The position numbers were made by a program, and so were the translations under genes. Below the pieces are notes generated by a model. It had not been told where the DNA came from and searched no databases. It saw only the letters and a program-made list of their open reading frames with translations. Positions 1-64,000 of a stretch of 64,000 bases of DNA are shown here, piece by piece. The stretch lies in the NCBI RefSeq assembly GCF_900103715.1, contig NZ_FNHL01000001.1, positions 849,295 through 913,294 on the forward strand. The letters are read 5' to 3'. Source of the stretch: Halogranum gelatinilyticum. Its GTDB lineage: Archaea; Halobacteriota; Halobacteria; Halobacteriales; Haloferacaceae. How positions within the stretch are numbered: position 1 is the stretch's first letter; each line of letters starts with the position of its first letter.

Positions 1-1
1 G

Positions 2-334
2 ACGTTCCCCGGCGGCACCATCACCGGCGCGCCCAAACCCCGGACGATGGAGATCATCGACGAACTCGAAGCCACCCGCCGCGGCCCCTATACCGGCAGC
101 ATGGCCGTCTTCGGCTTCGACGGCCGCGCGACGCTGAACATCGTCATCCGGACGCTCGTCCGCTGGCGCGACCAGTACCATCTCCGGGTCGGCGCGGGCA
201 TCGTCCACGACTCGGACCCCGATGCGGAGTACGACGAGACGCTAGCGAAGGGCCGCGCGCTCGTCAACGCCATCGACGAGGCACTGGGCGACCGCGGCGA
301 CCTCCGCGTCGAGCACGAGGAGGCCAGCCCGTGA
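2..334 (+). CDS. pabB: Aminodeoxychorismate/anthranilate synthase component I, C-terminal end (partial)
   Basis: The gene enters from the left edge and only about 110 C-terminal codons are present. The fragment has chorismate-binding-family signatures: [13 protein letters not shown] near its start, then [11 protein letters not shown] and IRTL, and a final [11 protein letters not shown]. In this family the large subunit combines chorismate with ammonia supplied by the glutaminase subunit. The [15 protein letters not shown] version and the glutaminase partner look more like p-aminobenzoate (folate) synthesis than TrpE, but I cannot exclude TrpE from a fragment. The stop overlaps the GTG start of the next gene (GTGA), so the two subunits are translationally coupled. 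Confidence 0.85.
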
Positions 335-909
335 TTCTCGTCGTCGACAACTACGACTCCTTCGCCTACAACCTCGTGCAGTACGTCGGCGAGGTGGCCG
401 ACGAGGTGGTCGTCCGCCGAAACGACGCCATCACCGTCGACGCTATTCGACAGTTGGACCCCGACGGCATCGTCGTCTCGCCCGGCCCCGGCACCCCCGA
501 GGACGCGGGCGTCTCGATGGCCGTCTTCGCCGAGTTGGACTATCCGACGCTCGGCGTCTGTCTCGGCCACCAGGCACTGTGTGCGGCACTCGGCGCGCCC
601 GTCGGCCACGCGCCCGAGGTCGTCCACGGCAAGCCCTCGACCGTCGTCCACGACGGTCAGGGCCTCTTCGCGGGGCTTCCCGAGCGGTTCGAGGTCGGCC
701 GCTACCACTCGCTGGCGGTCGAACGGGAGGACCTCCCCGACGAGCTGGTGGAGACGGCTTGGACCGACGACGACCGCCGGGTCGTGATGGGCGTCCGCCA
801 CCGCCACAAACCCCACGTCGGCGTCCAGTTCCACCCCGAGAGCATCCTCACGGACGCCGGAAAGCGGATGGTCCGGAACTTCGTCGACGGACTCGCGGTG
901 TCGCCGTAG
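331..909 (+). CDS. pabA: Glutamine amidotransferase subunit of aminodeoxychorismate/anthranilate synthase
   Basis: This 192-residue class I glutaminase releases ammonia from glutamine for the synthase encoded just upstream. The N-terminal [11 protein letters not shown], the oxyanion-strand [11 protein letters not shown] (about 50-60), the nucleophile elbow GVCLGHQ with Cys77, and the His168/Glu170 pair in VQFHPES complete the Cys-His-Glu triad. Length is normal for TrpG/PabA. The start is GTG inside the stop of the preceding gene. Assignment to PabA rather than TrpG rests on the partner fragment and is an inference. No pabC-like lyase follows in this window. Confidence 0.88.
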
Positions 910-1088
910 TCGGCACCGACGCTCCCCACACGAACCCTTTTGACGGATGACGGAGCCAGCCCGGTCCATGCACTGACCATCGCCACGGGGCTGTCCGCGA
1001 CTGTGCGACACGCCGCCCCGTGCGTCGACACGCCGTCGCCTGTTTGCTCTCCGAAGGTTCATGCAGCCGTAGCTGGTACTCTGTCTGA

Positions 1089-2363
1089 ATGCGGCTGGAC
1101 GACTACATCGAGATGGAGGTCGACGAGGCGGCGAACCGCCGCAAGATGGTCGAGGAGAAATCCTACACCATCCTCGACGAGCTGGAAGCCTTCGAGGGAC
1201 GCTTCGACGACGCCGTCCAGGGCGACACCGTCGTCGGCAGCGTCTCGCCCGCCATCTTCGTCGGCCGCGCCAACTATCCGAACGTGTCGACGGGTATCCT
1301 CTCGCCCGTCGGCCACGAGGACGACGCCGCCCGCTTCGAGACGAGTGCCGCGTGGTACGACGAGGGCGTCAGCATCGACGACGTCTTCCAGCGACGGACG
1401 AGCCTCCTCAACTCCAACCGGTCGGCCAGCGTCGAGGTCGGCCGCGACGCGAACGTCCACGACGCGTGGGACGGCTTCGTCGGCACCCAACGGGAGGTCG
1501 CCATCGCCGACCGGCCGGTGAGCGTCGAGATCGGTCTGGACAGCCGCCCGGACCTCGACTTCGACGTCTCGGCACAGGACGTCGCGACCCCGACCGGTCC
1601 CCGAGCGCGCGCCCGGTCGGCCGACCTCGGCGAGAACCCTCACGTTCCTGTGGCTGTGAAGAAGACGCTCGAAGACGACGACTGGCAAGCTCAGGGGGCG
1701 ATGAACTATCTCTACCGCCGCGGCTTCGACGTCTACGACATCAACACCATCCTCTCCGCTGGCGCGCTCGGTCAGGGCGAGAACCGGCGGCTTGTCCCGA
1801 CCCGGTGGTCCATCACCGCCGTCGACGACACCGTCGGCCAGTTCGTCCGCGGGACCATCCGCGACGCGCCGAGCGTCGACACCGTGCAGGTCTGGCGCAA
1901 CGAGTATCTCGGCAACGCCTTCTGGGTGATTCTCGCGCCCGGAACGTGGGAGTTCGAGCTGGTCGAGATGAAGGCACCCGGCAGTATCTGGAACCCGGAT
2001 GGCGAGAAGCTGTGGCTGTCGAGCGACCGCGAGGGCTTCGAGGGGCGGACGAGCTACGTCGACGAGACGGCCGGGGCGTACTACGCGGCCCGGCTGGCCG
2101 CGCTCGAACATCTCTCGGACGTCGGTCGGCAGGCGAAGGTGCTCGTCCTCCGACACGTCTCCGACGCCTACTGGGGACCGGTCGGCGTCTGGCAAGTGCG
2201 AGAAGCGATCCGCCACGCATTCGAGGGAGAACACGGCGAAGCCGAGACGTTCGCGGACGCCGTCCGCGAGGTCGCGACACATCTGCCCGTGTCGGTGGGG
2301 GACCTGCGCCGGAAGTCCGCGATGGTCTCGGGGCTTCAGGCGAACCTCACGGACTTTCTCTGA
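1089..2363 (+). CDS. nreA: NreA-family DNA repair protein with C-terminal PCNA-binding motif
   Basis: This 424-residue protein has the features of the archaeal Nre family: N-terminal RLDDYIEMEVDEAANRR, SPAIFVGRANYPNVS and SPVGHEDDA segments, RRTSLLNSNR, and a conserved C-terminal half. The last residues are GLQANLTDFL, a PIP-box-like motif (Q417, L420, F423, L424) of the type that binds the sliding clamp PCNA. Nre proteins in Haloferax have been linked to resistance to DNA-damaging agents. The start is fixed by an in-frame TGA directly before the ATG, so no N-terminal zinc-finger extension of the kind seen in some homologues is encoded. Biochemical activity is unknown. Confidence 0.85.
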   Translation: MRLDDYIEMEVDEAANRRKMVEEKSYTILDELEAFEGRFDDAVQGDTVVGSVSPAIFVGRANYPNVSTGILSPVGHEDDAARFETSAAWYDEGVSIDDVFQRRTSLLNSNRSASVEVGRDANVHDAWDGFVGTQREVAIADRPVSVEIGLDSRPDLDFDVSAQDVATPTGPRARARSADLGENPHVPVAVKKTLEDDDWQAQGAMNYLYRRGFDVYDINTILSAGALGQGENRRLVPTRWSITAVDDTVGQFVRGTIRDAPSVDTVQVWRNEYLGNAFWVILAPGTWEFELVEMKAPGSIWNPDGEKLWLSSDREGFEGRTSYVDETAGAYYAARLAALEHLSDVGRQAKVLVLRHVSDAYWGPVGVWQVREAIRHAFEGEHGEAETFADAVREVATHLPVSVGDLRRKSAMVSGLQANLTDFL

Positions 2364-2397
2364 CCGCACAAAACTGGTGGATGTTGTCTGCGGGTAG

Positions 2398-2850
2398 CTA
2401 CTCGGCCGCGTCCAGGTTCGAGATTGCCTTGTCGACGAGCTTCCCTGTCTCGGCGATGATGTCTGCCATCTCGTCGTTGTCGGGCGCGAGCCCGACGAGT
2501 CGGCCGACACGCATGATGCTCACGTGGTAGACCGTCTGGACGCCCGGCTCCTCCTCCCAGACGACGACGTTGCAGGGGAACAGCGCGCCCATCTTCCCGT
2601 CCGAGGCGGTGAGAGCCTTGTCGGCCATGTTCGGGTTACACGCGCCGAGGACGTAGTAGGGGTCGCGGTCGGCGTCGACCTTCTCGTTGAGCATCTCCGA
2701 GGGGGAGAACTCCGTGGCGACGCCGAAGCCAGCATCGGTGAACGCCGTCCGGACGTGTTCGATGGCTCCCTCGTGTTCCATGTGCAGTGTTGCACGCTCT
2801 TCACCGATATCGCCGCTCTCCAGTGCCGTCGGGTCGATGGGTAGTGCCAT
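2398..2850 (-). CDS. DUF302 family protein
   Basis: A 150-residue soluble protein matching the DUF302 pattern: an N-terminal region with AIEHVRTAFTDAGFGVATEF, then YYVLGACNPNMADKAL, then LFPCNVVVWEE and a helical C-terminus. DUF302 proteins are small alpha/beta proteins of unknown role found across prokaryotes. The two central cysteines (in GACNP and FPCNV) are typical of the family. The gene is convergent with nreA (34 bp between stops) and stands alone. No function can be assigned. Confidence 0.85.
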   Translation of the reverse strand: MALPIDPTALESGDIGEERATLHMEHEGAIEHVRTAFTDAGFGVATEFSPSEMLNEKVDADRDPYYVLGACNPNMADKALTASDGKMGALFPCNVVVWEEEPGVQTVYHVSIMRVGRLVGLAPDNDEMADIIAETGKLVDKAISNLDAAE

Positions 2851-2952
2851 AACTATCCGTTAGGTGGACGGACACAAAAGGGTCCGGTAGTGTGCGCTCT
2901 CCGAACAACAGCACTTGTCGTCCGCAGCCGGGAGCTTCAGCCAGCGCGTGTT

Positions 2953-2997
2953 CGGTCTGGTCGGTCTGGTCGGTCTACTCGGTCTACTCGGTCTGGA
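2953..2997. repeat. Five tandem 9-bp units spanning a stop codon
   Basis: Five consecutive 9-bp units run CGGTCTGGT, CGGTCTGGT, CGGTCTACT, CGGTCTACT, CGGTCTGGA. The array covers the last codons, the stop and the immediate downstream region of the small acidic gene on the minus strand. The unit length is a multiple of three, so gain or loss of units keeps the frame and changes the C-terminal residues. Confidence 0.9.
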
Positions 2998-3268
2998 CCG
3001 GACCGGCACCGACGACGTCGTGGACGGCGTCCATGAACGTCTGCCGTTTGTCGAAGTAGGTCACGTCGATCTCGGCGAGGATGTCGGCGAGCGTCTGCGG
3101 GCCGTCCGGGGTGCGGACGACGGCGTCGCCTTCCTTGCGCTCGATGAGGCTCTTCTCCTGGGGCCAGGTGAGTCGGGAGGCGACCTGTGCCAGCGGCGCG
3201 CCCTCGACAGTCTCTCCAGCACCGAGTTCGACGGCCGGCGCGTCGTCTTCCGTGTCCTCGTCAGCCAT
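2984..3268 (-). CDS. Small acidic haloarchaeal protein (DUF5789-like)
   Basis: A 94-residue acidic protein with a compact core: LTWPQEKSLIERKEGD, VRTPDGPQTLADIL and FDKRQTFMDAVHDVVGAG. I recognise this as the haloarchaea-restricted DUF5789 type, function unknown. The ATG at 3268 is preferred over an upstream in-frame codon because conservation begins near the acidic MADEDTEDD stretch. The stop codon lies inside a 9-bp tandem repeat (see repeat at 2953-2997), so a second in-frame stop follows two codons later. Confidence 0.75.
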   Translation of the reverse strand: MADEDTEDDAPAVELGAGETVEGAPLAQVASRLTWPQEKSLIERKEGDAVVRTPDGPQTLADILAEIDVTYFDKRQTFMDAVHDVVGAGPVQTE

Positions 3269-3404
3269 ACCCGGCGGTTTGCGAGCACCGACATTAATGG
3301 CTTCGGACCGTCGGTGCGGTCCGACACCGACGCTCACGTCGCTCCGAGCGTGTCATGCACTTGTCTGACGCACTGTTTTGTGTAGTGGTTACATACTCGT
3401 GCGC

Positions 3405-4346
3405 ATGACCAGTCTCTCCGAGGCCTACGACACTGCGGCGGGGCAGAATCCCGGCCGCCTCTACCTCGGCGTGACGCTGTTTCTCGTCGGTGCCCTCTTC
3501 GTCATCGCGGGAATCGTCGTCACGACGACGAACGTGCTCCAGCCATCCCTCAACGTCGCCGAGGTGCGGCTCTACGGCGGTGTCCTCGCCGGCGTCGGCG
3601 TTCCCGCCGTTTTCCTCGGCGTCTTCACCGTCCTCCCGTCGGGACGGCAGACCCGTGCGGCCGCCGTCATCGGCGCGAGTATCTCGTTGCTCGGCGTCGC
3701 ACTGTTCTGGCACGCGTATCCGTGTCAGTGGATCGGCGCGAACTGTGGGCAGGACCTGACGAACCTCACGCTGCCCACGGTCGGCGTCTACTTCCTCGGC
3801 ACCATCACCACGTTCTGGTGTCTGTTCGTGGGTGCAGCGAACTTCAAGACCCGCAACGACCCCGGTGGCACGGTCAAGATGGAAGTCACTCGCCAGGGTG
3901 AGACGAAGGTCATCGAAGTCCCGGCGGCACAGGCCAAGTCCTTCGGCGGTGTCGGTCTCTTCGGCAACGAGCCGGATGGCGAAGTCGAGACGCAGACGGC
4001 GGGGTCGAACAAGTCGACGCAGTCGACTGGCTCGTCGTCACGGTCGTCACGGTCGTCGCGGTCGTCGTCCCCACAGCCCTCGTCACCGACGAGTGCGACC
4101 GTCAGCGACGGTGGCGCGGCCGACACCGACATCCGTTCGCCGTTGGACGAGACGGGCGACGCCGAAGTCATGACCACCGAGTCGCCGAAGCAGGCACCGA
4201 GTCGCGGCGACGCCTACTGCGGGAGCTGCGCACACTTCCAGTACGTCCGCGGCGACAGTGGGATGGTCCCGTACTGCGGCTACCACGAGGAGGTCATGGA
4301 CGACATGGCCGCCTGCCAGGAGTGGACCGGGCGGAACCAGCAGTAG
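3405..4346 (+). CDS. Haloarchaeal membrane protein with Ser-rich linker and C-terminal Cys cluster
   Basis: This 313-residue protein starts with a short cytoplasmic segment, then four predicted membrane spans (roughly residues 25-45, 55-80, 83-105 and 125-145). A region containing KMEVTRQGETKVIEVP follows, then a Ser/Arg-rich low-complexity linker (about 200-235) and a C-terminal cysteine/histidine module (YCGSCAHFQYV and YCGYHEE). That tail resembles a small zinc or metal site. The protein is haloarchaea-specific as far as I recognise (DUF7139-like) and its function is unknown. The ATG at 3405 gives the shortest N-terminus before the conserved region. It is convergent with the Mut7-C gene. 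Confidence 0.8.
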   Translation: MTSLSEAYDTAAGQNPGRLYLGVTLFLVGALFVIAGIVVTTTNVLQPSLNVAEVRLYGGVLAGVGVPAVFLGVFTVLPSGRQTRAAAVIGASISLLGVALFWHAYPCQWIGANCGQDLTNLTLPTVGVYFLGTITTFWCLFVGAANFKTRNDPGGTVKMEVTRQGETKVIEVPAAQAKSFGGVGLFGNEPDGEVETQTAGSNKSTQSTGSSSRSSRSSRSSSPQPSSPTSATVSDGGAADTDIRSPLDETGDAEVMTTESPKQAPSRGDAYCGSCAHFQYVRGDSGMVPYCGYHEEVMDDMAACQEWTGRNQQ

Positions 4347-4387
4347 CTCGCCGTACTCACCAACGAGAGACATAGAGCGTCCCAACG

Positions 4388-4867
4388 CTACAGGTTTTCC
4401 AGTCGTTCTCTGACGTCGTCCCAGTGGCTTCCCTTCCAGAAGAACTGCCCACAGTCGCGACACTGCCAGACGAGACCGTCGTCGGGTGCGTACTCCGGCC
4501 GAGGTTCGCCGTCGTCGACGGCCTCGACCGGGCCGTTACACCGCCCGCAGTACGCCGGTTCGTCGTCGAGTTCGAGGACGAACCCCACCGCCCGAAGCTC
4601 GCGGAGCTGGTCTGTCACCTCGCGCTCGGTGAGGAGGAGCGAGTCGCTCGCACGCGACGCCAGCTGTCGGTCACGGGTGAGGAGTAGCCGCCCCTCGTCC
4701 GCGACGACGTCGAGCACCCGCTCGTCGGCTTCGGCGTCGCGGTCCAGAGCGTAGGCCGCGTCGTAGCCACACATCCGCAGGTAGGTCGCGAGTTTGCCGA
4801 GCATGACATCGAGGAGGAGCCGCGGGCGGCCGTCGGCGTCGACGGGACGCTCGCCCGGCTCGCGCAT
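4388..4867 (-). CDS. Mut7-C family (PIN-like) putative RNase with zinc ribbon
   Basis: A 159-residue protein of the Mut7-C type. The N-terminal part (LLLDVMLGKLATYLRMCGYD, then LLLTRDRQLA) is the PIN-like nuclease core with acidic residues. The C-terminal part carries a four-cysteine zinc ribbon, CGRCN and CRDCG, followed by FFWKGSHWDD. Family members are predicted RNases. The ATG overlaps the PolX stop by one base (TGATG), so it is the third gene of the DUF5788-PolX-Mut7-C operon, and coupling suggests a role in nucleic-acid metabolism. Substrate is unknown. Confidence 0.87.
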   Translation of the reverse strand: MREPGERPVDADGRPRLLLDVMLGKLATYLRMCGYDAAYALDRDAEADERVLDVVADEGRLLLTRDRQLASRASDSLLLTEREVTDQLRELRAVGFVLELDDEPAYCGRCNGPVEAVDDGEPRPEYAPDDGLVWQCRDCGQFFWKGSHWDDVRERLENL

Positions 4868-6612
4868 CAGTGCAGGAACTCCCGCAGGCCGTCGACGTCG
4901 CGGGTGTTCAGCACGTCGGCCGCCTCGGCCCAGCCGCGACGGGCGGTGTGAACGCCGTAGCGCGTGAAGTCGAGCGTCTCGGGTCGGTGGGCGTCGGTGT
5001 TGACCGCGATAGTCGCCCCCGCTTCGACCGCGGCGCGGACGCCAGCGTCGTTGAGGTCGAGTCGGTGGGGGTTGGCGTTGACCTCCAACGCCGTCCCGTG
5101 CTCGACGGCCGCCTCGGCGACGCGCTCGTAATCCAGTTCGAGACCCGGACGGCTGTTGATGAGCCGCCCCGTCGGATGGCCGATGATGTCGACCGACGGA
5201 TGTTCGATGGCGCGGACGATTCGGTCGGTCGCCGTCTCGCGGTCCTGTCCGAGCGCGCTGTGGGGCGAGGCGACGACGAGGTCCAACTCGGCGAGCAGGT
5301 CGTCGGCGACGGAGACGCCGCCCTCGTCGTCGATGTTTGCTTCGACGCCATGTAAGACGGCGATGTCGGCGTCGGCGGCGACCTCGCTGACGGCGTCCAT
5401 CTGTTCGCGCAACGTCTCGTCGTCGAGCCCGACGCCACCGACCATCCCCGGTCCCGTCGCGTGGTCGGTGACGACGTGGTAGTCGTAGCCCCGCTCGGCC
5501 GCGCCGGCGACCATCTCCGCGATGGTGTTGTTGCCGTCGGACCAGTCGGTGTGAGTGTGGAGGTCGCCGCGGATGTCGTCGAGGGCGAGCAGGTCCGGCA
5601 GATCGCCGTCTCGGGCCGCTTCGATCTCGCCGGTATCCTCGCGGAGTTCCGGGGAGACGAGCGGCAGGTCCAACGCGGCGTACATCTCCTCCTCTGTCTT
5701 GCCGCCGACCCGCGTGCCCGCTCGCTGGTCGCTCGCGTCCTCCACGTCGGAGACGTCGAAGATACCGTACTCGTTCATCTTGAGGTCGCGGTCGATGGCG
5801 AGGTTCCGAAGGTGGACGTTGTGGTCCTTGCTCCCCGTGAAATACTGGAGCGCGGAGCCGAACTCGTCGGGGACGACGACCCGGAGGTCGACCCTGATGC
5901 CCCCGGCTCGGACGCTCGCCTTGCTCGTCCCGGCCTCGATGGTCGTGTCTGCCTCGGGCCACTCGGTGAAGGCGTCGACGACCGCTTCACCCGACTCGCT
6001 GGCGACGAGCACGTCCACGTCGCCGATGGTCTCCTTCCACCGGCGGATAGAGCCCGCGACGTCGGCGCGGTCGACGGCGTCCACGTCTCGGAGATAGTCG
6101 AGCACGCCGTCTGCCAGCGGCCGGGCGTCGCCGAGGAGTTCGCGCTCGCGGGATTGGCGGGCGAAGGGAATGTTCTCGAGGATGTTCTCCTCCGTCTTCG
6201 CACCGTAGCCCTTGATCTCCTGTATCTCGCCCGCCTCGGCGGCGGCTTCGAGTTCGTCGAGCGTCGTGATGCCCAGTGCCTCGTAGAGGTCGCCGACCGT
6301 CTTCGGCCCGACGCCTTCGACGCTCGTCAACCCCGCCATGTCGACGGGGAGTTCCTCGCGGAGGTCCTCCAGTTCTCCGATCGTCCCGGTCTCGAAGTAT
6401 TCGACGACCTTGCTGGAGATGGCGTCGCCGACGCCCGAGATCTCCTCGACTTCGTCCTGTCCCTCGGCGGCCAACTGCTCGATGGGCTTCGGATACTCGC
6501 GGATGTTCTCCGCTGCACGGCGGTACGAGCGCGGTTTGTACTCGACGCGCTGGGCGTCCAGCAGGTCCGCGAACTCCTCTAAGAGAGTGGCGACCTCGTC
6601 GTTCCGGCTCAT
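4867..6612 (-). CDS. polX: Family X DNA polymerase with C-terminal PHP domain (PolX)
   Basis: A 581-residue PolX. An N-terminal helix-hairpin-helix region (residues 1-130, with EEISGVGDAIS and VEGVGPKT) precedes a nucleotidyltransferase domain with DVAGSIRRWKE, the aspartate pair in GDVDVLV and a third aspartate in RVDLRVV. A PHP domain follows with DLHTHTDWSDG, VTDHA, GVEANI and NTDAHR. This is the standard bacterial/archaeal PolX layout, a gap-filling polymerase with 3'-5' exonuclease activity in base excision repair. All visible catalytic residues are intact. Its ATG overlaps the upstream stop (ATGA) and its stop overlaps the Mut7-C start. Confidence 0.93.
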   Translation of the reverse strand: MSRNDEVATLLEEFADLLDAQRVEYKPRSYRRAAENIREYPKPIEQLAAEGQDEVEEISGVGDAISSKVVEYFETGTIGELEDLREELPVDMAGLTSVEGVGPKTVGDLYEALGITTLDELEAAAEAGEIQEIKGYGAKTEENILENIPFARQSRERELLGDARPLADGVLDYLRDVDAVDRADVAGSIRRWKETIGDVDVLVASESGEAVVDAFTEWPEADTTIEAGTSKASVRAGGIRVDLRVVVPDEFGSALQYFTGSKDHNVHLRNLAIDRDLKMNEYGIFDVSDVEDASDQRAGTRVGGKTEEEMYAALDLPLVSPELREDTGEIEAARDGDLPDLLALDDIRGDLHTHTDWSDGNNTIAEMVAGAAERGYDYHVVTDHATGPGMVGGVGLDDETLREQMDAVSEVAADADIAVLHGVEANIDDEGGVSVADDLLAELDLVVASPHSALGQDRETATDRIVRAIEHPSVDIIGHPTGRLINSRPGLELDYERVAEAAVEHGTALEVNANPHRLDLNDAGVRAAVEAGATIAVNTDAHRPETLDFTRYGVHTARRGWAEAADVLNTRDVDGLREFLH

Positions 6613-7046
6613 CGACGGATGCCCTTGTTCTTGCCGTCGCGGCCGAGTGCCTTGTTCAGGAATTTCATCCACCGCTTCTGGTCGGCCGCCTCCTGCACCT
6701 GTGCCTCCTGTTCGAGGTCGACCGGCCGGAGCTGGTCGAGCGCGTTCAACGCCCGGTCGATGCCGATGATGCTCTCGACGAGCTGCTCGCCCTCCTCGTA
6801 GCTCACCTCGTTGTCCTCAATCTTCGACAGCCGCTCGACGCGCTCGCGCCGGAGGTTCTTCTTCGCCTCGTCGACGCGCTCGCGCTCACCCGACGGGATG
6901 GTGTCGCGACGCTTGATCTCGAAGACGAACTTCTGGAGGTCGACCGGGTCGCCCTGCACCTCTATCTCGTCGGGGATGGACGCCCCGATGGTGGCTCCCT
7001 CCTTGTTCGCCCGTTCGAGGAGCTGTTTCCGCTCGAACTCTTTCAC
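6609..7046 (-). CDS. DUF5788 family protein
   Basis: A 145-residue charged, mostly helical protein beginning VKEFERKQLLERANKEGAT, with FVFEIKRRDTIP, AKKNLRRERVERL and IIGIDRALNALDQL. I recognise the haloarchaeal DUF5788 pattern, function unknown. Two GTG starts are possible, at 7070 and 7046. The inner one gives the usual family N-terminus KEFERKQLLER and is preferred. The gene is first in an operon whose next gene, polX, overlaps it by four bases, which makes a link to DNA repair plausible but unproven. Confidence 0.8.
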   Translation of the reverse strand: MKEFERKQLLERANKEGATIGASIPDEIEVQGDPVDLQKFVFEIKRRDTIPSGERERVDEAKKNLRRERVERLSKIEDNEVSYEEGEQLVESIIGIDRALNALDQLRPVDLEQEAQVQEAADQKRWMKFLNKALGRDGKNKGIRR

Positions 7047-7152
7047 GGTCGGAGTTGGGTCGGTTCGCACTTTGCTCCTTCGCCGCTAGATGGCTGGTGA
7101 GTTTTTGCGGAGGGTGATTCACCCCCTACGACTTCGGGTACTGTTCGCCTGA

Positions 7153-7410
7153 AAAGCCCTCGCGCTCTCGGGGTTCCCGCGACTGGCGAGACCACAGGTC
7201 TCGCTGCCTCCCGTTCGCTTCGCTCACGGGAGACTCGGTGCGCTCCTCGCTCGTTTCTCTCGCTCCGGTGCTTCCGTCGTCGGGGGACCACCGAGAACAC
7301 TCGCCCTTTCAGTCCGCCAGGCCCGCACAGCACAGCCCCGCACCCCGCCGACCCTTCCCCATGAGACCGCGCACGAGGCGCGGTCAGTGCCCGTTGACCG
7401 GTTAGCCGGT
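7153..7410. repeat. Structured intergenic repeat, copy A
   Basis: This occupies most of the 398-bp gap between the DUF5788 and M48 protease genes. It is related to a second copy at 13218-13408: both start AAAGCCCTCG.GCTCTCGGGG, share CTCCTCGCTCGTTT and CTCGCTCCGGTGCTTCCGTC, and continue through CCGCCAGGCCCGCAC, CATGAGACCGCGC and GTCAGTGCCCGT to CCGGT. The ends of the first part (7158-7180 and 7282-7306) are imperfect inverted repeats. Copy A contains about 60 extra bases with two further hairpins, and ends with GACCGGTTAGCCGGTC, a six-base-pair hairpin. I see no coding capacity. It could be a non-autonomous mobile remnant or a structured RNA. Confidence 0.8.
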
Positions 7411-7468
7411 CGCATCTACACGGTTAGGCGCAGAAAGCCTATAATCGAGCCGTCGCTATCGACTGGAA

Positions 7469-8176
7469 ATGCTCCTCGCGGCAGTCGAAGCCTTCCTCCG
7501 GGACTGGCCCTATCTGACGCTGCTCATCCTCCTCGGCGTCGCGGCCGTCTGCGCCGGGCCGTCGATTCTCGCGCGGACGGTGGGCGTCCGTCGACTCTCC
7601 CCGGCGGAGACCGAGACACTCGCGGGCTACGGCGTCCCCGTCGACGACATTCGCGTGCTCGGAGCCCGCGGTGCAACACCGACCGCCTTCGCCGTCGGCG
7701 TCCTCCCCGGCCACCGCCACGTCTGCGTGACCGAGCGACTCGTCGAAACGCTCACGGCCGCCGAACTCGCCGCCGTCGTCACCCACGAGCGCGGCCATCT
7801 CCGGCGATACCACGTCCTCCCGCGCATCGGTCTCCCGGTCGTCTTCGTCGTTGGCTGGGCCGCTGCCGTCAGTGCCGGGGTCGCGGGCGCGTTCCTCGGC
7901 GGTCTCGCGCTCGTCGCCCCCGTCACCCTCGCCTCGTTCGGTCTCTCGCGCTGGACCGAACACGATGCGGACGCCTACGTCGTCCGTCACGGCGGCGGGC
8001 CAGCACTCGCCGACGCGCTCGACCGACTCGTCCGCGACGGCCACCTGCACCGCGACGAAGCCGGACTTAGACGATTGCTCTCGCGCCATCCGACGCTCGC
8101 AGAGCGCGTGACCCGGTTACGTGGGACGACGCGGTCGGCACGGCCACGACGACCCCGCGAGAACTCGGGTGACTAA
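7469..8176 (+). CDS. M48 family membrane metalloprotease (HtpX-like)
   Basis: A 235-residue membrane-bound zinc protease. One N-terminal span (about 15-30) is followed by the HExxH motif HERGH at 106-110, two adjacent hydrophobic segments (about 118-155), and the third ligand region WTEHDADAY with Glu164, matching the M48 pattern. The protein is shorter than bacterial HtpX (about 290) but retains all metal-binding residues. Homologues act in membrane protein quality control, so that role is an inference here. It is transcribed alone, after the copy A repeat and convergent with egsA. Confidence 0.88.
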   Translation: MLLAAVEAFLRDWPYLTLLILLGVAAVCAGPSILARTVGVRRLSPAETETLAGYGVPVDDIRVLGARGATPTAFAVGVLPGHRHVCVTERLVETLTAAELAAVVTHERGHLRRYHVLPRIGLPVVFVVGWAAAVSAGVAGAFLGGLALVAPVTLASFGLSRWTEHDADAYVVRHGGGPALADALDRLVRDGHLHRDEAGLRRLLSRHPTLAERVTRLRGTTRSARPRRPRENSGD

Positions 8177-8220
8177 GCGACGTAGATGGTAACTGCGAGA
8201 AGAAACTCCGTCGCTGCCGT

Positions 8221-9273
8221 TCAGATAACGCCCGTCGCCGTCGCCACCTCGATGGCAGCTTCTTCGGTAATGCCGTCGCCGAGGATGGTGTAGCGGTCGC
8301 GGATGGTGTGCGCCGTCGTCAGTGCCTCGATGACTTCTTGATCGCTCACACCCAACTCGCTCGCCGTCGTCGGTGCGTCGATGCTGGCCAACGCGGCGCG
8401 GATGTCCGACCACTGGCCCTTCTCGCCCGAGTGGAGGAACTCGGTAATGATGGAACCGACGCCGACCTGGTGGCCGTGGATGGCCTTGCCGGGCGCGATA
8501 CGGTCCAGCTGGTGCGAGAAGAGATGTTCGGCTCCGCTGGCCGGCCGCGACGACCCGGCGATGGACATGGCGACGCCCGAGGAGACGAGTGCCTTCGTGA
8601 CGATCCACGCCGACTCCTCGTGGCCCTTCTTGATGGAGTCGGCACTGTCGACGAGCATCTCCGCCGTCAGCTCCGAGAGCGCGCCCGCGTACTCCGAGTA
8701 TTCGACGTTCTTCAGCCGGTGGGCGAGCCGCCAGTCCTTGACAGCGGTATAATTGGAGATGATGTCCGCACAGCCGGCGGTCGTCAGCTCCCACGGTGCC
8801 TTCGCGAGAATCTCCGTGTCGGCGACGACGGCCAGCGGCGGGTCGGCGGCGACCGAATGGCGGGTGTCGCCCTCGGGAATCGACGACCGGCCGGAGACGA
8901 TGCCGTCGTGGCTCGCGGCGGTCGGGACGGCGACGAAGCCGAGGTTCAGGTGATCCGACGCCATCTTCGCGATGTCGATGGGCTTGCCGCCGCCGAGTGC
9001 GATGAGGTAACCCGCGTCCTCGCGTTCGGCGGTGTCGATGACGCGCTCGATGGACTCGAAACTCGCCGTCTCGACGACCACGGTCGCCGGGTCGTCGGCG
9101 GCGAACTGCTCCGTCACGCGGTCGCCGGCCAGCTCGTTCGGCGTCGGACTGGTGACGACGAGCGGTCGGCCGGAGAGATACAGCTCGTCGACCGCCTCGC
9201 CCAACTGGTCGAGGACGCCGTGGCCCACGAGGACGTTCCGTGGCAGTTTGATCCACGTCGATTTATCGAACAT
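8221..9273 (-). CDS. egsA: sn-Glycerol-1-phosphate dehydrogenase [NAD(P)+]
   Basis: A 350-residue enzyme that reduces dihydroxyacetone phosphate to sn-glycerol-1-phosphate, the step that sets the stereochemistry of archaeal membrane lipids. The nucleotide-binding GGGKPIDIAK lies at about 94-103, the PTAASHDGIVS segment at 117-127, and metal-ligand histidines lie in GAEHLFSHQLD and IHGHQVGVG. Length and motif order match archaeal EgsA. The N-terminal WIKLPRNVLVGHGV is typical of haloarchaeal homologues. It is convergent with the M48 protease and apparently monocistronic. Confidence 0.95.
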   Translation of the reverse strand: MFDKSTWIKLPRNVLVGHGVLDQLGEAVDELYLSGRPLVVTSPTPNELAGDRVTEQFAADDPATVVVETASFESIERVIDTAEREDAGYLIALGGGKPIDIAKMASDHLNLGFVAVPTAASHDGIVSGRSSIPEGDTRHSVAADPPLAVVADTEILAKAPWELTTAGCADIISNYTAVKDWRLAHRLKNVEYSEYAGALSELTAEMLVDSADSIKKGHEESAWIVTKALVSSGVAMSIAGSSRPASGAEHLFSHQLDRIAPGKAIHGHQVGVGSIITEFLHSGEKGQWSDIRAALASIDAPTTASELGVSDQEVIEALTTAHTIRDRYTILGDGITEEAAIEVATATGVI

Positions 9274-9328
9274 ATCCGGTGGTCACGCGCGACCGTTGAA
9301 ACCCTTTCCCGTCGGCGGTGTCGTTCGC

Positions 9329-10018
9329 TCACACCAGCGACGTCGCCGCGTCCCAGAGAAACACCACGCCGAACCCGCCGAGCACCAGCGCGCTCAGTCC
9401 GGCGACGACCGGTGCAAAGGACTCTACCCGCCGCTCGGCGGTCACGAGTGCCGCCGGGAAGCCGGTCGCCCAGAGCGCAATACCCCCAAAAAAGCCGACG
9501 ATGAGTGCCGGGCTGCCCGTCTCGACGACGAGCAGTCCCGCGAGGTCGGCACCGACGTAGGGCGTCTTGGCGAGCACGTCGACGCGACCCGGTTCGAGCA
9601 GGCCGACGCCGATGGTGAGCCAGAAGAGGATCTGGTAGGGGTTCGTCAACGCGAGCACGAACGCCTTGCGGAAACCCGTGCTCTCCTCCTCTAACTCCGC
9701 TAACTCCTCGTCGGCGCGGAAGGTCCCCTCGACCTCCTGGGCCGCACCGTAGGCGAAGTAGAGCATCAGGAGACCGCCCGCACCGACCATCAGTGCCTGT
9801 ATCGTCGGAAACTGTTCGACGAAGGCGACGACGCCCAAGAACGCGAGGACGAAGAACGTCGCGTCGGCGGTGAACGCCCCGAAGCCAGCCTTGACGCCGG
9901 CGTTCCAGCCGCGGACCACGGACTCCTCGGCGATGACGGCGTTCATCGGACCCGGCGGGGCGGCGAGTGCGAGTCCGAAGACGACGCCGGCGAGCGCGGA
10001 GCCGAGGAGTCCAGCCAT
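9329..10018 (-). CDS. LysE family translocator
   Basis: A 229-residue integral membrane protein with about six spans. The N-terminal GLALAAPPGPMNAVIAEESV carries the PPGPM signature of the LysE/RhtB superfamily of amino-acid and small-metabolite exporters, and NPYQILFWLTIG is the second family signature. A charged loop (about 90-115) separates the two halves. Substrate cannot be predicted. It stands as a single gene, 55 bp from egsA on the same strand. Confidence 0.88.
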   Translation of the reverse strand: MAGLLGSALAGVVFGLALAAPPGPMNAVIAEESVVRGWNAGVKAGFGAFTADATFFVLAFLGVVAFVEQFPTIQALMVGAGGLLMLYFAYGAAQEVEGTFRADEELAELEEESTGFRKAFVLALTNPYQILFWLTIGVGLLEPGRVDVLAKTPYVGADLAGLLVVETGSPALIVGFFGGIALWATGFPAALVTAERRVESFAPVVAGLSALVLGGFGVVFLWDAATSLV

Positions 10019-10116
10019 GTCTCTGAGCGACGACAGGAACCGTGAAAAACGCCTCGGTCCGGCGGTTGGCCGTGCAGTCGGGTGGATGGAAGTACGGGAG
10101 ACAGAGAGCGTCCGAG

Positions 10117-10365
10117 TCAGTCCGCCGAGTCAGCCATCGACCACCGGTAGGCGTTCCGGGCGAGATACAGGCCGACCGTGAGAACGATCAGTTCGGTCAG
10201 GGCGACCGCGATGTCGAACTCGATTGAGGGCGCACCGTCGAACATCGCCGGAGGCGACTGCCAAATCACGTACGCCTGGTACGACATCGCGACCGTCGTG
10301 AGGAGAATCACTCCGACGACGAGGAGTCCCGCTCGCCGAACTGTCGGAGGTGGAGACCAGTTCAT
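10117..10365 (-). CDS. Small two-span membrane protein
   Basis: An 82-residue protein with two hydrophobic segments (about 12-30 and 50-68) flanked by a basic N-terminus (PTVRRAGLL) and an acidic C-terminus (MADSAD). Such composition is normal for real haloarchaeal membrane proteins and unlike out-of-frame translations, which are Arg/Ser rich. I do not recognise a family. It lies between the GDT1 and LysE genes on the same strand, but gaps of 45 and 98 bp argue against tight coupling. Confidence 0.6.
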   Translation of the reverse strand: MNWSPPPTVRRAGLLVVGVILLTTVAMSYQAYVIWQSPPAMFDGAPSIEFDIAVALTELIVLTVGLYLARNAYRWSMADSAD

Positions 10366-10410
10366 AAACCGACACTCAAACGCCCGAAAGATAGTGTTTT
10401 CGAGGTGACG

Positions 10411-11121
10411 TCACGCCACCGAGAGCACCGCGTCGGCTACGGAGCCGACGACTGTCTCCCAGACCGAGAAGCCGGTCGTCAGCGCGAGCACCGTGTCGGC
10501 GGCGAAGAAGGCGAACAACGCCGCCGCAAACTGGTGGGCACGCTCGAGGTCGAACCGGTGGGAGAACCGGTGGAAGAGGTAGGCGTTCGCGAGGCTGACC
10601 GGGATGATGGCGAGCATCTCGCCGACCCAGATGGCCGGGCTCGCGCCGTACTGGATGGCGAGCCCGATGGTGACGAGCTGGGTCTTGTCGCCGAACTCGC
10701 CCACGGCCATCATCACGAAGATGGGGAGGAAGCCGCCCGCGGCGTTAGAGAGGTCGTAGCCCGCGACCGTCGGCAGGTCGATGTCGGGCGACGTTGCGAG
10801 TCCACCGTCGGTCTCGGCCGCGACTTCGCTGGGGGTGGCGTGGTCGTCCGGGGCGGAGCGCCACAACAAGACGGCGAAGACGGCGAAGAGGAGCGCGGAG
10901 ACGCCGTCGAGCACCGCAGAGGGAAACGCGGTCTGGAGTGCCTCACCGAGCCAGATTTCGAGGGCCGTCCAGCCCGCGAAGGCGGTACCCGCGGCACTCA
11001 CGACGACGAGCGGGCTGTAGCGCGTCGATAGGCCGGCGATGATGAACTGGACCTTCTCGCCGGGGAGGACGGCGAGTTGGGCGACGAAGGCGACGACGAC
11101 GATCTCGGCGAAGCTGACCAT
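10411..11121 (-). CDS. TMEM165/GDT1 family cation transporter
   Basis: A 236-residue membrane protein made of two three-span halves. The second half has the diagnostic GEFGDKTQ motif (Glu142, Asp145, Lys146). In the first half the equivalent position reads VLPGEKVQ (19-25), lacking the E-x-G-D order. GDT1/TMEM165 proteins move Mn2+ or Ca2+, usually against protons. The start lies six bases after the stop of a DtxR-type regulator, so the two form an operon, which supports a Mn/metal-homeostasis role (inference). Confidence 0.9.
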   Translation of the reverse strand: MVSFAEIVVVAFVAQLAVLPGEKVQFIIAGLSTRYSPLVVVSAAGTAFAGWTALEIWLGEALQTAFPSAVLDGVSALLFAVFAVLLWRSAPDDHATPSEVAAETDGGLATSPDIDLPTVAGYDLSNAAGGFLPIFVMMAVGEFGDKTQLVTIGLAIQYGASPAIWVGEMLAIIPVSLANAYLFHRFSHRFDLERAHQFAAALFAFFAADTVLALTTGFSVWETVVGSVADAVLSVA

Positions 11122-11127
11122 CCCTCG

Positions 11128-11835
11128 TTAGGCCCCGTTGGCCTCGGCGGGTGTCGACTCCTCGTGCTCGTCGGGTGCGTCGCTCACGCGGATGGACGCG
11201 GCGACTGCGTCGGGAAGGCTCTGCTCGTGTTCCTCGCCGACGGCGCGGACGGTCACCATCCCGAAGGGGGCGACGTCGACCACGTCGAGGGTCGTGCCGG
11301 GGACGACGCCCGCGGCTTCGAGATACTCCAACTCCTCGTCGTCGCGGTCGCTGACGCGGGCAACGACGACGCGGTCGCCGACGTCGTGTTCGCTCAACGG
11401 CGTGGTGTCGTCGTGGCCCAGCGGTTCGAGGTCGGCACCGGGGATAGGGTCGCCGTGGGGGTCGACCGTGGGATTGCCGAGCAGGTCGGCGACCCGCCGC
11501 TCGAACTCCTCGCTGATGTGGTGTTCGAGCCGGTCGGCCTCCTCGTGGACCTCGCTCCACGAGTAGTCGAGATGTTCGGTCAGATAGGCTTCCAGAAGGC
11601 GGTGGTGTCGCAGGACTTCGAGCGCGACCGTCTCGCCCTCGCGAGTCAGCTCGACGCCCTTGTACTTCTCGCGGTCGACCAGGCCGCGCTCTTCGAGCTT
11701 GCCGAGCATACTCGTGACCGTCGGCGGCGTCTTGTCGAGATAGTCGGCGATGTCGGAGGTCGACACCGGCGGGCCGTGTTTGCTCTGGAGGGTGTAGATC
11801 GCCTTCAGGTAGTCCTCCATCACGTCGCTCAACAT
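11128..11835 (-). CDS. DtxR/SirR family metal-dependent transcriptional regulator
   Basis: A 235-residue repressor-type protein. It has an N-terminal winged helix (MLSDVMEDYLKAIYTLQ, DIADYLDKTPPTVTSMLGKL), the DtxR metal-binding and dimerisation domain (HHRLLEAYLTEHL, EADRLEHHISEEFE), and a C-terminal SH3-like FeoA domain (about 140-220). The histidine and glutamate ligands expected for Fe2+/Mn2+ sensing are visible. The ATG at 11835 gives the family's usual N-terminus; an in-frame codon nine residues upstream is an alternative. It leads an operon with the GDT1 transporter and may regulate it. Confidence 0.9.
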   Translation of the reverse strand: MLSDVMEDYLKAIYTLQSKHGPPVSTSDIADYLDKTPPTVTSMLGKLEERGLVDREKYKGVELTREGETVALEVLRHHRLLEAYLTEHLDYSWSEVHEEADRLEHHISEEFERRVADLLGNPTVDPHGDPIPGADLEPLGHDDTTPLSEHDVGDRVVVARVSDRDDEELEYLEAAGVVPGTTLDVVDVAPFGMVTVRAVGEEHEQSLPDAVAASIRVSDAPDEHEESTPAEANGA

Positions 11836-11885
11836 AGCCTGGATTAGACGTGTCGAACTCAAATAGTTGGTGGGTCGAAGACGGA

Positions 11886-13064
11886 CTAGATGCCCTTACC
11901 CATCAGGTGACTGCGCAGCAGGTCGGCGGTCTTGCCACCGGCTTCGGTGTTGAGCAGGACGACCGTCGCATCGTCACCGAACTCGTCGGCGAGGTCCCAC
12001 GCGCCCGCGGCGGCGACGCCGGGGTTGACGCCCATCTCGATGCCCTCGTAGCGGGCGGCCGAGTAGGCACTCTGCAGTGCGTCGTCGTCGGCGACGGCGA
12101 CGGCCGCGCCGTCGGTCGCCTCCAATGCTCGAAGGGCCAACTCGCCGCCTGCGGGGTCGGTGATCTCCAGTTCGCCACAGACCGTGTCGGGGTTCGTCCA
12201 CGGCTCGGGCGCGTCCAGCCCGCGCTCGAACGCGGTGGCGATGGGGGCACAGCCCTCGGGCTGGGCGGCGAACAGTCGCGGGACGTCGTCGACGAGACCG
12301 AGCGTCCGGAGTTCGCGGAAGCCCTTCTCGACGCCGACGAGGAACTCGCCCGTGCCCGTCGGGACGACGACGGCGTCGGGGACATCCCACTCCAGGCCCG
12401 CCGCGAGTTCGTAGGCAATCGTCTTCGCCCCCTCGTGACGGTAGGGCGTCGTGAACTCCTGGAGGTCGAGCCAGCCGTCGAGCACCTGTTCGGCCTTCGC
12501 CTCGACCGCGTCGGGGAACCGACCGCCGACGACGCGCATGTCGCCGCCGTGGACGTTCGTCATCGCCTTGTTCTGGAACGTCGAGCGCGACGGGACGAAC
12601 GAGTGGTGCCGGACGTTCGCCCGACCGGCGTAGGCGGCGAGCGACTGCGCGCCGTGGCCCGGCGCGGCGATGGTCGCGTCCTCCGCGTCCTGCTGCTTCG
12701 CCGCGGTCATCGCGACGGAGAAGCCGCGGTCCAGCGTCGTCCCCGTCGGGTTGCGGCCGTCGTCCTTGATGACCACGCGGCCGACGTCGAGTTCCGAGGC
12801 CAGTCGCGGGGCCTCGACGAGCGGGGTCGCCCCCTCGGCGGTCGTAATCGCCGCGTCGGCGGGGAACGGCAGCAGCGCGTCGAAATGCCACAGCCCCTCG
12901 TGCGGGCGACCTTCCAGGTCCGCGCGCTCGATGTCGACGGCGTCGTAGTCGTAAGCCGGGTCCAGCGGCGCGCCGCAGTCGGGACAGCGGCCGTGCGTGT
13001 CGACGCCGAAGACTTCCTCACAACTGGTGCATTCGAGACCGACGAACGCCTCCGTCGTGTTCAT
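11886..13064 (-). CDS. Threonine synthase-like PLP-fold protein lacking the PLP lysine
   Basis: A 392-residue fold-type II protein most like threonine synthase. It has an N-terminal zinc ribbon (CTSC at 12-15, CPDC at 27-30) and EGATPLVEAPRL (77-88), then KDDGRNPTGTTLDRG. Canonical enzymes read NPTGSFKDRG there, with Lys forming the Schiff base with PLP. Here the position is Leu111 (codon CTG). The phosphate/substrate loop is also altered (APGHGAQS, 134-141) and the C-terminus has LLNTEAGG. I infer loss of threonine synthase activity, or a changed chemistry or role. Haloarchaea carry several paralogues, so another copy probably makes threonine. Confidence 0.82.
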   Translation of the reverse strand: MNTTEAFVGLECTSCEEVFGVDTHGRCPDCGAPLDPAYDYDAVDIERADLEGRPHEGLWHFDALLPFPADAAITTAEGATPLVEAPRLASELDVGRVVIKDDGRNPTGTTLDRGFSVAMTAAKQQDAEDATIAAPGHGAQSLAAYAGRANVRHHSFVPSRSTFQNKAMTNVHGGDMRVVGGRFPDAVEAKAEQVLDGWLDLQEFTTPYRHEGAKTIAYELAAGLEWDVPDAVVVPTGTGEFLVGVEKGFRELRTLGLVDDVPRLFAAQPEGCAPIATAFERGLDAPEPWTNPDTVCGELEITDPAGGELALRALEATDGAAVAVADDDALQSAYSAARYEGIEMGVNPGVAAAGAWDLADEFGDDATVVLLNTEAGGKTADLLRSHLMGKGI

Positions 13065-13690
13065 ATCTGAGCCTTCGGCGCGATGGACTAATCGCTTCGC
13101 TTTACGCGCCGTGGGTGGGGGTGTGATGTGGGTCCAGACTTAGTTACGGTTACACAGTCCGGGACTTCCGAGTTCGTGGCTCTCCAGGGATCTCGAGAGT
13201 AGAACAGACTACGCAACAAAGCCCTCGTGCTCTCGGGGTTCCCGCGTCTCGGCGCGCTCCTCGCTCGTTTCACTCGCTCCGGTGCTTCCGTCGCCGGGGG
13301 ACCGCCGAGAGCACTCGCCCTTTGAGCCCGCCAGGCCCGCACTGCGCCGACCTTCCCCCATGAGACCGCGCCGTCGCGCAGTCAGTGCCCGTGGACTGAC
13401 CAGCCGGTACGGCGCGTGGCTTCGCGCCGTTTCATCGTTTCCGCGAGGGGAACGAGCGGAAGCCAGCAAGAGCGAAGCTCTTGCGTCGCCGCGAGCCACT
13501 CACGCGAGGGATGAGGAGCGCAGGCGAAGCCGAGCACCGCAATCGGTTGGGGAGGGCGTGGGCTTTCGGGGATATCTCGTCTCCCTTCAATCAGGTGTGG
13601 GTGAAGCGTGCGACTACTCCGGACGGAGTTATTATTCATCGAAATGCCGTTTCCAGCCGAGTTTAGTACCACGCGTCCCAACCCCTGAGT
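13065..13690. other. 626-bp non-coding region with repeat copy B and small hairpins
   Basis: Besides repeat copy B, this divergent gap holds several perfect short hairpins: GGCGCG..CGCGCC (about 13410-13429), GCAAGAGCGAAGCTCTTGC (about 13467) and ACTCCGGACGGAGT (about 13617). The last 80 bp before the ATG at 13691 are A+T-richer (GAGTTATTATTCATCG) and probably contain the promoter of the flavoprotein gene. I see no gene. Open frames crossing it are rich in Arg, Pro and Ser and are spurious. Confidence 0.6.
13218..13408. repeat. Structured intergenic repeat, copy B
   Basis: A shorter relative of the element at 7153-7410, in the same orientation. The arms GTGCTCTCGGGGTTCCCGCG (about 13227-13246) and CGGGGGACCGCCGAGAGCAC (about 13295-13314) form a near-perfect inverted repeat of about 20 bp. 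CGCCCTTTGAGCCCGCCAGG and the CATGAGACCGCGCC segment follow, as in copy A. It lacks the roughly 60-bp double-hairpin insert of copy A. No open frame of credible composition exists here. Confidence 0.8.
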
Positions 13691-14968
13691 ATGCAGGACG
13701 AATCCGTCGTCGTGGCCGGTGCGGGGCTGGCAGGACTGGTCGCCGCCCGCCGCCTCGCCGCGGCCGACGTCGACGTCACCGTCTACGAACGTCGCGACGA
13801 GGTCGGCGGTCGCGTGCGAACCGAACGCCGCGGCGGCTACCGCCTCGACCGGGGCTTCCAAGTGCTGTTCACCGCCTACCCGATGGTCCGCGCCGAGTTG
13901 GACCTCGACGCGCTCGACCTCCGGCGGTTCAAGCCCGGCGCGAACATCGCCCGCCCGGACAACGTCTCCGCGCTCTCGGACCCGCTGCGCGACCCCACCG
14001 CCCTCGTCCCGTCGCTCCGGAATCCGGAGATAACGACGACCGACAAGATGCGCACCCTCGCGCTCCGCCAGCACGTCACCGCGATGGAGGAAGACGAGTT
14101 CTTCACCGGCCGCGACATGAGTATCCGCCAGTATCTCCGCGAGTGGGGCTTCTCTCGCCAATACGTCGAGAACTTCGTCGCGCCCTTCTACGGCGGCATT
14201 ACGCTGGACCGCTCGCTGGGGACGTCGAAACACGTCTTCGAGTACACCTTCCGCGCGCTCTCGGAGGGCGGTATCGCCCTCCCCGCCGACGGGATGCAGG
14301 CCGTCCCCGAGCAGTTGGCCGCGAACGCCCGCGACGCAGGAGCCGAAATCCGCCTCGGCGAACCCGTCGAGTCCATCGACGACTCGGGCGAGGGCGTGAC
14401 CGTCACGACGAGCGAGGGGACGGTCGAAGCGGGCGCGGCAATCGTCGCGACCGACCCGAAGCAGGCCCACGAACTGACCGGTGTCGACGCCATTCCGACC
14501 GAAGCCCGAAGCTGTGTCACTCAGCACTACAGCCTGCCCGCCCGCGAGGCACCCGACACGGGCAAGCGACTGCTGCTCAACGCGGGCGAGGCGTCACCGA
14601 ACACCGTCGTCAACATGACTGCCGTCGCGCCGGAGTACGCGCCGGGTGACAAGGAACTCTTGAACGCGACGTTCCTCGGCGAGGACGCTCAGAACCGCTC
14701 GGCCGAGGAACTCGAAGCGGAGACGCGCCGCGTGCTCGAAGCCTGGTATCCCAACGAGGACTACAGCGACCTCGAACGCGTCGAGACCCACCGTATCCCG
14801 TTCGCGCAGTTCGACCAGCCGCCGGGCGTCCACGAGACGCTGCCCGACACACGTAACGCGGGAGGGCGAACCTACCTCGCGGGCGACTACACCCGGTGGT
14901 CCTCGATTCAGGGCGCGATGCGCAGCGGCCGCGACGCCGCCGAAGCGGTCGTCTCGGACCTGTTCTGA
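13691..14968 (+). CDS. FAD-dependent amine-oxidase/desaturase-like flavoprotein
   Basis: A 425-residue flavoprotein. The Rossmann FAD motif VVVAGAGLAGLVAARRLA (6-23) leads to the second-strand ERRDEVGGRVRTE (33-45), the signature of the monoamine oxidase / protoporphyrinogen oxidase / phytoene desaturase superfamily. The C-terminal FAD contact YLAGDYTRWSSIQGAM is complete. Substrate is unknown: no carotenoid gene is adjacent, so it should not be called a phytoene desaturase. It is convergent with the E1-alpha gene, with three bases between the stops. Confidence 0.85.
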   Translation: MQDESVVVAGAGLAGLVAARRLAAADVDVTVYERRDEVGGRVRTERRGGYRLDRGFQVLFTAYPMVRAELDLDALDLRRFKPGANIARPDNVSALSDPLRDPTALVPSLRNPEITTTDKMRTLALRQHVTAMEEDEFFTGRDMSIRQYLREWGFSRQYVENFVAPFYGGITLDRSLGTSKHVFEYTFRALSEGGIALPADGMQAVPEQLAANARDAGAEIRLGEPVESIDDSGEGVTVTTSEGTVEAGAAIVATDPKQAHELTGVDAIPTEARSCVTQHYSLPAREAPDTGKRLLLNAGEASPNTVVNMTAVAPEYAPGDKELLNATFLGEDAQNRSAEELEAETRRVLEAWYPNEDYSDLERVETHRIPFAQFDQPPGVHETLPDTRNAGGRTYLAGDYTRWSSIQGAMRSGRDAAEAVVSDLF

Positions 14969-14971
14969 TCT

Positions 14972-16078
14972 CTACTCTCGCAGGAACGCCTCGTCGCCGT
15001 GTTGTTCCCGCAGGCGACGGAGTTCGTCGCGCTGTGCTTCGAGATGGTCCGGCAGCTCCGCGTAGGTGTGCTCGAACATATCGTCGGGGTCCGGCTCCAA
15101 CTCCTCGATGGTCGCAACGACGTCGGCGACGTGGTCTTTGACCTCCGCCTCGATCTCCTCAACTCGCTCGTCGTCGAGCCTTCCGGTCTCCCGCAGGAAG
15201 GTTTCGAGCCGGTCGATTGGGTCCCACCGCTTCCACTCCGCAACCTCGTCGTCCTCGCGGTAGGCCGTCGGGTCGTCGGCAGTGGTGTGCGCGCCGTAGC
15301 GGTACTGGACTGCCTCGATGAGCGTCGGCCGGAGCGTGCCGCTCTCGCCGTCGTTCTCTCCCTCCGCTTTCGCCTGTTCGGCCGCCGCCTTCGTCACCTG
15401 ATACATCGCGAGTGGGTCCATCCCGTCGACGCGGACGCCCTCGAAGCCGTAGGCCTCGGCCTTCTGCGCGAACGTCGGACTCGCGGTCTGGCGTTCGGTC
15501 GGTACCGAGATGGCCCACTGGTTGTTGTGACAGACGAAGACGTTCGGCGTGTCGAAGACGCCCGCGAAGTTCATCGCCTCGTGGAAGTCGCCCTCGCTCG
15601 TCGAGCCGTCGCCGAAGTGACAGACGAACGCCTTCGACTCGCCCTTCAGCTTCGAGGCCCACGCCATGCCCACGGCGTGCGGGATGTGGTCGGCGATGGT
15701 GATATTGAGAGGAAAGACGTTGACGTCGACGATGTCGGCGTTGCCCTCCTCGTAGCCGACCCAGTAGGGGAGGTACGCTTCCAGCGCGTCACGGACGACC
15801 ACCGCGCCGTGTTCGCGGTACTGGTAGAGAATCCAGTCGTCGTCCGCGATGGCGTACGTCGAGCCGACCTGCGAGGCCTCCTGTCCCGCGAGCGGGGCGT
15901 AGGTTCCCACGCGGCCCTGTCGCTGGAGGCTGACCATCCGCTCGTCGAAGTGTCGTGCAAGCCGCATATCGCGGTACATCCCGACCAGCCGCTCGTCCGA
16001 GAGATTGGGGACCGACGCGCCGTCGATGACCCGTCCGTCGGCGTCGAGCACCCGGACGAGACCGTCGTCCACGTTCAT
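14972..16078 (-). CDS. Thiamine-diphosphate-dependent 2-oxoacid dehydrogenase E1 component, alpha subunit (orphan)
   Basis: A 368-residue E1-alpha of the pyruvate/branched-chain 2-oxoacid dehydrogenase type. RQGRVGTYAPLAGQEA (53-68) and the thiamine-diphosphate motif GDGSTSEGDFHE (156-167) ending in CHNN (183-186) are intact, so the catalytic site is complete. E1-alpha normally works with E1-beta, lipoyl E2 and E3, usually encoded next to it. None is present within this window, so the partner must be elsewhere. The ATG at 16078 gives the standard N-terminus. Substrate cannot be assigned. Confidence 0.88.
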   Translation of the reverse strand: MNVDDGLVRVLDADGRVIDGASVPNLSDERLVGMYRDMRLARHFDERMVSLQRQGRVGTYAPLAGQEASQVGSTYAIADDDWILYQYREHGAVVVRDALEAYLPYWVGYEEGNADIVDVNVFPLNITIADHIPHAVGMAWASKLKGESKAFVCHFGDGSTSEGDFHEAMNFAGVFDTPNVFVCHNNQWAISVPTERQTASPTFAQKAEAYGFEGVRVDGMDPLAMYQVTKAAAEQAKAEGENDGESGTLRPTLIEAVQYRYGAHTTADDPTAYREDDEVAEWKRWDPIDRLETFLRETGRLDDERVEEIEAEVKDHVADVVATIEELEPDPDDMFEHTYAELPDHLEAQRDELRRLREQHGDEAFLRE

Positions 16079-16133
16079 TGGTGACACTCTCGCGTCGACC
16101 CTCAAAGTTCCACGGCTCGGAGCAAGGCGACGG

Positions 16134-16826
16134 TCAGAGCATGCGTCGGAACTCCCCGAGCGGGGGAAAGCGGAGCGTCTCGTGGCTGTCGTCGTCGTAG
16201 ACGACGGGCCGGAGTGCGTCGACGTCGGTCACGAGCGGCGACTGGAAGTCGCTCGTCCGCATCTCGTTGACCGCGACGCCCGCCGCGAGTCGGTTGAACG
16301 CGGGCAACATTACCACGTCGGCACCGCGGTACGTCCCCGCGCCGAGGAGATAGCAGGGCCGCCGCCGCCCCTCGATGTCGATGGCCGGATGGTCGTGGCC
16401 GACGATATACCGCGGAGCGTCCGGTTCGGGTTCCTCGTGGCCGTGACAGACGACCGTGCCGTCGGCGAGGCGGTAGCTCTCGTGGAGCTCGCCGTCCCAG
16501 ACGTCCGCCAGATGGGTGTCGTGGTTTCCGGCGACGAGGACGGGTCGCGCGCCGGCCTCGCGACAGCAGTCGACGAGGTCACGGAGGTGCGCACGCGTCG
16601 CGTCCGACGCGTGCGAGAAGCTGTGAAGCACGTCGCCGGCGAAGACGGCCTCTGTGGGTTCGAAGTAGGTGAGGAGTCCGTCGAGCCGGTCGTGCAGGTC
16701 GGCACGTTCGCCGAGCGGGAACTCGACGCTCGACGCCTCGTCGCGGCCGACGTGCACGTCGGCGACGACGAGACTCCCCGTTCCCTGCACGAACACGCCA
16801 CGGTCGCGGAACGACAGGTCGTCCAC
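16134..16826 (-). CDS. Metallophosphoesterase (calcineurin-like)
   Basis: A 230-residue phosphoesterase with the full metal-binding series: DVHVG (Asp23, His25), FAGDVLH (Asp65), AGNHD (Asn101, His102), CHGHEEP and VGHDHP. Archaeal members of this subfamily are often annotated as ICC-like or Lhr-helicase-associated phosphoesterases; no helicase is nearby here. The start is a GTG; no ATG fits the conserved N-terminus. It is divergent from the winged-helix regulator at 16904 with a 77-bp shared promoter region. Substrate is unknown. Confidence 0.85.
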   Translation of the reverse strand: MDDLSFRDRGVFVQGTGSLVVADVHVGRDEASSVEFPLGERADLHDRLDGLLTYFEPTEAVFAGDVLHSFSHASDATRAHLRDLVDCCREAGARPVLVAGNHDTHLADVWDGELHESYRLADGTVVCHGHEEPEPDAPRYIVGHDHPAIDIEGRRRPCYLLGAGTYRGADVVMLPAFNRLAAGVAVNEMRTSDFQSPLVTDVDALRPVVYDDDSHETLRFPPLGEFRRML

Positions 16827-16863
16827 GCGAGAAGGTTCGTGCGGAAGGATATATCGCTACCGT

Positions 16864-16882
16864 CCCACGTGGGTTTTTAAAC
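16864..16882 (+). promoter_or_regulatory. TATA element with adjoining perfect palindrome
   Basis: TTTTTAAAC (16874-16882) lies about 26 bp before the ATG at 16904, the spacing of a leaderless haloarchaeal promoter. Directly before it, at the TFB-recognition (BRE) position, is the perfect 10-bp palindrome CCCACGTGGG (16864-16873). The downstream gene is a winged-helix regulator, so this is a candidate autoregulatory operator. Confidence 0.6.
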
Positions 16883-16903
16883 TATCCTTCCTTCTCTGGA
16901 GCC

Positions 16904-17683
16904 ATGAGCGGAGCCCTGGAGGACAAGCGCACCGCGACACGGTTTCGCATCCTCGTCGAGATCGCTGACCGACAGCCAGCGGTGAGTCAGGGTGAGATCG
17001 CCGAGGCCGTCGGCGTGACGAGCCAGGCGGTCAGTGAGTATATCCGCGACCTCGTCGAGGACGACCTCGTCGAGAAGGAGGGCCGGTCGCGCTACCGCGT
17101 CACCAAAGAGGGCGTCGACTGGCTGTTCAAGGAGGCGAAGTCCATCCGTCGGTTCGCTGACCACGTCACCGAGGACGTCTTAGAGAGCGTCCAAGAGGAC
17201 GCCGCGGTCGCCACCGCCGACGTCGAGGCGGGCGAGACGGTCACGCTCTCGCTGCGCGACGGCCTCCTGCACGCGACGCCGGGCGACGAGGGACCGGCAA
17301 TCGGCGTCGCGACCACCGACGCCGAGGCGGGCACGGACGTCAGCGTCACGGGCTTCGAGGGCGTCATCGACTTCGAGCCGGGGTCCGTGAGCATCTATCA
17401 GGTCCCGCCCGTCCGCGACGGCGGAAGCCGCGCCGTCGACGACGGCGGTCTCGCCGCCACCTGCGAGGACGCGGATCTCGTGGTCGCCGCGGGCGTCGAA
17501 GCGGTCGTCACGCTCCGCGGGCTGGGCGTCGAACCCGCGGTCGTCGTCGCCGCCGGGAGCGTCGCGACCGAGGCCGCCGCTCGCGGACTGAACGTCGTCG
17601 TCGTCGCGACCACGGACGCCATCGGCCGCGTCACCGACGAACTCAGAGACGGTGACGTGACGTACGAAGTACGCGACGTCTAA
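16904..17683 (+). CDS. Winged-helix transcriptional regulator with C-terminal ligand-like domain (COG1497-type)
   Basis: A 259-residue protein. The N-terminal 75 residues form a winged helix with VSQGEIAEAVGVTSQAVSEYI as helix-turn-helix and RYRVTKEGVDWL as the wing. The remaining 180 residues form alternating beta strands and helices rich in V, A and G, ending in repeated hydrophobic strands (VVVAAGSVATEAAARGLNVV). This layout matches archaeal predicted regulators of COG1497, whose effector is unknown. The palindrome in its own promoter suggests autoregulation. It is convergent with the J-domain gene and overlaps its end by four bases. Confidence 0.83.
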   Translation: MSGALEDKRTATRFRILVEIADRQPAVSQGEIAEAVGVTSQAVSEYIRDLVEDDLVEKEGRSRYRVTKEGVDWLFKEAKSIRRFADHVTEDVLESVQEDAAVATADVEAGETVTLSLRDGLLHATPGDEGPAIGVATTDAEAGTDVSVTGFEGVIDFEPGSVSIYQVPPVRDGGSRAVDDGGLAATCEDADLVVAAGVEAVVTLRGLGVEPAVVVAAGSVATEAAARGLNVVVVATTDAIGRVTDELRDGDVTYEVRDV

Positions 17684-18285
17684 GAGGAAGAGTCGTCGAG
17701 ATGGTTCTTGGCCGTCGTGTAGGCCTCTCTGAGCTGTTTGAACTCCTCGCTGTCGCCGCCGTGGTCCGGATGTGTCTCCTTGGCCTGTGAGCGGTAGGCA
17801 CGCTTTACCTCGTCGCGTTCGGCCGTCGTCGACAGCCCGAGCCGGTCGAACGCGGCCACGACGGGGTCGGGCAGGTCCTCCTCGACTTCGAGTTCGGGCA
17901 CCTCGAAGGGGAGCCGCCGACCCAGCTGGGAGCCGGGCATCTCGTGTTCGCAGAGCACCGCGTAGGTGCCCGCGCGTTCGATGTGGAAGTACGCCTGGGC
18001 GTCGAAGGTGATTGCGACGTCTCTGCTGGGGAGGTAGAAGGCGACCGTGTGGCCGTGGACCGGATGGTCTTCGGCAAAGGCTTCGCCGATGGTCCGGAGA
18101 TAGTCACGGATCTCCGCGCGGCGGCGGGCCGTCCCGTCGAACGTCTGGGAGGGGTCGATGGGCGCAGTGGGGAACACCCGGTCGGCGACGACGAAGATAC
18201 CGGCGACGACGACGGAGGCGGCTGCACCGACGCCGAGTCCCATCAGGAGCCACGGCGGGAGCAGTGAGAGCCACTCGGGCAACAC
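17680..18285 (-). CDS. Membrane-anchored protein with C-terminal J domain
   Basis: A 201-residue protein. An N-terminal membrane span (LLPPWLLMGLGVGAAASVVV, about 7-30) is followed by a soluble domain of about 110 residues and a C-terminal J domain with FDRLGLSTTAERDEVKRAY, the invariant HPD tripeptide, and FKQLREAYTTAK. J domains stimulate Hsp70 (DnaK) ATPase, so this could recruit DnaK to the membrane. The GTG at 18285 is chosen because it starts the hydrophobic segment directly; an internal ATG (MGLGVG) would truncate the span. It differs from classical DnaJ in having the J domain last. Confidence 0.78.
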   Translation of the reverse strand: MLPEWLSLLPPWLLMGLGVGAAASVVVAGIFVVADRVFPTAPIDPSQTFDGTARRRAEIRDYLRTIGEAFAEDHPVHGHTVAFYLPSRDVAITFDAQAYFHIERAGTYAVLCEHEMPGSQLGRRLPFEVPELEVEEDLPDPVVAAFDRLGLSTTAERDEVKRAYRSQAKETHPDHGGDSEEFKQLREAYTTAKNHLDDSSS

Positions 18286-18391
18286 TACCGGGGCTAGGTG
18301 ACGGGAGCTAAAGAACCCCTCGCCACCGGTAGAGAAAGCGGGGGCTGGCCGGGAGAGAAAAGTGAGAAACCGAGGCGCGTCGGCGGCCGCT

Positions 18392-18655
18392 TCAGAGGAT
18401 TCCTTCGGCCTTGAGACCCTCGATGACGTCGTCGACGAGAGACTCCGCCGAGTCGTACGGGAAGTCCTGGTGGCTGCCGAGCTTCGCGGCCATCTCCATC
18501 GCGGTGAAGCTGACGTCGCCGGCTTCGAACCGCGTGCCCGGACCGTTCGGGAGGGCGGGGACGAGCGACATCTGGTTCTTGACGGGGTAGTCGGCACCGC
18601 TGAACGCTTCGAGGAGTTGCTCGCGAATCTCCGAGGTGACCTCTTCGTTTGCCAT
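18392..18655 (-). CDS. MTH865-like family protein
   Basis: An 87-residue acidic protein matching the MTH865 family: EEVTSEIREQLLEAF, GADYPVKNQMSLVPALPNGP, FTAMEMAAKLGS and FPYDSAESLVDDVIEGLK. The prototype from Methanothermobacter has an EF-hand-like helical fold and unknown function. Length and motif order are complete. It precedes the J-domain gene on the same strand by 106 bp. No role is inferred. Confidence 0.85.
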   Translation of the reverse strand: MANEEVTSEIREQLLEAFSGADYPVKNQMSLVPALPNGPGTRFEAGDVSFTAMEMAAKLGSHQDFPYDSAESLVDDVIEGLKAEGIL

Positions 18656-18768
18656 GTTCTTTCATGCACACAAGGAGCGCAAAAGCGTTCCGGAACCACG
18701 CTAAACTGGTTGGGAGTTTATCACGCCGGGGCCGTGTGTGTTTTTGTCCAGGCTATCCAAGCCCCGCT

Positions 18769-19815
18769 ATGGACGCTGACTTCGACCTGCTGAAGGAGTT
18801 GACCGAAGAGAACGGTGTGCCCGGCTACGAGGGCCGCCTGCGCGACCTCGTCCGCCGGGAGTTCGAGGACACGACCGACGAGGTGCGTTCGGACGCGATG
18901 GGCAACGTCGTCGGCACCATCGAGGGCGAGAGCGACTACAGCGTCGTCGTCGCCGCGCACATGGACGAGATCGGCTTCATGGTCAAACACATCACCGACG
19001 ACGGCTTCCTCCAGCTCGACGCGCTCGGCGGCTGGGACCCCCGTGTGCTGAAAGCCCAGCGCGTGACCGTCCTCACCGAGCAGGGCAGCCTGCCGGGCGT
19101 CATCGGCTCCGTGCCCCCGCACACGCTCACCGAGGAGCAGAAGGAGAAGGAGCCGAAGGTCGAGGACGTCCACGTCGACCTCGGAATGCCCGCGGAGGCC
19201 GTCGAGGAGCACGTCGCCGTCGGCGACCTCGTGACGACCGAGCAGACGACCATCGAGATGGGCGAGTTCGTCACGGGCAAGGCACTGGACAACCGCGTCT
19301 CCGTCTTCGCGATGCTCGAAGCCGCCCGCCGCCTCTCGAATCCGGCCGTGACGGTCCATCTCGTCGCCACGGTCCAAGAGGAAGTCGGGCTGCGCGGCGC
19401 GGAGGCCGTCGGCGTCGACCTCGACCCCGACCTCGCGCTCGCGCTCGACACCACCGTCGCCAACGACGTCCCGTCGTTCGATGCGAGCGAGTACGTGACC
19501 GAACTCGGCGAGGGTGCAGGAATCAAACTCAAGGACTCCAGCGTCATCACGAACCGGAAGGTCCACCGCCGGATGCGTGAGGTCGCCGAGAGCGAGGAGA
19601 TTCCGTACCAGCTCGAAGTCCTCCCGGCGGGCGGGACGGACACGGGCGGTCTCCAGCGTTCCTCGGGTGCGAAGCCCGCGGGTGCCATCTCGGTGCCGAC
19701 GCGCTATCTCCACACGCCGACCGAGAGCGTCCACCACGCCGACGTCGACGCGGCCATCGACCTCCTGACGGCCTTCCTGGAGTCGGAGACGGGCGAACAC
19801 GACTACACGCTGTAG
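18769..19815 (+). CDS. M42 family metallo-aminopeptidase
   Basis: A 348-residue dinuclear zinc/cobalt aminopeptidase of the TET/M42 type. Metal ligands and catalytic residues are visible: VAAHMDEIGF (His64, Asp66), GKALDNRVS (bridging Asp), VATVQEEVGLRGA (catalytic and ligand Glu), ALDTTVAND (Asp) and PTRYLHTPTE (C-terminal His). Archaeal TET peptidases are large tetrahedral cytosolic particles degrading peptides released by the proteasome. The family length is met and the ATG at 18769 is the only start near the conserved N-terminus. It is an isolated gene. Confidence 0.92.
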   Translation: MDADFDLLKELTEENGVPGYEGRLRDLVRREFEDTTDEVRSDAMGNVVGTIEGESDYSVVVAAHMDEIGFMVKHITDDGFLQLDALGGWDPRVLKAQRVTVLTEQGSLPGVIGSVPPHTLTEEQKEKEPKVEDVHVDLGMPAEAVEEHVAVGDLVTTEQTTIEMGEFVTGKALDNRVSVFAMLEAARRLSNPAVTVHLVATVQEEVGLRGAEAVGVDLDPDLALALDTTVANDVPSFDASEYVTELGEGAGIKLKDSSVITNRKVHRRMREVAESEEIPYQLEVLPAGGTDTGGLQRSSGAKPAGAISVPTRYLHTPTESVHHADVDAAIDLLTAFLESETGEHDYTL

Positions 19816-19915
19816 GTCGACGGGAGCCGTCGGCCGTCGTCACACGCTTTTCTGCCGACCCGGCGCGCCGAGCGGAACCAAAGTATTCACTATGGCCGCC
19901 TTCTAACCGCCGACA

Positions 19916-20587
19916 ATGACTGACGGCAACGCAGGTCTCTCGCGGCGTGGCTTCCTGACGGCAGCGGGGACCGCAGTGGCGGCAGCCGGGACCGCGGCCG
20001 CCCAGGAAGACGGCAACACGACGGCAGGCAACGAGACGACGACCGCAAGCGGCAATCAGACGATGTCCGGCAACGAGACCGCAAGCGGCGACGAGTCCGC
20101 GGGCGGCTCCGGCTCCGGCTCCAGCGGTGGCGTCGAGCGGGAAGTCATCGTCGGTCCCGAGGGCGAACTCGTCTTCGACCCCGAGACGGTCGAGGTCACC
20201 CCCGGCTCGACGGTCACGTGGGTCTGGGAGTCCGACAACCACAACGTCGTCCCCGACGGTGAACTCCCCGAGGGTGCCTCGTGGGAAGGAACCGGCGGCG
20301 ACAGTGAGACGTTCGACACGGGCTACGAGTACAGCCACACCTTCACGGAACTCGGCACGTACGACTACGTCTGTGTCCCGCACGCCAGCGTCGGCATGGT
20401 CGGTGCCGTCGAGGTCGTCGAGGAACTCTCCTCGGGCGGCGGCGAGGGTGGCGGCTCGAACATCCCGCAGGTGCCCGACAGCGCGAAGTCTCTCGGCGTC
20501 GCGACGACGTTCTCGATGATCTCGGTGCTCGGCCTCGCGTACTTCTTCATGAAGTACGGCGGCGACTACGAGACGCCCGACAACTGA
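19916..20587 (+). CDS. Halocyanin/plastocyanin-family blue copper protein, Tat-exported and C-terminally anchored
   Basis: A 223-residue secreted electron carrier. The Tat signal SRRGFLTAAG (9-18) leads into an Asn/Thr/Gly-rich linker with several N-x-T/S sites (30-72). A cupredoxin domain follows with Cu ligands His109 (ESDNHNV), Cys153, His156 and Met161 (YVCVPHASVGM). A Gly-rich spacer and a membrane span (about 193-212) near the C-terminus would tether it to the outer face of the membrane. Halocyanins shuttle electrons in haloarchaeal respiratory chains. No oxidase or bc-complex gene is adjacent. Confidence 0.93.
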   Translation: MTDGNAGLSRRGFLTAAGTAVAAAGTAAAQEDGNTTAGNETTTASGNQTMSGNETASGDESAGGSGSGSSGGVEREVIVGPEGELVFDPETVEVTPGSTVTWVWESDNHNVVPDGELPEGASWEGTGGDSETFDTGYEYSHTFTELGTYDYVCVPHASVGMVGAVEVVEELSSGGGEGGGSNIPQVPDSAKSLGVATTFSMISVLGLAYFFMKYGGDYETPDN

Positions 20588-20660
20588 ACGCCGTCTTCTC
20601 TCTTCGTTCGCTCCCGGCGAGCGGCCGGGCTGTCCGTCCGCTGTGTGACCGCCGTTCGTC

Positions 20661-20706
20661 CCACTGCGTGGCCACCGCTCATCCACTCGTCCACTGCGTG
20701 GCCACC
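20661..20706. repeat. 16-bp direct repeat, 30-bp period
   Basis: CCACTGCGTGGCCACC occurs at 20661-20676 and again at 20691-20706, in the gap between the halocyanin and glycosyltransferase stops. The repeated core contains the near-palindrome GTGGCCAC. This is probably a local duplication near convergent gene ends. Confidence 0.85.
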
Positions 20707-20718
20707 ACTTGACGACGC

Positions 20719-21774
20719 TCAGAAGAAGCCGTAGTCGTCGACGACCTCGGTGTAACAGTCGAGATACCGCTGGAGCACCTCGCTGTGGTCGAACGACGCG
20801 TAGTCCTCGTTGACCGTCTGTCGCTCCATCCCGCCGGAGGCGACGATCTCGTCGGCGAGTTCCTGTGGGCTGGTGACCAGCTTGCCGCGGGCCTTGCCCT
20901 CGACCAGTTCGTGGGCACTCGACCCGGCCTGGTACTCGACGATGCCGACACAGCCGCAGGCGAGTGCCCACAGCAGGTTCGTCGGGAACGCCTCGCGCTC
21001 GGCGGTCTGTGCGAAGACGTGCGCGCCTTTCAGAATCGGGACGCGCTCCTCGTCAGCGAGGTCGCCGAGGAAGTCGACGCGGTCGTCGATGCGGAGGTCG
21101 CGGGCGGTCGTCTCCGCACGCTCGCGTTCGGGACCGTCGCCGATGACGGCGGCCTGCCAGTCGCGGTCCCGCAACTCGGCGAGCGCGAGGAGAAACGACT
21201 CGACGTTGGCCCCCTCGTCGAGGTCGCGGGCGTAGACGACGTCGGCGCGGTCGTCGACGTCGGCCTCGCGGACGAGCGAGAGATCGATGCTCTCGGGAAT
21301 CACGCGGACGTCGTCCTCCGCGGCCCCGTACTCCCGAACCCGCGTGCGGACCGTCTCCGAGGGGGTGACGACCGCGTCGGCTCCCGTCGCCGCTCGGCGG
21401 TAGTTCTTCTTCGAGCCGGCACCGTCGGCCCACCAGTCGACGACGACGGGCACCCGGAGCAGTCGGGCCGTGGTCTTGGCGGCGACGACCGCGGAGGGCG
21501 GCGTGTTGACCGCGTGGACGACGTCGGGCGAACAGTTCTTCAGCGCGAAGGGGAGTTTGGAGGCGAACTTCCTCGCGTCGGATTCGGCCGTGATCGACCG
21601 GTACAGGACGTCCTCGTGTTCGAACTCGGGGATGGTTCCCTCCCACCAGCGAGAACAGAGCACCGTGACCTCGTGGCCGCTGGCGGCGAGATGTCGGGCG
21701 ATCCGTCGCGTCCGGCGGGTTGCCGGCGTCTCGTCGTGATACGCCGTCGTCATCGCCACGAACGCGACTCGCAT
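20719..21774 (-). CDS. Glycosyltransferase family 4-like
   Basis: A 351-residue GT-B fold glycosyltransferase. The N-terminal domain begins MRVAFVAMTTAYHDETPATRR with HLAASGHEVTVLC. The C-terminal nucleotide-sugar domain shows AVIGDGPERE, VDFLGDLADEERVPIL and FAQTAEREAFPTNLLWALACG, the last being the E-x7-E-type donor-binding motif of group 1/GT4 enzymes. The acceptor is unknown: S-layer glycan, glycolipid or exopolysaccharide are possible. It stands alone, without other glycan genes in the window. Confidence 0.87.
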   Translation of the reverse strand: MRVAFVAMTTAYHDETPATRRTRRIARHLAASGHEVTVLCSRWWEGTIPEFEHEDVLYRSITAESDARKFASKLPFALKNCSPDVVHAVNTPPSAVVAAKTTARLLRVPVVVDWWADGAGSKKNYRRAATGADAVVTPSETVRTRVREYGAAEDDVRVIPESIDLSLVREADVDDRADVVYARDLDEGANVESFLLALAELRDRDWQAAVIGDGPERERAETTARDLRIDDRVDFLGDLADEERVPILKGAHVFAQTAEREAFPTNLLWALACGCVGIVEYQAGSSAHELVEGKARGKLVTSPQELADEIVASGGMERQTVNEDYASFDHSEVLQRYLDCYTEVVDDYGFF

Positions 21775-21914
21775 ATCCGGCGGATTGACGGCCCGTGATA
21801 AAAATCCATGTCTTTCGCGGGTGAGCGGGCCGCCGCGGCGGTGACAGGTGCGGGCCGCCGTCGGAGGCTCGCCGCACCCAAAACCGTTTGTCGTCGGCGG
21901 TGGAAGGTCGGGTC

Positions 21915-23717
21915 ATGTACGACATCGAACGCTATCTCAACATCCGCAGTGCCTACGGCGCGTCGTTCTCGCCGAGCGGCGAGACCCTCTCGTTTCTGAT
22001 GGACACGACCGGGACATCTCAGGTCTGGAGCGTCGACGCGCCCGGCGCGTGGCCCGAGCAACACACCTTCTACGACGAGCGGGTCACCTTCGCCTCCTGG
22101 TCGCCCGAACGCCGCGAACTCGCCTTCGGGATGGACGAGGGCGGCAACGAGCGCGCCCAACTCTATCTGCTCGGCCCGGACACCGGCGAGGTGACGAACC
22201 TGACCCAACGCCCGGACGCCAAACACCGCTGGGGCGGCTGGAGCCACGACGGCGACCGCTTCGCCTTCGCCTCGAACCGCCGTGACAACTCGGTGTTCGA
22301 CATCTACGTGCAGGGCCGCGACGAGGTCGGCAACGACGCCGAACTCGTCCACGAGGGCGACGGCTGGCTCACCGTCGGCGGCTGGAGTCCCGACGACACG
22401 AAGCTCGTCGTCACCGAGGCCTACTCCAACTTCGACCAGGACGTCTATGTCTTCGACCTCGAGGCGGGCGAACTGACCCATCTCACGCCGCACGAGGGGA
22501 CGATTCGGTATCAGAGCGTCTCGTGGGGGCCTGCGGGCGAGAACCTCTATCTCGTCACCGACGACGGCTCGGACACCCTCTATCTCGCGCGGCTGAACCT
22601 CGAAACCCGCGAACTGACGACCGTCGAAGAGGGTGGCGAGTGGGAACTCGACGGCGTCGCCATCGACCACGACACCGGCCATCTCGTCTACTCGCAGAAC
22701 GTCGACGGCTACACCGAGTTGACCACGGGACGCCTCGCCAACCCCGACACCATCGAGGCGTTCCCCCAGCCGGAACTCTCCCAGGGTATCGCCGGAGGCG
22801 TCAGCTTCGGTCCCGACGCCGAGCAGTTCGCGCTCACCGTCACGGGCAGTGCCGACAACACCAACGTCTACGTCGTCGAGATGGAGACCGGAGACGTCGA
22901 GCGGTGGACCTACGCCGCGACGGCGGGCATCCCGCGCGAGACGTTCGTCGAACCCGAACTCGTCCACTATCCGACGTTCGACGGGCGGCAGATTCCGGCG
23001 TTCTTCACGCTGCCCGAGACGGACACCGGTCACGGCGAGACGCCGGTCATCGTCGACATCCACGGCGGCCCCGAGTCCCAGCGGCGGCCCTCCTTCAGCG
23101 GCGTCAAACAGTATCTCGTCAACAACGGTTACGCCGTCTTCGAGCCGAACGTCCGCGGCTCGGCGGGCTACGGGAAGGCCTACGGCCATCTCGACGACGT
23201 CGAGAACCGGATGGACTCGGTGAAAGACATCCAGGCGGCCGTCGAGTGGCTCCACGACCACCCCGCCGTCGACGCCGAGCGCGTCGTCGCGATGGGCGGC
23301 TCCTACGGCGGCTTCATGGTACTCGCCGCGCTGACCGAGTATCCCGAACTGTGGGCGGCCGGTATCGACATCGTCGGCATCGCCAACTTCGTCACGTTCC
23401 TCGAGAACACGGGCGACTGGCGGCGCGAACTCCGTGAGGCCGAATACGGCTCGCTGGAGGAGGACCGCGAGTTCCTCGAATCCATCTCGCCGATCAACAA
23501 CATCGAGTCCATCCAGGCCCCGCTGTTCGTGCTCCACGGCGCGAACGACCCGCGAGTCCCCGTGAGCGAGGCCGAACAGATCGTCGAGAAGGCCCGCGAG
23601 CAGGACGTCCCAGTCCGAAAGCTCGTCTTCGACGACGAGGGCCACGGCTTCTCGAAGCTGGAGAATCGCGTGCAGGCCTACACGGAGATCGTCGACTTCC
23701 TCGAAGAGCACGTCTGA
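21915..23717 (+). CDS. S9 family serine peptidase (acylaminoacyl/prolyl oligopeptidase-like)
   Basis: A 600-residue cytosolic peptidase. The first 350 residues form a WD-like/TolB-type beta-propeller with repeated SPSGETLSF, SPERRELAF, SHDGDRFAF and SPDDTKLVV blades. The C-terminal alpha/beta-hydrolase domain has the nucleophile GGSYGGFM (Ser463), Asp545 in NDPRVP and His577 in EGHGFSK, completing the triad. The propeller restricts access to short peptides. ATG at 21915 is preferred to a codon nine residues upstream. It is divergent from the glycosyltransferase. Confidence 0.92.
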   Translation: MYDIERYLNIRSAYGASFSPSGETLSFLMDTTGTSQVWSVDAPGAWPEQHTFYDERVTFASWSPERRELAFGMDEGGNERAQLYLLGPDTGEVTNLTQRPDAKHRWGGWSHDGDRFAFASNRRDNSVFDIYVQGRDEVGNDAELVHEGDGWLTVGGWSPDDTKLVVTEAYSNFDQDVYVFDLEAGELTHLTPHEGTIRYQSVSWGPAGENLYLVTDDGSDTLYLARLNLETRELTTVEEGGEWELDGVAIDHDTGHLVYSQNVDGYTELTTGRLANPDTIEAFPQPELSQGIAGGVSFGPDAEQFALTVTGSADNTNVYVVEMETGDVERWTYAATAGIPRETFVEPELVHYPTFDGRQIPAFFTLPETDTGHGETPVIVDIHGGPESQRRPSFSGVKQYLVNNGYAVFEPNVRGSAGYGKAYGHLDDVENRMDSVKDIQAAVEWLHDHPAVDAERVVAMGGSYGGFMVLAALTEYPELWAAGIDIVGIANFVTFLENTGDWRRELREAEYGSLEEDREFLESISPINNIESIQAPLFVLHGANDPRVPVSEAEQIVEKAREQDVPVRKLVFDDEGHGFSKLENRVQAYTEIVDFLEEHV

Positions 23718-23847
23718 AGGGGTCGACGTCACCGGAACCGACGACGCAGCGGGCGACCGCCACGCCGTCCGCCGACTGGCGGCTCCCTGTCACCATCTAT
23801 CCTGAACATCCGTTAGAGTCAAACGCCCCCACAGCGAATCGCGAGGT

Positions 23848-24267
23848 ATGAGCGCAGACGCAGAACAACGAGCCATTCGGTGTCTCGTCGCGAAAGTCGG
23901 ACTGGACGGCCACGACCGCGGGGCACACGTCATCGCTCGCGCTTTCCGCGACGCAGGCTTCGAGGTCATCTACTCCGGCCTCCACCGCGCACCCGAAGAG
24001 ATCGTGCAGGCGGCGGTCCAAGAGGACGTCGACGTGCTCGGCATCTCCATCCTCTCGGGTGCCCACAACACGCTCGTCCCGAAGGTCATCGAGGGGCTGA
24101 AGGAGTACGAGGCCTTCGAGGACACCCTCATCATCGTCGGCGGCATCGTCCCCGACGACGACCGCGCGAAGCTGAAGGAGCTCGGCGTCGCCGAGATCTT
24201 CGGTCCGGGAACCCCGATGAAAGAGACCATCGAGTTCGTCCGCAACAACGTCCACGACCGCGACTGA
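23848..24267 (+). CDS. mcmA2: Cobalamin-binding small subunit of acyl-CoA mutase (methylmalonyl-CoA mutase type)
   Basis: A 139-residue B12-binding domain. The base-off/His-on signature GLDGHDRG is present at residues 19-25 with His22 as lower cobalt ligand, followed by SGLHRAPEEI, ISILSGAH and VGGIVPDDD of the Rossmann-like B12 fold. In archaea the mutase is split into a large catalytic and this small subunit. The stop overlaps the meaB start (TGATG). A candidate large subunit lies 15 kb away (38907-40607), but its active site is not that of a typical methylmalonyl-CoA mutase, so which large subunit it serves is open. Confidence 0.93.
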   Translation: MSADAEQRAIRCLVAKVGLDGHDRGAHVIARAFRDAGFEVIYSGLHRAPEEIVQAAVQEDVDVLGISILSGAHNTLVPKVIEGLKEYEAFEDTLIIVGGIVPDDDRAKLKELGVAEIFGPGTPMKETIEFVRNNVHDRD

Positions 24268-25340
24268 TGGCACAGCACGCTGCACAGAGTGACCTCGTCG
24301 ACGAACTGCTCGACGGCAAACACCGTGCGTTGGCGCGGGTCATCACGAAGATCGAGAACCGCTCGCCCGGCTACCGCGAGATCGTCTCGGCGCTCCACGA
24401 ACACACCGGCGACGCCGAGGTCATCGGCATCACGGGCAGTCCCGGCGCGGGCAAGTCGACGCTCGTCGACAAGCTCGCCGCCGCCTACCGTGAAGCGGGG
24501 CTGACAGTCGGCATCATCGCCGTCGACCCCTCCTCGCCCTTCACCGGGGGTGCCGTCCTCGGCGACCGTATCCGGATGGCCTCGAACGTCGGCGACATGG
24601 ACGTCTTCTTCCGGTCGATGAGTGCTCGCGGCCAACTCGGCGGGCTGTCGACCGCGACGGCGGACGCCGTCAAGGCGCTCGACGCCTTCGGCAAGGACAA
24701 GGTCATCATCGAGACGGTCGGTGCCGGCCAGAACGAGGTCGACATCGTCCGCACCGCCGACACCGTGACCGTGCTCGTCCAGCCCGGCAGCGGCGACGAC
24801 GTCCAGATGCTGAAGGCCGGAATCCTCGAAATCGGCGACGTCTTCGTCGTCAACAAGGCCGATATGCCGAGTGCCGACCGCACGGTCGCCGAACTGGAGG
24901 AGATGATCCATATGCGCGACGACCCGACCGCGATGCTCGACCTCGGCCACCACGGCTTCGAGGAGCCGGAAGTCGCAGGCAACGGTGAGCGTGAGGACGG
25001 CGACGATGAGACCGAAACGGAACGCTGGACCCCGCAGGTCGTCACCACCGTCGCCAAGGACGGCGAGGGCGTCGCGACCCTCATCGAGACGCTCGACGAC
25101 CACTACGCCTATCTCGAATCGACCGGCCGCCTCGACGCGAAGGCGCGGATGCGCTACGCCGAAGAGATCCGCCAGCTCCTCCGGGAGGACACCGCGGGCT
25201 TGCTCGAACGCGAACTCGACCGTCGCGGCGGCGTCGAGTCGTTCGCCGCGGCCGTCCACGACCGCGAGACCGACCCCTACACCGTCGTCGACGACCTGAT
25301 CGGGCCGCTCCGGGACTGTCTGGACGAACAGCGCGAGTGA
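24267..25340 (+). CDS. meaB: Methylmalonyl-CoA mutase-associated GTPase MeaB
   Basis: A 357-residue G3E-family GTPase that gates adenosylcobalamin loading and protects the mutase. The P-loop GITGSPGAGKST (54-65), the DPSSPFTGGAVLGDRIRM region and VIIETVGAGQNEVDI (switch II), and the base-specificity motif NKAD are all present. An acidic insertion of about 40 residues (GHHGFEEPEVAGNGEREDG and onwards) sits after the NKAD region, which looks like a haloarchaeal adaptation. It overlaps mcmA2 by one base, so the two are co-translated. Confidence 0.93.
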   Translation: MAQHAAQSDLVDELLDGKHRALARVITKIENRSPGYREIVSALHEHTGDAEVIGITGSPGAGKSTLVDKLAAAYREAGLTVGIIAVDPSSPFTGGAVLGDRIRMASNVGDMDVFFRSMSARGQLGGLSTATADAVKALDAFGKDKVIIETVGAGQNEVDIVRTADTVTVLVQPGSGDDVQMLKAGILEIGDVFVVNKADMPSADRTVAELEEMIHMRDDPTAMLDLGHHGFEEPEVAGNGEREDGDDETETERWTPQVVTTVAKDGEGVATLIETLDDHYAYLESTGRLDAKARMRYAEEIRQLLREDTAGLLERELDRRGGVESFAAAVHDRETDPYTVVDDLIGPLRDCLDEQRE

Positions 25341-25441
25341 GGGCCGCGGCGGTGGGACGACCCCCAACGGCCGAGGCTGCCGCCAATTGGCGACCGAGAC
25401 CAGTCGGAATCCGAGACGGGACCGGCCGCTGACAGGTGCGC

Positions 25442-25448
25442 CTTTAAC
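25442..25448 (+). promoter_or_regulatory. TATA element of the alpha/beta hydrolase gene
   Basis: CTTTAAC lies about 27 bp upstream of the ATG at 25472, the spacing expected for a leaderless haloarchaeal transcript. This suggests that the hydrolase has its own promoter and does not depend on readthrough from meaB. Confidence 0.45.
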
Positions 25449-25471
25449 CATGGAGTTCCTCAGATGGACGT

Positions 25472-26404
25472 ATGAACCTCCGCCGAGCAGCCGGTCTTGC
25501 ACTCGCAGGTGTCGGAGCGACCGCACTCGCCAACCGCGCCCTCCACGGCCGGGCGGGCGAACTCGAAGCACCCCTCGCCGGTGAACAGCGGACCTACCGC
25601 TGGCGCGGGATGGACGTCGCCTACACGGAGGCGGGTGACCCCGACGACCCGGACCTCGTCCTCCTCCACGGCATCAACGCCGCTGGCTCCAGCGGCGAGT
25701 TCCGCGAGGTCTTCTCGGCACTCGCCGACGAGTACCACGTCGTCGCCCCCGACCTCCCCGGCTTCGGTCTGTCCGACCGGCCGCCGCTTCGCTACTCCGC
25801 GGCACTCTACGAGGACTTCGTCGCCGACTTCCTCGGCGAGTTCGACTCGCCGCGCGTCCTCGCCTCGTCGCTGACGAGTGCCTACGTCGTCGCCGTCGCC
25901 AACCGACTCGACCTCTCGCGGCTCGTCCTCGTCTGTCCGACCGCCCGCGGCGGTCCCGACCCGAACCAGGCAGTCCGCGAACTCGTCCGCGCGCCCGTCG
26001 TCGGCGACCTGCTGTTCAACGCCATCACGTCGAAGCCGTCGATCCGCTACTTCAACGCCGACCACGGCTACTACGACATGGATTCGGTGACCGACGACTG
26101 GATGGATTACGAGTGGCGCACCGCCCACCAGCCGAACGCCCGCTTCGCGCCCGCCTCGTTCATTAGCGGCTATCTCAACTCCGAGATCGACCTCGGCGAG
26201 ACGCTCGCCGCGCTCGACGTCCCGGTCACGCTCGTCTGGGGCCGCGAGGCCGACATCACGCCGCTGTCCGACGGGCGGAAACTCGCCGACGAAGCCGACG
26301 CGCGGCTCGTCGTCTTCGACGACGCGAAACTGCTCCCGCACGTCGAGCATCCGGGTGCCTTCCTCGACACAGTGCGCGAGGAACTCGCGGCCGACGCGGC
26401 GTAA
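25472..26404 (+). CDS. Alpha/beta hydrolase
   Basis: A 310-residue alpha/beta-fold hydrolase. The oxyanion motif [11 protein letters not shown] (64-74) and [12 protein letters not shown] (93-104) are typical. The nucleophile elbow is atypical: ASSLTSAYV (131-139) replaces G-x-S-x-G, with Ser133 at the expected position. The acid is probably Asp in GREADITP and the base His in LPHVEHPG. The N-terminus ([18 protein letters not shown]) is hydrophobic with twin arginine but lacks the usual Tat pattern, so it may be a membrane anchor. Substrate is unknown. It has its own TATA element and follows meaB by 131 bp. Confidence 0.8.
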
Positions 26405-26437
26405 CCTTCGGAGAACTCGCAGCTGTTTTGCTCTCGG

Positions 26438-26884
26438 TCAGGCCGACTTGACGCCGACGAGTGCCAACAGGCAGGTCCACGACAACACGCCGACGACGAC
26501 GGCCCAGAGTCTCACGTCGCTGGAGAGGCTGCCCGACAGGAACGCGACGGCCGCGGCGAGACCAACGAGCGCGAGCGCGACGGCGAGCAACGTGTCGTAC
26601 CGCTCGTCGTAGTCGATTCGAGCAACCTCCGGCGTCGGCGTCGGCCGTGGCTCGCGCCGGATGCCGTCGTCGGTGCGGACCGCCCGAAGCAGCCACCGCG
26701 CTCTCGCCAGCACCGCGCCGAGGAGACCGCCGACGAACAGCCCAATGACGAGCCCGCTGGTGTCGCCGACGAGTGCAAACCCGAGACCGACGACGGCGGC
26801 GGGAACGAGCACGAGTGCGACGGTCTCGGCGACGTCGAGGGCGACGAGCCGGGGGTCGCGCTCGCGTAGCTGTTGGAGGGGCAT
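26438..26884 (-). CDS. Haloarchaeal membrane protein of unknown function
   Basis: A 148-residue protein with four predicted spans arranged as two pairs (about 20-60 and 95-145), separated by a charged loop rich in Arg, Pro and Thr (ARARWLLRAVRTDDGIRREP). The N-terminus MPLQQLRERDPRLVALDV is cytoplasmic-like and fixes the ATG at 26884; an upstream codon would add ten unconserved residues. I do not recognise the family. It lies downstream of the DUF35 gene on the same strand and may be cotranscribed. Confidence 0.7.
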   Translation of the reverse strand: MPLQQLRERDPRLVALDVAETVALVLVPAAVVGLGFALVGDTSGLVIGLFVGGLLGAVLARARWLLRAVRTDDGIRREPRPTPTPEVARIDYDERYDTLLAVALALVGLAAAVAFLSGSLSSDVRLWAVVVGVLSWTCLLALVGVKSA

Positions 26885-26940
26885 CTTCGGACGGAGTTCG
26901 CGCGCCCTGAACAAAAGTGTTCGTCGGCCGAGCGTCTCGC

Positions 26941-27315
26941 TCAGCGCAGACTGAACCGGACCATCCGGCTGTCGTCGGCCTCGTTGGCCGCGGCCCCGGC
27001 TTCGACCGCCGAGCCGACTTCGACGTCGTCGACGGCGTCGCTGCCGAGGACGCCGGTCAGCCGGACGCCGCCGAAGTCCGCGATGACCGTCGCATACGGT
27101 GCTTCGTGCGCGAAGTTCGGCGGCGGGACGTGGACGACGGTGTACGTCTCGACCTCTCCGGTCTCCGGCAGCGGTTCCTCCGAGAGCTCTGGCGAGCCGC
27201 AGTGCGGACAGACCCGTCGGGGCGGCAGCGAGCCGTGGCCAGCCTCGCAGGCGAGATAGAAGCCGTCGCCAGCGTCGATCGCGTCGAGCCAGTCGTCGTA
27301 GCCAGCGTCGGTCAT
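26941..27315 (-). CDS. DUF35 / Zn-ribbon OB-fold protein, thiolase partner
   Basis: A 124-residue protein with an N-terminal helix, a rubredoxin-like zinc ribbon (GSLPPRRVCPHCGSPEL) and a C-terminal OB fold (ETYTVVHVPPPNF, ATVIADFGGVRLTGVL). DUF35 proteins act as scaffolds that bind thiolases, and in archaea couple acetoacetyl-CoA thiolase to HMG-CoA synthase. Two ATGs lie two codons apart; GGAGG eight bases before the ATG at 27315 decides for that one. It follows the thiolase gene with a 34-bp gap, the standard pair arrangement. Confidence 0.88.
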   Translation of the reverse strand: MTDAGYDDWLDAIDAGDGFYLACEAGHGSLPPRRVCPHCGSPELSEEPLPETGEVETYTVVHVPPPNFAHEAPYATVIADFGGVRLTGVLGSDAVDDVEVGSAVEAGAAANEADDSRMVRFSLR

Positions 27316-27349
27316 CTGCATACCTCCGCGGCAGTGAATCGCCGCTCCG

Positions 27350-28516
27350 TCATCGGCCCACCTCCAAGACGTGAACGACCGCACTCGCGACGGTGCCACC
27401 CGCGTTGTGGGTGAGACCGACGCGGGCGTCCGAAACGGCGTCGCTGTTGGGATGGTCGCCGCGCAGCAGTCGGGTCATTTCGACGAGCTGGCTGCCGCCC
27501 GTCGCGCCGACGGGGTGGCCCTTCGCCTTCAAGCCGCCCGAGAGGTTGATAGGGCGGTCGCCGTCGATGGTGGTCTCGCCGCGGCGGGCCGCGCCGATTC
27601 CCTCGCCTGGTTCGTAGAAGCCGAGCGATTCGAGCGCGAGCACCTCCGCGATGGTGAAGCAGTCGTGGACCTCCGCGACTTCGATGTCCTCGGGACCGAC
27701 ACCGGCGTCGGCGTAGGCCTCCTCGGCCGCCTCCGTCGCGGCGGGCGTCCGGGCGAGATAGTCGCGGTCCTGCAACGCCATCTTGTCGCCGCCCTGCCCC
27801 GTCCCCGTGATGGAGACGGGCGCGTCGAGACCGTGTTCCTCCGCGTAGTCGTCGCTGACGAGGACGAGCGCGCTCGCGCCGTCGGTGATGGGGCAAGCGT
27901 CGTAGAGTCCCAGCGGCTCGGCGACGATGGGGGCGTCGAGTGCCTGTTCGACGGTGATCTCCTTCTGGAACTGTGCGTACTCGTTGTCGAGGGCGTTGGC
28001 GTGGTTCTTGACCGCGATGTGCGCGAGGTCCTCGCGCTCGCCGCCGTACTGCGAGAAGTACGCCTTCGCCATGAGCGCGTAGGCACCGGGGAAGGTGACG
28101 CCCGAGCGGACCTCGTGGAGTTCGTCGGCGGCGATGGCGAGTGCCTCGGTCGCGCCGTCGGTGTCGAGGTTGGTCATCCGCTCCATCCCACCGGCGAGTA
28201 CCACGTCGTTCTCGCCCGAGCGGATGCTCCGGACGGCCTCGCGGGCGGCGACGCCCGCGGAGGCACAGGCCTGTTCGTAGCGGGTGGCCGGGCAGCCGAG
28301 ACCCGCCGCCTCCGCCATGAGCGGTCCCTGGTGGCCCTGCCGCTCGGCGATTGCGCCCATGAAGTTGCCGTAGTTCAGCTGTTCGATGTGGTCGCGGGGG
28401 ACGCCTGCGTCCTCGCGAGCCGCGAGTGCGGCCTCGGCGAAGAGGTCACGGCCCGTCCGGTCGGGGTGACTCCCGAAATGGGTCAGACCGACCCCGGCGA
28501 CTCGTACGCCAGTCAT
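27350..28516 (-). CDS. Thiolase family acyl-CoA acetyltransferase
   Basis: A 388-residue thiolase of the SCP-x/archaeal type. The nucleophile Cys84 lies in YEQACASAG, the second catalytic region has EVHDCFT, and GHPVGATGG supplies the general-base His; LTHNAGG takes the place of the C-terminal CxGG loop. It may form acetoacetyl-CoA with the DUF35 partner or cleave 3-ketoacyl-CoA. No HMG-CoA synthase is adjacent, so the pathway (mevalonate or beta-oxidation) is undecided. A TATA-like TCTATACG about 28 bp upstream of the ATG on this strand implies a leaderless mRNA. Confidence 0.9.
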   Translation of the reverse strand: MTGVRVAGVGLTHFGSHPDRTGRDLFAEAALAAREDAGVPRDHIEQLNYGNFMGAIAERQGHQGPLMAEAAGLGCPATRYEQACASAGVAAREAVRSIRSGENDVVLAGGMERMTNLDTDGATEALAIAADELHEVRSGVTFPGAYALMAKAYFSQYGGEREDLAHIAVKNHANALDNEYAQFQKEITVEQALDAPIVAEPLGLYDACPITDGASALVLVSDDYAEEHGLDAPVSITGTGQGGDKMALQDRDYLARTPAATEAAEEAYADAGVGPEDIEVAEVHDCFTIAEVLALESLGFYEPGEGIGAARRGETTIDGDRPINLSGGLKAKGHPVGATGGSQLVEMTRLLRGDHPNSDAVSDARVGLTHNAGGTVASAVVHVLEVGR

Positions 28517-28629
28517 ACACGAACGACAATGTGAGAGTTGCGTATAGACTTGCCGGATGAGCCGGTCAGTCCCGTCGCGGCGACGATCCGTCGGCACGTC
28601 GTCTCTCTGGAGAAACAGATCGTGGCATA

Positions 28630-28638
28630 TTTTTAAAT
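28630..28638 (+). promoter_or_regulatory. TATA element of the MinD-like gene
   Basis: TTTTTAAAT is centred about 27 bp before the ATG at 28661, in an otherwise GC-rich segment. Spacing and sequence fit a strong haloarchaeal TATA box giving a leaderless mRNA. Confidence 0.6.
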
Positions 28639-28660
28639 GGTCTTCTCGTGATACGGAGCT

Positions 28661-29950
28661 ATGGCAACGGGACGTGTGTACGCCGTCGCGGGCGCGAAGG
28701 GGGGCGTCGGCAAGACGACGACGAGTCTCAACCTCGGAGCGGCACTCGCCGCCGCCGGTCGCTCGGTCGTCGTCGTGGAACTGGATCTCGCGATGGCGAA
28801 CTTCGCAGACTTTCTCGCACTCGACGTCGACCCGGAGACCGATACGACCGTCCACGACGTGCTCGCGGGCGACGCCGCCGTCGCCGACGCCGTCTACGAC
28901 GCACCCGGCGGGTTCAGCGTCGTCCCGAGCGGGACGACCCTCGACGGCTTCGCGAAGACGGACGTCGACGGCGTCGGCGACGTGCTTCTCACGCTGCGCG
29001 AGGAGTACGAGGTCGTCCTGCTCGACACCGGCGCGGGGCTGAGCCACGAGACGCTCTTACCGCTCGCACTGGCCGACGAGACACTGCTCGTCTCCTCGCC
29101 ACGCGTCGCCTCGGTCCGCGACGCCGAGAAGACGAAACAGCTCGCCGCCCGCGTCGGTGGCACCGTCGCGGGCGTCGTCTTCGTCCGGTCGGGGACGGGT
29201 AACTCGCCGCCGGTCGACCGCATCGCCGACTTCCTCGACGTGCCGATGTTCGGCCACGTCCCCGAGGACGAGTCGGTGCCTGCGTCGCAGGACGCCGGAC
29301 GGCCGGTCGTGGCGGAGGCTCCCGACAGCGAGGCGGCGGCGGCCTACGTCGCCATCGCGGGGCGACTCGCCCGGCGTGATGCGGTCGCCGCCGACCGCGG
29401 CGAACTCGCCTCGAACGCCGTCCGCGTCCGACAGGAGACCGCCCGACACCGCGGCGGGTTCGTCTTCCCCGAGGGCGAGTCGCCGGAGGCAGGCGATACC
29501 GACACCGCTGCCGCCACAGCGACCGCGACGGCGACGAGCGAGACCGACGACCCCGACTCGGCAGGGGACGAGACCGACGGCTCCGATTCGACGGGAGGCG
29601 AAACTGACGCCCCCGACTCGGTGGAGGACGAAACCGACACGCGGGAGCCGGACGAGCGACCCGCGTCGGCGGCAGACACCGGCTCGACGCAGCCCGACGA
29701 GCCGACGCAGTCTGACGACTCGACACAGTCCAACGAGACGGCGCAGGCCAACGAGACGGCGCGACCCGACCAGTCCGCACCGTCGCCGACGGCCGTACAG
29801 TCGAGCGACGGAACAGGCGGAAAAGGAGAGCCGAGCGACGGAACAGGCGGAAAAGGAGAGCCGAGCGACGAGACGGACCGGAACACGGCGGACGGTGGGC
29901 TTCGGACCCGCGTCGGTGCGGTGCTCCAGAGCGTCCGGCAGTCGTTCTGA
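28661..29950 (+). CDS. MinD/ParA-like ATPase with long disordered tail
   Basis: A 429-residue protein. The first 250 residues are a MinD-type ATPase with the deviant Walker A AGAKGGVGKTTTS (10-22), switch region VVLLDTGAGLS, and LVSSPRVASVRDAEKTKQL. Residues about 270-410 are a low-complexity acidic linker (Asp, Glu, Ser, Thr, Pro, Gln) that ends in two copies of SDGTGGKGEP. The final segment GLRTRVGAVLQSVRQSF could be an amphipathic helix, like the membrane-targeting helix that ends bacterial MinD. From memory, long-tailed MinD paralogues such as Haloferax MinD4 position polar structures. No MinE exists nearby, as is usual in archaea. Confidence 0.87.
   Translation: MATGRVYAVAGAKGGVGKTTTSLNLGAALAAAGRSVVVVELDLAMANFADFLALDVDPETDTTVHDVLAGDAAVADAVYDAPGGFSVVPSGTTLDGFAKTDVDGVGDVLLTLREEYEVVLLDTGAGLSHETLLPLALADETLLVSSPRVASVRDAEKTKQLAARVGGTVAGVVFVRSGTGNSPPVDRIADFLDVPMFGHVPEDESVPASQDAGRPVVAEAPDSEAAAAYVAIAGRLARRDAVAADRGELASNAVRVRQETARHRGGFVFPEGESPEAGDTDTAAATATATATSETDDPDSAGDETDGSDSTGGETDAPDSVEDETDTREPDERPASAADTGSTQPDEPTQSDDSTQSNETAQANETARPDQSAPSPTAVQSSDGTGGKGEPSDGTGGKGEPSDETDRNTADGGLRTRVGAVLQSVRQSF
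29803..29862 (+). repeat. Two identical 30-bp tandem units inside the MinD-like tail
   Basis: The 30-bp unit starting GAGCGACGGAACAGGCGG is perfectly duplicated in tandem (29803-29832 and 29833-29862) and encodes SDGTGGKGEP twice. Perfect identity at the nucleotide level, including third codon positions, points to a recent duplication, and a partial third unit (GAGCGACGAGACGG) follows. Confidence 0.92.
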
Positions 29951-29956
29951 CTCCGG

Positions 29957-31567
29957 CTATCCCTCGCCGACGAGTCGCTCTTCGCCCTCCCACTCCTGCT
30001 CGCGCAGTTCGTACTTCTGAATCTTCCCGGTCGCCGTCTTCGGCAACTCGGCGACGAACGCGACCTCGCCGGGCACCTTGTAGGAGGCGATGCGTTCGCG
30101 GCAGAAGTCTTTGATCTCCTCGGCGGTGACGCCGGGGTTCTCGGGGTCGCCGTTGGCGGGCACGAGGAACGCCTTCGGCGTCTCGCCCCACTTCTCCGAG
30201 GGCACCGGAATCACGGCGACGTCGGCAACCGCCTCGTGTTCGAACAGGGTGTCCTCCAGTTCGATGCTGGAGATGTTCTCGCCGCCGGAGATGATAATGT
30301 CCTTCTTGCGGTCTTGGATGGTGATGAAGCCGTCCTCGTCGACGGTCGCGAGGTCGCCCATGTGGTAGTAGCCCTCCACGCGGTCGTCGAAGGCCTCCGC
30401 CGTCGCCTCGGGTTTCTCCCAGTAGCCGTCCATCACCTGGTTACCGCGGACGACGATTTCGCCGACGGTCGCCCCGTCGCGGGCGACGTCCTCGCCGTCG
30501 TCGTCGACGACGCGGACTTCGGTGCCGAGATAGCCGATGCCCTGGCTCTTCTTCACCGCAAAGCGGTCCGGACTCTCCTGGTCGAAGAAGCGTCGGGCGT
30601 CGGACGTCGTGATGAGCGGCCCCGTCTCCGTCGCGCCGTAGACGTGTTTGAGATACCAGCCGAACTCGTCTTCGACGGTGCGGATGGTCGCCTCCGGCGG
30701 TGCGGCTCCAGCCGTCGCGACCCGGACGGGGTTCGCGCCGACAGTGGCCGGTTCGTGCTCCTCGTGGTACTCCCCGAGCATGTTGAGCACCGTCGGGGCG
30801 GCACAGAAGTACGAGACGTCCTCCGTTTGAATCCGCTCGAATATCTCGCCCGCGTCGATGCCGCGGGTGCAGATATGTCGCGCCCCGTTGCCGGTGATCG
30901 CGTAGATGTGGCCCCAGCCGTTGACGTGGAACATCGGCAGCGTCCAGAGATAGACGTCGTCGTCACTGATCTCCTGGTGGGCCGTGATGAGATAGGCGTG
31001 GAGCGTCTCCGTCCGGTGGGTGCGGCAGACACCCTTCGGGTCGCCGGTCGTCCCCGACGTGTAGTTGATGGTGATGACCTCGTCTTCGGCCATCTCCGGC
31101 CGCTCGTAGTCGGTCGACTCGGCGACGATATCGTCGAAGGACTCCCACTGTCCCTCGACGGCGTCGACGTCGTTGGTGATGAACACCTCCGTCGGCACGT
31201 CGTCGCGGACCGCCTCGATTTTCTCCGCCAGTTCGTGGTCGGCGTAGATGGCCGTCACCCCCGCGTCGTTCAGGATATACTCGAAGTCCTTGGGCACGAG
31301 TCGGTAGTTCAGCGGGGTGTGGACCGCCCCGACCTGCATCGCGCCGTAGGCGGCTTCGAGATGGTAGTGGGTGTTCGGGTCCAAGACGGCCACCCGATCG
31401 CCCTTCCCGATGCCGCGCGCCTGCAGAGCCGCCGCGAAGCCGTCGGCGCGCTCGCCCAACTCGTCGTACGTGTACCGTTCGCCCGTCGTCGCCAACACCG
31501 CCTCTTTGTCGCCGTAGTGTCGCCGCGCTCTGTCCAGAAACTCGGTCACGAGGAGGGGTTTCTCCAT
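29957..31567 (-). CDS. Acyl-CoA ligase (AMP-forming, medium/long-chain type)
   Basis: A 536-residue ANL-superfamily ligase activating a carboxylic acid to its CoA thioester through an acyl-AMP. The P-loop INYTSGTTGDPKGV, the A5 motif YGATETGP, GYWEKPEAT, YHMGDLATVDEDG and the catalytic lysine region KTATGKIQK are all present. ATG at 31567 (MEKPLLVTEF) is preferred over one eight codons upstream because CCTATATC lies about 28 bp before it, the spacing for a leaderless start. Substrate chain length cannot be read from sequence. It is convergent with the MinD-like gene. Confidence 0.9.
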   Translation of the reverse strand: MEKPLLVTEFLDRARRHYGDKEAVLATTGERYTYDELGERADGFAAALQARGIGKGDRVAVLDPNTHYHLEAAYGAMQVGAVHTPLNYRLVPKDFEYILNDAGVTAIYADHELAEKIEAVRDDVPTEVFITNDVDAVEGQWESFDDIVAESTDYERPEMAEDEVITINYTSGTTGDPKGVCRTHRTETLHAYLITAHQEISDDDVYLWTLPMFHVNGWGHIYAITGNGARHICTRGIDAGEIFERIQTEDVSYFCAAPTVLNMLGEYHEEHEPATVGANPVRVATAGAAPPEATIRTVEDEFGWYLKHVYGATETGPLITTSDARRFFDQESPDRFAVKKSQGIGYLGTEVRVVDDDGEDVARDGATVGEIVVRGNQVMDGYWEKPEATAEAFDDRVEGYYHMGDLATVDEDGFITIQDRKKDIIISGGENISSIELEDTLFEHEAVADVAVIPVPSEKWGETPKAFLVPANGDPENPGVTAEEIKDFCRERIASYKVPGEVAFVAELPKTATGKIQKYELREQEWEGEERLVGEG

Positions 31568-31747
31568 GCAGTATTCTTGATGAAGGTTCATGATATAGGT
31601 TGCCGGATGGTGGCAAAAGCCACGCGAACCGGTGGCTGTCTGATGGCTCCCGAGTGCTCAATACTCCAGAAATCCGTCCGGACGGACTATATTTCTCTGT
31701 AGCACTACTCAGGAAAATATCATACTGCTCCGGGTCGATTCCCGGAT

Positions 31748-31996
31748 ATGGCACTCTCGGAGTACACCGGCCGGACGCCGCGCGGCTACGACCAGGAGAC
31801 GACCGTCGAGCGCGTCGCCCCCCACCAACGGTGGGACGTCGACGGCGAACGACAGGGTGACTGCAGCAACTGCGGCGACGAACTCCAGTTGCGCGAGAAG
31901 CATCTGCTCGTGACGCTCACGCGAAAGCCGGGACGGAACGCCGAACGACACCATCTCTGCGGCCAGCCCTGTCTGGACGAGTGGCTCGTCGACTAA
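31748..31996 (+). CDS. Small zinc-finger protein
   Basis: An 82-residue protein with an acidic N-terminus and a Cys/His cluster: DCSNCGDELQLREKHLLVTL followed by HHLCGQPCLDEW. Two CxxC-like pairs (CSNC and CGQPC) spaced by about 30 residues would bind one zinc. This one-domain type is common in haloarchaea and of unknown function. It is divergent from the acyl-CoA ligase; the 156-bp gap contains A+T-rich stretches (GGACTATATTTCTC, GGAAAATATCATAC) that probably include its promoter. Confidence 0.75.
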   Translation: MALSEYTGRTPRGYDQETTVERVAPHQRWDVDGERQGDCSNCGDELQLREKHLLVTLTRKPGRNAERHHLCGQPCLDEWLVD

Positions 31997-32070
31997 TTAC
32001 TGGCTACTACCACAAACTATTACTCAGTCAGCCACGGTGAGACAGCCATGGCTCTCAGTGGTGACAGACC

Positions 32071-33576
32071 GTGGTAAGCACAGCAGCCCTCCTCGGCGTC
32101 GGCGCGCTCGTCCTCGTCGGGTTCGCGGCCGTCGGGGCGTGGTACAGCCGTGGGCGGGTCGGCTCCGTCGAGGACTTCATCACCGCCCGCGACAGCGCGG
32201 CGACCGGCACGCTCACCGCGACGGTCGTCGCGTCGAGCATGGGCGCGTGGATCCTCTTCAGCCCCGCCGAGGCGGGCGCGGCCTTCGGCGGCGTGACGGC
32301 CGTCGTCGGCTACGCCGTCGGCTCGGCACTCCCGCTCGCCGTCTACGCCTCGCTCGGCCCGCGGATCCGGCGACTCCTCCCCCGCGGCCACTCGCTGACC
32401 GAGTACGCCGCCGCGCGCTACGGCCCGGCGATGGCGGGCTACGTCCTCGTCGTCTCGGTCGCGTATATGTTCATCTTCCTCGCCGCCGAGTTCACCGGTA
32501 TCGCGCTCGTGATGGAGCGGCTCGCGGGCGTTCCCGGCTGGCAGACCGCGACGCTCGTCGGCGTGACCGTCCTCGCCTACACCGCCTACGGCGGCCTCCG
32601 CGCGAGCATCGTCACTGACCGACTCCAAACGCTCGTCATCCTCCCGCTGTTCTTCGTCGGTGTCGCGGTCGCGCTCGTCGCGCTCGGCGGGCCGACGGCG
32701 GCCGCGCGCTCGGTGACGGCGACCCGTCCCGAACTGCTCTCGCTCGGCTACCTCCCCGGCCTGGAGTTCGGCGTCTACGTCGCCGTCGCGATTCTCGGCG
32801 CGGAACTCCTGAACCAGGCGTGGTGGCAGCGGGTCTACGCCGGTCGCGACGACGCGACCGTCACGCGGTCGTTCCGGCTGGCCGCCCTTCTGGTCCTTCC
32901 GATGGTCCTCGTCGTCGGCTTGTTCGGTCCCGTCGCGGCGGGCCGCGGGCTGGTCGAGAGTTCCGCGGATGCGAGCGTCGCGCTCTTTCTCGTCGTCGAA
33001 CAGCTGCTCCCCGAGTGGGTGACGTTCGTCTTCGCCCTGCTCGCGCTCCTGCTCGTCGTCTCCAGTGCCGACACGCTGTTCAACGCCATCGCGAGCGTCG
33101 TCACGACCGACCTGCCTCGCGTCGCCGACGTCTCCCCGGACGGCCTGCTGCTCGTCGCCCGCGGCTTCACGGGCGTTGTCGCGCTCGGTGCCATCGTCGT
33201 CGGCGCGCAGGGCTACAGCGTCCTGACGCTGTTTCTCCTCGCCGACCTGCTGGCGGCGGCGACCTTCGGGCCGCTGCTCCTCGGACTCTACTCCGAGCGC
33301 GCGCGCTCCGGCGGCGTCCTCGCCGCCAGCACCGTCGGACTCGTCGTCGGTCTCGCGTTCTTCCCGCCCGCCCGCGGCGTGCTCGCCCCCTCGTTCCTCC
33401 CGGCACCGTCGTTCTTCGTGTCGTTCCTCTCGGCAGCCGGACTCTCCTGTGGGCTGGCGGCACTCTCGACGCGCGTCGGCGACGACCGGTACGACCTGGA
33501 CCGCCTCGGCGACGAGGTGGGACGGCTCGACCAGTCGAGCGAGACCGCAGACGGGGCGGCCGTCGCCGACGACTGA
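32071..33576 (+). CDS. Sodium:solute symporter (SSS family)
   Basis: A 501-residue transporter with about 13 spans. The N-terminus (VEDFITARDSAATGTLTATVVASSMGAWI) has the SSS-family TM1 layout, and family signatures include LTEYAAARYGPAMAGYV, AYTAYGGLRASIVTDRLQ (the SSS signature region) and VSSADTLFNAIAS, containing the Ser of the conserved Na2 site. The start is GTG. It resembles PutP-like members, but the substrate is unknown. It is convergent with the acetate-type symporter operon, from which it is clearly diverged in sequence. Confidence 0.88.
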   Translation: MVSTAALLGVGALVLVGFAAVGAWYSRGRVGSVEDFITARDSAATGTLTATVVASSMGAWILFSPAEAGAAFGGVTAVVGYAVGSALPLAVYASLGPRIRRLLPRGHSLTEYAAARYGPAMAGYVLVVSVAYMFIFLAAEFTGIALVMERLAGVPGWQTATLVGVTVLAYTAYGGLRASIVTDRLQTLVILPLFFVGVAVALVALGGPTAAARSVTATRPELLSLGYLPGLEFGVYVAVAILGAELLNQAWWQRVYAGRDDATVTRSFRLAALLVLPMVLVVGLFGPVAAGRGLVESSADASVALFLVVEQLLPEWVTFVFALLALLLVVSSADTLFNAIASVVTTDLPRVADVSPDGLLLVARGFTGVVALGAIVVGAQGYSVLTLFLLADLLAAATFGPLLLGLYSERARSGGVLAASTVGLVVGLAFFPPARGVLAPSFLPAPSFFVSFLSAAGLSCGLAALSTRVGDDRYDLDRLGDEVGRLDQSSETADGAAVADD

Positions 33577-33662
33577 GTCGGCGGCGCGGTCGCTGTGAGT
33601 GTAGATGAATAATGGGTCGCTGTCGACGACGACGCGGCCCGGCAATGGGGCCGGTGGGGCAG

Positions 33663-33878
33663 TTACGTCCGCCCCTCGGCGACGTCGAGCGACCAGAAGA
33701 AGCCGTAGTAGGCGAGGACGCCGCAGGCCATGGTGAAGTAGTAGGCCCACTGCGGCCCGTCGACGACTTCGAAGACGAGCGAGACGACCGCGACCCACGC
33801 CATCGCGAACACCAGGTCGACGACCATCCCCGAGCGGTGCTCGCGGACGTGCTCGCCGATGGCTTCGAGGCGGCTCAC
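33663..33878 (-). CDS. Small two-span membrane protein downstream of the acetate-type symporter
   Basis: A 71-residue protein with an amphipathic N-terminal segment (MSRLEAIGEHVREHRSG) and two hydrophobic spans (VVDLVFAMAWVAVVSLVF and YYFTMACGVLAYYGFFWSL). It begins with GTG 49 bp after the symporter stop on the same strand, so it is probably the third gene of that operon. I do not recognise the family. Its composition is that of a real membrane protein. Confidence 0.65.
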   Translation of the reverse strand: MSRLEAIGEHVREHRSGMVVDLVFAMAWVAVVSLVFEVVDGPQWAYYFTMACGVLAYYGFFWSLDVAEGRT

Positions 33879-33927
33879 GCGCCACCTCGGCGGCTTTCTC
33901 TATCTGGGCGAGGGTCGTGTGTCATGG

Positions 33928-35607
33928 TCAGTCGTCCGCGGGCGACTGCCCGCCGTCGGTCGCGGCGACCTCTTCGGCGGACTGCATCTTCGACATCGGT
34001 TCCGGGCTGTGACACTGCCGGACCAGCCGCTTGGTTTCCATGTCCGGCTCCTCGGTCGCCATCGAGACGCCGATGGTGACCGCGAAGACGATGGGGACGG
34101 CGACGAGCGCCGAGCCGATGGCGGGCAGCCACTGGGCCAGCGCGGCCGAGTAGGGCTCGCCCGTACCGACGTAGACCGGCAGGACCTCGTTGATCATCGG
34201 AATCAGCCAGACGACGAGACCGGTCGTCATCCCGGCCAGCGCGCCCTGACGGTTCGTGTTCTCCCACCAGAGACCGAGGAAGAACATCGGGAACAGCACC
34301 GCACCGGCGAGCGAGAACGCGTAGGAGACGAGCGCGGCGATGGGTGCCGCCGGGTCGAGCGCGGCGAGCGTCGTGATGACGCCGAGCGCGATGATGCTCA
34401 GCCGACCGACGAGGACCTGCTCGCGCTGGGTCGCGTCGTCGGTGATGATGTTCGCGTAGATGTCGTGCGAGATGGCCGAGGAGCCGGCGATGAACAGCCC
34501 CGCGGTCGTCGCGATGGCCGCCGCGATACCACCCGCGGCGACGAAGCCGACGAACCACTGCGGCAGGTTCGCGAGCTGTGCGGCGAGCACGACGATGACG
34601 TCACCGGCCGCACTGGTCATGCCGGGGTCGCCGTACACCGCACCGATGTTCTGCGCGTAGAGGTCGGTCCCGAACGCGGCGAACGCCGGTGCCGAGAAGT
34701 ACAGGAGACAGATGAAGAACAGTCCCCAGACCGTCGACCAGCGGGCGGTCCGCTCGCTCTCGACGGTGTAGAACCGCACGAGGACGTGCGGAAGTCCACA
34801 AGTCCCCACGACGAGCGAGAAGGCCGTCGCGATCCACAGATAGTAGCCCCCGTTGACGAAGGGTTGGCTGAACTCCGCGCCGAGGGTGCTTATCATCTGG
34901 CCGTACTCGATCTGCGGCAGGACCGTCGAGTAGCCCTGCGAGAAGCCGACGACGTAGAGACCGACCAGGAACGCGAAGATGAGGATGACGTACTGGACGG
35001 CCATGTTCTTCGTCGCGCCGAGCATCCCCGAGAGCGTCAGATAGCCGACGGTGATGGTCATCATCAGGACGACCATCGACTGGTAGCCGCTCAGCCCCGG
35101 CAGACCGATGTCGCCGAAGATGTAGAGACCGACGAGACCCATCCCGCGGGCCTGGCCGATGGCGTAGACGAAGCCGATGAGGAACGTCGTCACCGCGGCG
35201 ATGGCGCGGGCGGCGTCGGAGTTGAAGCGGTCTCCGACGAAGTCGGGGGCCGTGTACTTCCCGAACCGCCGCATCTGCGCGGCCAGGAAGATGAGCAGGA
35301 TGAAGTAGCCCGTCGACCAGCCGACGACGAACGCGAGCCCGTAGAAGCCCGACAGCGCGATGAGTGCCGCCATCCCGAGATACGAGGCGGCGGACATCCA
35401 GTTCGCGCCGATGGCCATCCCGTTCTCGACGTTACCGATGGAACGACCGGCGACCCACATCCCTTCGGTGTCGGCGACGCGGAAGGCGTAGCCGATACCG
35501 AGGAACAGTGCCAGCATCCCGGCGACCAGGATTGCCGGGAGGAGCTTGAACGAGACGTTCAGCCCCTCGGGGAGCAGTCCGGTCTGAAGGAGCAGTTCCA
35601 GCGTCAC
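33928..35607 (-). CDS. Acetate-type sodium:solute symporter, large subunit
   Basis: A 559-residue SSS transporter of the VC_2705/ActP-like kind. It has about 13 spans, with GRSIGNVENGMAIGANWMSAASYLGM near the N-terminus, YTAPDFVGDRF, TAGLFIAGSSAISHDIYAN and a soluble tail. The GTG start overlaps the stop of the DUF4212 gene by four bases, and DUF4212 proteins are the known small subunits of this symporter class. The acetyl-CoA synthetase gene directly upstream on the same strand makes acetate (or a similar monocarboxylate) the likely substrate. Confidence 0.9.
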   Translation of the reverse strand: MTLELLLQTGLLPEGLNVSFKLLPAILVAGMLALFLGIGYAFRVADTEGMWVAGRSIGNVENGMAIGANWMSAASYLGMAALIALSGFYGLAFVVGWSTGYFILLIFLAAQMRRFGKYTAPDFVGDRFNSDAARAIAAVTTFLIGFVYAIGQARGMGLVGLYIFGDIGLPGLSGYQSMVVLMMTITVGYLTLSGMLGATKNMAVQYVILIFAFLVGLYVVGFSQGYSTVLPQIEYGQMISTLGAEFSQPFVNGGYYLWIATAFSLVVGTCGLPHVLVRFYTVESERTARWSTVWGLFFICLLYFSAPAFAAFGTDLYAQNIGAVYGDPGMTSAAGDVIVVLAAQLANLPQWFVGFVAAGGIAAAIATTAGLFIAGSSAISHDIYANIITDDATQREQVLVGRLSIIALGVITTLAALDPAAPIAALVSYAFSLAGAVLFPMFFLGLWWENTNRQGALAGMTTGLVVWLIPMINEVLPVYVGTGEPYSAALAQWLPAIGSALVAVPIVFAVTIGVSMATEEPDMETKRLVRQCHSPEPMSKMQSAEEVAATDGGQSPADD

Positions 35608-36047
35608 TGTTCGACACCTCCGTCAGCCGCGGCCGCGGCTCCGCTCGCCTCGGCCGCCGTCTGCGTGTGGTCGATACCGTACTTCTGGTCGAGCTGGTCG
35701 CGCTTGCGCGCGTACCACAGCGACAAGACCAGCGCGCCGCCCGGTGCACCGATTGCGACGAGGAAGTAGTGCAGCGGGAAGCCGATGACGGGCAGTTGCG
35801 TCGTCATCACGCCGGGGACGAGCGCCGTCGCCGTCACCGGCCCGAAGACGATGACCGCCCAGAGGGCGAAGCCCGTCCAGATGACGCGAAGGTGGTCACG
35901 CATGAACGGCGTGCTCGGCCGAAGGAGGTTCACCTCCCGGTCGAGATAGTCGGTGTTTCGGTGGTCGCGCGCAGCCTGCGTGAGCGCGCCACCGTCCGGT
36001 GCAGTCTCTTTCTCTGCTGCCGAATCGTGTGTGTCGTTGTCTGCCAT
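35604..36047 (-). CDS. DUF4212 sodium/solute symporter small subunit
   Basis: A 147-residue protein. A charged N-terminal region leads to YLDREVNLLRPSTPFMRDHL, then two membrane spans (about 55-78 and 88-110) and YARKRDQLDQKYG, which match DUF4212. Such proteins pair with acetate-type SSS transporters. The GTGA overlap with the large-subunit gene indicates stoichiometric co-translation. The C-terminus is an Ala-rich tail. The 155-bp gap upstream separates it from acs. Confidence 0.9.
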   Translation of the reverse strand: MADNDTHDSAAEKETAPDGGALTQAARDHRNTDYLDREVNLLRPSTPFMRDHLRVIWTGFALWAVIVFGPVTATALVPGVMTTQLPVIGFPLHYFLVAIGAPGGALVLSLWYARKRDQLDQKYGIDHTQTAAEASGAAAAADGGVEQ

Positions 36048-36202
36048 TGGTTTGAGTTTGGAATCCGTCCTGTGTGTGAGTTCGTTGGGAGACTCGACTT
36101 CGTCGTTGTACGTTGTGATCTGTCGGGACTGAAGCCCCGTGACGGGTCCCGCGTCGAGCGCGCCGAAACCGGACGCGCGCCGAGGTCGGACCGTCCGAGT
36201 CG

Positions 36203-38188
36203 CTACTTCTGGACCTTCTGCTGAATGTCTGCGACGATTTCGGGGTTACGCAGCGTGGTCGTGTCGCCGAGTTCCTCCTCGCCGTTAGCGATCTCTTCGA
36301 GAAGGCGACGCATGATCTTCCCCGAGCGCGTCTTCGGCAGCTCGGGCGTGAAGATGACCTGTTCGGGCCGGGCGATGGGACCGATACCGTCCTCGACGCC
36401 CTCGACGATGCGTTGGCTCATCTCGTCGGAGCCCTCGTAGCCGTCTTCGAGGATGACGTAGGCGTAGACCGCCTCGCCCTTCACGTCGTGGTTGCCGCCG
36501 ACGACGGCGGCCTCGGCGACGCCCTCGACGCCGACGATGGCTGACTCGATCTCCATCGTCCCCAGCCGGTGGCCGGAGACGTTGATGACGTCGTCGACGC
36601 GGCCGAGGATGGTGATGTAGTCGTCGTCGTCGATCTTCGCGCCGTCCTCCGGGAAGTAGACCCAGTCGTCGGCGTCGTCGCTGTCGAGGTCGGAGTACTC
36701 CGCCCAGTACTCGTTGATGAACCGCTCGTCGTTCTTGTAGAGCGTCCGGAGCATTCCGGGCCACGGCTTGTTGACCGTGAGATAGCCCGCGCGGCCGGCC
36801 TCGACCTTCTCACCGTTCGTGTCGACGATGTTGGCGTCGATGCCGGGCAGCGGCGGTCCCGCAGAGCCGGGTTTCATCGTCCCGATACCGGGCAGGGTCG
36901 TGATCATCATCCCACCCGTCTCGGTCTGCCACCAGGTGTCGACGACCGGACAGTCCTCGTCGCCGATGTGCTTGTAGTACCACTTCCACGCGCGCGGGTT
37001 GATGGGTTCGCCGACCGTCCCGAGCAGCCGCAGCGACGAGAGGTCCCGACTCTCGGGGAACTTGCTGCCCCACTTCATGAACGCGCGGATGGCCGTTGGC
37101 GCGGTGTAGAAGATGTCGACGCTGTACTTCTCGATGAGTTCCCAGAGACGGTCGCGCTCCGGATAGTCGGGCGTCCCCTCGTACATCACCGTCGTCGTCC
37201 CGAGCGCGAGCGGCCCGTAGACGATGTAGGAGTGGCCGGTGATCCAGCCGATGTCGGCCGCACACCAGTAGGTGTCCTCCTTTTCGATGTCGAGGACCGA
37301 GTGGGCCGTCCACGCCGCGTAGGCGAGATAGCCGCCGGTGGTGTGTTTGACCCCCTTCGGCTGGCCCGTGGTCCCCGAGGTATACATCAAGAAGAGCATG
37401 TCCTCGGCTCCGCGCTCGACGGGTTCGATGCGGTTGCCGCTCTGTTCGGCGACGAGTTCGTCGTAGTCGTACTGGTTCTCCGTGAGGCTGTGGCCGTGGC
37501 CCGCGTCGCCGAGGCGGTCGACGACGACGGTCTCGGTGTCGTGGTCGACGCTCTCCAGCCCCTCGTTGGCCTTCTCGAGATGGTCGAGTGCGTCGCCGCG
37601 GCGGTAGTAGCCGTCACACGTGACGAGATACTCCGAGTCCGCGGACTGCATCCGAGTCGCCAGTGCCTCCGCCGAAAAGCCCGCGAAGACGACCGAGTGC
37701 GGGGCGCCGAGACGGGCACACGCAAGCATAGCGATGGGGAGTTCCGGCACCATCGGCATATACAGCGTGACGACGTCGTCCTCCTCGACGCCGAGGTCGC
37801 GGAGCGCGGCCGCGAACTCGTTTACCTCGCGATAGAGGTCTTGATAGGTGTACGTGCGCGTGTCGCCGAGTTCGCCCTCCCACTTGATGGCGACCCGGTT
37901 CTTCTCGCCGTTCTCGATGTGGCGGTCGATACAGTTGTACGAGGCGTTGAGGGTGCCGTCCGAGAACCACTTGTAGAACGGCGGGTTCGAGTCGTCGAGC
38001 GTCTGGGTGTACTCGGAGTCCCAGTCGAGCAGGTCACCGGCACGGTCCCAACACTCCGGCCAGTTCTCCTCGAACTCCTCGTAGATTCCTTCGTCGGTGA
38101 CGTTCGCCTGCGCAACGAAGTCATCAGAGGGCTCGAAAGCCTCCTGTTCAGCCAGCCGTGCTTCGAGTTCTGCGTCACCTTCTGCCAT
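36203..38188 (-). CDS. acs: Acetyl-CoA synthetase (AMP-forming)
   Basis: A 661-residue acetate:CoA ligase making acetyl-CoA from acetate, ATP and CoA. The P-loop YTSGTTGQPKGVK, WWQTETGG in the adenylate site, KPWPGM, and the C-terminal lysine motif PKTRSGKIMRR (the Lys that in bacteria is acetylated) are intact. Length fits the Acs family. Together with the downstream DUF4212-symporter genes it forms an acetate assimilation locus. A TATA-like AAATAAGTTTATC on the minus strand (38218-38230) precedes the ATG by about 35 bp. Confidence 0.95.
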   Translation of the reverse strand: MAEGDAELEARLAEQEAFEPSDDFVAQANVTDEGIYEEFEENWPECWDRAGDLLDWDSEYTQTLDDSNPPFYKWFSDGTLNASYNCIDRHIENGEKNRVAIKWEGELGDTRTYTYQDLYREVNEFAAALRDLGVEEDDVVTLYMPMVPELPIAMLACARLGAPHSVVFAGFSAEALATRMQSADSEYLVTCDGYYRRGDALDHLEKANEGLESVDHDTETVVVDRLGDAGHGHSLTENQYDYDELVAEQSGNRIEPVERGAEDMLFLMYTSGTTGQPKGVKHTTGGYLAYAAWTAHSVLDIEKEDTYWCAADIGWITGHSYIVYGPLALGTTTVMYEGTPDYPERDRLWELIEKYSVDIFYTAPTAIRAFMKWGSKFPESRDLSSLRLLGTVGEPINPRAWKWYYKHIGDEDCPVVDTWWQTETGGMMITTLPGIGTMKPGSAGPPLPGIDANIVDTNGEKVEAGRAGYLTVNKPWPGMLRTLYKNDERFINEYWAEYSDLDSDDADDWVYFPEDGAKIDDDDYITILGRVDDVINVSGHRLGTMEIESAIVGVEGVAEAAVVGGNHDVKGEAVYAYVILEDGYEGSDEMSQRIVEGVEDGIGPIARPEQVIFTPELPKTRSGKIMRRLLEEIANGEEELGDTTTLRNPEIVADIQQKVQK

Positions 38189-38392
38189 AAGTCGTGCTAA
38201 CTAACCGAATCATACATGATAAACTTATTTGAATCGCCCCAGAGTGTCCCGATGACAGGAGTTATTTACCCCGACAAACAATGAGGGGAAAATCCTCCCA
38301 AGACGGTCGAAATCTCGGGGACGGGCGACCGGATTGCGACAAGGCGAGGGCTGTCGGCCCGTCCGGAGAGAAAGCGAATGGTTCCAGGTGGG

Positions 38393-38671
38393 TCAGTCGA
38401 TACGCTCGATGATGTCCTCGACGGTCTCCCAGTGTGAGCGGACCTGTCCCGACGGGAGGTAGATGGCCCCGTAGTTGTCGCCCTGCCGGTCGACCATGTT
38501 GTTGTCCATCAGGACGTCGAGATGGTGGCGGATGGTGGTGTAGTCGAGGTCAAGCGCGTCGGCGAGTTGGTTCGCGTTGCGAGGGCGGTCGTCGATGGCA
38601 CGCATGATACGGACACGGTTCTCCCCGCCGCGAGTTCCCGTGAGCACGTACCACAACACCCCCTCCATCAT
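38393..38671 (-). CDS. Winged-helix DNA-binding protein (ArsR-like)
   Basis: A 92-residue single-domain winged helix: VRIMRAIDDRPRNANQLADALDLDYTTIRHHLDVL is a full ArsR-like helix-turn-helix, followed by the wing (MVDRQGDNYGAIYLPS) and a short helix. Two adjacent ATGs (38671, 38668) are possible. Haloarchaea carry many such one-domain regulators. It lies upstream of acs on the same strand, separated by 204 bp, so it might regulate the acetate genes, but nothing in the sequence proves it. Confidence 0.83.
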   Translation of the reverse strand: MMEGVLWYVLTGTRGGENRVRIMRAIDDRPRNANQLADALDLDYTTIRHHLDVLMDNNMVDRQGDNYGAIYLPSGQVRSHWETVEDIIERID

Positions 38672-38851
38672 GTCTCATGACCCCCACCACGACCGTAAGT
38701 GCATCGACACGTGAAGCGTGCGAAAGGGACGAAACCGCGGCACATCTCCGTCACGTTTCACCGAGCGTGGTCGACAGTCGGCCGAGAGTTCGCCCGGACT
38801 CGGGAAGGTGCTCCGAAGGTTCGTCGCTAGCATCGGTCTTCGGTGACTGAT

Positions 38852-38869
38852 ACCGACACCGACACCGAC
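38852..38869. repeat. Three ACCGAC hexamers
   Basis: Three tandem ACCGAC units sit in the 235-bp non-coding gap between the winged-helix gene and the end of the acyl-CoA mutase gene. It is a minor simple-sequence repeat and nothing else is recognisable in the gap. Confidence 0.85.
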
Positions 38870-38906
38870 ACTAACGACACTGCACGGCTGGACCGTGTAA
38901 ACTCGC

Positions 38907-40607
<1,701 letters not shown>

Positions 40608-40704
40608 GGTGCAAGTTTTGCCGGACTATTGATTAAGGATTCTGGTCGGAGACCGCGTGGCTCGGACGTCACGTTTTCGGCCGTCGAGCGACTACACGTG
40701 GACG

Positions 40705-40890
40705 ATGACGGACGGACGGCTGCTCGGTAGCGAGACGGCACTGTTCGGCGTCGTCGTCCCCGTCGCGCTCGGCCTGGTGACGACGGCACTGCTCGTCCTC
40801 GACGGCCGTGCGGCACTCGCGGCAGGTCTCGTCGCTGGTCTCACGCTCGTCGCCATCGGAGCGGTCCTCGCGCTCCGACGCGGAGAATGA
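40705..40890 (+). CDS. Small two-span membrane protein
   Basis: A 61-residue hydrophobic protein with two spans (ALFGVVVPVALGLVTTALLVL and ALAAGLVAGLTLVAIGAVLAL) and a basic C-terminus (RRGE). The ATG at 40705 is preferred because upstream in-frame codons encode an Arg/Ser-rich segment. Function is unknown. It is divergent from the mutase gene. Confidence 0.6.
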   Translation: MTDGRLLGSETALFGVVVPVALGLVTTALLVLDGRAALAAGLVAGLTLVAIGAVLALRRGE

Positions 40891-40942
40891 AAAGAAATCG
40901 GGGCGTGCATCGGCGACGGGCTCGTCTCGACGGGTCGGTGAG

Positions 40943-41581
40943 TTAGCCGAAGTTCTCGATCTTCGCGGCGTCGACGTCGCCGCCAGCGGCCTCGATGGCC
41001 TCGACCGCCTCGTCGACGAAGGCGGCGAAGCCGTAGACGAACACCTGCTCGCCGTCTGCACCGGTGAGGGCGTCGGCGACGGCGTCGGCGATGTCGCCGT
41101 CAGTGACGACTACGTCGGCGTCGGCGGCTTCGAGTGCGGTCAGCCGTTCCTCGTGGGCCGGGTCGTCGTCCTGGTAGACGACGGCGGCCTCGTTGCCGTC
41201 GGCCAGCGCGCGCTCGGCGATGGCGACGGCGGGACCGACGCCGGGACCGCCCGCGAGGACGACGACGCGGGCCTCGCCCTCGTAGTGGTCCGAACCGTAG
41301 GGGCCGGACATCTCGACCTCGTCGCCCGCGCTGAGGTCGGCGAGGAATCCACTGAACGGACCGCCCTCCGCGGAGTCGATGCCGACGGTGACCTCGAAGG
41401 TGTCGGAGACGGTGGGCGAGGAGAGCGTGTAGAAGCGGGCGTAGCCCTCGCCGTCGATGGTGGTCGAGAGTTTGACGAACTGGCCGGGTTCGGCCTCGAA
41501 GCCGTCGGGCGACTCGAACTCGATGGCAACCGTGTCGGTGCCGACCGACTGCGCGGCGGCGACAGTGACTGTGGCGTCCAT
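40943..41581 (-). CDS. FAD-dependent oxidoreductase of the ferredoxin-NADP reductase superfamily
   Basis: A 212-residue protein. The FAD domain has ARFYTLSSPT (the R-x-Y-T/S-x-x-S motif) and FSGFLADLSAGDEVEMSGPYG. The NAD(P) domain begins VVVLAGGPGVGPAVAIAERAL and ends VFVYGFAAFVDEAVEAIE. No iron-sulphur domain is attached. It lies divergently upstream of the 2-oxoacid:ferredoxin oxidoreductase genes, separated by 159 bp, which raises the possibility that it exchanges electrons between ferredoxin and NAD(P); that is inference. The ATG at 41581 starts the conserved beta strand. Confidence 0.85.
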   Translation of the reverse strand: MDATVTVAAAQSVGTDTVAIEFESPDGFEAEPGQFVKLSTTIDGEGYARFYTLSSPTVSDTFEVTVGIDSAEGGPFSGFLADLSAGDEVEMSGPYGSDHYEGEARVVVLAGGPGVGPAVAIAERALADGNEAAVVYQDDDPAHEERLTALEAADADVVVTDGDIADAVADALTGADGEQVFVYGFAAFVDEAVEAIEAAGGDVDAAKIENFG

Positions 41582-41740
41582 GGCCGGCAGTTCTCGTCGG
41601 CGACAGAAGGACCTTCCCATCGTGTCCCGGTGTCTCACGGTCCGTCGTCGGGAATAGCGGCAAAATGGGCACTGGTCAAACAGACACTAACCGCCCTTTT
41701 CAGAAGGCTTTTCATCCGAGCAAGGGAACCCCCGACACAC

Positions 41741-43486
41741 ATGCCTGCGGACTTCAACTGGGCCATCGGCGGCGAAGCCGGCGATGGGATAGATTCCACA
41801 GGGAAGATTTTCGCTCAGGCACTTTCACGGGCTGGCCGGCACGTGTTTACCTCGAAGGACTTCGCGTCTCGTATCCGCGGCGGATACACGGCGTACAAGG
41901 TCCGCACGTCCGTCGACCAGGTCCAAAGTGTCGTGGACCGCCTTGACGTTCTCATCGCGCTCACACCGCGTACTATCGACGAGAACCTCGAGGAACTGCA
42001 CGAGGGCAGCGTCATCATCTACGATGGTGAGCGCACCTCGATGCAGAACGTCGAGATTCCGGAGGGGATGATCGGGCTGGACGTCCCCCTCAAGAGTCTC
42101 GCCGAAGAGGCTGGCGGTGCCATCATGCGCAACGTCGTCGCACTCGGTGCGGCCTGCGAAGTCTCTTCCTTCCCTATCGAAAACCTGGACAGTGCACTGG
42201 AGAAACGCTTCGGCTCGAAAGGGCAGAAACTCGTCGACAACAACAAGGAAGCCGCCCGCGCGGGGCAGGACTACGTCGCCGAGGAGTACGACCACGAGTT
42301 CGACTACGATCTGGAGACCACCGACAACGACTACGTCCTCCTGAACGGCGACGAAGCCATCGGGATGGGCGCGCTCGCGGCTGGCTGTCGGTTCTACGCC
42401 GGATATCCCATCACGCCCGCGACGAACGTGATGGAGTATCTGACGGGACGCATCGAGCAGTACGGCGGTCACGTGCTGCAGGCCGAGGACGAACTCTCCG
42501 CCATCAACGTCGCACTCGGTGCCGCACGCGCCGGTGCCCGCTCGATGACGGCGACCTCCGGTCCCGGGATCGACCTGATGGCCGAGACGTTCGGTCTCAT
42601 CGCGACCTCGGAGACGCCGCTCGTCATCTGTGACGTCATGCGCTCGGGTCCCTCGACGGGGATGCCGACGAAGCAGGAGCAGGGCGACCTCAACATGGCG
42701 CTCTACGGCGGCCACGGCGAGATTCCGCGGTTCGTCCTCGCACCGACGTCGGTGTCGGAGTGCTTCTGGAAGACGGTCGAGGCGTTCAACCTCGCCGAGA
42801 AGTACCAGACGCCGGTCTATCTGCTCTCGGACCTCGCGATGGCCGTCACCGAACAGACGTTCCCGCCGGAAGCGTTCGACATGGACGCAGTCGAGATCGA
42901 GCGCGGCAACGTCGTCGACGACGACACCATCGGCGAGTGGCAGAACGAGAAGGGGCAGTTCAAGCCCCACGCGCTCGCCGAAGACGGCATCAGCCCGCGT
43001 GCCTTCCCCGGCACGGACGGCGGTGCCCACATGTCCACCGGTCTCGAGCACGACGAGCTCGGTCGCCGGACGGAGGACACCGATATGCGCGTCCAGCAGG
43101 TCGACAAGCGTAACCAGAAGGTCGAGACCGCAAAGGAGCGCGAGGACTTCAGCCCGCGCGAGTTCGGCAATCCGGACTCCGACCAGCTGGTCATCTCGTG
43201 GGGTTCCAACGAGGGAACCATCGCGGAAGCGATGCAGTATCTCGAAGACGGGGATGTCGACATCCGGTTCCTCTCCGTCCCCTACATCTTCCCGCGTCCC
43301 GACCTGACCGAGGACGTCGAGGCCGCCGACGACGTGGTCGTCATCGAGGCCAACGCGACCGGCCAGTTCGCGGACGTCGTCGAGCACGACACGCTCACGC
43401 GCGTCAAGCGTATCAACAAGTACAACGGCGTGCCGTTCAAGGCGGACGAACTCGCAGACGACATCAAGGAGACCCTGGAAGCATGA
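41741..43486 (+). CDS. korA: 2-oxoacid:ferredoxin oxidoreductase, alpha subunit
   Basis: A 581-residue fused gamma-alpha subunit. The N-terminal gamma domain begins FNWAIGGEAGDGIDSTGK with RIRGGYTAYKVR. The alpha domain begins near residue 205 with GDEAIGMGALAAGCRFYAGYPITP, followed by AEDELSAINVALGAARAG and TSGPGIDLM, the pyrimidine-binding part of the thiamine diphosphate site. The enzyme oxidatively decarboxylates a 2-oxoacid with CoA, reducing ferredoxin. Haloarchaea have pyruvate- and 2-oxoglutarate-specific versions. Kor is my best guess from overall resemblance, Por is the alternative. Its stop overlaps the beta-subunit ATG (ATGA). Confidence 0.9.
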   Translation: MPADFNWAIGGEAGDGIDSTGKIFAQALSRAGRHVFTSKDFASRIRGGYTAYKVRTSVDQVQSVVDRLDVLIALTPRTIDENLEELHEGSVIIYDGERTSMQNVEIPEGMIGLDVPLKSLAEEAGGAIMRNVVALGAACEVSSFPIENLDSALEKRFGSKGQKLVDNNKEAARAGQDYVAEEYDHEFDYDLETTDNDYVLLNGDEAIGMGALAAGCRFYAGYPITPATNVMEYLTGRIEQYGGHVLQAEDELSAINVALGAARAGARSMTATSGPGIDLMAETFGLIATSETPLVICDVMRSGPSTGMPTKQEQGDLNMALYGGHGEIPRFVLAPTSVSECFWKTVEAFNLAEKYQTPVYLLSDLAMAVTEQTFPPEAFDMDAVEIERGNVVDDDTIGEWQNEKGQFKPHALAEDGISPRAFPGTDGGAHMSTGLEHDELGRRTEDTDMRVQQVDKRNQKVETAKEREDFSPREFGNPDSDQLVISWGSNEGTIAEAMQYLEDGDVDIRFLSVPYIFPRPDLTEDVEAADDVVVIEANATGQFADVVEHDTLTRVKRINKYNGVPFKADELADDIKETLEA

Positions 43487-44346
43487 GCTCGGAAGTCAGA
43501 TTCACCGATTTCAAATCGGACAAGCAGCCGACGTGGTGCCCCGGATGTGGGGACTTCGGCACGATGAACGGGATGATGAAGGCACTCGCCGAAACCGGCA
43601 ACGACCCGGACAACACGTTCGTCGTCGCCGGTATCGGCTGTTCCGGCAAGATCGGGACCTACATGCACTCCTACGCGCTTCACGGCGTCCACGGACGTGC
43701 ACTGCCGGTCGGCACGGGTGTCAAACTCGCCAACCCCGACCTCGAAGTGATGGTCGCGGGTGGCGACGGTGACGGCTACTCCATCGGTGCCGGTCACTTC
43801 GTCCACGCCGTTCGCCGCAACGTCGACATGACCTACGTCGTCATGGACAACCGTATCTACGGGCTGACGAAGGGGCAGGCCTCGCCGACCTCGCGCGAGG
43901 ACTTCGAGACGTCGACGACGCCGGACGGCTCGAAGCAGCCGCCGGTCAACCCGATGGCGCTCGCACTCGCCGCTGGCGCGACGTTCATCGCCCAGTCGTT
44001 CTCCTCTGACGCCCTGCGTCACCAGGAGATCATCCAGAAGGCCATCGAGCACGACGGCTTCGCCTTCGTCAACACCTTCAGTCCGTGTGTCACGTTCAAC
44101 GACGTCGACACCTACGACTACTTCCGCGACTCGCTCGTGGACCTTGACGACGAGGGCCACGACCCGACCGACTACGACGCCGCCAAGGACATGATCCTCG
44201 ACTCCTCGAAGGAGTACATGGGAGTCATCTACCAGGACGAGGAGTCGGTCTCCTACGAGGAACAGCACGGCCTGACCGAGAACATGTCGGAGATTCCGGA
44301 CGGCGCGCCCGAGGACGCGATGGACCTCGTTCGCGAGTTCTACTAA
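43483..44346 (+). CDS. korB: 2-oxoacid:ferredoxin oxidoreductase, beta subunit
   Basis: A 287-residue beta subunit. The iron-sulphur ligands CPGCGDFG (19-26) and the single cysteines in GIGCSGK and FSPCVTF are present. The thiamine-diphosphate binding motif VAGGDGDGYSIGAGHFVHAVRRN ends in the expected DNRIYGLTKGQASPT. With the alpha subunit it makes the catalytic heterodimer. The four-base overlap means co-translation. A T-tract directly after the stop, then a strong hairpin, ends the transcription unit. Confidence 0.92.
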   Translation: MSSEVRFTDFKSDKQPTWCPGCGDFGTMNGMMKALAETGNDPDNTFVVAGIGCSGKIGTYMHSYALHGVHGRALPVGTGVKLANPDLEVMVAGGDGDGYSIGAGHFVHAVRRNVDMTYVVMDNRIYGLTKGQASPTSREDFETSTTPDGSKQPPVNPMALALAAGATFIAQSFSSDALRHQEIIQKAIEHDGFAFVNTFSPCVTFNDVDTYDYFRDSLVDLDDEGHDPTDYDAAKDMILDSSKEYMGVIYQDEESVSYEEQHGLTENMSEIPDGAPEDAMDLVREFY

Positions 44347-44350
44347 CCGA

Positions 44351-44452
44351 CCTTTTTCTCCGGGGGGTTCGCGAGCGCCTCTGGCGCTCGCTCAACCCCC
44401 GGTAAAAACGTCGATGAAAAAGGCCGCGAGGCGAGCACTGCGAGCCTCGCGG
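44351..44452. terminator. Bidirectional terminator region with two strong hairpins
   Basis: Between the convergent korB and membrane-protein genes lies CCTTTTTCTC (44351-44360), then a near-perfect 20-bp hairpin (arms 44360-44379 and 44383-44402), an A-rich stretch (TAAAAACG, GAAAAAGG) that is a T-tract for the minus strand, and a second perfect 9-bp hairpin (CCGCGAGGC at 44424-44432 with GCCTCGCGG at 44444-44452). T-tracts facing both ways fit termination of both converging transcripts. Confidence 0.75.
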
Positions 44453-44480
44453 TACGACACGCTGGACAGCGACCGGTTTC

Positions 44481-44816
44481 TCAGCTCTCGACGCTGGTTC
44501 CCTTGGACATTCGAAGCGACTGAGCTGTCGCCACGAAGAGAGCGACACTTACGAACTCGACTGCGACGAGCGGGAACGCCGGGCCGTAGCCGTCCCCGAA
44601 CGTGTTCGACCAGCCGTACCCGAACAGATAGCCGTAGACGAGCAAGCCATGCAGTAGAATCGTCGTTGTCACCAGCAGGCCGGTGACACTCACACCGAGT
44701 CGGCGGCGGCTGTAGCCCGGTCGCCGATAGCGAACCCAGATGAACCACGATACCGACCCCACGAGTGAGAGACCAGCGAGCGCGACGTGGAGGACGAGTG
44801 AAGGTGGCGTCGTCAC
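44481..44816 (-). CDS. Three-span haloarchaeal membrane protein
   Basis: A 111-residue protein with three predicted spans (about 5-25, 40-66 and 80-98) and a basic loop after the first (VRYRRPGYSRRRLG). The motif YLFGYGWSNTFGDGYGPAFP lies between the second and third spans. I do not recognise the family. It is the last minus-strand gene before the bidirectional terminator region, 39 bp downstream of the lipoprotein gene, so both may be cotranscribed. Confidence 0.7.
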   Translation of the reverse strand: MTTPPSLVLHVALAGLSLVGSVSWFIWVRYRRPGYSRRRLGVSVTGLLVTTTILLHGLLVYGYLFGYGWSNTFGDGYGPAFPLVAVEFVSVALFVATAQSLRMSKGTSVES

Positions 44817-44855
44817 ACGACGACTGCTTCGTGGAGCGTTATCGACTTTTCCCCG

Positions 44856-45539
44856 TCACTCACTCGTCGCCTCGTGTTCGATCGCCTCGACGAGTGCGTG
44901 AATCCGCGCCGTCTCGTCCATCGACTCGGGGTGGACGGCGACGGCGACGACCACGTCGTCACCGTGTTCGACCACGGCGACGTGGACGAGGGCGGCGACC
45001 CGGGTTCCCTCGATTTCGACGGTGCCTGCGTAGGTCGTGACCGTCGTCGGCGTCTCGAGAACCGTGCGCTCGACGGCGTCGACGCGGCGGAGGTCACCCA
45101 CGTCAGCGACAGCGGCGACATCGCCAGCGTCGCTAGCGTCGCCAACGTAGCCAGTGACGTTCAGCGTCGCGGTCGCGTTGAGCACGCGGTCGAGGAGGAC
45201 GCCGTCGGCCATCCGGGCGAAGGGGTTGACTGACTCGCCCGCGACCTCGACGTTCGGCGTGCTGAGCACGAGGAGCAGTGAGACTTCGTCGTCGGCGACC
45301 GTTCGCGAGTAGCCCGAGAGCTGGCTGGTGACGGTGACGTTCCGTGAGATACCCGCCGTGCCGACGGTGTAGCCCAGCGGAACCGCGGTCGTGTTGCCGT
45401 GGACGTAGCCGACGGACTCGTACGCTGACTGCGGAATCGTCGCTGGCGACGCCTCTGCGGCGAACAGGGTCCCGGTACAGCCCGCGAGGACCAAGACGAC
45501 TGTGAGGACGACCGTCGAAGCGACGCGTGAGACGCTCAT
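44856..45539 (-). CDS. DUF6517-like secreted lipoprotein
   Basis: A 227-residue protein with a lipoprotein signal: hydrophobic stretch STVVLTVVLVLAGCTG, with the lipobox LAGC giving Cys21 as lipid attachment site. The mature part contains several N-x-T/S sites (NTTA, NVTV, NATATLNVTG), a short Asp/Ala/Val repeat (GDASDAGDVAAVADVGD) and a beta-rich domain ending in AVHPESMDE and a helical tail. I recognise the haloarchaeal DUF6517 pattern. Function is unknown; it sits on the outer surface of the membrane. Confidence 0.8.
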   Translation of the reverse strand: MSVSRVASTVVLTVVLVLAGCTGTLFAAEASPATIPQSAYESVGYVHGNTTAVPLGYTVGTAGISRNVTVTSQLSGYSRTVADDEVSLLLVLSTPNVEVAGESVNPFARMADGVLLDRVLNATATLNVTGYVGDASDAGDVAAVADVGDLRRVDAVERTVLETPTTVTTYAGTVEIEGTRVAALVHVAVVEHGDDVVVAVAVHPESMDETARIHALVEAIEHEATSE

Positions 45540-45656
45540 ACCTCTCTTGACGCGACGAGAGACGATGAGCGTTTGTCAGGAACCGTTGCCGCCGACTCCG
45601 CCGTGTCGGCCGCGGATATCTCGGTCGGGGCGAGTCGCATCGCCGACGCGCACAGC

Positions 45657-45860
45657 CTACCCTGACGCCGATTCCGACGACCGCTGGCCTCCTGCGCGGA
45701 GAAGCTGCTCGATCTCGTGGCTGTCGAGGACGTCGAGGACACTCTCACCCTCCTCGACGCGCCGTCGCTTGTCCGCGCTCAACAGGTCGTCGCCGTGGGC
45801 TTCGAGCAGGTCCTGCAGCGTCTGTTCGAGGTCGTCGGGGTCGTAGCCAGGGATGACCAT
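45657..45860 (-). CDS. Small acidic hypothetical protein
   Basis: A 67-residue acidic protein: VIPGYDPDDLEQTLQDLLEAHGDDL, then KRRRVEEGESVLDVLDSHEIEQLL. It is predicted to be all-helical. The ATG at 45860 is chosen because the nine upstream in-frame residues look unrelated. Composition favours a genuine gene, but I recognise no family. Confidence 0.5.
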   Translation of the reverse strand: MVIPGYDPDDLEQTLQDLLEAHGDDLLSADKRRRVEEGESVLDVLDSHEIEQLLRAGGQRSSESASG

Positions 45861-46297
45861 GAGAGTGTGTATGCTAACAAACCACATATAGGGTGGGTTC
45901 GGCGGGTTTCGGCAGCCGGTGGTCAGTGGTGGGGGTCAGTGAGGGAGCAACCGTCCGACTCTGGGCAATAAACCATATAATGCGATAGAGAATCTTCGTA
46001 ACACGTCTTCGTCACGCCGCGACCGACGTCGAGGAAGGAGAGTTCGGCGTGGAACTTGCGCGCCAGTCCGGCCGACGAGAACCGAGCGACGGTTTCGACG
46101 CTCCTGTCGGCCGAGTGATTAGCCGAAGAAAAACTCTGCCCGGCGTTCGTTTGCTGGATTCGCGCCGAGTCGGTCGGTGGCATGAGCAGAGCGCGCCGAC
46201 TCCCGCACCGGCGGCGTGAACCGGGAAAAACCTCTCGCCTCCGGTCAATGCGTGGTCGAAGTGCCCCGGTTTACCTGTCGAGCACCAAACGACAGTG
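45861..46297. other. 437-bp gap, possible degraded gene fragment
   Basis: No confident gene is visible. On the minus strand an 86-codon open frame (45923-46183) has a C-terminal half of unusual composition for this genome, with KFHAELSFLDVGRGVTKTCY and SLSHYMVYC, low in acidic residues and encoded by A+T-richer DNA (ACCATATAATGCGATAGAG). It looks like a protein remnant, perhaps from a mobile element, but I cannot identify it. The last 100 bp should contain the promoter of the peroxiredoxin gene. Confidence 0.4.
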
Positions 46298-46771
46298 ATG
46301 CCTGAAACCGGAGACGCAGCCCCCGACTTCACGAACAAGGTCGCAACCGGCGACGTAGCGGAGTTCACCCTCTCCGAGGCGACGGGAGACGGACCGGTCG
46401 TCCTCGCGTTCTTCCCCGGCGCGTTCACCCCGCCGTGTTCCAACGAGATGGTCGCGCTCGAAGCCCATCTCGACGACTTTGAGGCCGCCGGTGCAGCGGT
46501 CTACGGAGTGAGTGCCGATTCGCCGTTCTCACTGAACGCCTTCCGTGACGAGCACGACCTCTCGTTCGATCTCGTCAGCGACATGAGCCGCGAGACGATT
46601 CGCGCGTACGACTTGGAGATCGACATCGCGGACCTCGGTCTCCACGGTGTCGCCAACCGCGCGGTCTACGTCCTCGACGACGACGGCGAGATCGTCTACG
46701 ACTGGATCGCCGACAGCCCCGAGAACGAACCGGACTACGACGAACTCCTCGACGCGGTCCAGTCGGCATAA
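46298..46771 (+). CDS. Peroxiredoxin, 1-Cys type
   Basis: A 157-residue thioredoxin-fold peroxidase. The peroxidatic cysteine is Cys47 in FFPGAFTPPCSNEM, with the conserved T-x-x-C and a downstream Arg in DMSRET. No other cysteine occurs in the protein, so it must be recycled by an external thiol. It reduces peroxides in the cytoplasm. An overlapping GTG codon lies directly before the ATG; the ATG is the likelier start. Confidence 0.92.
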   Translation: MPETGDAAPDFTNKVATGDVAEFTLSEATGDGPVVLAFFPGAFTPPCSNEMVALEAHLDDFEAAGAAVYGVSADSPFSLNAFRDEHDLSFDLVSDMSRETIRAYDLEIDIADLGLHGVANRAVYVLDDDGEIVYDWIADSPENEPDYDELLDAVQSA

Positions 46772-47042
46772 CGGCCCGATCTCGTTTCTTCCCGCAGTTT
46801 TCTTGCTGCTGTTAGTCACGCGTGCGAGCGGCGGTGCCCGAGCGGTCGGCGTTGGACGGTTGCCAGCGACGCCCGTCCGCGGTGGGTCGCTGTCTCTCCT
46901 GTGGGGGTGTCTGGCTCTGGACCCCGTGGCGGTGATTTGTTATCGTCGTATGCAGTTTATCGTGGCGTTCGATACCACACCTGTACCGGCAGGATACTAC
47001 CCGGTCGCAACCCCTTTTCAGCTCAGAGGCGATGTGTCGTAT

Positions 47043-47870
47043 ATGTCGAAACAAGAACCTGCAGACGACGTGCCGCGCGCAAACGGGATGCCGGTGCTCG
47101 GTCTCGGGACGTGGGAGAACACCGAGGCGGGCCAGTGTGCGACCTCCGTGAAGGAGGCGTTGGAGATGGGCTACCGTCACATCGACACGGCGCAGATCTA
47201 CGGCAACGAGGACGAGGTCGGTAACGGCATCGCCGCCGCCGACGTCGACCGCGAGGAGGTCTTCCTGGCCACGAAGGTCTGGATCGACCATCTCGACCAC
47301 GACGGTGTCGTCGAGACGACGAAAGAGAGCCTGGACAAACTGGGTGTCGACTCCGTCGACCTGCTCTACGTCCACTGGCCGTCGCGCAGCTACGACGCCG
47401 AGGAGACGCTCGCGGCGTTCAACGAACTCGTCGAGGAGGGTCTCACCGACCGTATCGGCGTCAGTAACTTCGAACCCGAGCATCTGGAGGAGGCCGTCGA
47501 CATCTCCGACGAGCCGATCTTCGCCAACCAGGTCGAACTCCATCCGCTGCTCCCGCAGGAGGAGATCCGCGCGAAGGCCGACGAACTCGACATCGAGGTC
47601 GTCGCCTACTCCCCGCTCGCTCGCGGGAAGGTCTTCGACAACGAGACGATCCAGGCGGTCGCCGAGAAGCACGACGCCAGTGCCGCACAGGTCAGCCTCG
47701 CATGGCTGCGCGAGAAGGGTGTTACCGCCATCCCGAAGGCGACGGGCACCGACCACATCCGCGACAACTGGGAGTCGCTCGCCGTCGACCTCGACGAGGA
47801 GGACGTCGAGACGCTCGACGCCATCGACGTGACTGACCGTCGCGTCGACCCCGGCTTCGCCCCCTGGTAG
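47043..47870 (+). CDS. Aldo/keto reductase
   Basis: A 275-residue NAD(P)H-dependent reductase with a TIM-barrel fold. The catalytic tetrad is complete: Asp48 and Tyr53 (GYRHIDTAQIYGNE), Lys78 (ATKVW) and His111 (YVHWPS). Family signatures IGVSNFEPEHLEE, ANQVELHPLLPQ and AIPKATGTDHIRDN follow. It belongs to the AKR group that reduces aldehydes such as methylglyoxal or sugars. A methylglyoxal synthase gene lies 7 kb away, but no direct link is shown. ATG at 47043 is the first in the conserved frame; upstream open sequence is not conserved-looking. Confidence 0.92.
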   Translation: MSKQEPADDVPRANGMPVLGLGTWENTEAGQCATSVKEALEMGYRHIDTAQIYGNEDEVGNGIAAADVDREEVFLATKVWIDHLDHDGVVETTKESLDKLGVDSVDLLYVHWPSRSYDAEETLAAFNELVEEGLTDRIGVSNFEPEHLEEAVDISDEPIFANQVELHPLLPQEEIRAKADELDIEVVAYSPLARGKVFDNETIQAVAEKHDASAAQVSLAWLREKGVTAIPKATGTDHIRDNWESLAVDLDEEDVETLDAIDVTDRRVDPGFAPW

Positions 47871-47954
47871 GAACGTCCGCGCTCCGACACGTTCTCCCGG
47901 CTTTTTCGCCCCGAAAGCACAGTTTTACGTCGCCCGCCCAGACAGTCGTGTGCG

Positions 47955-48707
47955 ATGGAATCGACACAGCCGGGGGTGCTCGGTGCGATCCGAATCGACC
48001 TCGCACGGCTCCACGCGACGTGGATGGAACTGCTGTTTCCGCGCCAACTCGACCCGAGCCGCGTCCTCGGAAAGTGGCGGCCCGAGACGACGGCACAGAA
48101 GGTCGGCTACTACGGCTGGGCGTCGGTGGGCGTCCCGCTCGTCGCGGTCGGCTATCCGCTGCTCATCCTCGGCGTGCTCATCCGCTTCAACTCCCGACAG
48201 CTCGACAGCGCGGGGGCACGCCTCGGCGTCCTCGGCGTAGTCGCGCTCTCGCTGGTCGTCTGGGGCGGCTTGACGGTCCTCGCCCGCTTTCGGTTCAGCC
48301 AGAGCGGCTTCTTGGCCGTCCTCGCCGCCAGCCTCGTCGCCACGCTCGCCGCCGGACTCGCTGTCGTCTTCGCCCGAATCGGCGGCCGCGGGACGAGCGT
48401 CCTTCTCGCGTATCCGAGTGCGATGACCGCGCTCTTCCTCCCGCCGGTCGTCGCCGCGCTCTACTCACCGAGCGTGGCCGCCGTCGTCTTCCCCGGCAGC
48501 CAGTCGCTCGCCGTCTGGCTGCTCGACACCGTGCTCACCGTCGGCGACCTCAACGTCCTGCTGCGTGAGCAGTTCGACCTCCGAGGCGTCGCCTACGTCG
48601 GAATGTGGTTCGGTCTCGCCGTCCCCCTTGGCTGGCTCCTCGGCGTCGTCGTCACGCTCGCCGACATCGTCCGCCCGCGTGAGGACGACACCACCACGCC
48701 GATCTGA
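47955..48707 (+). CDS. Haloarchaeal multi-span membrane protein (Yip1-like layout)
   Basis: A 250-residue protein. A soluble N-terminal helix region (ARLHATWMELLFPRQLDPSRVLGKWRP) is followed by five predicted spans (about 52-75, 88-108, 118-138, 150-178 and 212-240), and the protein ends in an acidic tail (DIVRPREDD). The arrangement recalls Yip1-domain proteins, but no diagnostic motif is visible. Function is unknown. It follows the aldo-keto reductase by 84 bp. Confidence 0.7.
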   Translation: MESTQPGVLGAIRIDLARLHATWMELLFPRQLDPSRVLGKWRPETTAQKVGYYGWASVGVPLVAVGYPLLILGVLIRFNSRQLDSAGARLGVLGVVALSLVVWGGLTVLARFRFSQSGFLAVLAASLVATLAAGLAVVFARIGGRGTSVLLAYPSAMTALFLPPVVAALYSPSVAAVVFPGSQSLAVWLLDTVLTVGDLNVLLREQFDLRGVAYVGMWFGLAVPLGWLLGVVVTLADIVRPREDDTTTPI

Positions 48708-48780
48708 TCGAACCACCACGCTGATCTGACCGTCCTTCCGCCTCCGTAACCGTTACTCTCGCCGCGGCCTACCATCGACC

Positions 48781-48966
48781 ATGGAGTTCGACCTGCAGAA
48801 GACCGTGCTGCTGTTCACGATTCCACTCCTCGTCATCATCGGCGGGACCGTGACGAGTCCGATGCCCCAGCCCATCAGCATCGGCGTCAGCGTCGGCATC
48901 GCACTCTTCGGCGTCCTCGCGCTCGTCGTCGGCATCAAACACGGCGAGTTCCGCGCGACGCACTGA
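48781..48966 (+). CDS. Small two-span membrane protein
   Basis: A 61-residue protein with spans KTVLLFTIPLLVIIGGTV and GVSVGIALFGVLALVVGI and a short basic end (KHGEFRATH). This compact two-span type is frequent in haloarchaea. The coding end overlaps the end of the convergent gene at 48935 by 32 bp. Confidence 0.65.
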   Translation: MEFDLQKTVLLFTIPLLVIIGGTVTSPMPQPISIGVSVGIALFGVLALVVGIKHGEFRATH

Positions 48967-49432
48967 ACCGCTGCATCCGACGGACCAAGTCGGCCAGTTC
49001 GGCCGACCGCTGGGACCCAACGACCAGTGAGCGGTCGCCGTAGACCACCTCTACCGCCCCGTCGCCGTCGATGTTGTACGCCGACGTCCCGAAGCCCAGA
49101 TGCAGTCCCCAGTGGGCGAGCGGTGTCACCGCCCGGTACGGATGGTGTTCGACCCGGTCGATGTCCTCGAAGCGGATGACACGGCGACGGTGAAACGGGA
49201 GGAAACTGACTTCGATGGCCTCCTCCGTGACCTCCGTCGTCAGCCGCATCACCGCGAAGGCGGCGACGACGCCGGCCGCGACGAGGAGACAGACCGCCCG
49301 CGCGAACGTCGTCTCCGCTTCCCCGATTCCGAACAGCACGAACAGCGTCACGGTCGCGACGACGAGCAGCCAGTGCCGTGGCTGGCGGAACCGCTGGACC
49401 TCCCGATAGAGCGACTCCCGGCTGGCGTTCAC
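48935..49432 (-). CDS. DUF6141-like membrane protein
   Basis: A 165-residue protein. The N-terminal LYREVQRFRQPRHWLLVV leads into two closely spaced spans (about 20-35 and 44-62), followed by a PH-like beta-rich domain (RRRVIRFEDIDRVEHHPYRA, GFGTSAYNIDGDGAVEVVYGD, LVVGSQRSAELADLVRRM). The layout is typical of DUF6141-type proteins, small membrane proteins of unknown function. The name is from memory and moderately sure. It overlaps the convergent small gene by 32 bp. Confidence 0.75.
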   Translation of the reverse strand: MNASRESLYREVQRFRQPRHWLLVVATVTLFVLFGIGEAETTFARAVCLLVAAGVVAAFAVMRLTTEVTEEAIEVSFLPFHRRRVIRFEDIDRVEHHPYRAVTPLAHWGLHLGFGTSAYNIDGDGAVEVVYGDRSLVVGSQRSAELADLVRRMQRFSASRGTRRV

Positions 49433-49481
49433 GTGCTACCATACGTCGTGGCCGACGAAAAACAGTGCGTCTCTCGGTTCG

Positions 49482-50591
49482 CTACTGTTCGACGACTTCG
49501 TCGAGCGTCTCCTCGCGGACACTCGCGGCGACACCGACGCCGACGAGGCTGACGACGAGTCCCGCGACGATGAATATCGCCAGCCGTTCGAGCGGTGTGA
49601 GTACCAGCCCGTTCGGCAGCCGGAGGTTGCCGAGGACGCCTTCCTGTTCGAGGAAGTAGCCCGAGAAACCCCGGACGACGAGGCCGACCGCAAAGACGCC
49701 GAACGGGAGGTTGATGAAGGGCCGCCGCGCGCCGTCGGCGCGGATGAGTTCGTCGAGCAAGCGTCCCATACTCGCGGTCAACGCGGCGAGCGCGAGCCAG
49801 GGGACGCTCCGGTAGGTGAAAAGCAGGATTCGGACGTACTGCACGTCGGTCTGGAGGTCGCCGACGGCGAGCGCGCCGAGAAAGAGCCCGACGAGCGTCA
49901 GCCCCGCGGCGACGACGTAGGTGACGATAGAGACCTGTCCCGAGTAGAGCGCGTCGCGGGCGCGGTCGACGGCCGCCGCCAGCCGGTCGTCGATGGCCAA
50001 GCCCTTGTAGAGCAGGACGGCACCGAGCAGCGACGCCAACGCCGCGAGCGCGACCTGCGGGCCGAACTGCGTGAGGAGAAGGGGCAAGAGGAGGAGACCG
50101 ACCCCGAGCGGGACGAGCACCGTCGAGCGCAGCTCTTCGTCGCCGAGGAACTGCTTCAGCAGGTAGTAGGTGGACTCGATGTCGTGGGCCTGCCGGACGA
50201 CGACCCGGTCGACCGAGTCGACGGTGAGGCGGCTCTCGACGATGGGGATGACGCGTTCGTCTTGGGCACTGTCGATGACGACGATGGCGGAGTCGGGATC
50301 ATAGCGGTCGACGAGGTCGTCCAACTGTCCCGCGACCGAGCGGTCGGCACCGACGAGCGAGTCGCCGACGCCGCCGACGACCGCGACGACGGCGTCCTCC
50401 TGTTCGTCACGCAGGTCGCGGGCGACGCGGAGGGCTTCGAGCAGGCAGTTGACGCTGGAGTCTTCGGGGTCGGCGAGACCGACGTCCGTCACCAGCGCGT
50501 GGACGGCCTCCCAGCCGGCGACCGGCATCTGCAGGCCGGTCTTACGACTGATGTCGTTCGAGCGGTCGACACAGACGACCAGCGTGGTCAC
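49482..50591 (-). CDS. DUF373 family protein
   Basis: A 369-residue archaeal protein. The first 150 residues form a soluble alpha/beta domain (TLVVCVDRSNDISRKTGLQMP, VAVVGGVGDSLVGADRSVAGQ, SAIVVIDSAQDERVIPIVESR). The rest holds about six membrane spans with YKGLAIDDRL and RPFINLPFGVFAVGLVVRG between them. The family is restricted to archaea and its function is unknown. It is adjacent to sppA on the same strand, with 47 bp between them, and may be cotranscribed. Confidence 0.9.
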   Translation of the reverse strand: MTTLVVCVDRSNDISRKTGLQMPVAGWEAVHALVTDVGLADPEDSSVNCLLEALRVARDLRDEQEDAVVAVVGGVGDSLVGADRSVAGQLDDLVDRYDPDSAIVVIDSAQDERVIPIVESRLTVDSVDRVVVRQAHDIESTYYLLKQFLGDEELRSTVLVPLGVGLLLLPLLLTQFGPQVALAALASLLGAVLLYKGLAIDDRLAAAVDRARDALYSGQVSIVTYVVAAGLTLVGLFLGALAVGDLQTDVQYVRILLFTYRSVPWLALAALTASMGRLLDELIRADGARRPFINLPFGVFAVGLVVRGFSGYFLEQEGVLGNLRLPNGLVLTPLERLAIFIVAGLVVSLVGVGVAASVREETLDEVVEQ

Positions 50592-50638
50592 ACCTACCGC
50601 GTCGTCGGCGTGTGTGAAAACCCTCCCGGTCGCAGCAG

Positions 50639-51637
50639 TCAGAAACGGAAGTCGAAGCCGTCGTCGGGGTCGACGGCACTCGCGACGCCCGCACCGAGCG
50701 CGTAGGCGACGGCTTGTGACCCACCGCGGAGCCGTGACGTGAGACCGCGGTCGGGCTGGAACTCCGAGACGGAGACCTCCTCGCCGATGCGGTCCGCGAC
50801 GTGGTCCTCGACCTCCTCGCGGGTCCCGAGCTGGTCGACGAGACCGAGTTCGAGTGCCTCGGTGCCGAGATAGACACGAGCCTCGGTCTCACGGATCGCC
50901 TCGGGGTCCATGTCGCGGCCCTCGGCGACGCGTTCGACGAAGTGCTCGTAGTAGTCGTCGACGATGCCCTGGAGGTAGCTGCGTTCGTCGTCGGACATCT
51001 CCTTCAGCGGCTGCCCGGCGTCCTTGTACTTCCCGGCGGCGAAGCGTTCGTAACTGACGCCGAGCTGGTCGGCGAGTTCCGAGACGTTCGGCCGCGAGCC
51101 GATGACGCCGATGGAGCCGACGATGCTTCCCTCGCGTGCCCACAGCTCGTCGCAGCCGCTGGCGATCCAGTAGCCGCCGCTGGCACAGACGTCGGTCGTG
51201 TAGGCGACGGTCGGCCCGTCGAAGGCGGCCGCAGCCCGCCGGATGTCGTCGCTCGGGACGACCGCGCCGCCGGGCGTGTCGAGCTTGACGAGCAGTGCCT
51301 GGACGTTGTCGTCCTCGTCGGCCGCCTCGACGAGGTCGGCGATCTCGTCCGCGCTGGCCCCGCCGGGACTCGTCGGCAGACGCCCCGGACCGCCGTCACG
51401 GGAGATGGGTCCCTCGACGGCGACTTCGGCGACGTTGTAGTCGGGATACCGTCGACTTGCGAGACGGGAACCCGCGCGGGCCCCGAAGACGACGAGAGCG
51501 ATAGTCAACAGGACGCCGAGCAGTTCTGCGATGTCGTCGGGCACGGCGTAGAACAGCAGCCAGCCGACGACGGCGGCGACGGCGACCGCGACGAGGACGA
51601 TGAGCAGTTGGACGATTCGCGTCGAGCGGTCGCTCAC
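50639..51637 (-). CDS. sppA: Signal peptide peptidase SppA (S49)
   Basis: A 332-residue membrane serine protease. Two N-terminal spans (about 8-30 and 38-55) are followed by the S49 domain with LDTPGGAVVPSDDI, the catalytic Ser153 in CASGGYW and the catalytic Lys205 in AAGKYKDAG, then AEGRDMDPEAI and RVYLGTEALELGLVDQ. It is a half-size, one-domain enzyme as in Bacillus and archaea, and degrades remnant signal peptides or membrane peptides. The GTG start overlaps the stop of a 15-codon upstream frame (see 51634-51681). Confidence 0.92.
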   Translation of the reverse strand: MSDRSTRIVQLLIVLVAVAVAAVVGWLLFYAVPDDIAELLGVLLTIALVVFGARAGSRLASRRYPDYNVAEVAVEGPISRDGGPGRLPTSPGGASADEIADLVEAADEDDNVQALLVKLDTPGGAVVPSDDIRRAAAAFDGPTVAYTTDVCASGGYWIASGCDELWAREGSIVGSIGVIGSRPNVSELADQLGVSYERFAAGKYKDAGQPLKEMSDDERSYLQGIVDDYYEHFVERVAEGRDMDPEAIRETEARVYLGTEALELGLVDQLGTREEVEDHVADRIGEEVSVSEFQPDRGLTSRLRGGSQAVAYALGAGVASAVDPDDGFDFRF

Positions 51638-51681
51638 AGCGACTCACCCGCGAGTGGGAGACGGTTCTGAGAGAGAGCCAT
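51634..51681 (-). promoter_or_regulatory. Possible 15-codon leader frame overlapping the sppA start
   Basis: An ATG at 51681 opens the frame MALSQNRLPLAGESL and stops at a TGA embedded in the sppA GTG start (CTGTGA). TATA-like AGTTTTATACG lies about 25-30 bp further upstream on the same strand, so a leaderless transcript would begin at this micro-frame. Termination and restart at the overlap would couple sppA translation to it. It may be chance; no family is known. Confidence 0.35.
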
Positions 51682-51737
51682 GCCTACGGCTCCGGGGGGC
51701 GTACGTATAAAACTAAAAGCAACTCTCGGAAGCGAAC

Positions 51738-52649
51738 TTAGAGCAGCCCCGTCTTCTGGAGCTTCATCAGGTCCTCGGTGTCGAGGGTCTCGCCTTCCTT
51801 GAACTTCTGGTAGATCTCTTCGGCCTCTGCCTTGGCCTCTTCGCGCTTCTCTGCGCGCTCGTCCTTCCGCTCTGCCTCCTCCTGCTTGTCGAGTTCGCGG
51901 AGACGCTTCTGGACGCGGACGAAGTCCTCGTGGTGGCGGTCGGCGGCTTCCTGCGCCTGCACGAACAGCTCGTGCATCTCGTCGGCCTTGTCACGGATGT
52001 CGTCGGCCTCGCGGTAGGCCTCGATCATCTGGTTGTGGTGTTCCTGGGCCTTGTCTGCCAGCTCCGTCACCTTCTGGTGGTGCTGGGACGCCTCGGAACG
52101 GACCTCTTCGGCCTCTTCGACGAGCTCTTCGAGTTCGCCGCTGTCGTCGACCTTGTCCTTCTTCTGCTGGTACTGTTCGCGCTTGTTCTCGATCTTCTCG
52201 ATGAGTTCGCGCTCGTCTTCGGTCGAGAGGACTTCGGTCTGCTGGCGGAACTCCAGCTGTTCGATCTCCTCTTTGAGCTCCTCGAGACCCTTGCCGTCGT
52301 CCATGTCAAGGTCGCCCTTCATCTCGTCGACCTTGTCGAACAGTTCGTTGGCCTCGGCGTTGAGCTGGTTGCGGCTCTCCTTGTGCTCTTGGACCTGCTC
52401 GTTGAGCTCGTCGCGCTGTTCGCGGTGCTCCTGTGCCTCGTCGACCTTCTCGCGCGTCTTGGCGTTCAGGTCGTCGCGCTTGGAGGCACGCTCGGATGCC
52501 ATCTGGTTGAGATCGTTTCGTCGGTCGCGGAGCTGACCGGCGAGCTTGATGAGCTGTCCTTTAGAACCAGTTTCGAGCTGTTCGTCTGTGAGTTCGACGT
52601 TGTTCGCTTCGTCGAGTTCTTTGATGTCGAATTCTTCTACTACTGCCAT
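51738..52649 (-). CDS. Long coiled-coil protein (COG1340-like)
   Basis: A 303-residue, highly charged protein predicted to be almost entirely coiled coil from about residue 30 to 290 (RDRRNDLNQMASERASKRDDL, REQRDELNEQVQEHKESRN, KIENKREQYQQKKDKVD). The ends are less regular: VVEEFDIKELDEANN at the N-terminus and LDTEDLMKLQKTGLL at the C-terminus. Archaeal COG1340 proteins have this form and unknown function. ATG at 52649 gives the short acidic N-terminus. A 350-bp gap with strong A+T-rich promoter elements lies upstream. Confidence 0.8.
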   Translation of the reverse strand: MAVVEEFDIKELDEANNVELTDEQLETGSKGQLIKLAGQLRDRRNDLNQMASERASKRDDLNAKTREKVDEAQEHREQRDELNEQVQEHKESRNQLNAEANELFDKVDEMKGDLDMDDGKGLEELKEEIEQLEFRQQTEVLSTEDERELIEKIENKREQYQQKKDKVDDSGELEELVEEAEEVRSEASQHHQKVTELADKAQEHHNQMIEAYREADDIRDKADEMHELFVQAQEAADRHHEDFVRVQKRLRELDKQEEAERKDERAEKREEAKAEAEEIYQKFKEGETLDTEDLMKLQKTGLL

Positions 52650-52995
52650 GTTAATCAAACCTCGATACCATACCCGCTCCGGGAGCGGCGGCTAGCTGTC
52701 GGAGTGCGACCGGCCGTGAATAAGAATTTCCGATCATTCTGCGTGCGATGCCGCCGGAACGCCGGAGGCGCTCTGGTACCTCATCATATACGAGGATAGC
52801 ATATAAATACTTCGGTGGGGTGGACGGGTGAAAGGAGCTACCACACCGCGGAATTCGGCCATGTGAGGCCATCACACGACTCGTGGTGACTATATAAACA
52901 GATTGTGCCAACAATGCACATGGTAGTCCGTCCGATGGGTCGGGCGGCACCGACGGAACGCCAGTTCTTTGCCCTCGAACCGTCGTCTCTGGGAT
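52650..52995. promoter_or_regulatory. Divergent promoter region with two TATA elements
   Basis: This 346-bp gap has no gene. GCATATAAATACTT (about 52799-52812), read as AGTATTTATATGC on the minus strand, is a strong TATA element 150 bp before the coiled-coil gene, implying a 5' leader of about 125 nt. GACTATATAAACAG (about 52888-52901) on the plus strand lies 95 bp before the DUF371 gene, also implying a leader. The inverted pair GGCCATGTGAGGCCATC lies between them. Most other genes here look leaderless, so these leaders are notable. Confidence 0.5.
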
Positions 52996-53412
52996 ATGGA
53001 AGAAGAAGTCGTCCGCGCCCGCGGCCACGAGCACGTCTCCGCGGCACACGCGAGTACGTTCGAGGTGACGAGCGACGACTGGCTGACACCCGCAGGAGAC
53101 TGTATCCTCGCCATCGAGGCCGACCGCACCCCGGCGGACTTCGACCCCGCGTTCGTCGACGCCTGCCAGGACACCGACGCCGAGATCACGGCGACCGTCG
53201 AGGTCGGCGAGTACACCGAGACCGTCACCGGCCACGGCCACCCCGACCTCACCTTCGAGGGCGACCGGAGTTTGGTCGGACGGACGAGCGACCACACCGA
53301 CGACCGGACGGTCATGCTCGGTGCCGACTTCGCGGCCGAGGGCTTCGACCGCGACCTCGTCGCCGCTCTCGATGATGGGGCCGAGTTGACGCTGACGCTC
53401 TCCGTCGAATAG
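52996..53412 (+). CDS. DUF371 family protein
   Basis: A 138-residue archaeal protein: EEEVVRARGHEHVSAAHASTFEVT, then GDCILAIEAD, then GHGHPDLTFEGDRSLVGRTSD and GADFAAEGFDRDLV. The conserved histidines (GHEH, HGHP) suggest a metal site. DUF371 is archaeal, compact and beta-rich, with unknown function. The ATG at 52996 starts the conserved strand. It precedes nth with a 57-bp gap on the same strand and could be cotranscribed. Confidence 0.85.
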   Translation: MEEEVVRARGHEHVSAAHASTFEVTSDDWLTPAGDCILAIEADRTPADFDPAFVDACQDTDAEITATVEVGEYTETVTGHGHPDLTFEGDRSLVGRTSDHTDDRTVMLGADFAAEGFDRDLVAALDDGAELTLTLSVE

Positions 53413-53469
53413 GCCGCTCTCCTCGCCGCCTCCACGCCGCTTTTGCCCGTTGCGTCCCCATCGGCACCC

Positions 53470-54267
53470 ATGCCCGAGGAACCCGCAGAGAACATCAGCG
53501 GCGGCGACGACGGCGGTGGCGCGGACGCGGCGTTCGTCCCCGGCGAGGCCGACACCCGCGCGGCGGCAGTCGTCGACGCCCTCGGCGAGATGTACTGGCA
53601 GAAGGCCTACGGCGGCCAGGACGCCTTCACCTGTCTCGTCCGCACCATCCTGAGCCAGAACACGAGCGACAAGGCCAGCCAACCGGCCCACGACAGCCTG
53701 ATGAACCGCTACGGCGGCGGCGACCTCGCGGCGACGCTCGCCGACGCCGAGCAGTCCGAACTCGCCGAGACTATCCAGTCTGCGGGGCTCTACAACCAGA
53801 AGTCAGAGATGATCATCGGTGCGGCCGAAGAGATCGTCGCCGACTTCGGCGGCGCGGCGGCCTTCGACGAGTTCGTCCGCGACGAAGCGCCGTCGACGGT
53901 CCGCAGTCGACTCCTCGAAATCCACGGCGTCGGCCCGAAGACGGCAGACTGCGTGCTGCTCTTCGCGGGCGGTCGCGGCGGCGTCTTCCCCGTCGACACC
54001 CACGTCCACCGCATCGCTCGTCGGATGGGGCTCGCCCCGCCGGACGCCGACCACGAGGAGGTTCGCGAACACATCGAGCGCGACGTCCCCCCGGAGAAAT
54101 GTGGCTTCGGCCACACCGCGATGATCCAGTTCGGCCGCGAATACTGTTCGGCCCGCAAGCCAGCGTGTCTCGACGGCCCGGAGGCGTGTCCGCTCTACGA
54201 CCTGTGTGACAAGGTCGGAATCGACGAACTGGACGGGACTGTCACCGACCCGGCCGAGGCGAACTGA
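53470..54267 (+). CDS. nth: Endonuclease III-like DNA glycosylase/AP lyase
   Basis: A 265-residue HhH-GPD base-excision enzyme. The substrate-binding region LVRTILSQNTSDKAS (57-70), the helix-hairpin-helix LLEIHGVGPKTAD with catalytic Lys157, and the catalytic Asp176 in VDTHVHRIARR are present, so it should be a bifunctional glycosylase/lyase for oxidised pyrimidines. Four C-terminal cysteines (spaced C-x6-C-x6-C-x5-C) could hold the 4Fe-4S cluster; the middle spacing is longer than the classical x2. The N-terminus carries a Gly/Asp-rich extension of about 20 residues. Confidence 0.88.
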   Translation: MPEEPAENISGGDDGGGADAAFVPGEADTRAAAVVDALGEMYWQKAYGGQDAFTCLVRTILSQNTSDKASQPAHDSLMNRYGGGDLAATLADAEQSELAETIQSAGLYNQKSEMIIGAAEEIVADFGGAAAFDEFVRDEAPSTVRSRLLEIHGVGPKTADCVLLFAGGRGGVFPVDTHVHRIARRMGLAPPDADHEEVREHIERDVPPEKCGFGHTAMIQFGREYCSARKPACLDGPEACPLYDLCDKVGIDELDGTVTDPAEAN

Positions 54268-54297
54268 CGGCCCGACGCCGACTGCAGCGGCGGCCGC

Positions 54298-54663
54298 TTA
54301 CTTGGCCAACTGGGCAACGAGCGCGTCCGCGCTCGCGAGGTTCGTCGCGAGCGGGACGTCGTGCACGTCGCAGATGCGGAGCAGGGCGGTGATGTCCGGC
54401 TCGTGCGGCTGGGCGGTCAGCGGGTCACGGAGGAAGACGACGGCCCGACACTCGCCGTCGGCGATCTCGCCGCCGATCTGCATATCGCCACCGAGCGGGC
54501 CGGAGGCCTTCCGCTCGATGTCGAGACCCGTCGCCTCCATCAGCTTCTTGCCGGTCGTCCCGGTCGCGATGAGGTCGTACTCTTCGAGGACGTCGGCGTG
54601 TTCCTGCACGAACTCGATGAGTTCGGGCTTCTTCTCGTCGTGAGCGATGAGTGCGACGGACAT
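54298..54663 (-). CDS. mgsA: Methylglyoxal synthase
   Basis: A 121-residue enzyme converting dihydroxyacetone phosphate to methylglyoxal and phosphate. VALIAHDEKKPEL (phosphate contacts), LIATGTTGKKL, the catalytic Asp60 in SGPLGGDMQIG, and RDPLTAQPHEPDI are all intact. It is rather short, but complete for the family. Methylglyoxal synthase has been noted in haloarchaea in connection with glycerol and DHAP overflow. It is convergent with nth (30 bp between the genes). Confidence 0.93.
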   Translation of the reverse strand: MSVALIAHDEKKPELIEFVQEHADVLEEYDLIATGTTGKKLMEATGLDIERKASGPLGGDMQIGGEIADGECRAVVFLRDPLTAQPHEPDITALLRICDVHDVPLATNLASADALVAQLAK

Positions 54664-54733
54664 ACGTCTCAGTGTGTGAGCGAGTGGTAAGAAGGTTCGT
54701 CGTCTCCACGGTCCTCCGAAGCGAGGACTGTGA

Positions 54734-56659
54734 CTACTTGAACCGGAACGTCTCGAGGTTCTTCGGCGCGAAGGTCCGCATATTGAACTCGTGGTAGAGC
54801 GACGAGGAGAGGTCCTGCACGGAGCGCTCGTCGCCGTGGACACAGAGCACCTTCTCCGGGCGCGGGTTCATCGTCTTCACGAAGTTCATCAGGCCGTTGC
54901 GGTCGGCGTGGCCGGAGAAGCCGTCGACGGTCTCGACGTCCATCTTCAGGGTGAGGGTGCTCGAACGGCCGGGGTCGTTGGGGTCCGAGACGGGAATCTC
55001 GTCCCAGCCGGTCTGGATGCGGCGGCCGAGCGTCCCCTGGGCCTGATACCCGACGAAGACGAGCGTCGATTCGGGGTCGCTCCCGAGGTGGCGGAGCCAC
55101 GACATGATGGGACCGCCGGTGACCATCCCGGAGGTCGAGAGGATGATGGCGGGACCGTCGTCGGTGACTTCCTGGCGTTCGTCCTCGCCGCCGTCGATGT
55201 GGTTGAACTCCTCGGCGAGGAAGGGGTTCTCGTCCTCGTGGAAGATGCGGTCCCGAAGGTCGTCACGGAGATACTCGGGGTAGGTGGTGTGGATGGCCGT
55301 CGCCTCCCAGATCATCCCGTCGAGGTGGACCGGCATACTCGGAATCTTGCCCGAGCGCATGGCCTCCTCGAGGACGAGCATGATCTCCTGGGAGCGGCCG
55401 ACGGCGAAGGCCGGAATGACGACCTTCCCGCCCTTGTCGTGGGTCTCGTTGATGATGTCGATGAGGCTCTGCTCCGAATCCTCCTGGTCGGTCTGGTAGT
55501 CGTTGCGGCCACCGTAGGTGGATTCGAGGACGAGCGTCTCCACGCGCGGGAAGTCGTTGACCGCGCCGTTGAACAGGCGGGTGTCCTTGTAGTGGATGTC
55601 GCCCGAGAACGCGACGTTGTAGAGCCCGTCGCCGATGTGGAAGTGGGTGACGGCGGAGCCGAGAATGTGGCCCGCGTTGTGGAAGGTAAGCTTGACGTCC
55701 GGCGCGATGTCGGTCACGTCGCCGTACTCCAGCGGGATGCAGTGCTTGATGGCCTCGCGGACCATCCCCGACTCGTACGGCGGGGTGCGGCCCTCCTTGG
55801 CCGCGACGTCGAGGTAGTCCAGCGTGAGCAGCCCCATGAGGTCGCGCGTCGGCTCCGTGCAGTAGATGGGACCGTCGTAGCCGTACTTGAACAGCAGCGG
55901 GATGAGCGCGGAGTGGTCGAGGTGGGCGTGGGTCAGGACGACGGCGTCGATGGTGTTGGCACCCGCGCCGAGGGCCTCGGGGACGTGGAGATAGGGGACC
56001 TCGTCCTCGGCACCGGGCTTGTCGCCGCAGTCGATGAGGACGCGTGTCTCGGGTGTCGAGAGGACGAAACTCGCGCGGCCGACCTCGCGACAGCAGCCGA
56101 GGGTGGTGATGCGGACCCACTCGTCTTTCGACATCTCCTCGCGGTGGATCTGTCTGCCGACGCGTTCGAGGATGTCGCGGCGTTCCTCGCGCTCCTGCTT
56201 GAGGAAGTTCCGGACGTTCGAGACGGTCGAGGACTGGATGGGCGGCGTGCGGACGACTTCGGGCGTCCAGCCGACTTCCTGGGTGATCTCGCGGAGCGTC
56301 GAGCCGTGACGGCCGATGACCATGCCCGGTTTGGCGGCCTCGATGACGACCTCGCCGGTGTCGGCGTGGAAGTCGAGGTCGGTGACGCCCGCTTCTTCGG
56401 GGATGACGTCCATGATCTTCTCTTCGGCCTTGCGGGGGTCGGAGAGGACGTCGGGGTCGGGGCGGACCGTGATTCGTTTGCGGAGCTTGCTCGCGAGCTT
56501 CCGAATGAGGTCGCCGTTACGGGCGAACTCCTTCGGATGTCGTGTGTAGACGACGAGTTCGGGTCCTTCGTACTTGACGTCGGACACCGTGATATCGCTC
56601 GGTAGTTCGCTCTCAATCTCTGCTTTCAGTTGGTCGAGTTGCTTGTCTACGGAACTCAT
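54734..56659 (-). CDS. Beta-CASP ribonuclease / transcription termination factor aCPSF1
   Basis: A 641-residue archaeal CPSF73 homologue. Two N-terminal KH domains (about 1-150, with GMVIGRHGSTLREI) bind RNA. The metallo-beta-lactamase core has THAHLDHSALIP, NAGHILGSA and FSGDIHY. The beta-CASP domain has ESTYGGRND, PAFAVGRSQEIM, STSGMVTGGP and GFSGHADRNGL. All metal ligands are visible. aCPSF1 cleaves 3' ends at U-rich terminators and is the general archaeal termination factor. It is divergent from the unknown gene at 56909. Confidence 0.95.
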   Translation of the reverse strand: MSSVDKQLDQLKAEIESELPSDITVSDVKYEGPELVVYTRHPKEFARNGDLIRKLASKLRKRITVRPDPDVLSDPRKAEEKIMDVIPEEAGVTDLDFHADTGEVVIEAAKPGMVIGRHGSTLREITQEVGWTPEVVRTPPIQSSTVSNVRNFLKQEREERRDILERVGRQIHREEMSKDEWVRITTLGCCREVGRASFVLSTPETRVLIDCGDKPGAEDEVPYLHVPEALGAGANTIDAVVLTHAHLDHSALIPLLFKYGYDGPIYCTEPTRDLMGLLTLDYLDVAAKEGRTPPYESGMVREAIKHCIPLEYGDVTDIAPDVKLTFHNAGHILGSAVTHFHIGDGLYNVAFSGDIHYKDTRLFNGAVNDFPRVETLVLESTYGGRNDYQTDQEDSEQSLIDIINETHDKGGKVVIPAFAVGRSQEIMLVLEEAMRSGKIPSMPVHLDGMIWEATAIHTTYPEYLRDDLRDRIFHEDENPFLAEEFNHIDGGEDERQEVTDDGPAIILSTSGMVTGGPIMSWLRHLGSDPESTLVFVGYQAQGTLGRRIQTGWDEIPVSDPNDPGRSSTLTLKMDVETVDGFSGHADRNGLMNFVKTMNPRPEKVLCVHGDERSVQDLSSSLYHEFNMRTFAPKNLETFRFK

Positions 56660-56860
56660 AGGTCGAAATTTCCCGTCCGTTCACTCGGTGGCGGGGTCGG
56701 GTTCCTGCTGGCTCGAACGGAGTCGGGAGACCCGCGTGGGTCCGTCGATGTCGTGACCGGCCGTTCGGGACAGCATAGTGAATCCAATACGGTGGATTAG
56801 GTGCTCAACTGCGGGAAGAGGCAGTGAAAACCCGCTTATTCGGCAGTATACCCCCGTTAT

Positions 56861-56868
56861 TATAAAAG
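56861..56868 (+). promoter_or_regulatory. TATA element upstream of the gene at 56909
   Basis: TATAAAAG follows GTTAT in an A+T-rich stretch and lies 44 bp before the ATG, predicting a short leader of roughly 15-20 nt. It sits in the 249-bp gap shared with the divergent aCPSF1 gene. Confidence 0.5.
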
Positions 56869-56908
56869 CCTTCGCAAAAGGCAAGGACGCTGAGGCGATT
56901 GGGGACGT

Positions 56909-57397
56909 ATGGACATCACCCCGGAAACAGTCGCTGCCGAGTACGAGTGGCTGCTCGACCGCGCTCCCGTCGTCGTCGAACTCATCAACGAGACCCGCGG
57001 CCGACTCGGCGAGTTGTTCGAGACCGAGGTCGACGAGGTGACCGAAGCACAGTTCCGCGAGGAAGTCGACGAGGTGTTCGCCGACGGGGAGGTCGCCGTC
57101 AACGTCGCCGCTTACGTCGGTCTCCTGCGGGACCTCGACGTCGCTGGCGACTATCCCGGCTTCGTCGTCGACGAGATCCTCGGCCGGGAGTTGGCGGCGA
57201 CCGTCGCGGGCGGTCAGCCGCTCGCGCTGCTCGCGCAGGCAACGTTCCACTTCGCGGACGTCCACACCCACGGCGACGCCGACGAGGCCGCCGGTGCCGA
57301 CGACCTCGACGCCGCACTCGCGGCGGGCTTCCAGACGCGGCTCCCCGGCTGGTCGTGGCGCGAGACGGAGAGTCCGTTCAGCGTCGCCAGCGAGTGA
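56909..57397 (+). CDS. Conserved haloarchaeal protein of unknown function
   Basis: A 162-residue, acidic, helical protein: TPETVAAEYEWLLDRAPVVV, ELINETRGRLGELFETEVDE, EEVDEVFADGEVAVNVAAYV and VVDEILGRELAATVAGGQP. The acidic bias is that of a genuine haloarchaeal protein. No motif is recognisable. It is divergent from aCPSF1 and convergent with the gene at 57378, overlapping its end by 20 bp. Confidence 0.7.
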   Translation: MDITPETVAAEYEWLLDRAPVVVELINETRGRLGELFETEVDEVTEAQFREEVDEVFADGEVAVNVAAYVGLLRDLDVAGDYPGFVVDEILGRELAATVAGGQPLALLAQATFHFADVHTHGDADEAAGADDLDAALAAGFQTRLPGWSWRETESPFSVASE

Positions 57398-57935
57398 GTC
57401 GTCTCCGCGACGGCTGCGGACCCGCCTCGGCCTCGGCCGTGGCCGGTTCGGCCGACTCGACGACCTCGGCCCTCGTCTTGGTCTCTCTCCCGTCCACTGG
57501 TAGCTCAGTCGAGTCGAGTGTCGCCAGCCGTTCGGAGACGTGCTCGTCGCCCGCAGAGCACGGCGTCACCCGCCGGAGGTCGTCGTCGACGTATTCGGCC
57601 AACAGGACCGGTGGCAGCTGTTCGACCGTGACCTCCGGACCCATCCGGCCGACGCCGACGGTCGCACGCTCACCGAGACCGAGCACGGTACAGCCGTTCT
57701 CCGTCGCCCACTGTTTGAACGCGGCGACGCGCTCGCGGGCGAGCTGGTCCTCGACACACTGGAGGCGGTCGCTCGACACGTCGAGTTCGTGGCCCCAGTG
57801 GTAGACGACGTACGCGTCGACCTCGCCCGCGGCTTCCAGTCGTTCGAGATGCGCGACCAACGGCTCGTACTCGGCATCGTCGGGCGCGTTCACCCACAGT
57901 TCAACCCTCGTTTCCCCCTCTGGTGTCTGTGTCAT
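57378..57935 (-). CDS. Haloarchaeal protein with conserved C-terminal module, function unknown
   Basis: A 185-residue acidic protein. The first half (RVELWVNAPDDAEYEPLVAHL, EVDAYVVYHWGHEL) and the middle (RVAAFKQWATENGCTVLGLGER, EQLPPVLLAEYVDDDLRRVTP) match, by my recollection, a haloarchaea-specific family often labelled HTH-domain protein, although no clear helix-turn-helix is visible here. The last 40 residues are a low-complexity Ala/Glu/Arg tail. It overlaps the convergent gene by 20 bp and is divergent from proS. Confidence 0.65.
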   Translation of the reverse strand: MTQTPEGETRVELWVNAPDDAEYEPLVAHLERLEAAGEVDAYVVYHWGHELDVSSDRLQCVEDQLARERVAAFKQWATENGCTVLGLGERATVGVGRMGPEVTVEQLPPVLLAEYVDDDLRRVTPCSAGDEHVSERLATLDSTELPVDGRETKTRAEVVESAEPATAEAEAGPQPSRRRLTRWRR

Positions 57936-58055
57936 TACTCTCCACCGAGTAAAGAGACGCGCCGCGTGGACATCTATCCGTACGGTAGCTCTCAGCCGGC
58001 GTGACTGTCGACGACAGCAGACGACGCCCGGAGACCGATTCGCATACCTTCGGGG

Positions 58056-58064
58056 TCTTTAAGA
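58056..58064 (+). promoter_or_regulatory. TATA element of proS
   Basis: TCTTTAAGA centred about 29 bp before the ATG at 58089 fits a leaderless haloarchaeal promoter. Confidence 0.5.
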
Positions 58065-58088
58065 GTTCCGTGGGGAAAGGTTGCGGCA

Positions 58089-59567
58089 ATGAGCGACGAC
58101 CAGGAACTCGGGATAACCGAGTCGAAGCAGTACAACACCGGCGAATGGTACGCCGAAGTGGTCCAGAAGGCTGGCCTCGCCAACTACGCCCCCGACGGCA
58201 TGAGCGGCTTCATCATTACCCGCCCCCGCGGCTACGCCCTCTGGGAAGGCATCCAGAACTATCTGGACTCGGAGTTCAAGGCGACGGACGTCCAGAACGC
58301 CTACTTCCCGATGTTCATCCCTGAGAGCTACCTCGAACGGGAGAAGGACATCGTCGAAGGCTTCGACCCCGAGGTCGCCTGGGTCACCCACGGCGGTAAC
58401 CAAGAACTGGAGGAGCGACTCGCCGTCCGCCCGACCAGCGAGTCCATCATCGCGCCGTACATGGCCCAGTGGGTCCGCAGCCACCGTGACCTTCCCCTCC
58501 GAGTGAACCAGTGGTGCTCGGTCGTGCGGTGGGAGGCGACGGACACGAAGCCGTTCTTCCGGACGAAGGAGTTCCTCTGGCAGGAGGGCCACACGGCCCA
58601 CCGGACGCGCGACGACGCATTCGAGGAGACGATGACGCGGCTCGGCCAGTACCGCTCGCTGTACGAGGACGTGCTGGCGATGCCGGTCATGCGCGGCAAG
58701 AAGCCCGAACACGACAAGTTCCCCGGTGCGGACACGACGACGACCGTCGAGGCACTGATGCCCGACGGCAAGTCCGTCCAGGCCGGCACGAGCCACTATC
58801 TCGGAACCTCCTTCGCGGCCGCGTTCGACATCACCTTCTCCGACGAGGACGAGGAGGAACAGCCGGCCCACACCACGTCGTGGGGGCTGTCGTGGCGCTC
58901 GCTCGGCGCGCTCATCATGACGCACTCCGACGACCAGGGACTCGTCGTCCCGCCGACCATCGCGCCCGAGCAGGTCGTCATCGTCCCGATTTACCAGGAG
59001 GACACCGAGGAGAAGGTGCTCGACTACGCCGAAGAGCTCCGCGACGACCTCGCGGAGGCGGGCGTCCGCGTCGAACTCGACGACCGCGACGAGCGCAACC
59101 CCGGCTTCAAGTTCAACGAGTGGGAGCTGAAGGGCGTCCCCGTCCGCTTCGAGATCGGCCCGTACGAGGTCGACGACGATGAAGTCACCGTGGTTCACCG
59201 TCCCGACGGCGAGGAGTCGGTCGAGGCCCGCGACGAGGTCGTCGACAGCATCGAGGACCACTTCGACGAGGTCTACGCGAAGCTCTACGCCAAGGCGGAG
59301 GAGAACCTCGCGGAGAACGTCCGTGACGCCGAGGACAGAGCAGGTATCCTCGGCACCATCGGCCAGCACGGTGGCTACGTCCGCACGCCGTGGTGTGGCA
59401 AAGAGGAGTGCGAGGAGGAGATCAAGGAGACCATCTCCGCGGAGATCGTGATGGTCCCGTTCGAGGACGACGAAGAGCGTCACCACCCCGACGTCGCCGA
59501 GGGCTGTGAGTGCGCTATCTGCGACGACGAGGCGACGGAGACGGCCTTCTTCGCGAAGTCGTACTGA
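58089..59567 (+). CDS. proS: Prolyl-tRNA synthetase (archaeal/eukaryal type)
   Basis: A 492-residue class II synthetase charging tRNA-Pro. Motif 2 is RVNQWCSVVRWE with FLWQEGHTAH after it, preceded by RPTSESIIAPYMAQWV. Motif 3 lies around SWRSLGALIMTHSDDQG. The anticodon-binding domain begins PEQVVIVPIYQ. The C-terminal zinc-binding domain of the archaeal/eukaryal class follows, with CGKEECEEEI and EGCECAICDDEA supplying cysteines and the protein ending in the typical AFFAKSY. No bacterial editing insertion is present. Length is standard. Confidence 0.96.
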   Translation: MSDDQELGITESKQYNTGEWYAEVVQKAGLANYAPDGMSGFIITRPRGYALWEGIQNYLDSEFKATDVQNAYFPMFIPESYLEREKDIVEGFDPEVAWVTHGGNQELEERLAVRPTSESIIAPYMAQWVRSHRDLPLRVNQWCSVVRWEATDTKPFFRTKEFLWQEGHTAHRTRDDAFEETMTRLGQYRSLYEDVLAMPVMRGKKPEHDKFPGADTTTTVEALMPDGKSVQAGTSHYLGTSFAAAFDITFSDEDEEEQPAHTTSWGLSWRSLGALIMTHSDDQGLVVPPTIAPEQVVIVPIYQEDTEEKVLDYAEELRDDLAEAGVRVELDDRDERNPGFKFNEWELKGVPVRFEIGPYEVDDDEVTVVHRPDGEESVEARDEVVDSIEDHFDEVYAKLYAKAEENLAENVRDAEDRAGILGTIGQHGGYVRTPWCGKEECEEEIKETISAEIVMVPFEDDEERHHPDVAEGCECAICDDEATETAFFAKSY

Positions 59568-59641
59568 CCCGTCCGGTCGAAATCCTCGTTTCGCCGCCTC
59601 GTCAGGTCGGTCGCGTGTCAGCCGAGGCGAATATTCTACGG

Positions 59642-59735
59642 TAGACTGTAATGGTCTATCCTTTCGATACAATCTCTTAATATTCCCTAATATGACATTA
59701 TTACGCCCTTATCCTATCAGGGACACGCTGATAAG
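59642..59735 (+). promoter_or_regulatory. A+T-rich gltB promoter with two inverted repeats
   Basis: The 190-bp gap before gltB is strikingly A+T-rich for this genome (TCTTAATATTCCCTAATATG around 59682). It holds TAGAC/GTCTA spaced by 7 bp (59642-59658), and nested palindromes CTTATC/GATAAG (59708-59735) with TATCAG/CTGATA inside (59715-59733). The latter lie 22-50 bp before the ATG, over the expected TATA/start region, where a bound regulator would block initiation. Nitrogen control of gltB is a reasonable guess, but the regulator is unknown. Confidence 0.55.
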
Positions 59736-59757
59736 TGGGAAGTCCTAGCTACTCCGT

Positions 59758-62700
59758 ATGACCAAGCCACACATAGACACCCATGTCGGACTCGCAGATC
59801 CGACCGACGAACGGTCCAACTGTGGGGTAGGTGCCGTCATCGACCTCGACGGCGGCGCGTCCCACGAGACCGTTGCAGACGGCCTCTCGCTCCTGAAGAA
59901 CCTCGAACACCGTGGCACCACCGGTGCAGAGGAGAACACAGGCGACGGGGCAGGCATCCTGATTCAGCGTCCCGACAGCTTCTTCGAGAGCGTCGTCGAC
60001 GCCGAACTTCCCGAGACGTACGCCGTCGGCAGCATATTCATGCCGACCCAGGAAGAGGCCCACGAGGCCGTCGCCGACGTCTTCGAGGCCGCCCTCGCCG
60101 ACCACGGTCTCGACGTCTTCCACTGGCGCGACGTCCCGACCGACAACAGCGAACTGGGCCAGACCGCCCTCGACTCCGAACCTGACGTCTATCAGGTCTT
60201 CGTCGCACCGACTGACGACACCACCACCACCGACGAGTTCGACAAAGCACTCTACGTCGCCCGCCGCGCCGCCGAGAACGCGGTCGACGACGCCGGGATT
60301 CCGAACTCGGGTCGCTTCTACGTCTGCTCGCTGCACCGCAAGACGCTGGTCTACAAGGGCCTGCTCAAGGGCGAGCAGCTGCCGACCTACTTCCCGGACC
60401 TGACCGACGAGCGGCTGGAGACGACGCTGACGCTCGTCCACGAGCGGTTCTCGACGAACACGCTCGGCGCGTGGCATCTCGCCCATCCGTACCGCAACAT
60501 CGTCCACAACGGCGAGATCAACACCATCCGCGGCAACGTCAATTGGATGCGCGCCCGCGAGACGGACCTCGCGCCGACCGACGACTCGCCGCTGACCGAG
60601 GCTGATTTGGAGGCTATCAAGCCCGTCACGGTCGCCGACCAGTCGGACACCGCCTCCGTCGACAACGCGGTCGAACTCCTGCTCCAGTCGGGGCGGGAAC
60701 TCCCGCACGTCCTCCGGATGCTCATCCCCGAGGCGTTCGAGGGCGACGACTCGATGGACGCAAAGCGGAAAGACTGGTACGACTACCACGCCAGCCTCGT
60801 CGAGCCGTGGGACGGTCCCGCGCTCGTCGCGGCGACCGACGGCGACCGCGTCGCGGCCGTCCTCGACCGTAACGGGCTGCGGCCGTGTCGCTACGACGTG
60901 ACGACCGACAACCGCCTCATCATGGCAAGCGAGGCCGGCGCGCTCGATACCGACCCCTCGGAGATCGAAGAGCGCGGTCGCCTCCAGCCCGGTGAGATCT
61001 TCATGGCCGACCCCGAGAAGGGTCGCGTCATCCCCGACGAGGAGGTCTTCGACGGCCTCGTCGACAACAAGTACACCGAGTGGGTGAACCAGGAACAACA
61101 GCAGCTCGACGACCTGGTCGACACCGACGACTACGCCACCCGTGGCCGCGTCGACACGCTCCGTGCGCACCAGGCCGCCTTCGGCTACACGCACGACCAA
61201 CTCAACCATCTCATCGAACCGATGGCCAAGCAGGGCAAGGACCCCGTCGGCTCGATGGGTGACGACACGCCGCTGTCGGTCCTCTCGGACTTCAACCGGC
61301 CGCTGTTTACCTACTTCAAGCAGCTGTTCGCGCAGGTGACGAACCCGCCGCTGGACTACATCCGCGAGGAACTCGTCACCTCCCTCGAATCCCGGCTCGG
61401 CCACCAGCGAAACCTGCTGGACGAGACGGCCGAACACGCCCGTCAGCTCGTCCTCGACTCGCCCGTCCTCACGGACGCACAGGCCGAGGGCATCAGAGCG
61501 ATGGACGGCGACATCTCGTCGACCGTCGTCGACATGACCTACGAGCAGGGCACGACACTCGAGGACGCCATCGAGGACCTCCGCGTGGACGCGAAGGAAG
61601 CAATCGAGAACGGCGCGGACGTCGTCGTCCTCTCGGACCGCGACATCGGCGAGGACCGCGTCGCCATCCCGAGTCTGCTCGCGACCGGCGCGGTCCACCA
61701 CAGCCTCGTTCGCAACGGCCTGCGCAACCACGCCGGACTCGTCCTCGAATCCGGCGACCCCCGCGAGGTCCACCACGTCGCGACCCTCGTCGGCTACGGT
61801 GCCGACGCGATCAACCCCTACCTCGCCTACCAGACCATCGAGGACATCGTCGCCGGTCCCGACGGGGCCGACGAGGAGGAGGCCATCGGGGCCTACAAGA
61901 AGGCGCTCGAAGACGGCCTGCTGAAGACGATGGCCAAGATGGGAATCTCGACGGTCGAAAGTTATCAAGGAGCCCAGATCTTCGAGGCGGTCGGACTGGA
62001 CTCCGGTCTCGTTCAGGAGTATTTCGAGGGAACGGAGATCCGGACGGAGGGGATCGGTCTCCCCGAGATCGAAGACGACCTCCTGACGCGGCATATGGTC
62101 GGATTCGGGAGCGAGGAGGACCCGACGCTCGAACGGCAGGGCGAGTTCGAGAACCGTTCGGATGGGATTCGCCACCAGTGGAACCCGAAGACGGTCGGGA
62201 CGCTCCAGCAGGCAGTGCGGTCGGGTAGCTACGAGAAGTACCAGGAGTTCGCCGACCTCATCAACGACCAGACCGAGGAGCTGCAGTCGCTCCGCGGCCT
62301 GCTCGAACTCCAGAGCGACCGCGACCCCGTCGACATCGACGAGGTCGAACCCGTCTCCGACATCGTCGAGCGCTTCTCGACGGCTGCGATGAGTCTCGGG
62401 AGCCTCTCGCCCGAGGCCCACGAGAACAACTCCATCGCGATGAACCGCATCGGTGGCAAGTCCAACTCCGGTGAGGGTGGCGAGCCGCCGGAACGCTTCG
62501 GCACGGAGAAGGAGTGTACCGTCAAGCAGGTCGCTTCCGGCCGCTTCGGCGTCACGTCGCACTATCTCTCGTCGGCCGAGGAGATTCAGATCAAGATGGC
62601 GCAGGGGTCGAAGCCCGGTGAGGGTGGCCATCTGCCCGGCAAGAAGGTCAACGAGATGATCGCGCACGTCCGCTACTCGACGCCGGGTGTAGGGCTCATC

Positions 62701-64000
62701 TCGCCGCCGCCGCTGCACGACATCTACTCCATCGAGGACCTGAAGCAGCTCATCCACGACCTGAAGACCGCGAGCCCGGACGCCGACATCAACGTCAAGC
62801 TCGTCTCGGAGGCCGGCATCGGCACCATCGCCGCCGGTGTCGCCAAGGCCAACGCCGACGTGGTCCACATCTCGGGCTACGACGGCGGCACGGGTGCCTC
62901 GCCGAAGACGTCCATCAAGAACGCGGGTCTCCCGTGGGAGCTCGGCCTCGCCGAGGCGAACCAGATGCTCCGCGCGACGAACCTCCGCGACCGCATCCGC
63001 GTGACCGCGGACGGCGGGATGAAGACGGGCCGCGACATCGCCGTCGCCGCCCTGCTCGGTGCCGAGGAGTACGTCTTCGGGACGGCCTCGCTCGTCACCT
63101 CGGGCTGCGTGATGGCCCGGCAGTGCCACGAGAACACCTGTCCGGTCGGCGTGGCGACGCAGGACGAGAACCTGCGCAACCGCTTCCCCGGCCAGCCGGA
63201 CCACGTCATCAACTACATGACGTTCATGGCCCAGGAGCTCCGCGAGATCATGGCCGAACTCGGCTACACCTCGGTCGAGGAGATGATCGGCCGCCCCGAG
63301 CATCTCAGCCAGCGTGAGACGGACCACCCGAAGGCGAAGCATCTCGACCTCTCGGACGTCATCGCCCAGCCCGCGGGTGACTCGCGCACCAAGACGAGCG
63401 AACAGGGCCACAGCGACCTGGAGACGCAGCTGGACCACGACCTCATTGAGGCGGCCGAAGACGCCCTCGACCACGGCGAGCCGGTCCACATCCAGGAATC
63501 GATTTCGAACGTCGACCGCGCGGTCGGCGCGATGCTCTCGAACCGCATCTCGAAGCAGTACGGCGGTGAGGGACTCGCGGACGACACCATCAGCGTCGAC
63601 TTCGACGGTATCGCAGGCCAGTCGTTCGGCGCGTTCCTCGCACGCGGCGTGACGATGAACCTCACCGGTGCCTCGAACGACTACGTCGGCAAGGGGCTCT
63701 CGGGTGGCAAGGTCATCGTCCAGACGCCGCCGACGGCCAACTACGCCGCCGACGAGAACATCCTCATCGGCAACGTCGCACTCTACGGCGCGACGCAGGG
63801 CGAGGCCTACATCAACGGCGTCGCTGGCGAACGCTTCGCCGTCCGCAACTCGGGCGTCAAGGCGGTCGTCGAAGGCGTCGGCGACCACGGCTGTGAGTAC
63901 ATGACCGGCGGCGTCGTCGCCGTCCTCGGCGACACGGGCAAGAACTTCGCCGCGGGGATGTCCGGCGGCGTGGCCTACGTCTACGACCCGGATGGCGACT
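59758..64000 (+). CDS. gltB: Glutamate synthase large subunit (3' end beyond the window)
   Basis: 1414 codons are present without a stop; canonical GltB has about 1500, so only the end is missing. The N-terminal Ntn-amidotransferase begins after 21 residues with Cys22 (NCGVGAV), which implies cleavage of a propeptide. GAEENTGDGAGIL, VHERFSTNTLGAWHLAHPYR and HNGEINTIRGN complete the glutaminase. The FMN synthase domain has FSTAAMSLGSLSPEAH, KSNSGEGGEPPERF and ISGYDGGTGASP, with 3Fe-4S cysteines in CVMARQCHENTCPVG, and the beta-helix domain starts near the end. It makes glutamate from glutamine and 2-oxoglutarate, a product shared with the nearby carbon metabolism. Confidence 0.95.
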   Translation, partial: MTKPHIDTHVGLADPTDERSNCGVGAVIDLDGGASHETVADGLSLLKNLEHRGTTGAEENTGDGAGILIQRPDSFFESVVDAELPETYAVGSIFMPTQEEAHEAVADVFEAALADHGLDVFHWRDVPTDNSELGQTALDSEPDVYQVFVAPTDDTTTTDEFDKALYVARRAAENAVDDAGIPNSGRFYVCSLHRKTLVYKGLLKGEQLPTYFPDLTDERLETTLTLVHERFSTNTLGAWHLAHPYRNIVHNGEINTIRGNVNWMRARETDLAPTDDSPLTEADLEAIKPVTVADQSDTASVDNAVELLLQSGRELPHVLRMLIPEAFEGDDSMDAKRKDWYDYHASLVEPWDGPALVAATDGDRVAAVLDRNGLRPCRYDVTTDNRLIMASEAGALDTDPSEIEERGRLQPGEIFMADPEKGRVIPDEEVFDGLVDNKYTEWVNQEQQQLDDLVDTDDYATRGRVDTLRAHQAAFGYTHDQLNHLIEPMAKQGKDPVGSMGDDTPLSVLSDFNRPLFTYFKQLFAQVTNPPLDYIREELVTSLESRLGHQRNLLDETAEHARQLVLDSPVLTDAQAEGIRAMDGDISSTVVDMTYEQGTTLEDAIEDLRVDAKEAIENGADVVVLSDRDIGEDRVAIPSLLATGAVHHSLVRNGLRNHAGLVLESGDPREVHHVATLVGYGADAINPYLAYQTIEDIVAGPDGADEEEAIGAYKKALEDGLLKTMAKMGISTVESYQGAQIFEAVGLDSGLVQEYFEGTEIRTEGIGLPEIEDDLLTRHMVGFGSEEDPTLERQGEFENRSDGIRHQWNPKTVGTLQQAVRSGSYEKYQEFADLINDQTEELQSLRGLLELQSDRDPVDIDEVEPVSDIVERFSTAAMSLGSLSPEAHENNSIAMNRIGGKSNSGEGGEPPERFGTEKECTVKQVASGRFGVTSHYLSSAEEIQIKMAQGSKPGEGGHLPGKKVNEMIAHVRYSTPGVGLISPPPLHDIYSIEDLKQLIHDLKTASPDADINVKLVSEAGIGTIAAGVAKANADVVHISGYDGGTGASPKTSIKNAGLPWELGLAEANQMLRATNLRDRIRVTADGGMKTGRDIAVAALLGAEEYVFGTASLVTSGCVMARQCHENTCPVGVATQDENLRNRFPGQPDHVINYMTFMAQELREIMAELGYTSVEEMIGRPEHLSQRETDHPKAKHLDLSDVIAQPAGDSRTKTSEQGHSDLETQLDHDLIEAAEDALDHGEPVHIQESISNVDRAVGAMLSNRISKQYGGEGLADDTISVDFDGIAGQSFGAFLARGVTMNLTGASNDYVGKGLSGGKVIVQTPPTANYAADENILIGNVALYGATQGEAYINGVAGERFAVRNSGVKAVVEGVGDHGCEYMTGGVVAVLGDTGKNFAAGMSGGVAYVYDPDGD

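Follow-up and report, generated by a model that had tools for sequence, protein, structure and literature searches.

The LCB1/SPTLC1 subunit of serine palmitoyltransferase has the fold of a pyridoxal phosphate (PLP) enzyme without the PLP lysine and is kept by selection; it belongs to fold type I and has a close, lysine-bearing paralogue as its partner. Within fold type II, the plant TSB-like pseudoenzyme is a PLP-family protein that has lost its own reaction and activates tryptophan synthase alpha (PMC12727527). Trypanosomatid deoxyhypusine synthase gives another pseudoenzyme precedent (PMC3663545), and a general review of pseudoenzymes is available (PMC10211241). In the literature that we searched, we found no description of a threonine synthase (ThrC)-like family lacking the lysine. 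We describe here such a gene in a window of 64,000 nucleotides (the whole stretch of DNA that was analysed) from the haloarchaeon Halogranum gelatinilyticum. Like LCB1/SPTLC1, its product is a lysine-less PLP-fold protein maintained by selection, and it differs from that subunit in being of fold type II and in that most genomes carry one close family member only. Whereas the key change in the plant TSB-like protein is an active-site Glu (PMC12727527), here the lysine itself and the PLP site are gone.

The reading frame starts with ATG and contains no internal stops (Table 1). Residue 111, in the motif NPTGTTLDRG, is Leu, and its CTG codon occupies plus-strand positions 12732-12734. The Pfam domain PALP (PF00291) matches residues 73-373 with an E-value of 6.5e-55, and an AlphaFold (AF2) model built with 65 relatives reached a mean pLDDT of 95.1 and a pTM of 0.94. 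By VIA Z scores, with which the Foldseek ranking agreed, the solved structures closest to this model are threonine synthases: 2c2b (Z 50.1), 6nmx (Z 47.1) and 1v7c (Z 46.8), the last of which contains a PLP-substrate analogue. These Z scores and the high pLDDT argue that the ThrC fold, as modelled, is intact. Compared with ThrC of Thermus (1uim/1v7c), Bacillus (6nmx) and Arabidopsis (2c2b), the protein shares the fold (Z 42-50), the PALP domain, the NPTGxxxDRG frame and the equivalents of Thr317 and Arg160. It differs in lacking the Schiff-base lysine, in the replacement of Asn87, GNAGN, Ala240, Asn154 and Ser155, and in scoring below the NCBIfam ThrC cut-offs (273.8 versus 303 for NF006050; 112.8 versus 167.1 for TIGR00260). 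A preliminary description of this DNA had given the gene the same coordinates, strand and undamaged frame, had read Leu111 in place of the PLP lysine and had judged the rest of the fold to be kept, and our data agree on each of these points. Its further statement that the zinc ribbon is well kept holds for the window protein (C12, C15, C27 and C30) and does not extend to its close relatives, as 24 of 50 members from the same family, the Haloferacaceae, lack at least one of these cysteines, including all Haloferax and Halorubrum sequences. Sequences that have partly lost them are L013, L014, L037-L040, L043, L056, L071, L083 and others of Haloferax, Halorubrum, Halobellus and Halogeometricum, while all 42 orthologues that retain the lysine (hereafter Lys-forms) keep the four. 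At the C terminus, the family hallmark is RSHLM(G/S)xG.

Table 1. Features of the lysine-less gene and its neighbours (positions in the window; clades and Lys-forms as defined in the text).
Feature	Position	Strand	Basis and distribution
Lysine-less threonine-synthase-like gene, 392 aa	11886..13064	-	ORF; PALP match; AF2 model; structure comparison
N-terminal zinc-ribbon-like segment, Cys12, 15, 27, 30	12975..13031	-	Four Cys in 42/42 Lys-forms and 52/78 of lysine-less clade I
NPTGTTLDRG, Schiff-base lysine motif	12723..12752	-	Codon 111 is CTG; aligns to Lys61 of 1uim
APGHGAQS, PLP-O3' asparagine loop; Asn87 to His137, Thr85 to Pro135	12642..12665	-	Alignment to 1uim
Glu203, new acid at Asn154 position (substrate phosphate site)	12456..12458	-	45/50 Haloferacaceae, 0/42 Lys-forms
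PTGTGEF, former PLP-phosphate loop (GNAGN in ThrC, GGGVG in Lys-forms)	12342..12362	-	Alignment
Glu240, inside PTGTGEF	12345-12347	-	50/50 Haloferacaceae, 0/42 Lys-forms
Glu298, new acid at Ala240 position, presumably adjoining the PLP ring	12171..12173	-	50/50 Haloferacaceae, 8/10 of the Natrialbaceae loss, 0/42 Lys-forms
Glu374, new acid beside Thr373 (Thr317 equivalent)	11943..11945	-	Glu/Asp in 47/50 Haloferacaceae, 0/42 Lys-forms
C-terminal tail RSHLMGKGI	11889..11915	-	Hallmark common to nearly all Lys-forms and lysine-less members
DtxR-family metal regulator with FeoA domain (SirR-like), 23 bp downstream	11128..11862	-	Pfam; adjoins 28/80 loci, with and without Lys
GDT1-family divalent cation/proton antiporter	10411..11121	-	Pfam PF01169; conserved neighbour
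Divergent flavin-containing amine oxidoreductase (phytoene dehydrogenase-like)	13691..14968	+	Pfam; adjoins 41/80 loci, with and without Lys

The positions of the cofactor and substrate site were assigned by alignment to the Thermus threonine synthase 1uim. In 1uim/1v7c we take Lys61 to be the PLP Schiff-base lysine, Asn87 to contact PLP O3', Asn154, Ser155 and Arg160 to be the substrate phosphate residues, GNAGN (Gly187-Asn191) to be the PLP phosphate loop, the Ala240 position to adjoin the PLP ring, and Thr317 to bind PLP N1. The corresponding residues in the window protein are Leu111 for Lys61, Pro135 for Thr85, His137 for Asn87, Gly138 for Thr88, Phe183 for Phe134, Glu203 for Asn154, Phe204 for Ser155, Arg209 for Arg160, Glu298 for Ala240, Thr373 for Thr317 and Glu374 for Gly318, with GTGEF in place of GNAGN. 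Thus the Schiff-base lysine and the contacts of Asn87 and the phosphate loop are absent, and one of the three substrate phosphate residues, Arg209, is kept. By this alignment almost the entire cofactor and substrate site is altered, with Thr373 and Arg209 retained. The segment APGHGAQS, which had been described as a changed phosphate/Asn loop, is indeed the altered Asn loop; the phosphate loop itself lies at residues 235-241, where PTGTGEF replaces the PVGNAGN of threonine synthase, and it is changed as well.

Protein searches gave matches in all 293 Halobacteriales genomes sampled, and about 278 of them (best E-values better than 1e-60) hold the orthologous family itself, beyond canonical ThrC. 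A scan of the genome collection with an alignment query returned 80 named loci, the nearest being from Halogranum rubrum (84%). Of the 132 distinct family members, 42 have Lys at position 111 and 90 have a different residue, so that Leu111 is not a matter of chance or sequencing error. The alignment of haloarchaeal homologues suggested in the preliminary description reveals that the lysine-less form is conserved in a very wide clade. Lysine-less sequences include all sampled main-copy Haloferacaceae sequences, the sampled Haloarculaceae, Halarchaeum, Halococcus, Halomarina and part of the Natrialbaceae. Lys-forms occur in Natronococcus, Halorussus, Haladaptatus, Halobacterium, Haloarchaeobius and others. 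Those of Natronococcus, Halorussus, Halobacterium and Haloarchaeobius are orthologous to the window protein, 53-58% identical to it, and share the RSHLM tail; Lys-forms and lysine-less forms also have common neighbours in several genera. The Lys-forms differ from the window protein in that Lys111, Asn137, GGGVG and Gly374 are retained throughout, or almost throughout, the 42 sequences. At their substrate residues they depart from ThrC, with Thr-Phe for Asn-Ser (203-204), GGGVG for GNAGN (237-241) and an added Lys213, and in view of these differences ordinary threonine synthesis is probably not their function either.

Phylogenetic trees were built without the active-site columns, one with 137 rows and a careful reduced one with 54. 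The larger tree has four changes between Lys and non-Lys states and the smaller five, all of them forced by supported branches, and a single origin was recovered in none of 200 bootstrap trees of the smaller one. The number of changes is independent of the root, and the state of canonical ThrC at this position is also Lys. As reconstructed here, the lysine was lost at least four separate times. Two losses are firm, that of clade I (78 rows, including the window protein) and that of a Natrialbaceae clade (clade II, 10 rows); two others, L061 (Asn) and L087 (Leu), are single-sequence losses, both from MAGs. The 54-row tree places the long, distant outgroup within the fast lysine-less clade, which we read as long-branch attraction because the larger tree, with its deep Lys lineages, roots among the Lys-forms.

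A full search of 22 genomes showed a single close family member in each of 20, plus canonical ThrC at about 36% identity; the exceptions are Halorubrum alkaliphilum, with a second, distant Lys copy, and Natrarchaeobius, with a 39% relative. Duplication followed by decay of one copy is therefore rejected as the general case. Since gene order is common to Lys and lysine-less forms, the lysine was lost in the resident gene. The preliminary description missed this feature, namely that the loss would have occurred in place and repeatedly, in an orthologue that has Lys in other haloarchaeal families, and not in an extra paralogue. The family is absent from one genome (G058, 99% complete), and in another the lysine-less gene appears frameshifted (G120:C1:549327-550555, L165), with an assembly error possible; this second genome, which comes from the same family as that of the window, also has the Lys paralogue. 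Because of the missing and the frameshifted copies, the family is not essential everywhere.

The residues of the PLP site were lost in a coordinated way. Among positions at least 95% conserved in Lys-forms, clade I lost 8 of 15 in the site versus 7 of 108 elsewhere (Fisher p 2.7e-5), and the independent clade II lost 5 of 15 versus 3 of 108 (p 6e-4). Some replacements recur, such as Gly298 to Glu (53/78 in clade I and 8/10 in clade II) and the loss of Lys213, mostly to Ala (49/78 and 8/10). At position 111 itself clade I has Leu in 37 of 78 sequences and otherwise Val, Ala, Thr, Tyr, Phe and others; the replacements being so varied, no single residue assumes the catalytic role. The possibility that another lysine had moved into the site, which the preliminary description had named as evidence against its reading, is rejected as far as conservation across the family alignment goes: no conserved Lys position was gained in lysine-less forms, and Lys 100, 166, 214, 247 and 378 are common to both.

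Close lysine-less pairs have dN/dS values of 0.07-0.22, against 0.07-0.18 in Lys pairs (Nei-Gojobori), and the lysine-less genes are under purifying selection. After loss of the lysine their rate of evolution was about 3-5 times that of the Lys sisters, with mean branches from the shared ancestor of 1.12 versus 0.29 for clade I, 0.27 versus 0.05 for clade II and 0.046 versus 0.015 for L061.

Four findings point to a cofactor-free pseudoenzyme: the PLP site was lost in a coordinated way, no replacement is preferred, the fold is kept, and selection is purifying. We consider it probable that the window protein is such a pseudoenzyme, that it arose in place from a threonine-synthase-like enzyme dependent on PLP, and that it keeps a non-catalytic role: it is an enzyme homologue without the lysine and most PLP contacts, in a gene that selection holds at the low dN/dS given above. 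Since an orthologue that is mostly single-copy has lost the lysine repeatedly, the Lys-form probably had the retained function already, and a non-catalytic one. A second, non-catalytic task of the ancestral protein would have been important enough to preserve the gene whenever catalysis was no longer needed. The window protein most likely acts as a regulator or scaffold and not as an enzyme. Repeated loss of a cofactor lysine, in place and in a conserved, mostly single-copy orthologue, offers a clean natural experiment, and the automatic label of threonine synthase is probably wrong for this orthologue in most haloarchaea. Selection for a function other than threonine synthesis had been proposed earlier and gains support from purifying selection, the wide lysine-less clade, the change of the whole PLP site and the presence of a canonical ThrC-like paralogue in the same genome. 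Of the three functions then suggested (pseudoenzyme, ligand sensor, PLP-independent activity), the pseudoenzyme fits best. Evidence counter to it is the retention of Thr373 and Arg209 in the window protein, and of Asn137 in most relatives though not in the window protein; with these residues the site could yet accommodate some ligand akin to PLP or to phospho-amino acids.

In the Haloferacaceae, the site has acquired a cluster of acids. When 50 Haloferacaceae sequences were compared with the 42 Lys-forms, only 4 of 274 non-acidic positions (203, 240, 298 and 374; Table 1) had become at least 85% acidic, and all four lie within the site (p 1.3e-5). Since the Lys-forms are also haloarchaeal, general acidification does not account for these acids. 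The old cofactor pocket may have been rebuilt as an acidic site, which could bind a cation (a divalent metal, a polyamine or a basic amino acid), or could replace the negative charges of PLP and substrate phosphate against the kept Arg209 and Lys214; such charge replacement would lock the fold in a closed, partner-binding state. We suggest tentatively, as a possibility short of an even chance, that the former PLP site is a new putative four-carboxylate cation site (E203, E240, E298, E/D374) and the protein a cofactor-free sensor or regulator, a use of the threonine-synthase fold not described in the literature searched. The ligand-sensor role suggested earlier would be compatible with this acidic cluster.

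The lysine-less gene is followed on the minus strand, over 10411-13064, by 23 bp, the DtxR/FeoA regulator, 6 bp and the GDT1 antiporter, a spacing from which a transcript shared with these metal homeostasis genes seems likely. A conserved order of divergent flavin oxidoreductase, ThrC-like gene, DtxR regulator, GDT1, LysE and Fe-ADH family genes is wholly or partly common to Lys-forms (Haloarchaeobius L074, Halobacterium L045, Haladaptatus L066, Halorussus) and lysine-less forms (Haloferax, Halobellus, Halogeometricum, Halogranum). In the flanks fetched, Halorubrum and Haloarculaceae loci are without metal-gene neighbours, and Halorubrum has the four acids. A metal role deduced from gene context is not specifically supported, as metal genes are found beside acid-less Lys-forms too.

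The model haloarchaeon Haloferax volcanii would allow the role of the protein to be tested directly. In that species, HVO_0817 is a flavin-containing amine oxidoreductase (PMC4300041) and SirR is HVO_0819 (PMC11349517); from the Haloferax gene order, the orthologue between them, HVO_0818, should be the lysine-less protein. A transposon-insertion mutant of thrC3 (HVO_2969) is rescued by Gly, Ser and Thr together (PMC4300041), so the other ThrC homologues of Hfx. volcanii do not fully replace thrC3.

A special case of the pseudoenzyme reading is that the protein is a catalytically dead subunit of a hetero-oligomer, activating or stabilising a Lys-containing ThrC homologue, much as LCB1/SPTLC1 or the plant TSB-like protein serve their partners. 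The ThrC fold family is dimeric, and Lys-containing ThrC paralogues are present in this genome and in others that were checked. Pseudoenzyme activators of such a kind do exist (PMC12727527, PMC3663545, PMC10211241); however, the candidate partners are about 36% identical and lie elsewhere in the genome, and we regard this arrangement as rather doubtful. At the other end, a gene without function, slowly decaying under relaxed selection, would account for the faster evolution after lysine loss, the frameshifted copy in G120 and the absence from G058, but it is highly improbable given a dN/dS of about 0.13 in lysine-less pairs of several genera, full-length intact frames in all analysed lysine-less sequences except the G120 copy, newly conserved residues reaching 50/50, and the very wide distribution.

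Two readings retain a chemistry or a cofactor. The protein might bind PLP non-covalently, by itself or as an adduct with an amino acid, and use it as a ligand or in catalysis: PLP-amino acid adducts are present in solved structures of fold type II enzymes whose Lys was mutated (1d6s, K41A OASS; K87T tryptophan synthase), Thr373 persists in the window protein and 41 of 78 clade I sequences, Asn137 persists in 58 of 78, and clade II retains more of the phosphate loop (Gly237, Gly239 and Gly241 each 10/10). Yet in the Haloferacaceae Glu240, Glu298 and Glu/Asp374 stand in place of a small or phosphate-loop residue adjoining the phosphate, ring and N1 of PLP and should repel the cofactor or collide with it, Gly/Asn238 of the loop has given way to Thr, Ser or His in most clade I sequences, and position 111 is unconserved, which together make such binding unlikely. 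It is likewise improbable that the four-acid pocket is a new catalytic site of a PLP-independent, for example metal-dependent, enzyme. In favour of such a site, the gain of acids is confined to the old active site, with little variation across the 50 sequences, and a metal regulator and a divalent cation antiporter lie next to the gene; but these neighbours also flank acid-less Lys-forms and are missing at the Halorubrum and Haloarculaceae loci, so that context does not track the acids, and the acids are specific to the Haloferacaceae whereas lysine loss is much wider.

Other ThrC-like paralogues were seen in the course of these comparisons. The genome of the window gene holds one at G000:C1:411977-412930 (L003), which has a shortened fold start (EYVFPTGSFKDRG) and keeps the lysine. 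In some genomes of Halorubrum, Halobaculum and their relatives there is also a distant second paralogue that has Lys, with the tail RAHLGERE or RSHLGARE (L129, L145, L146, L104, L106 and L113), in several cases beside the lysine-less copy.
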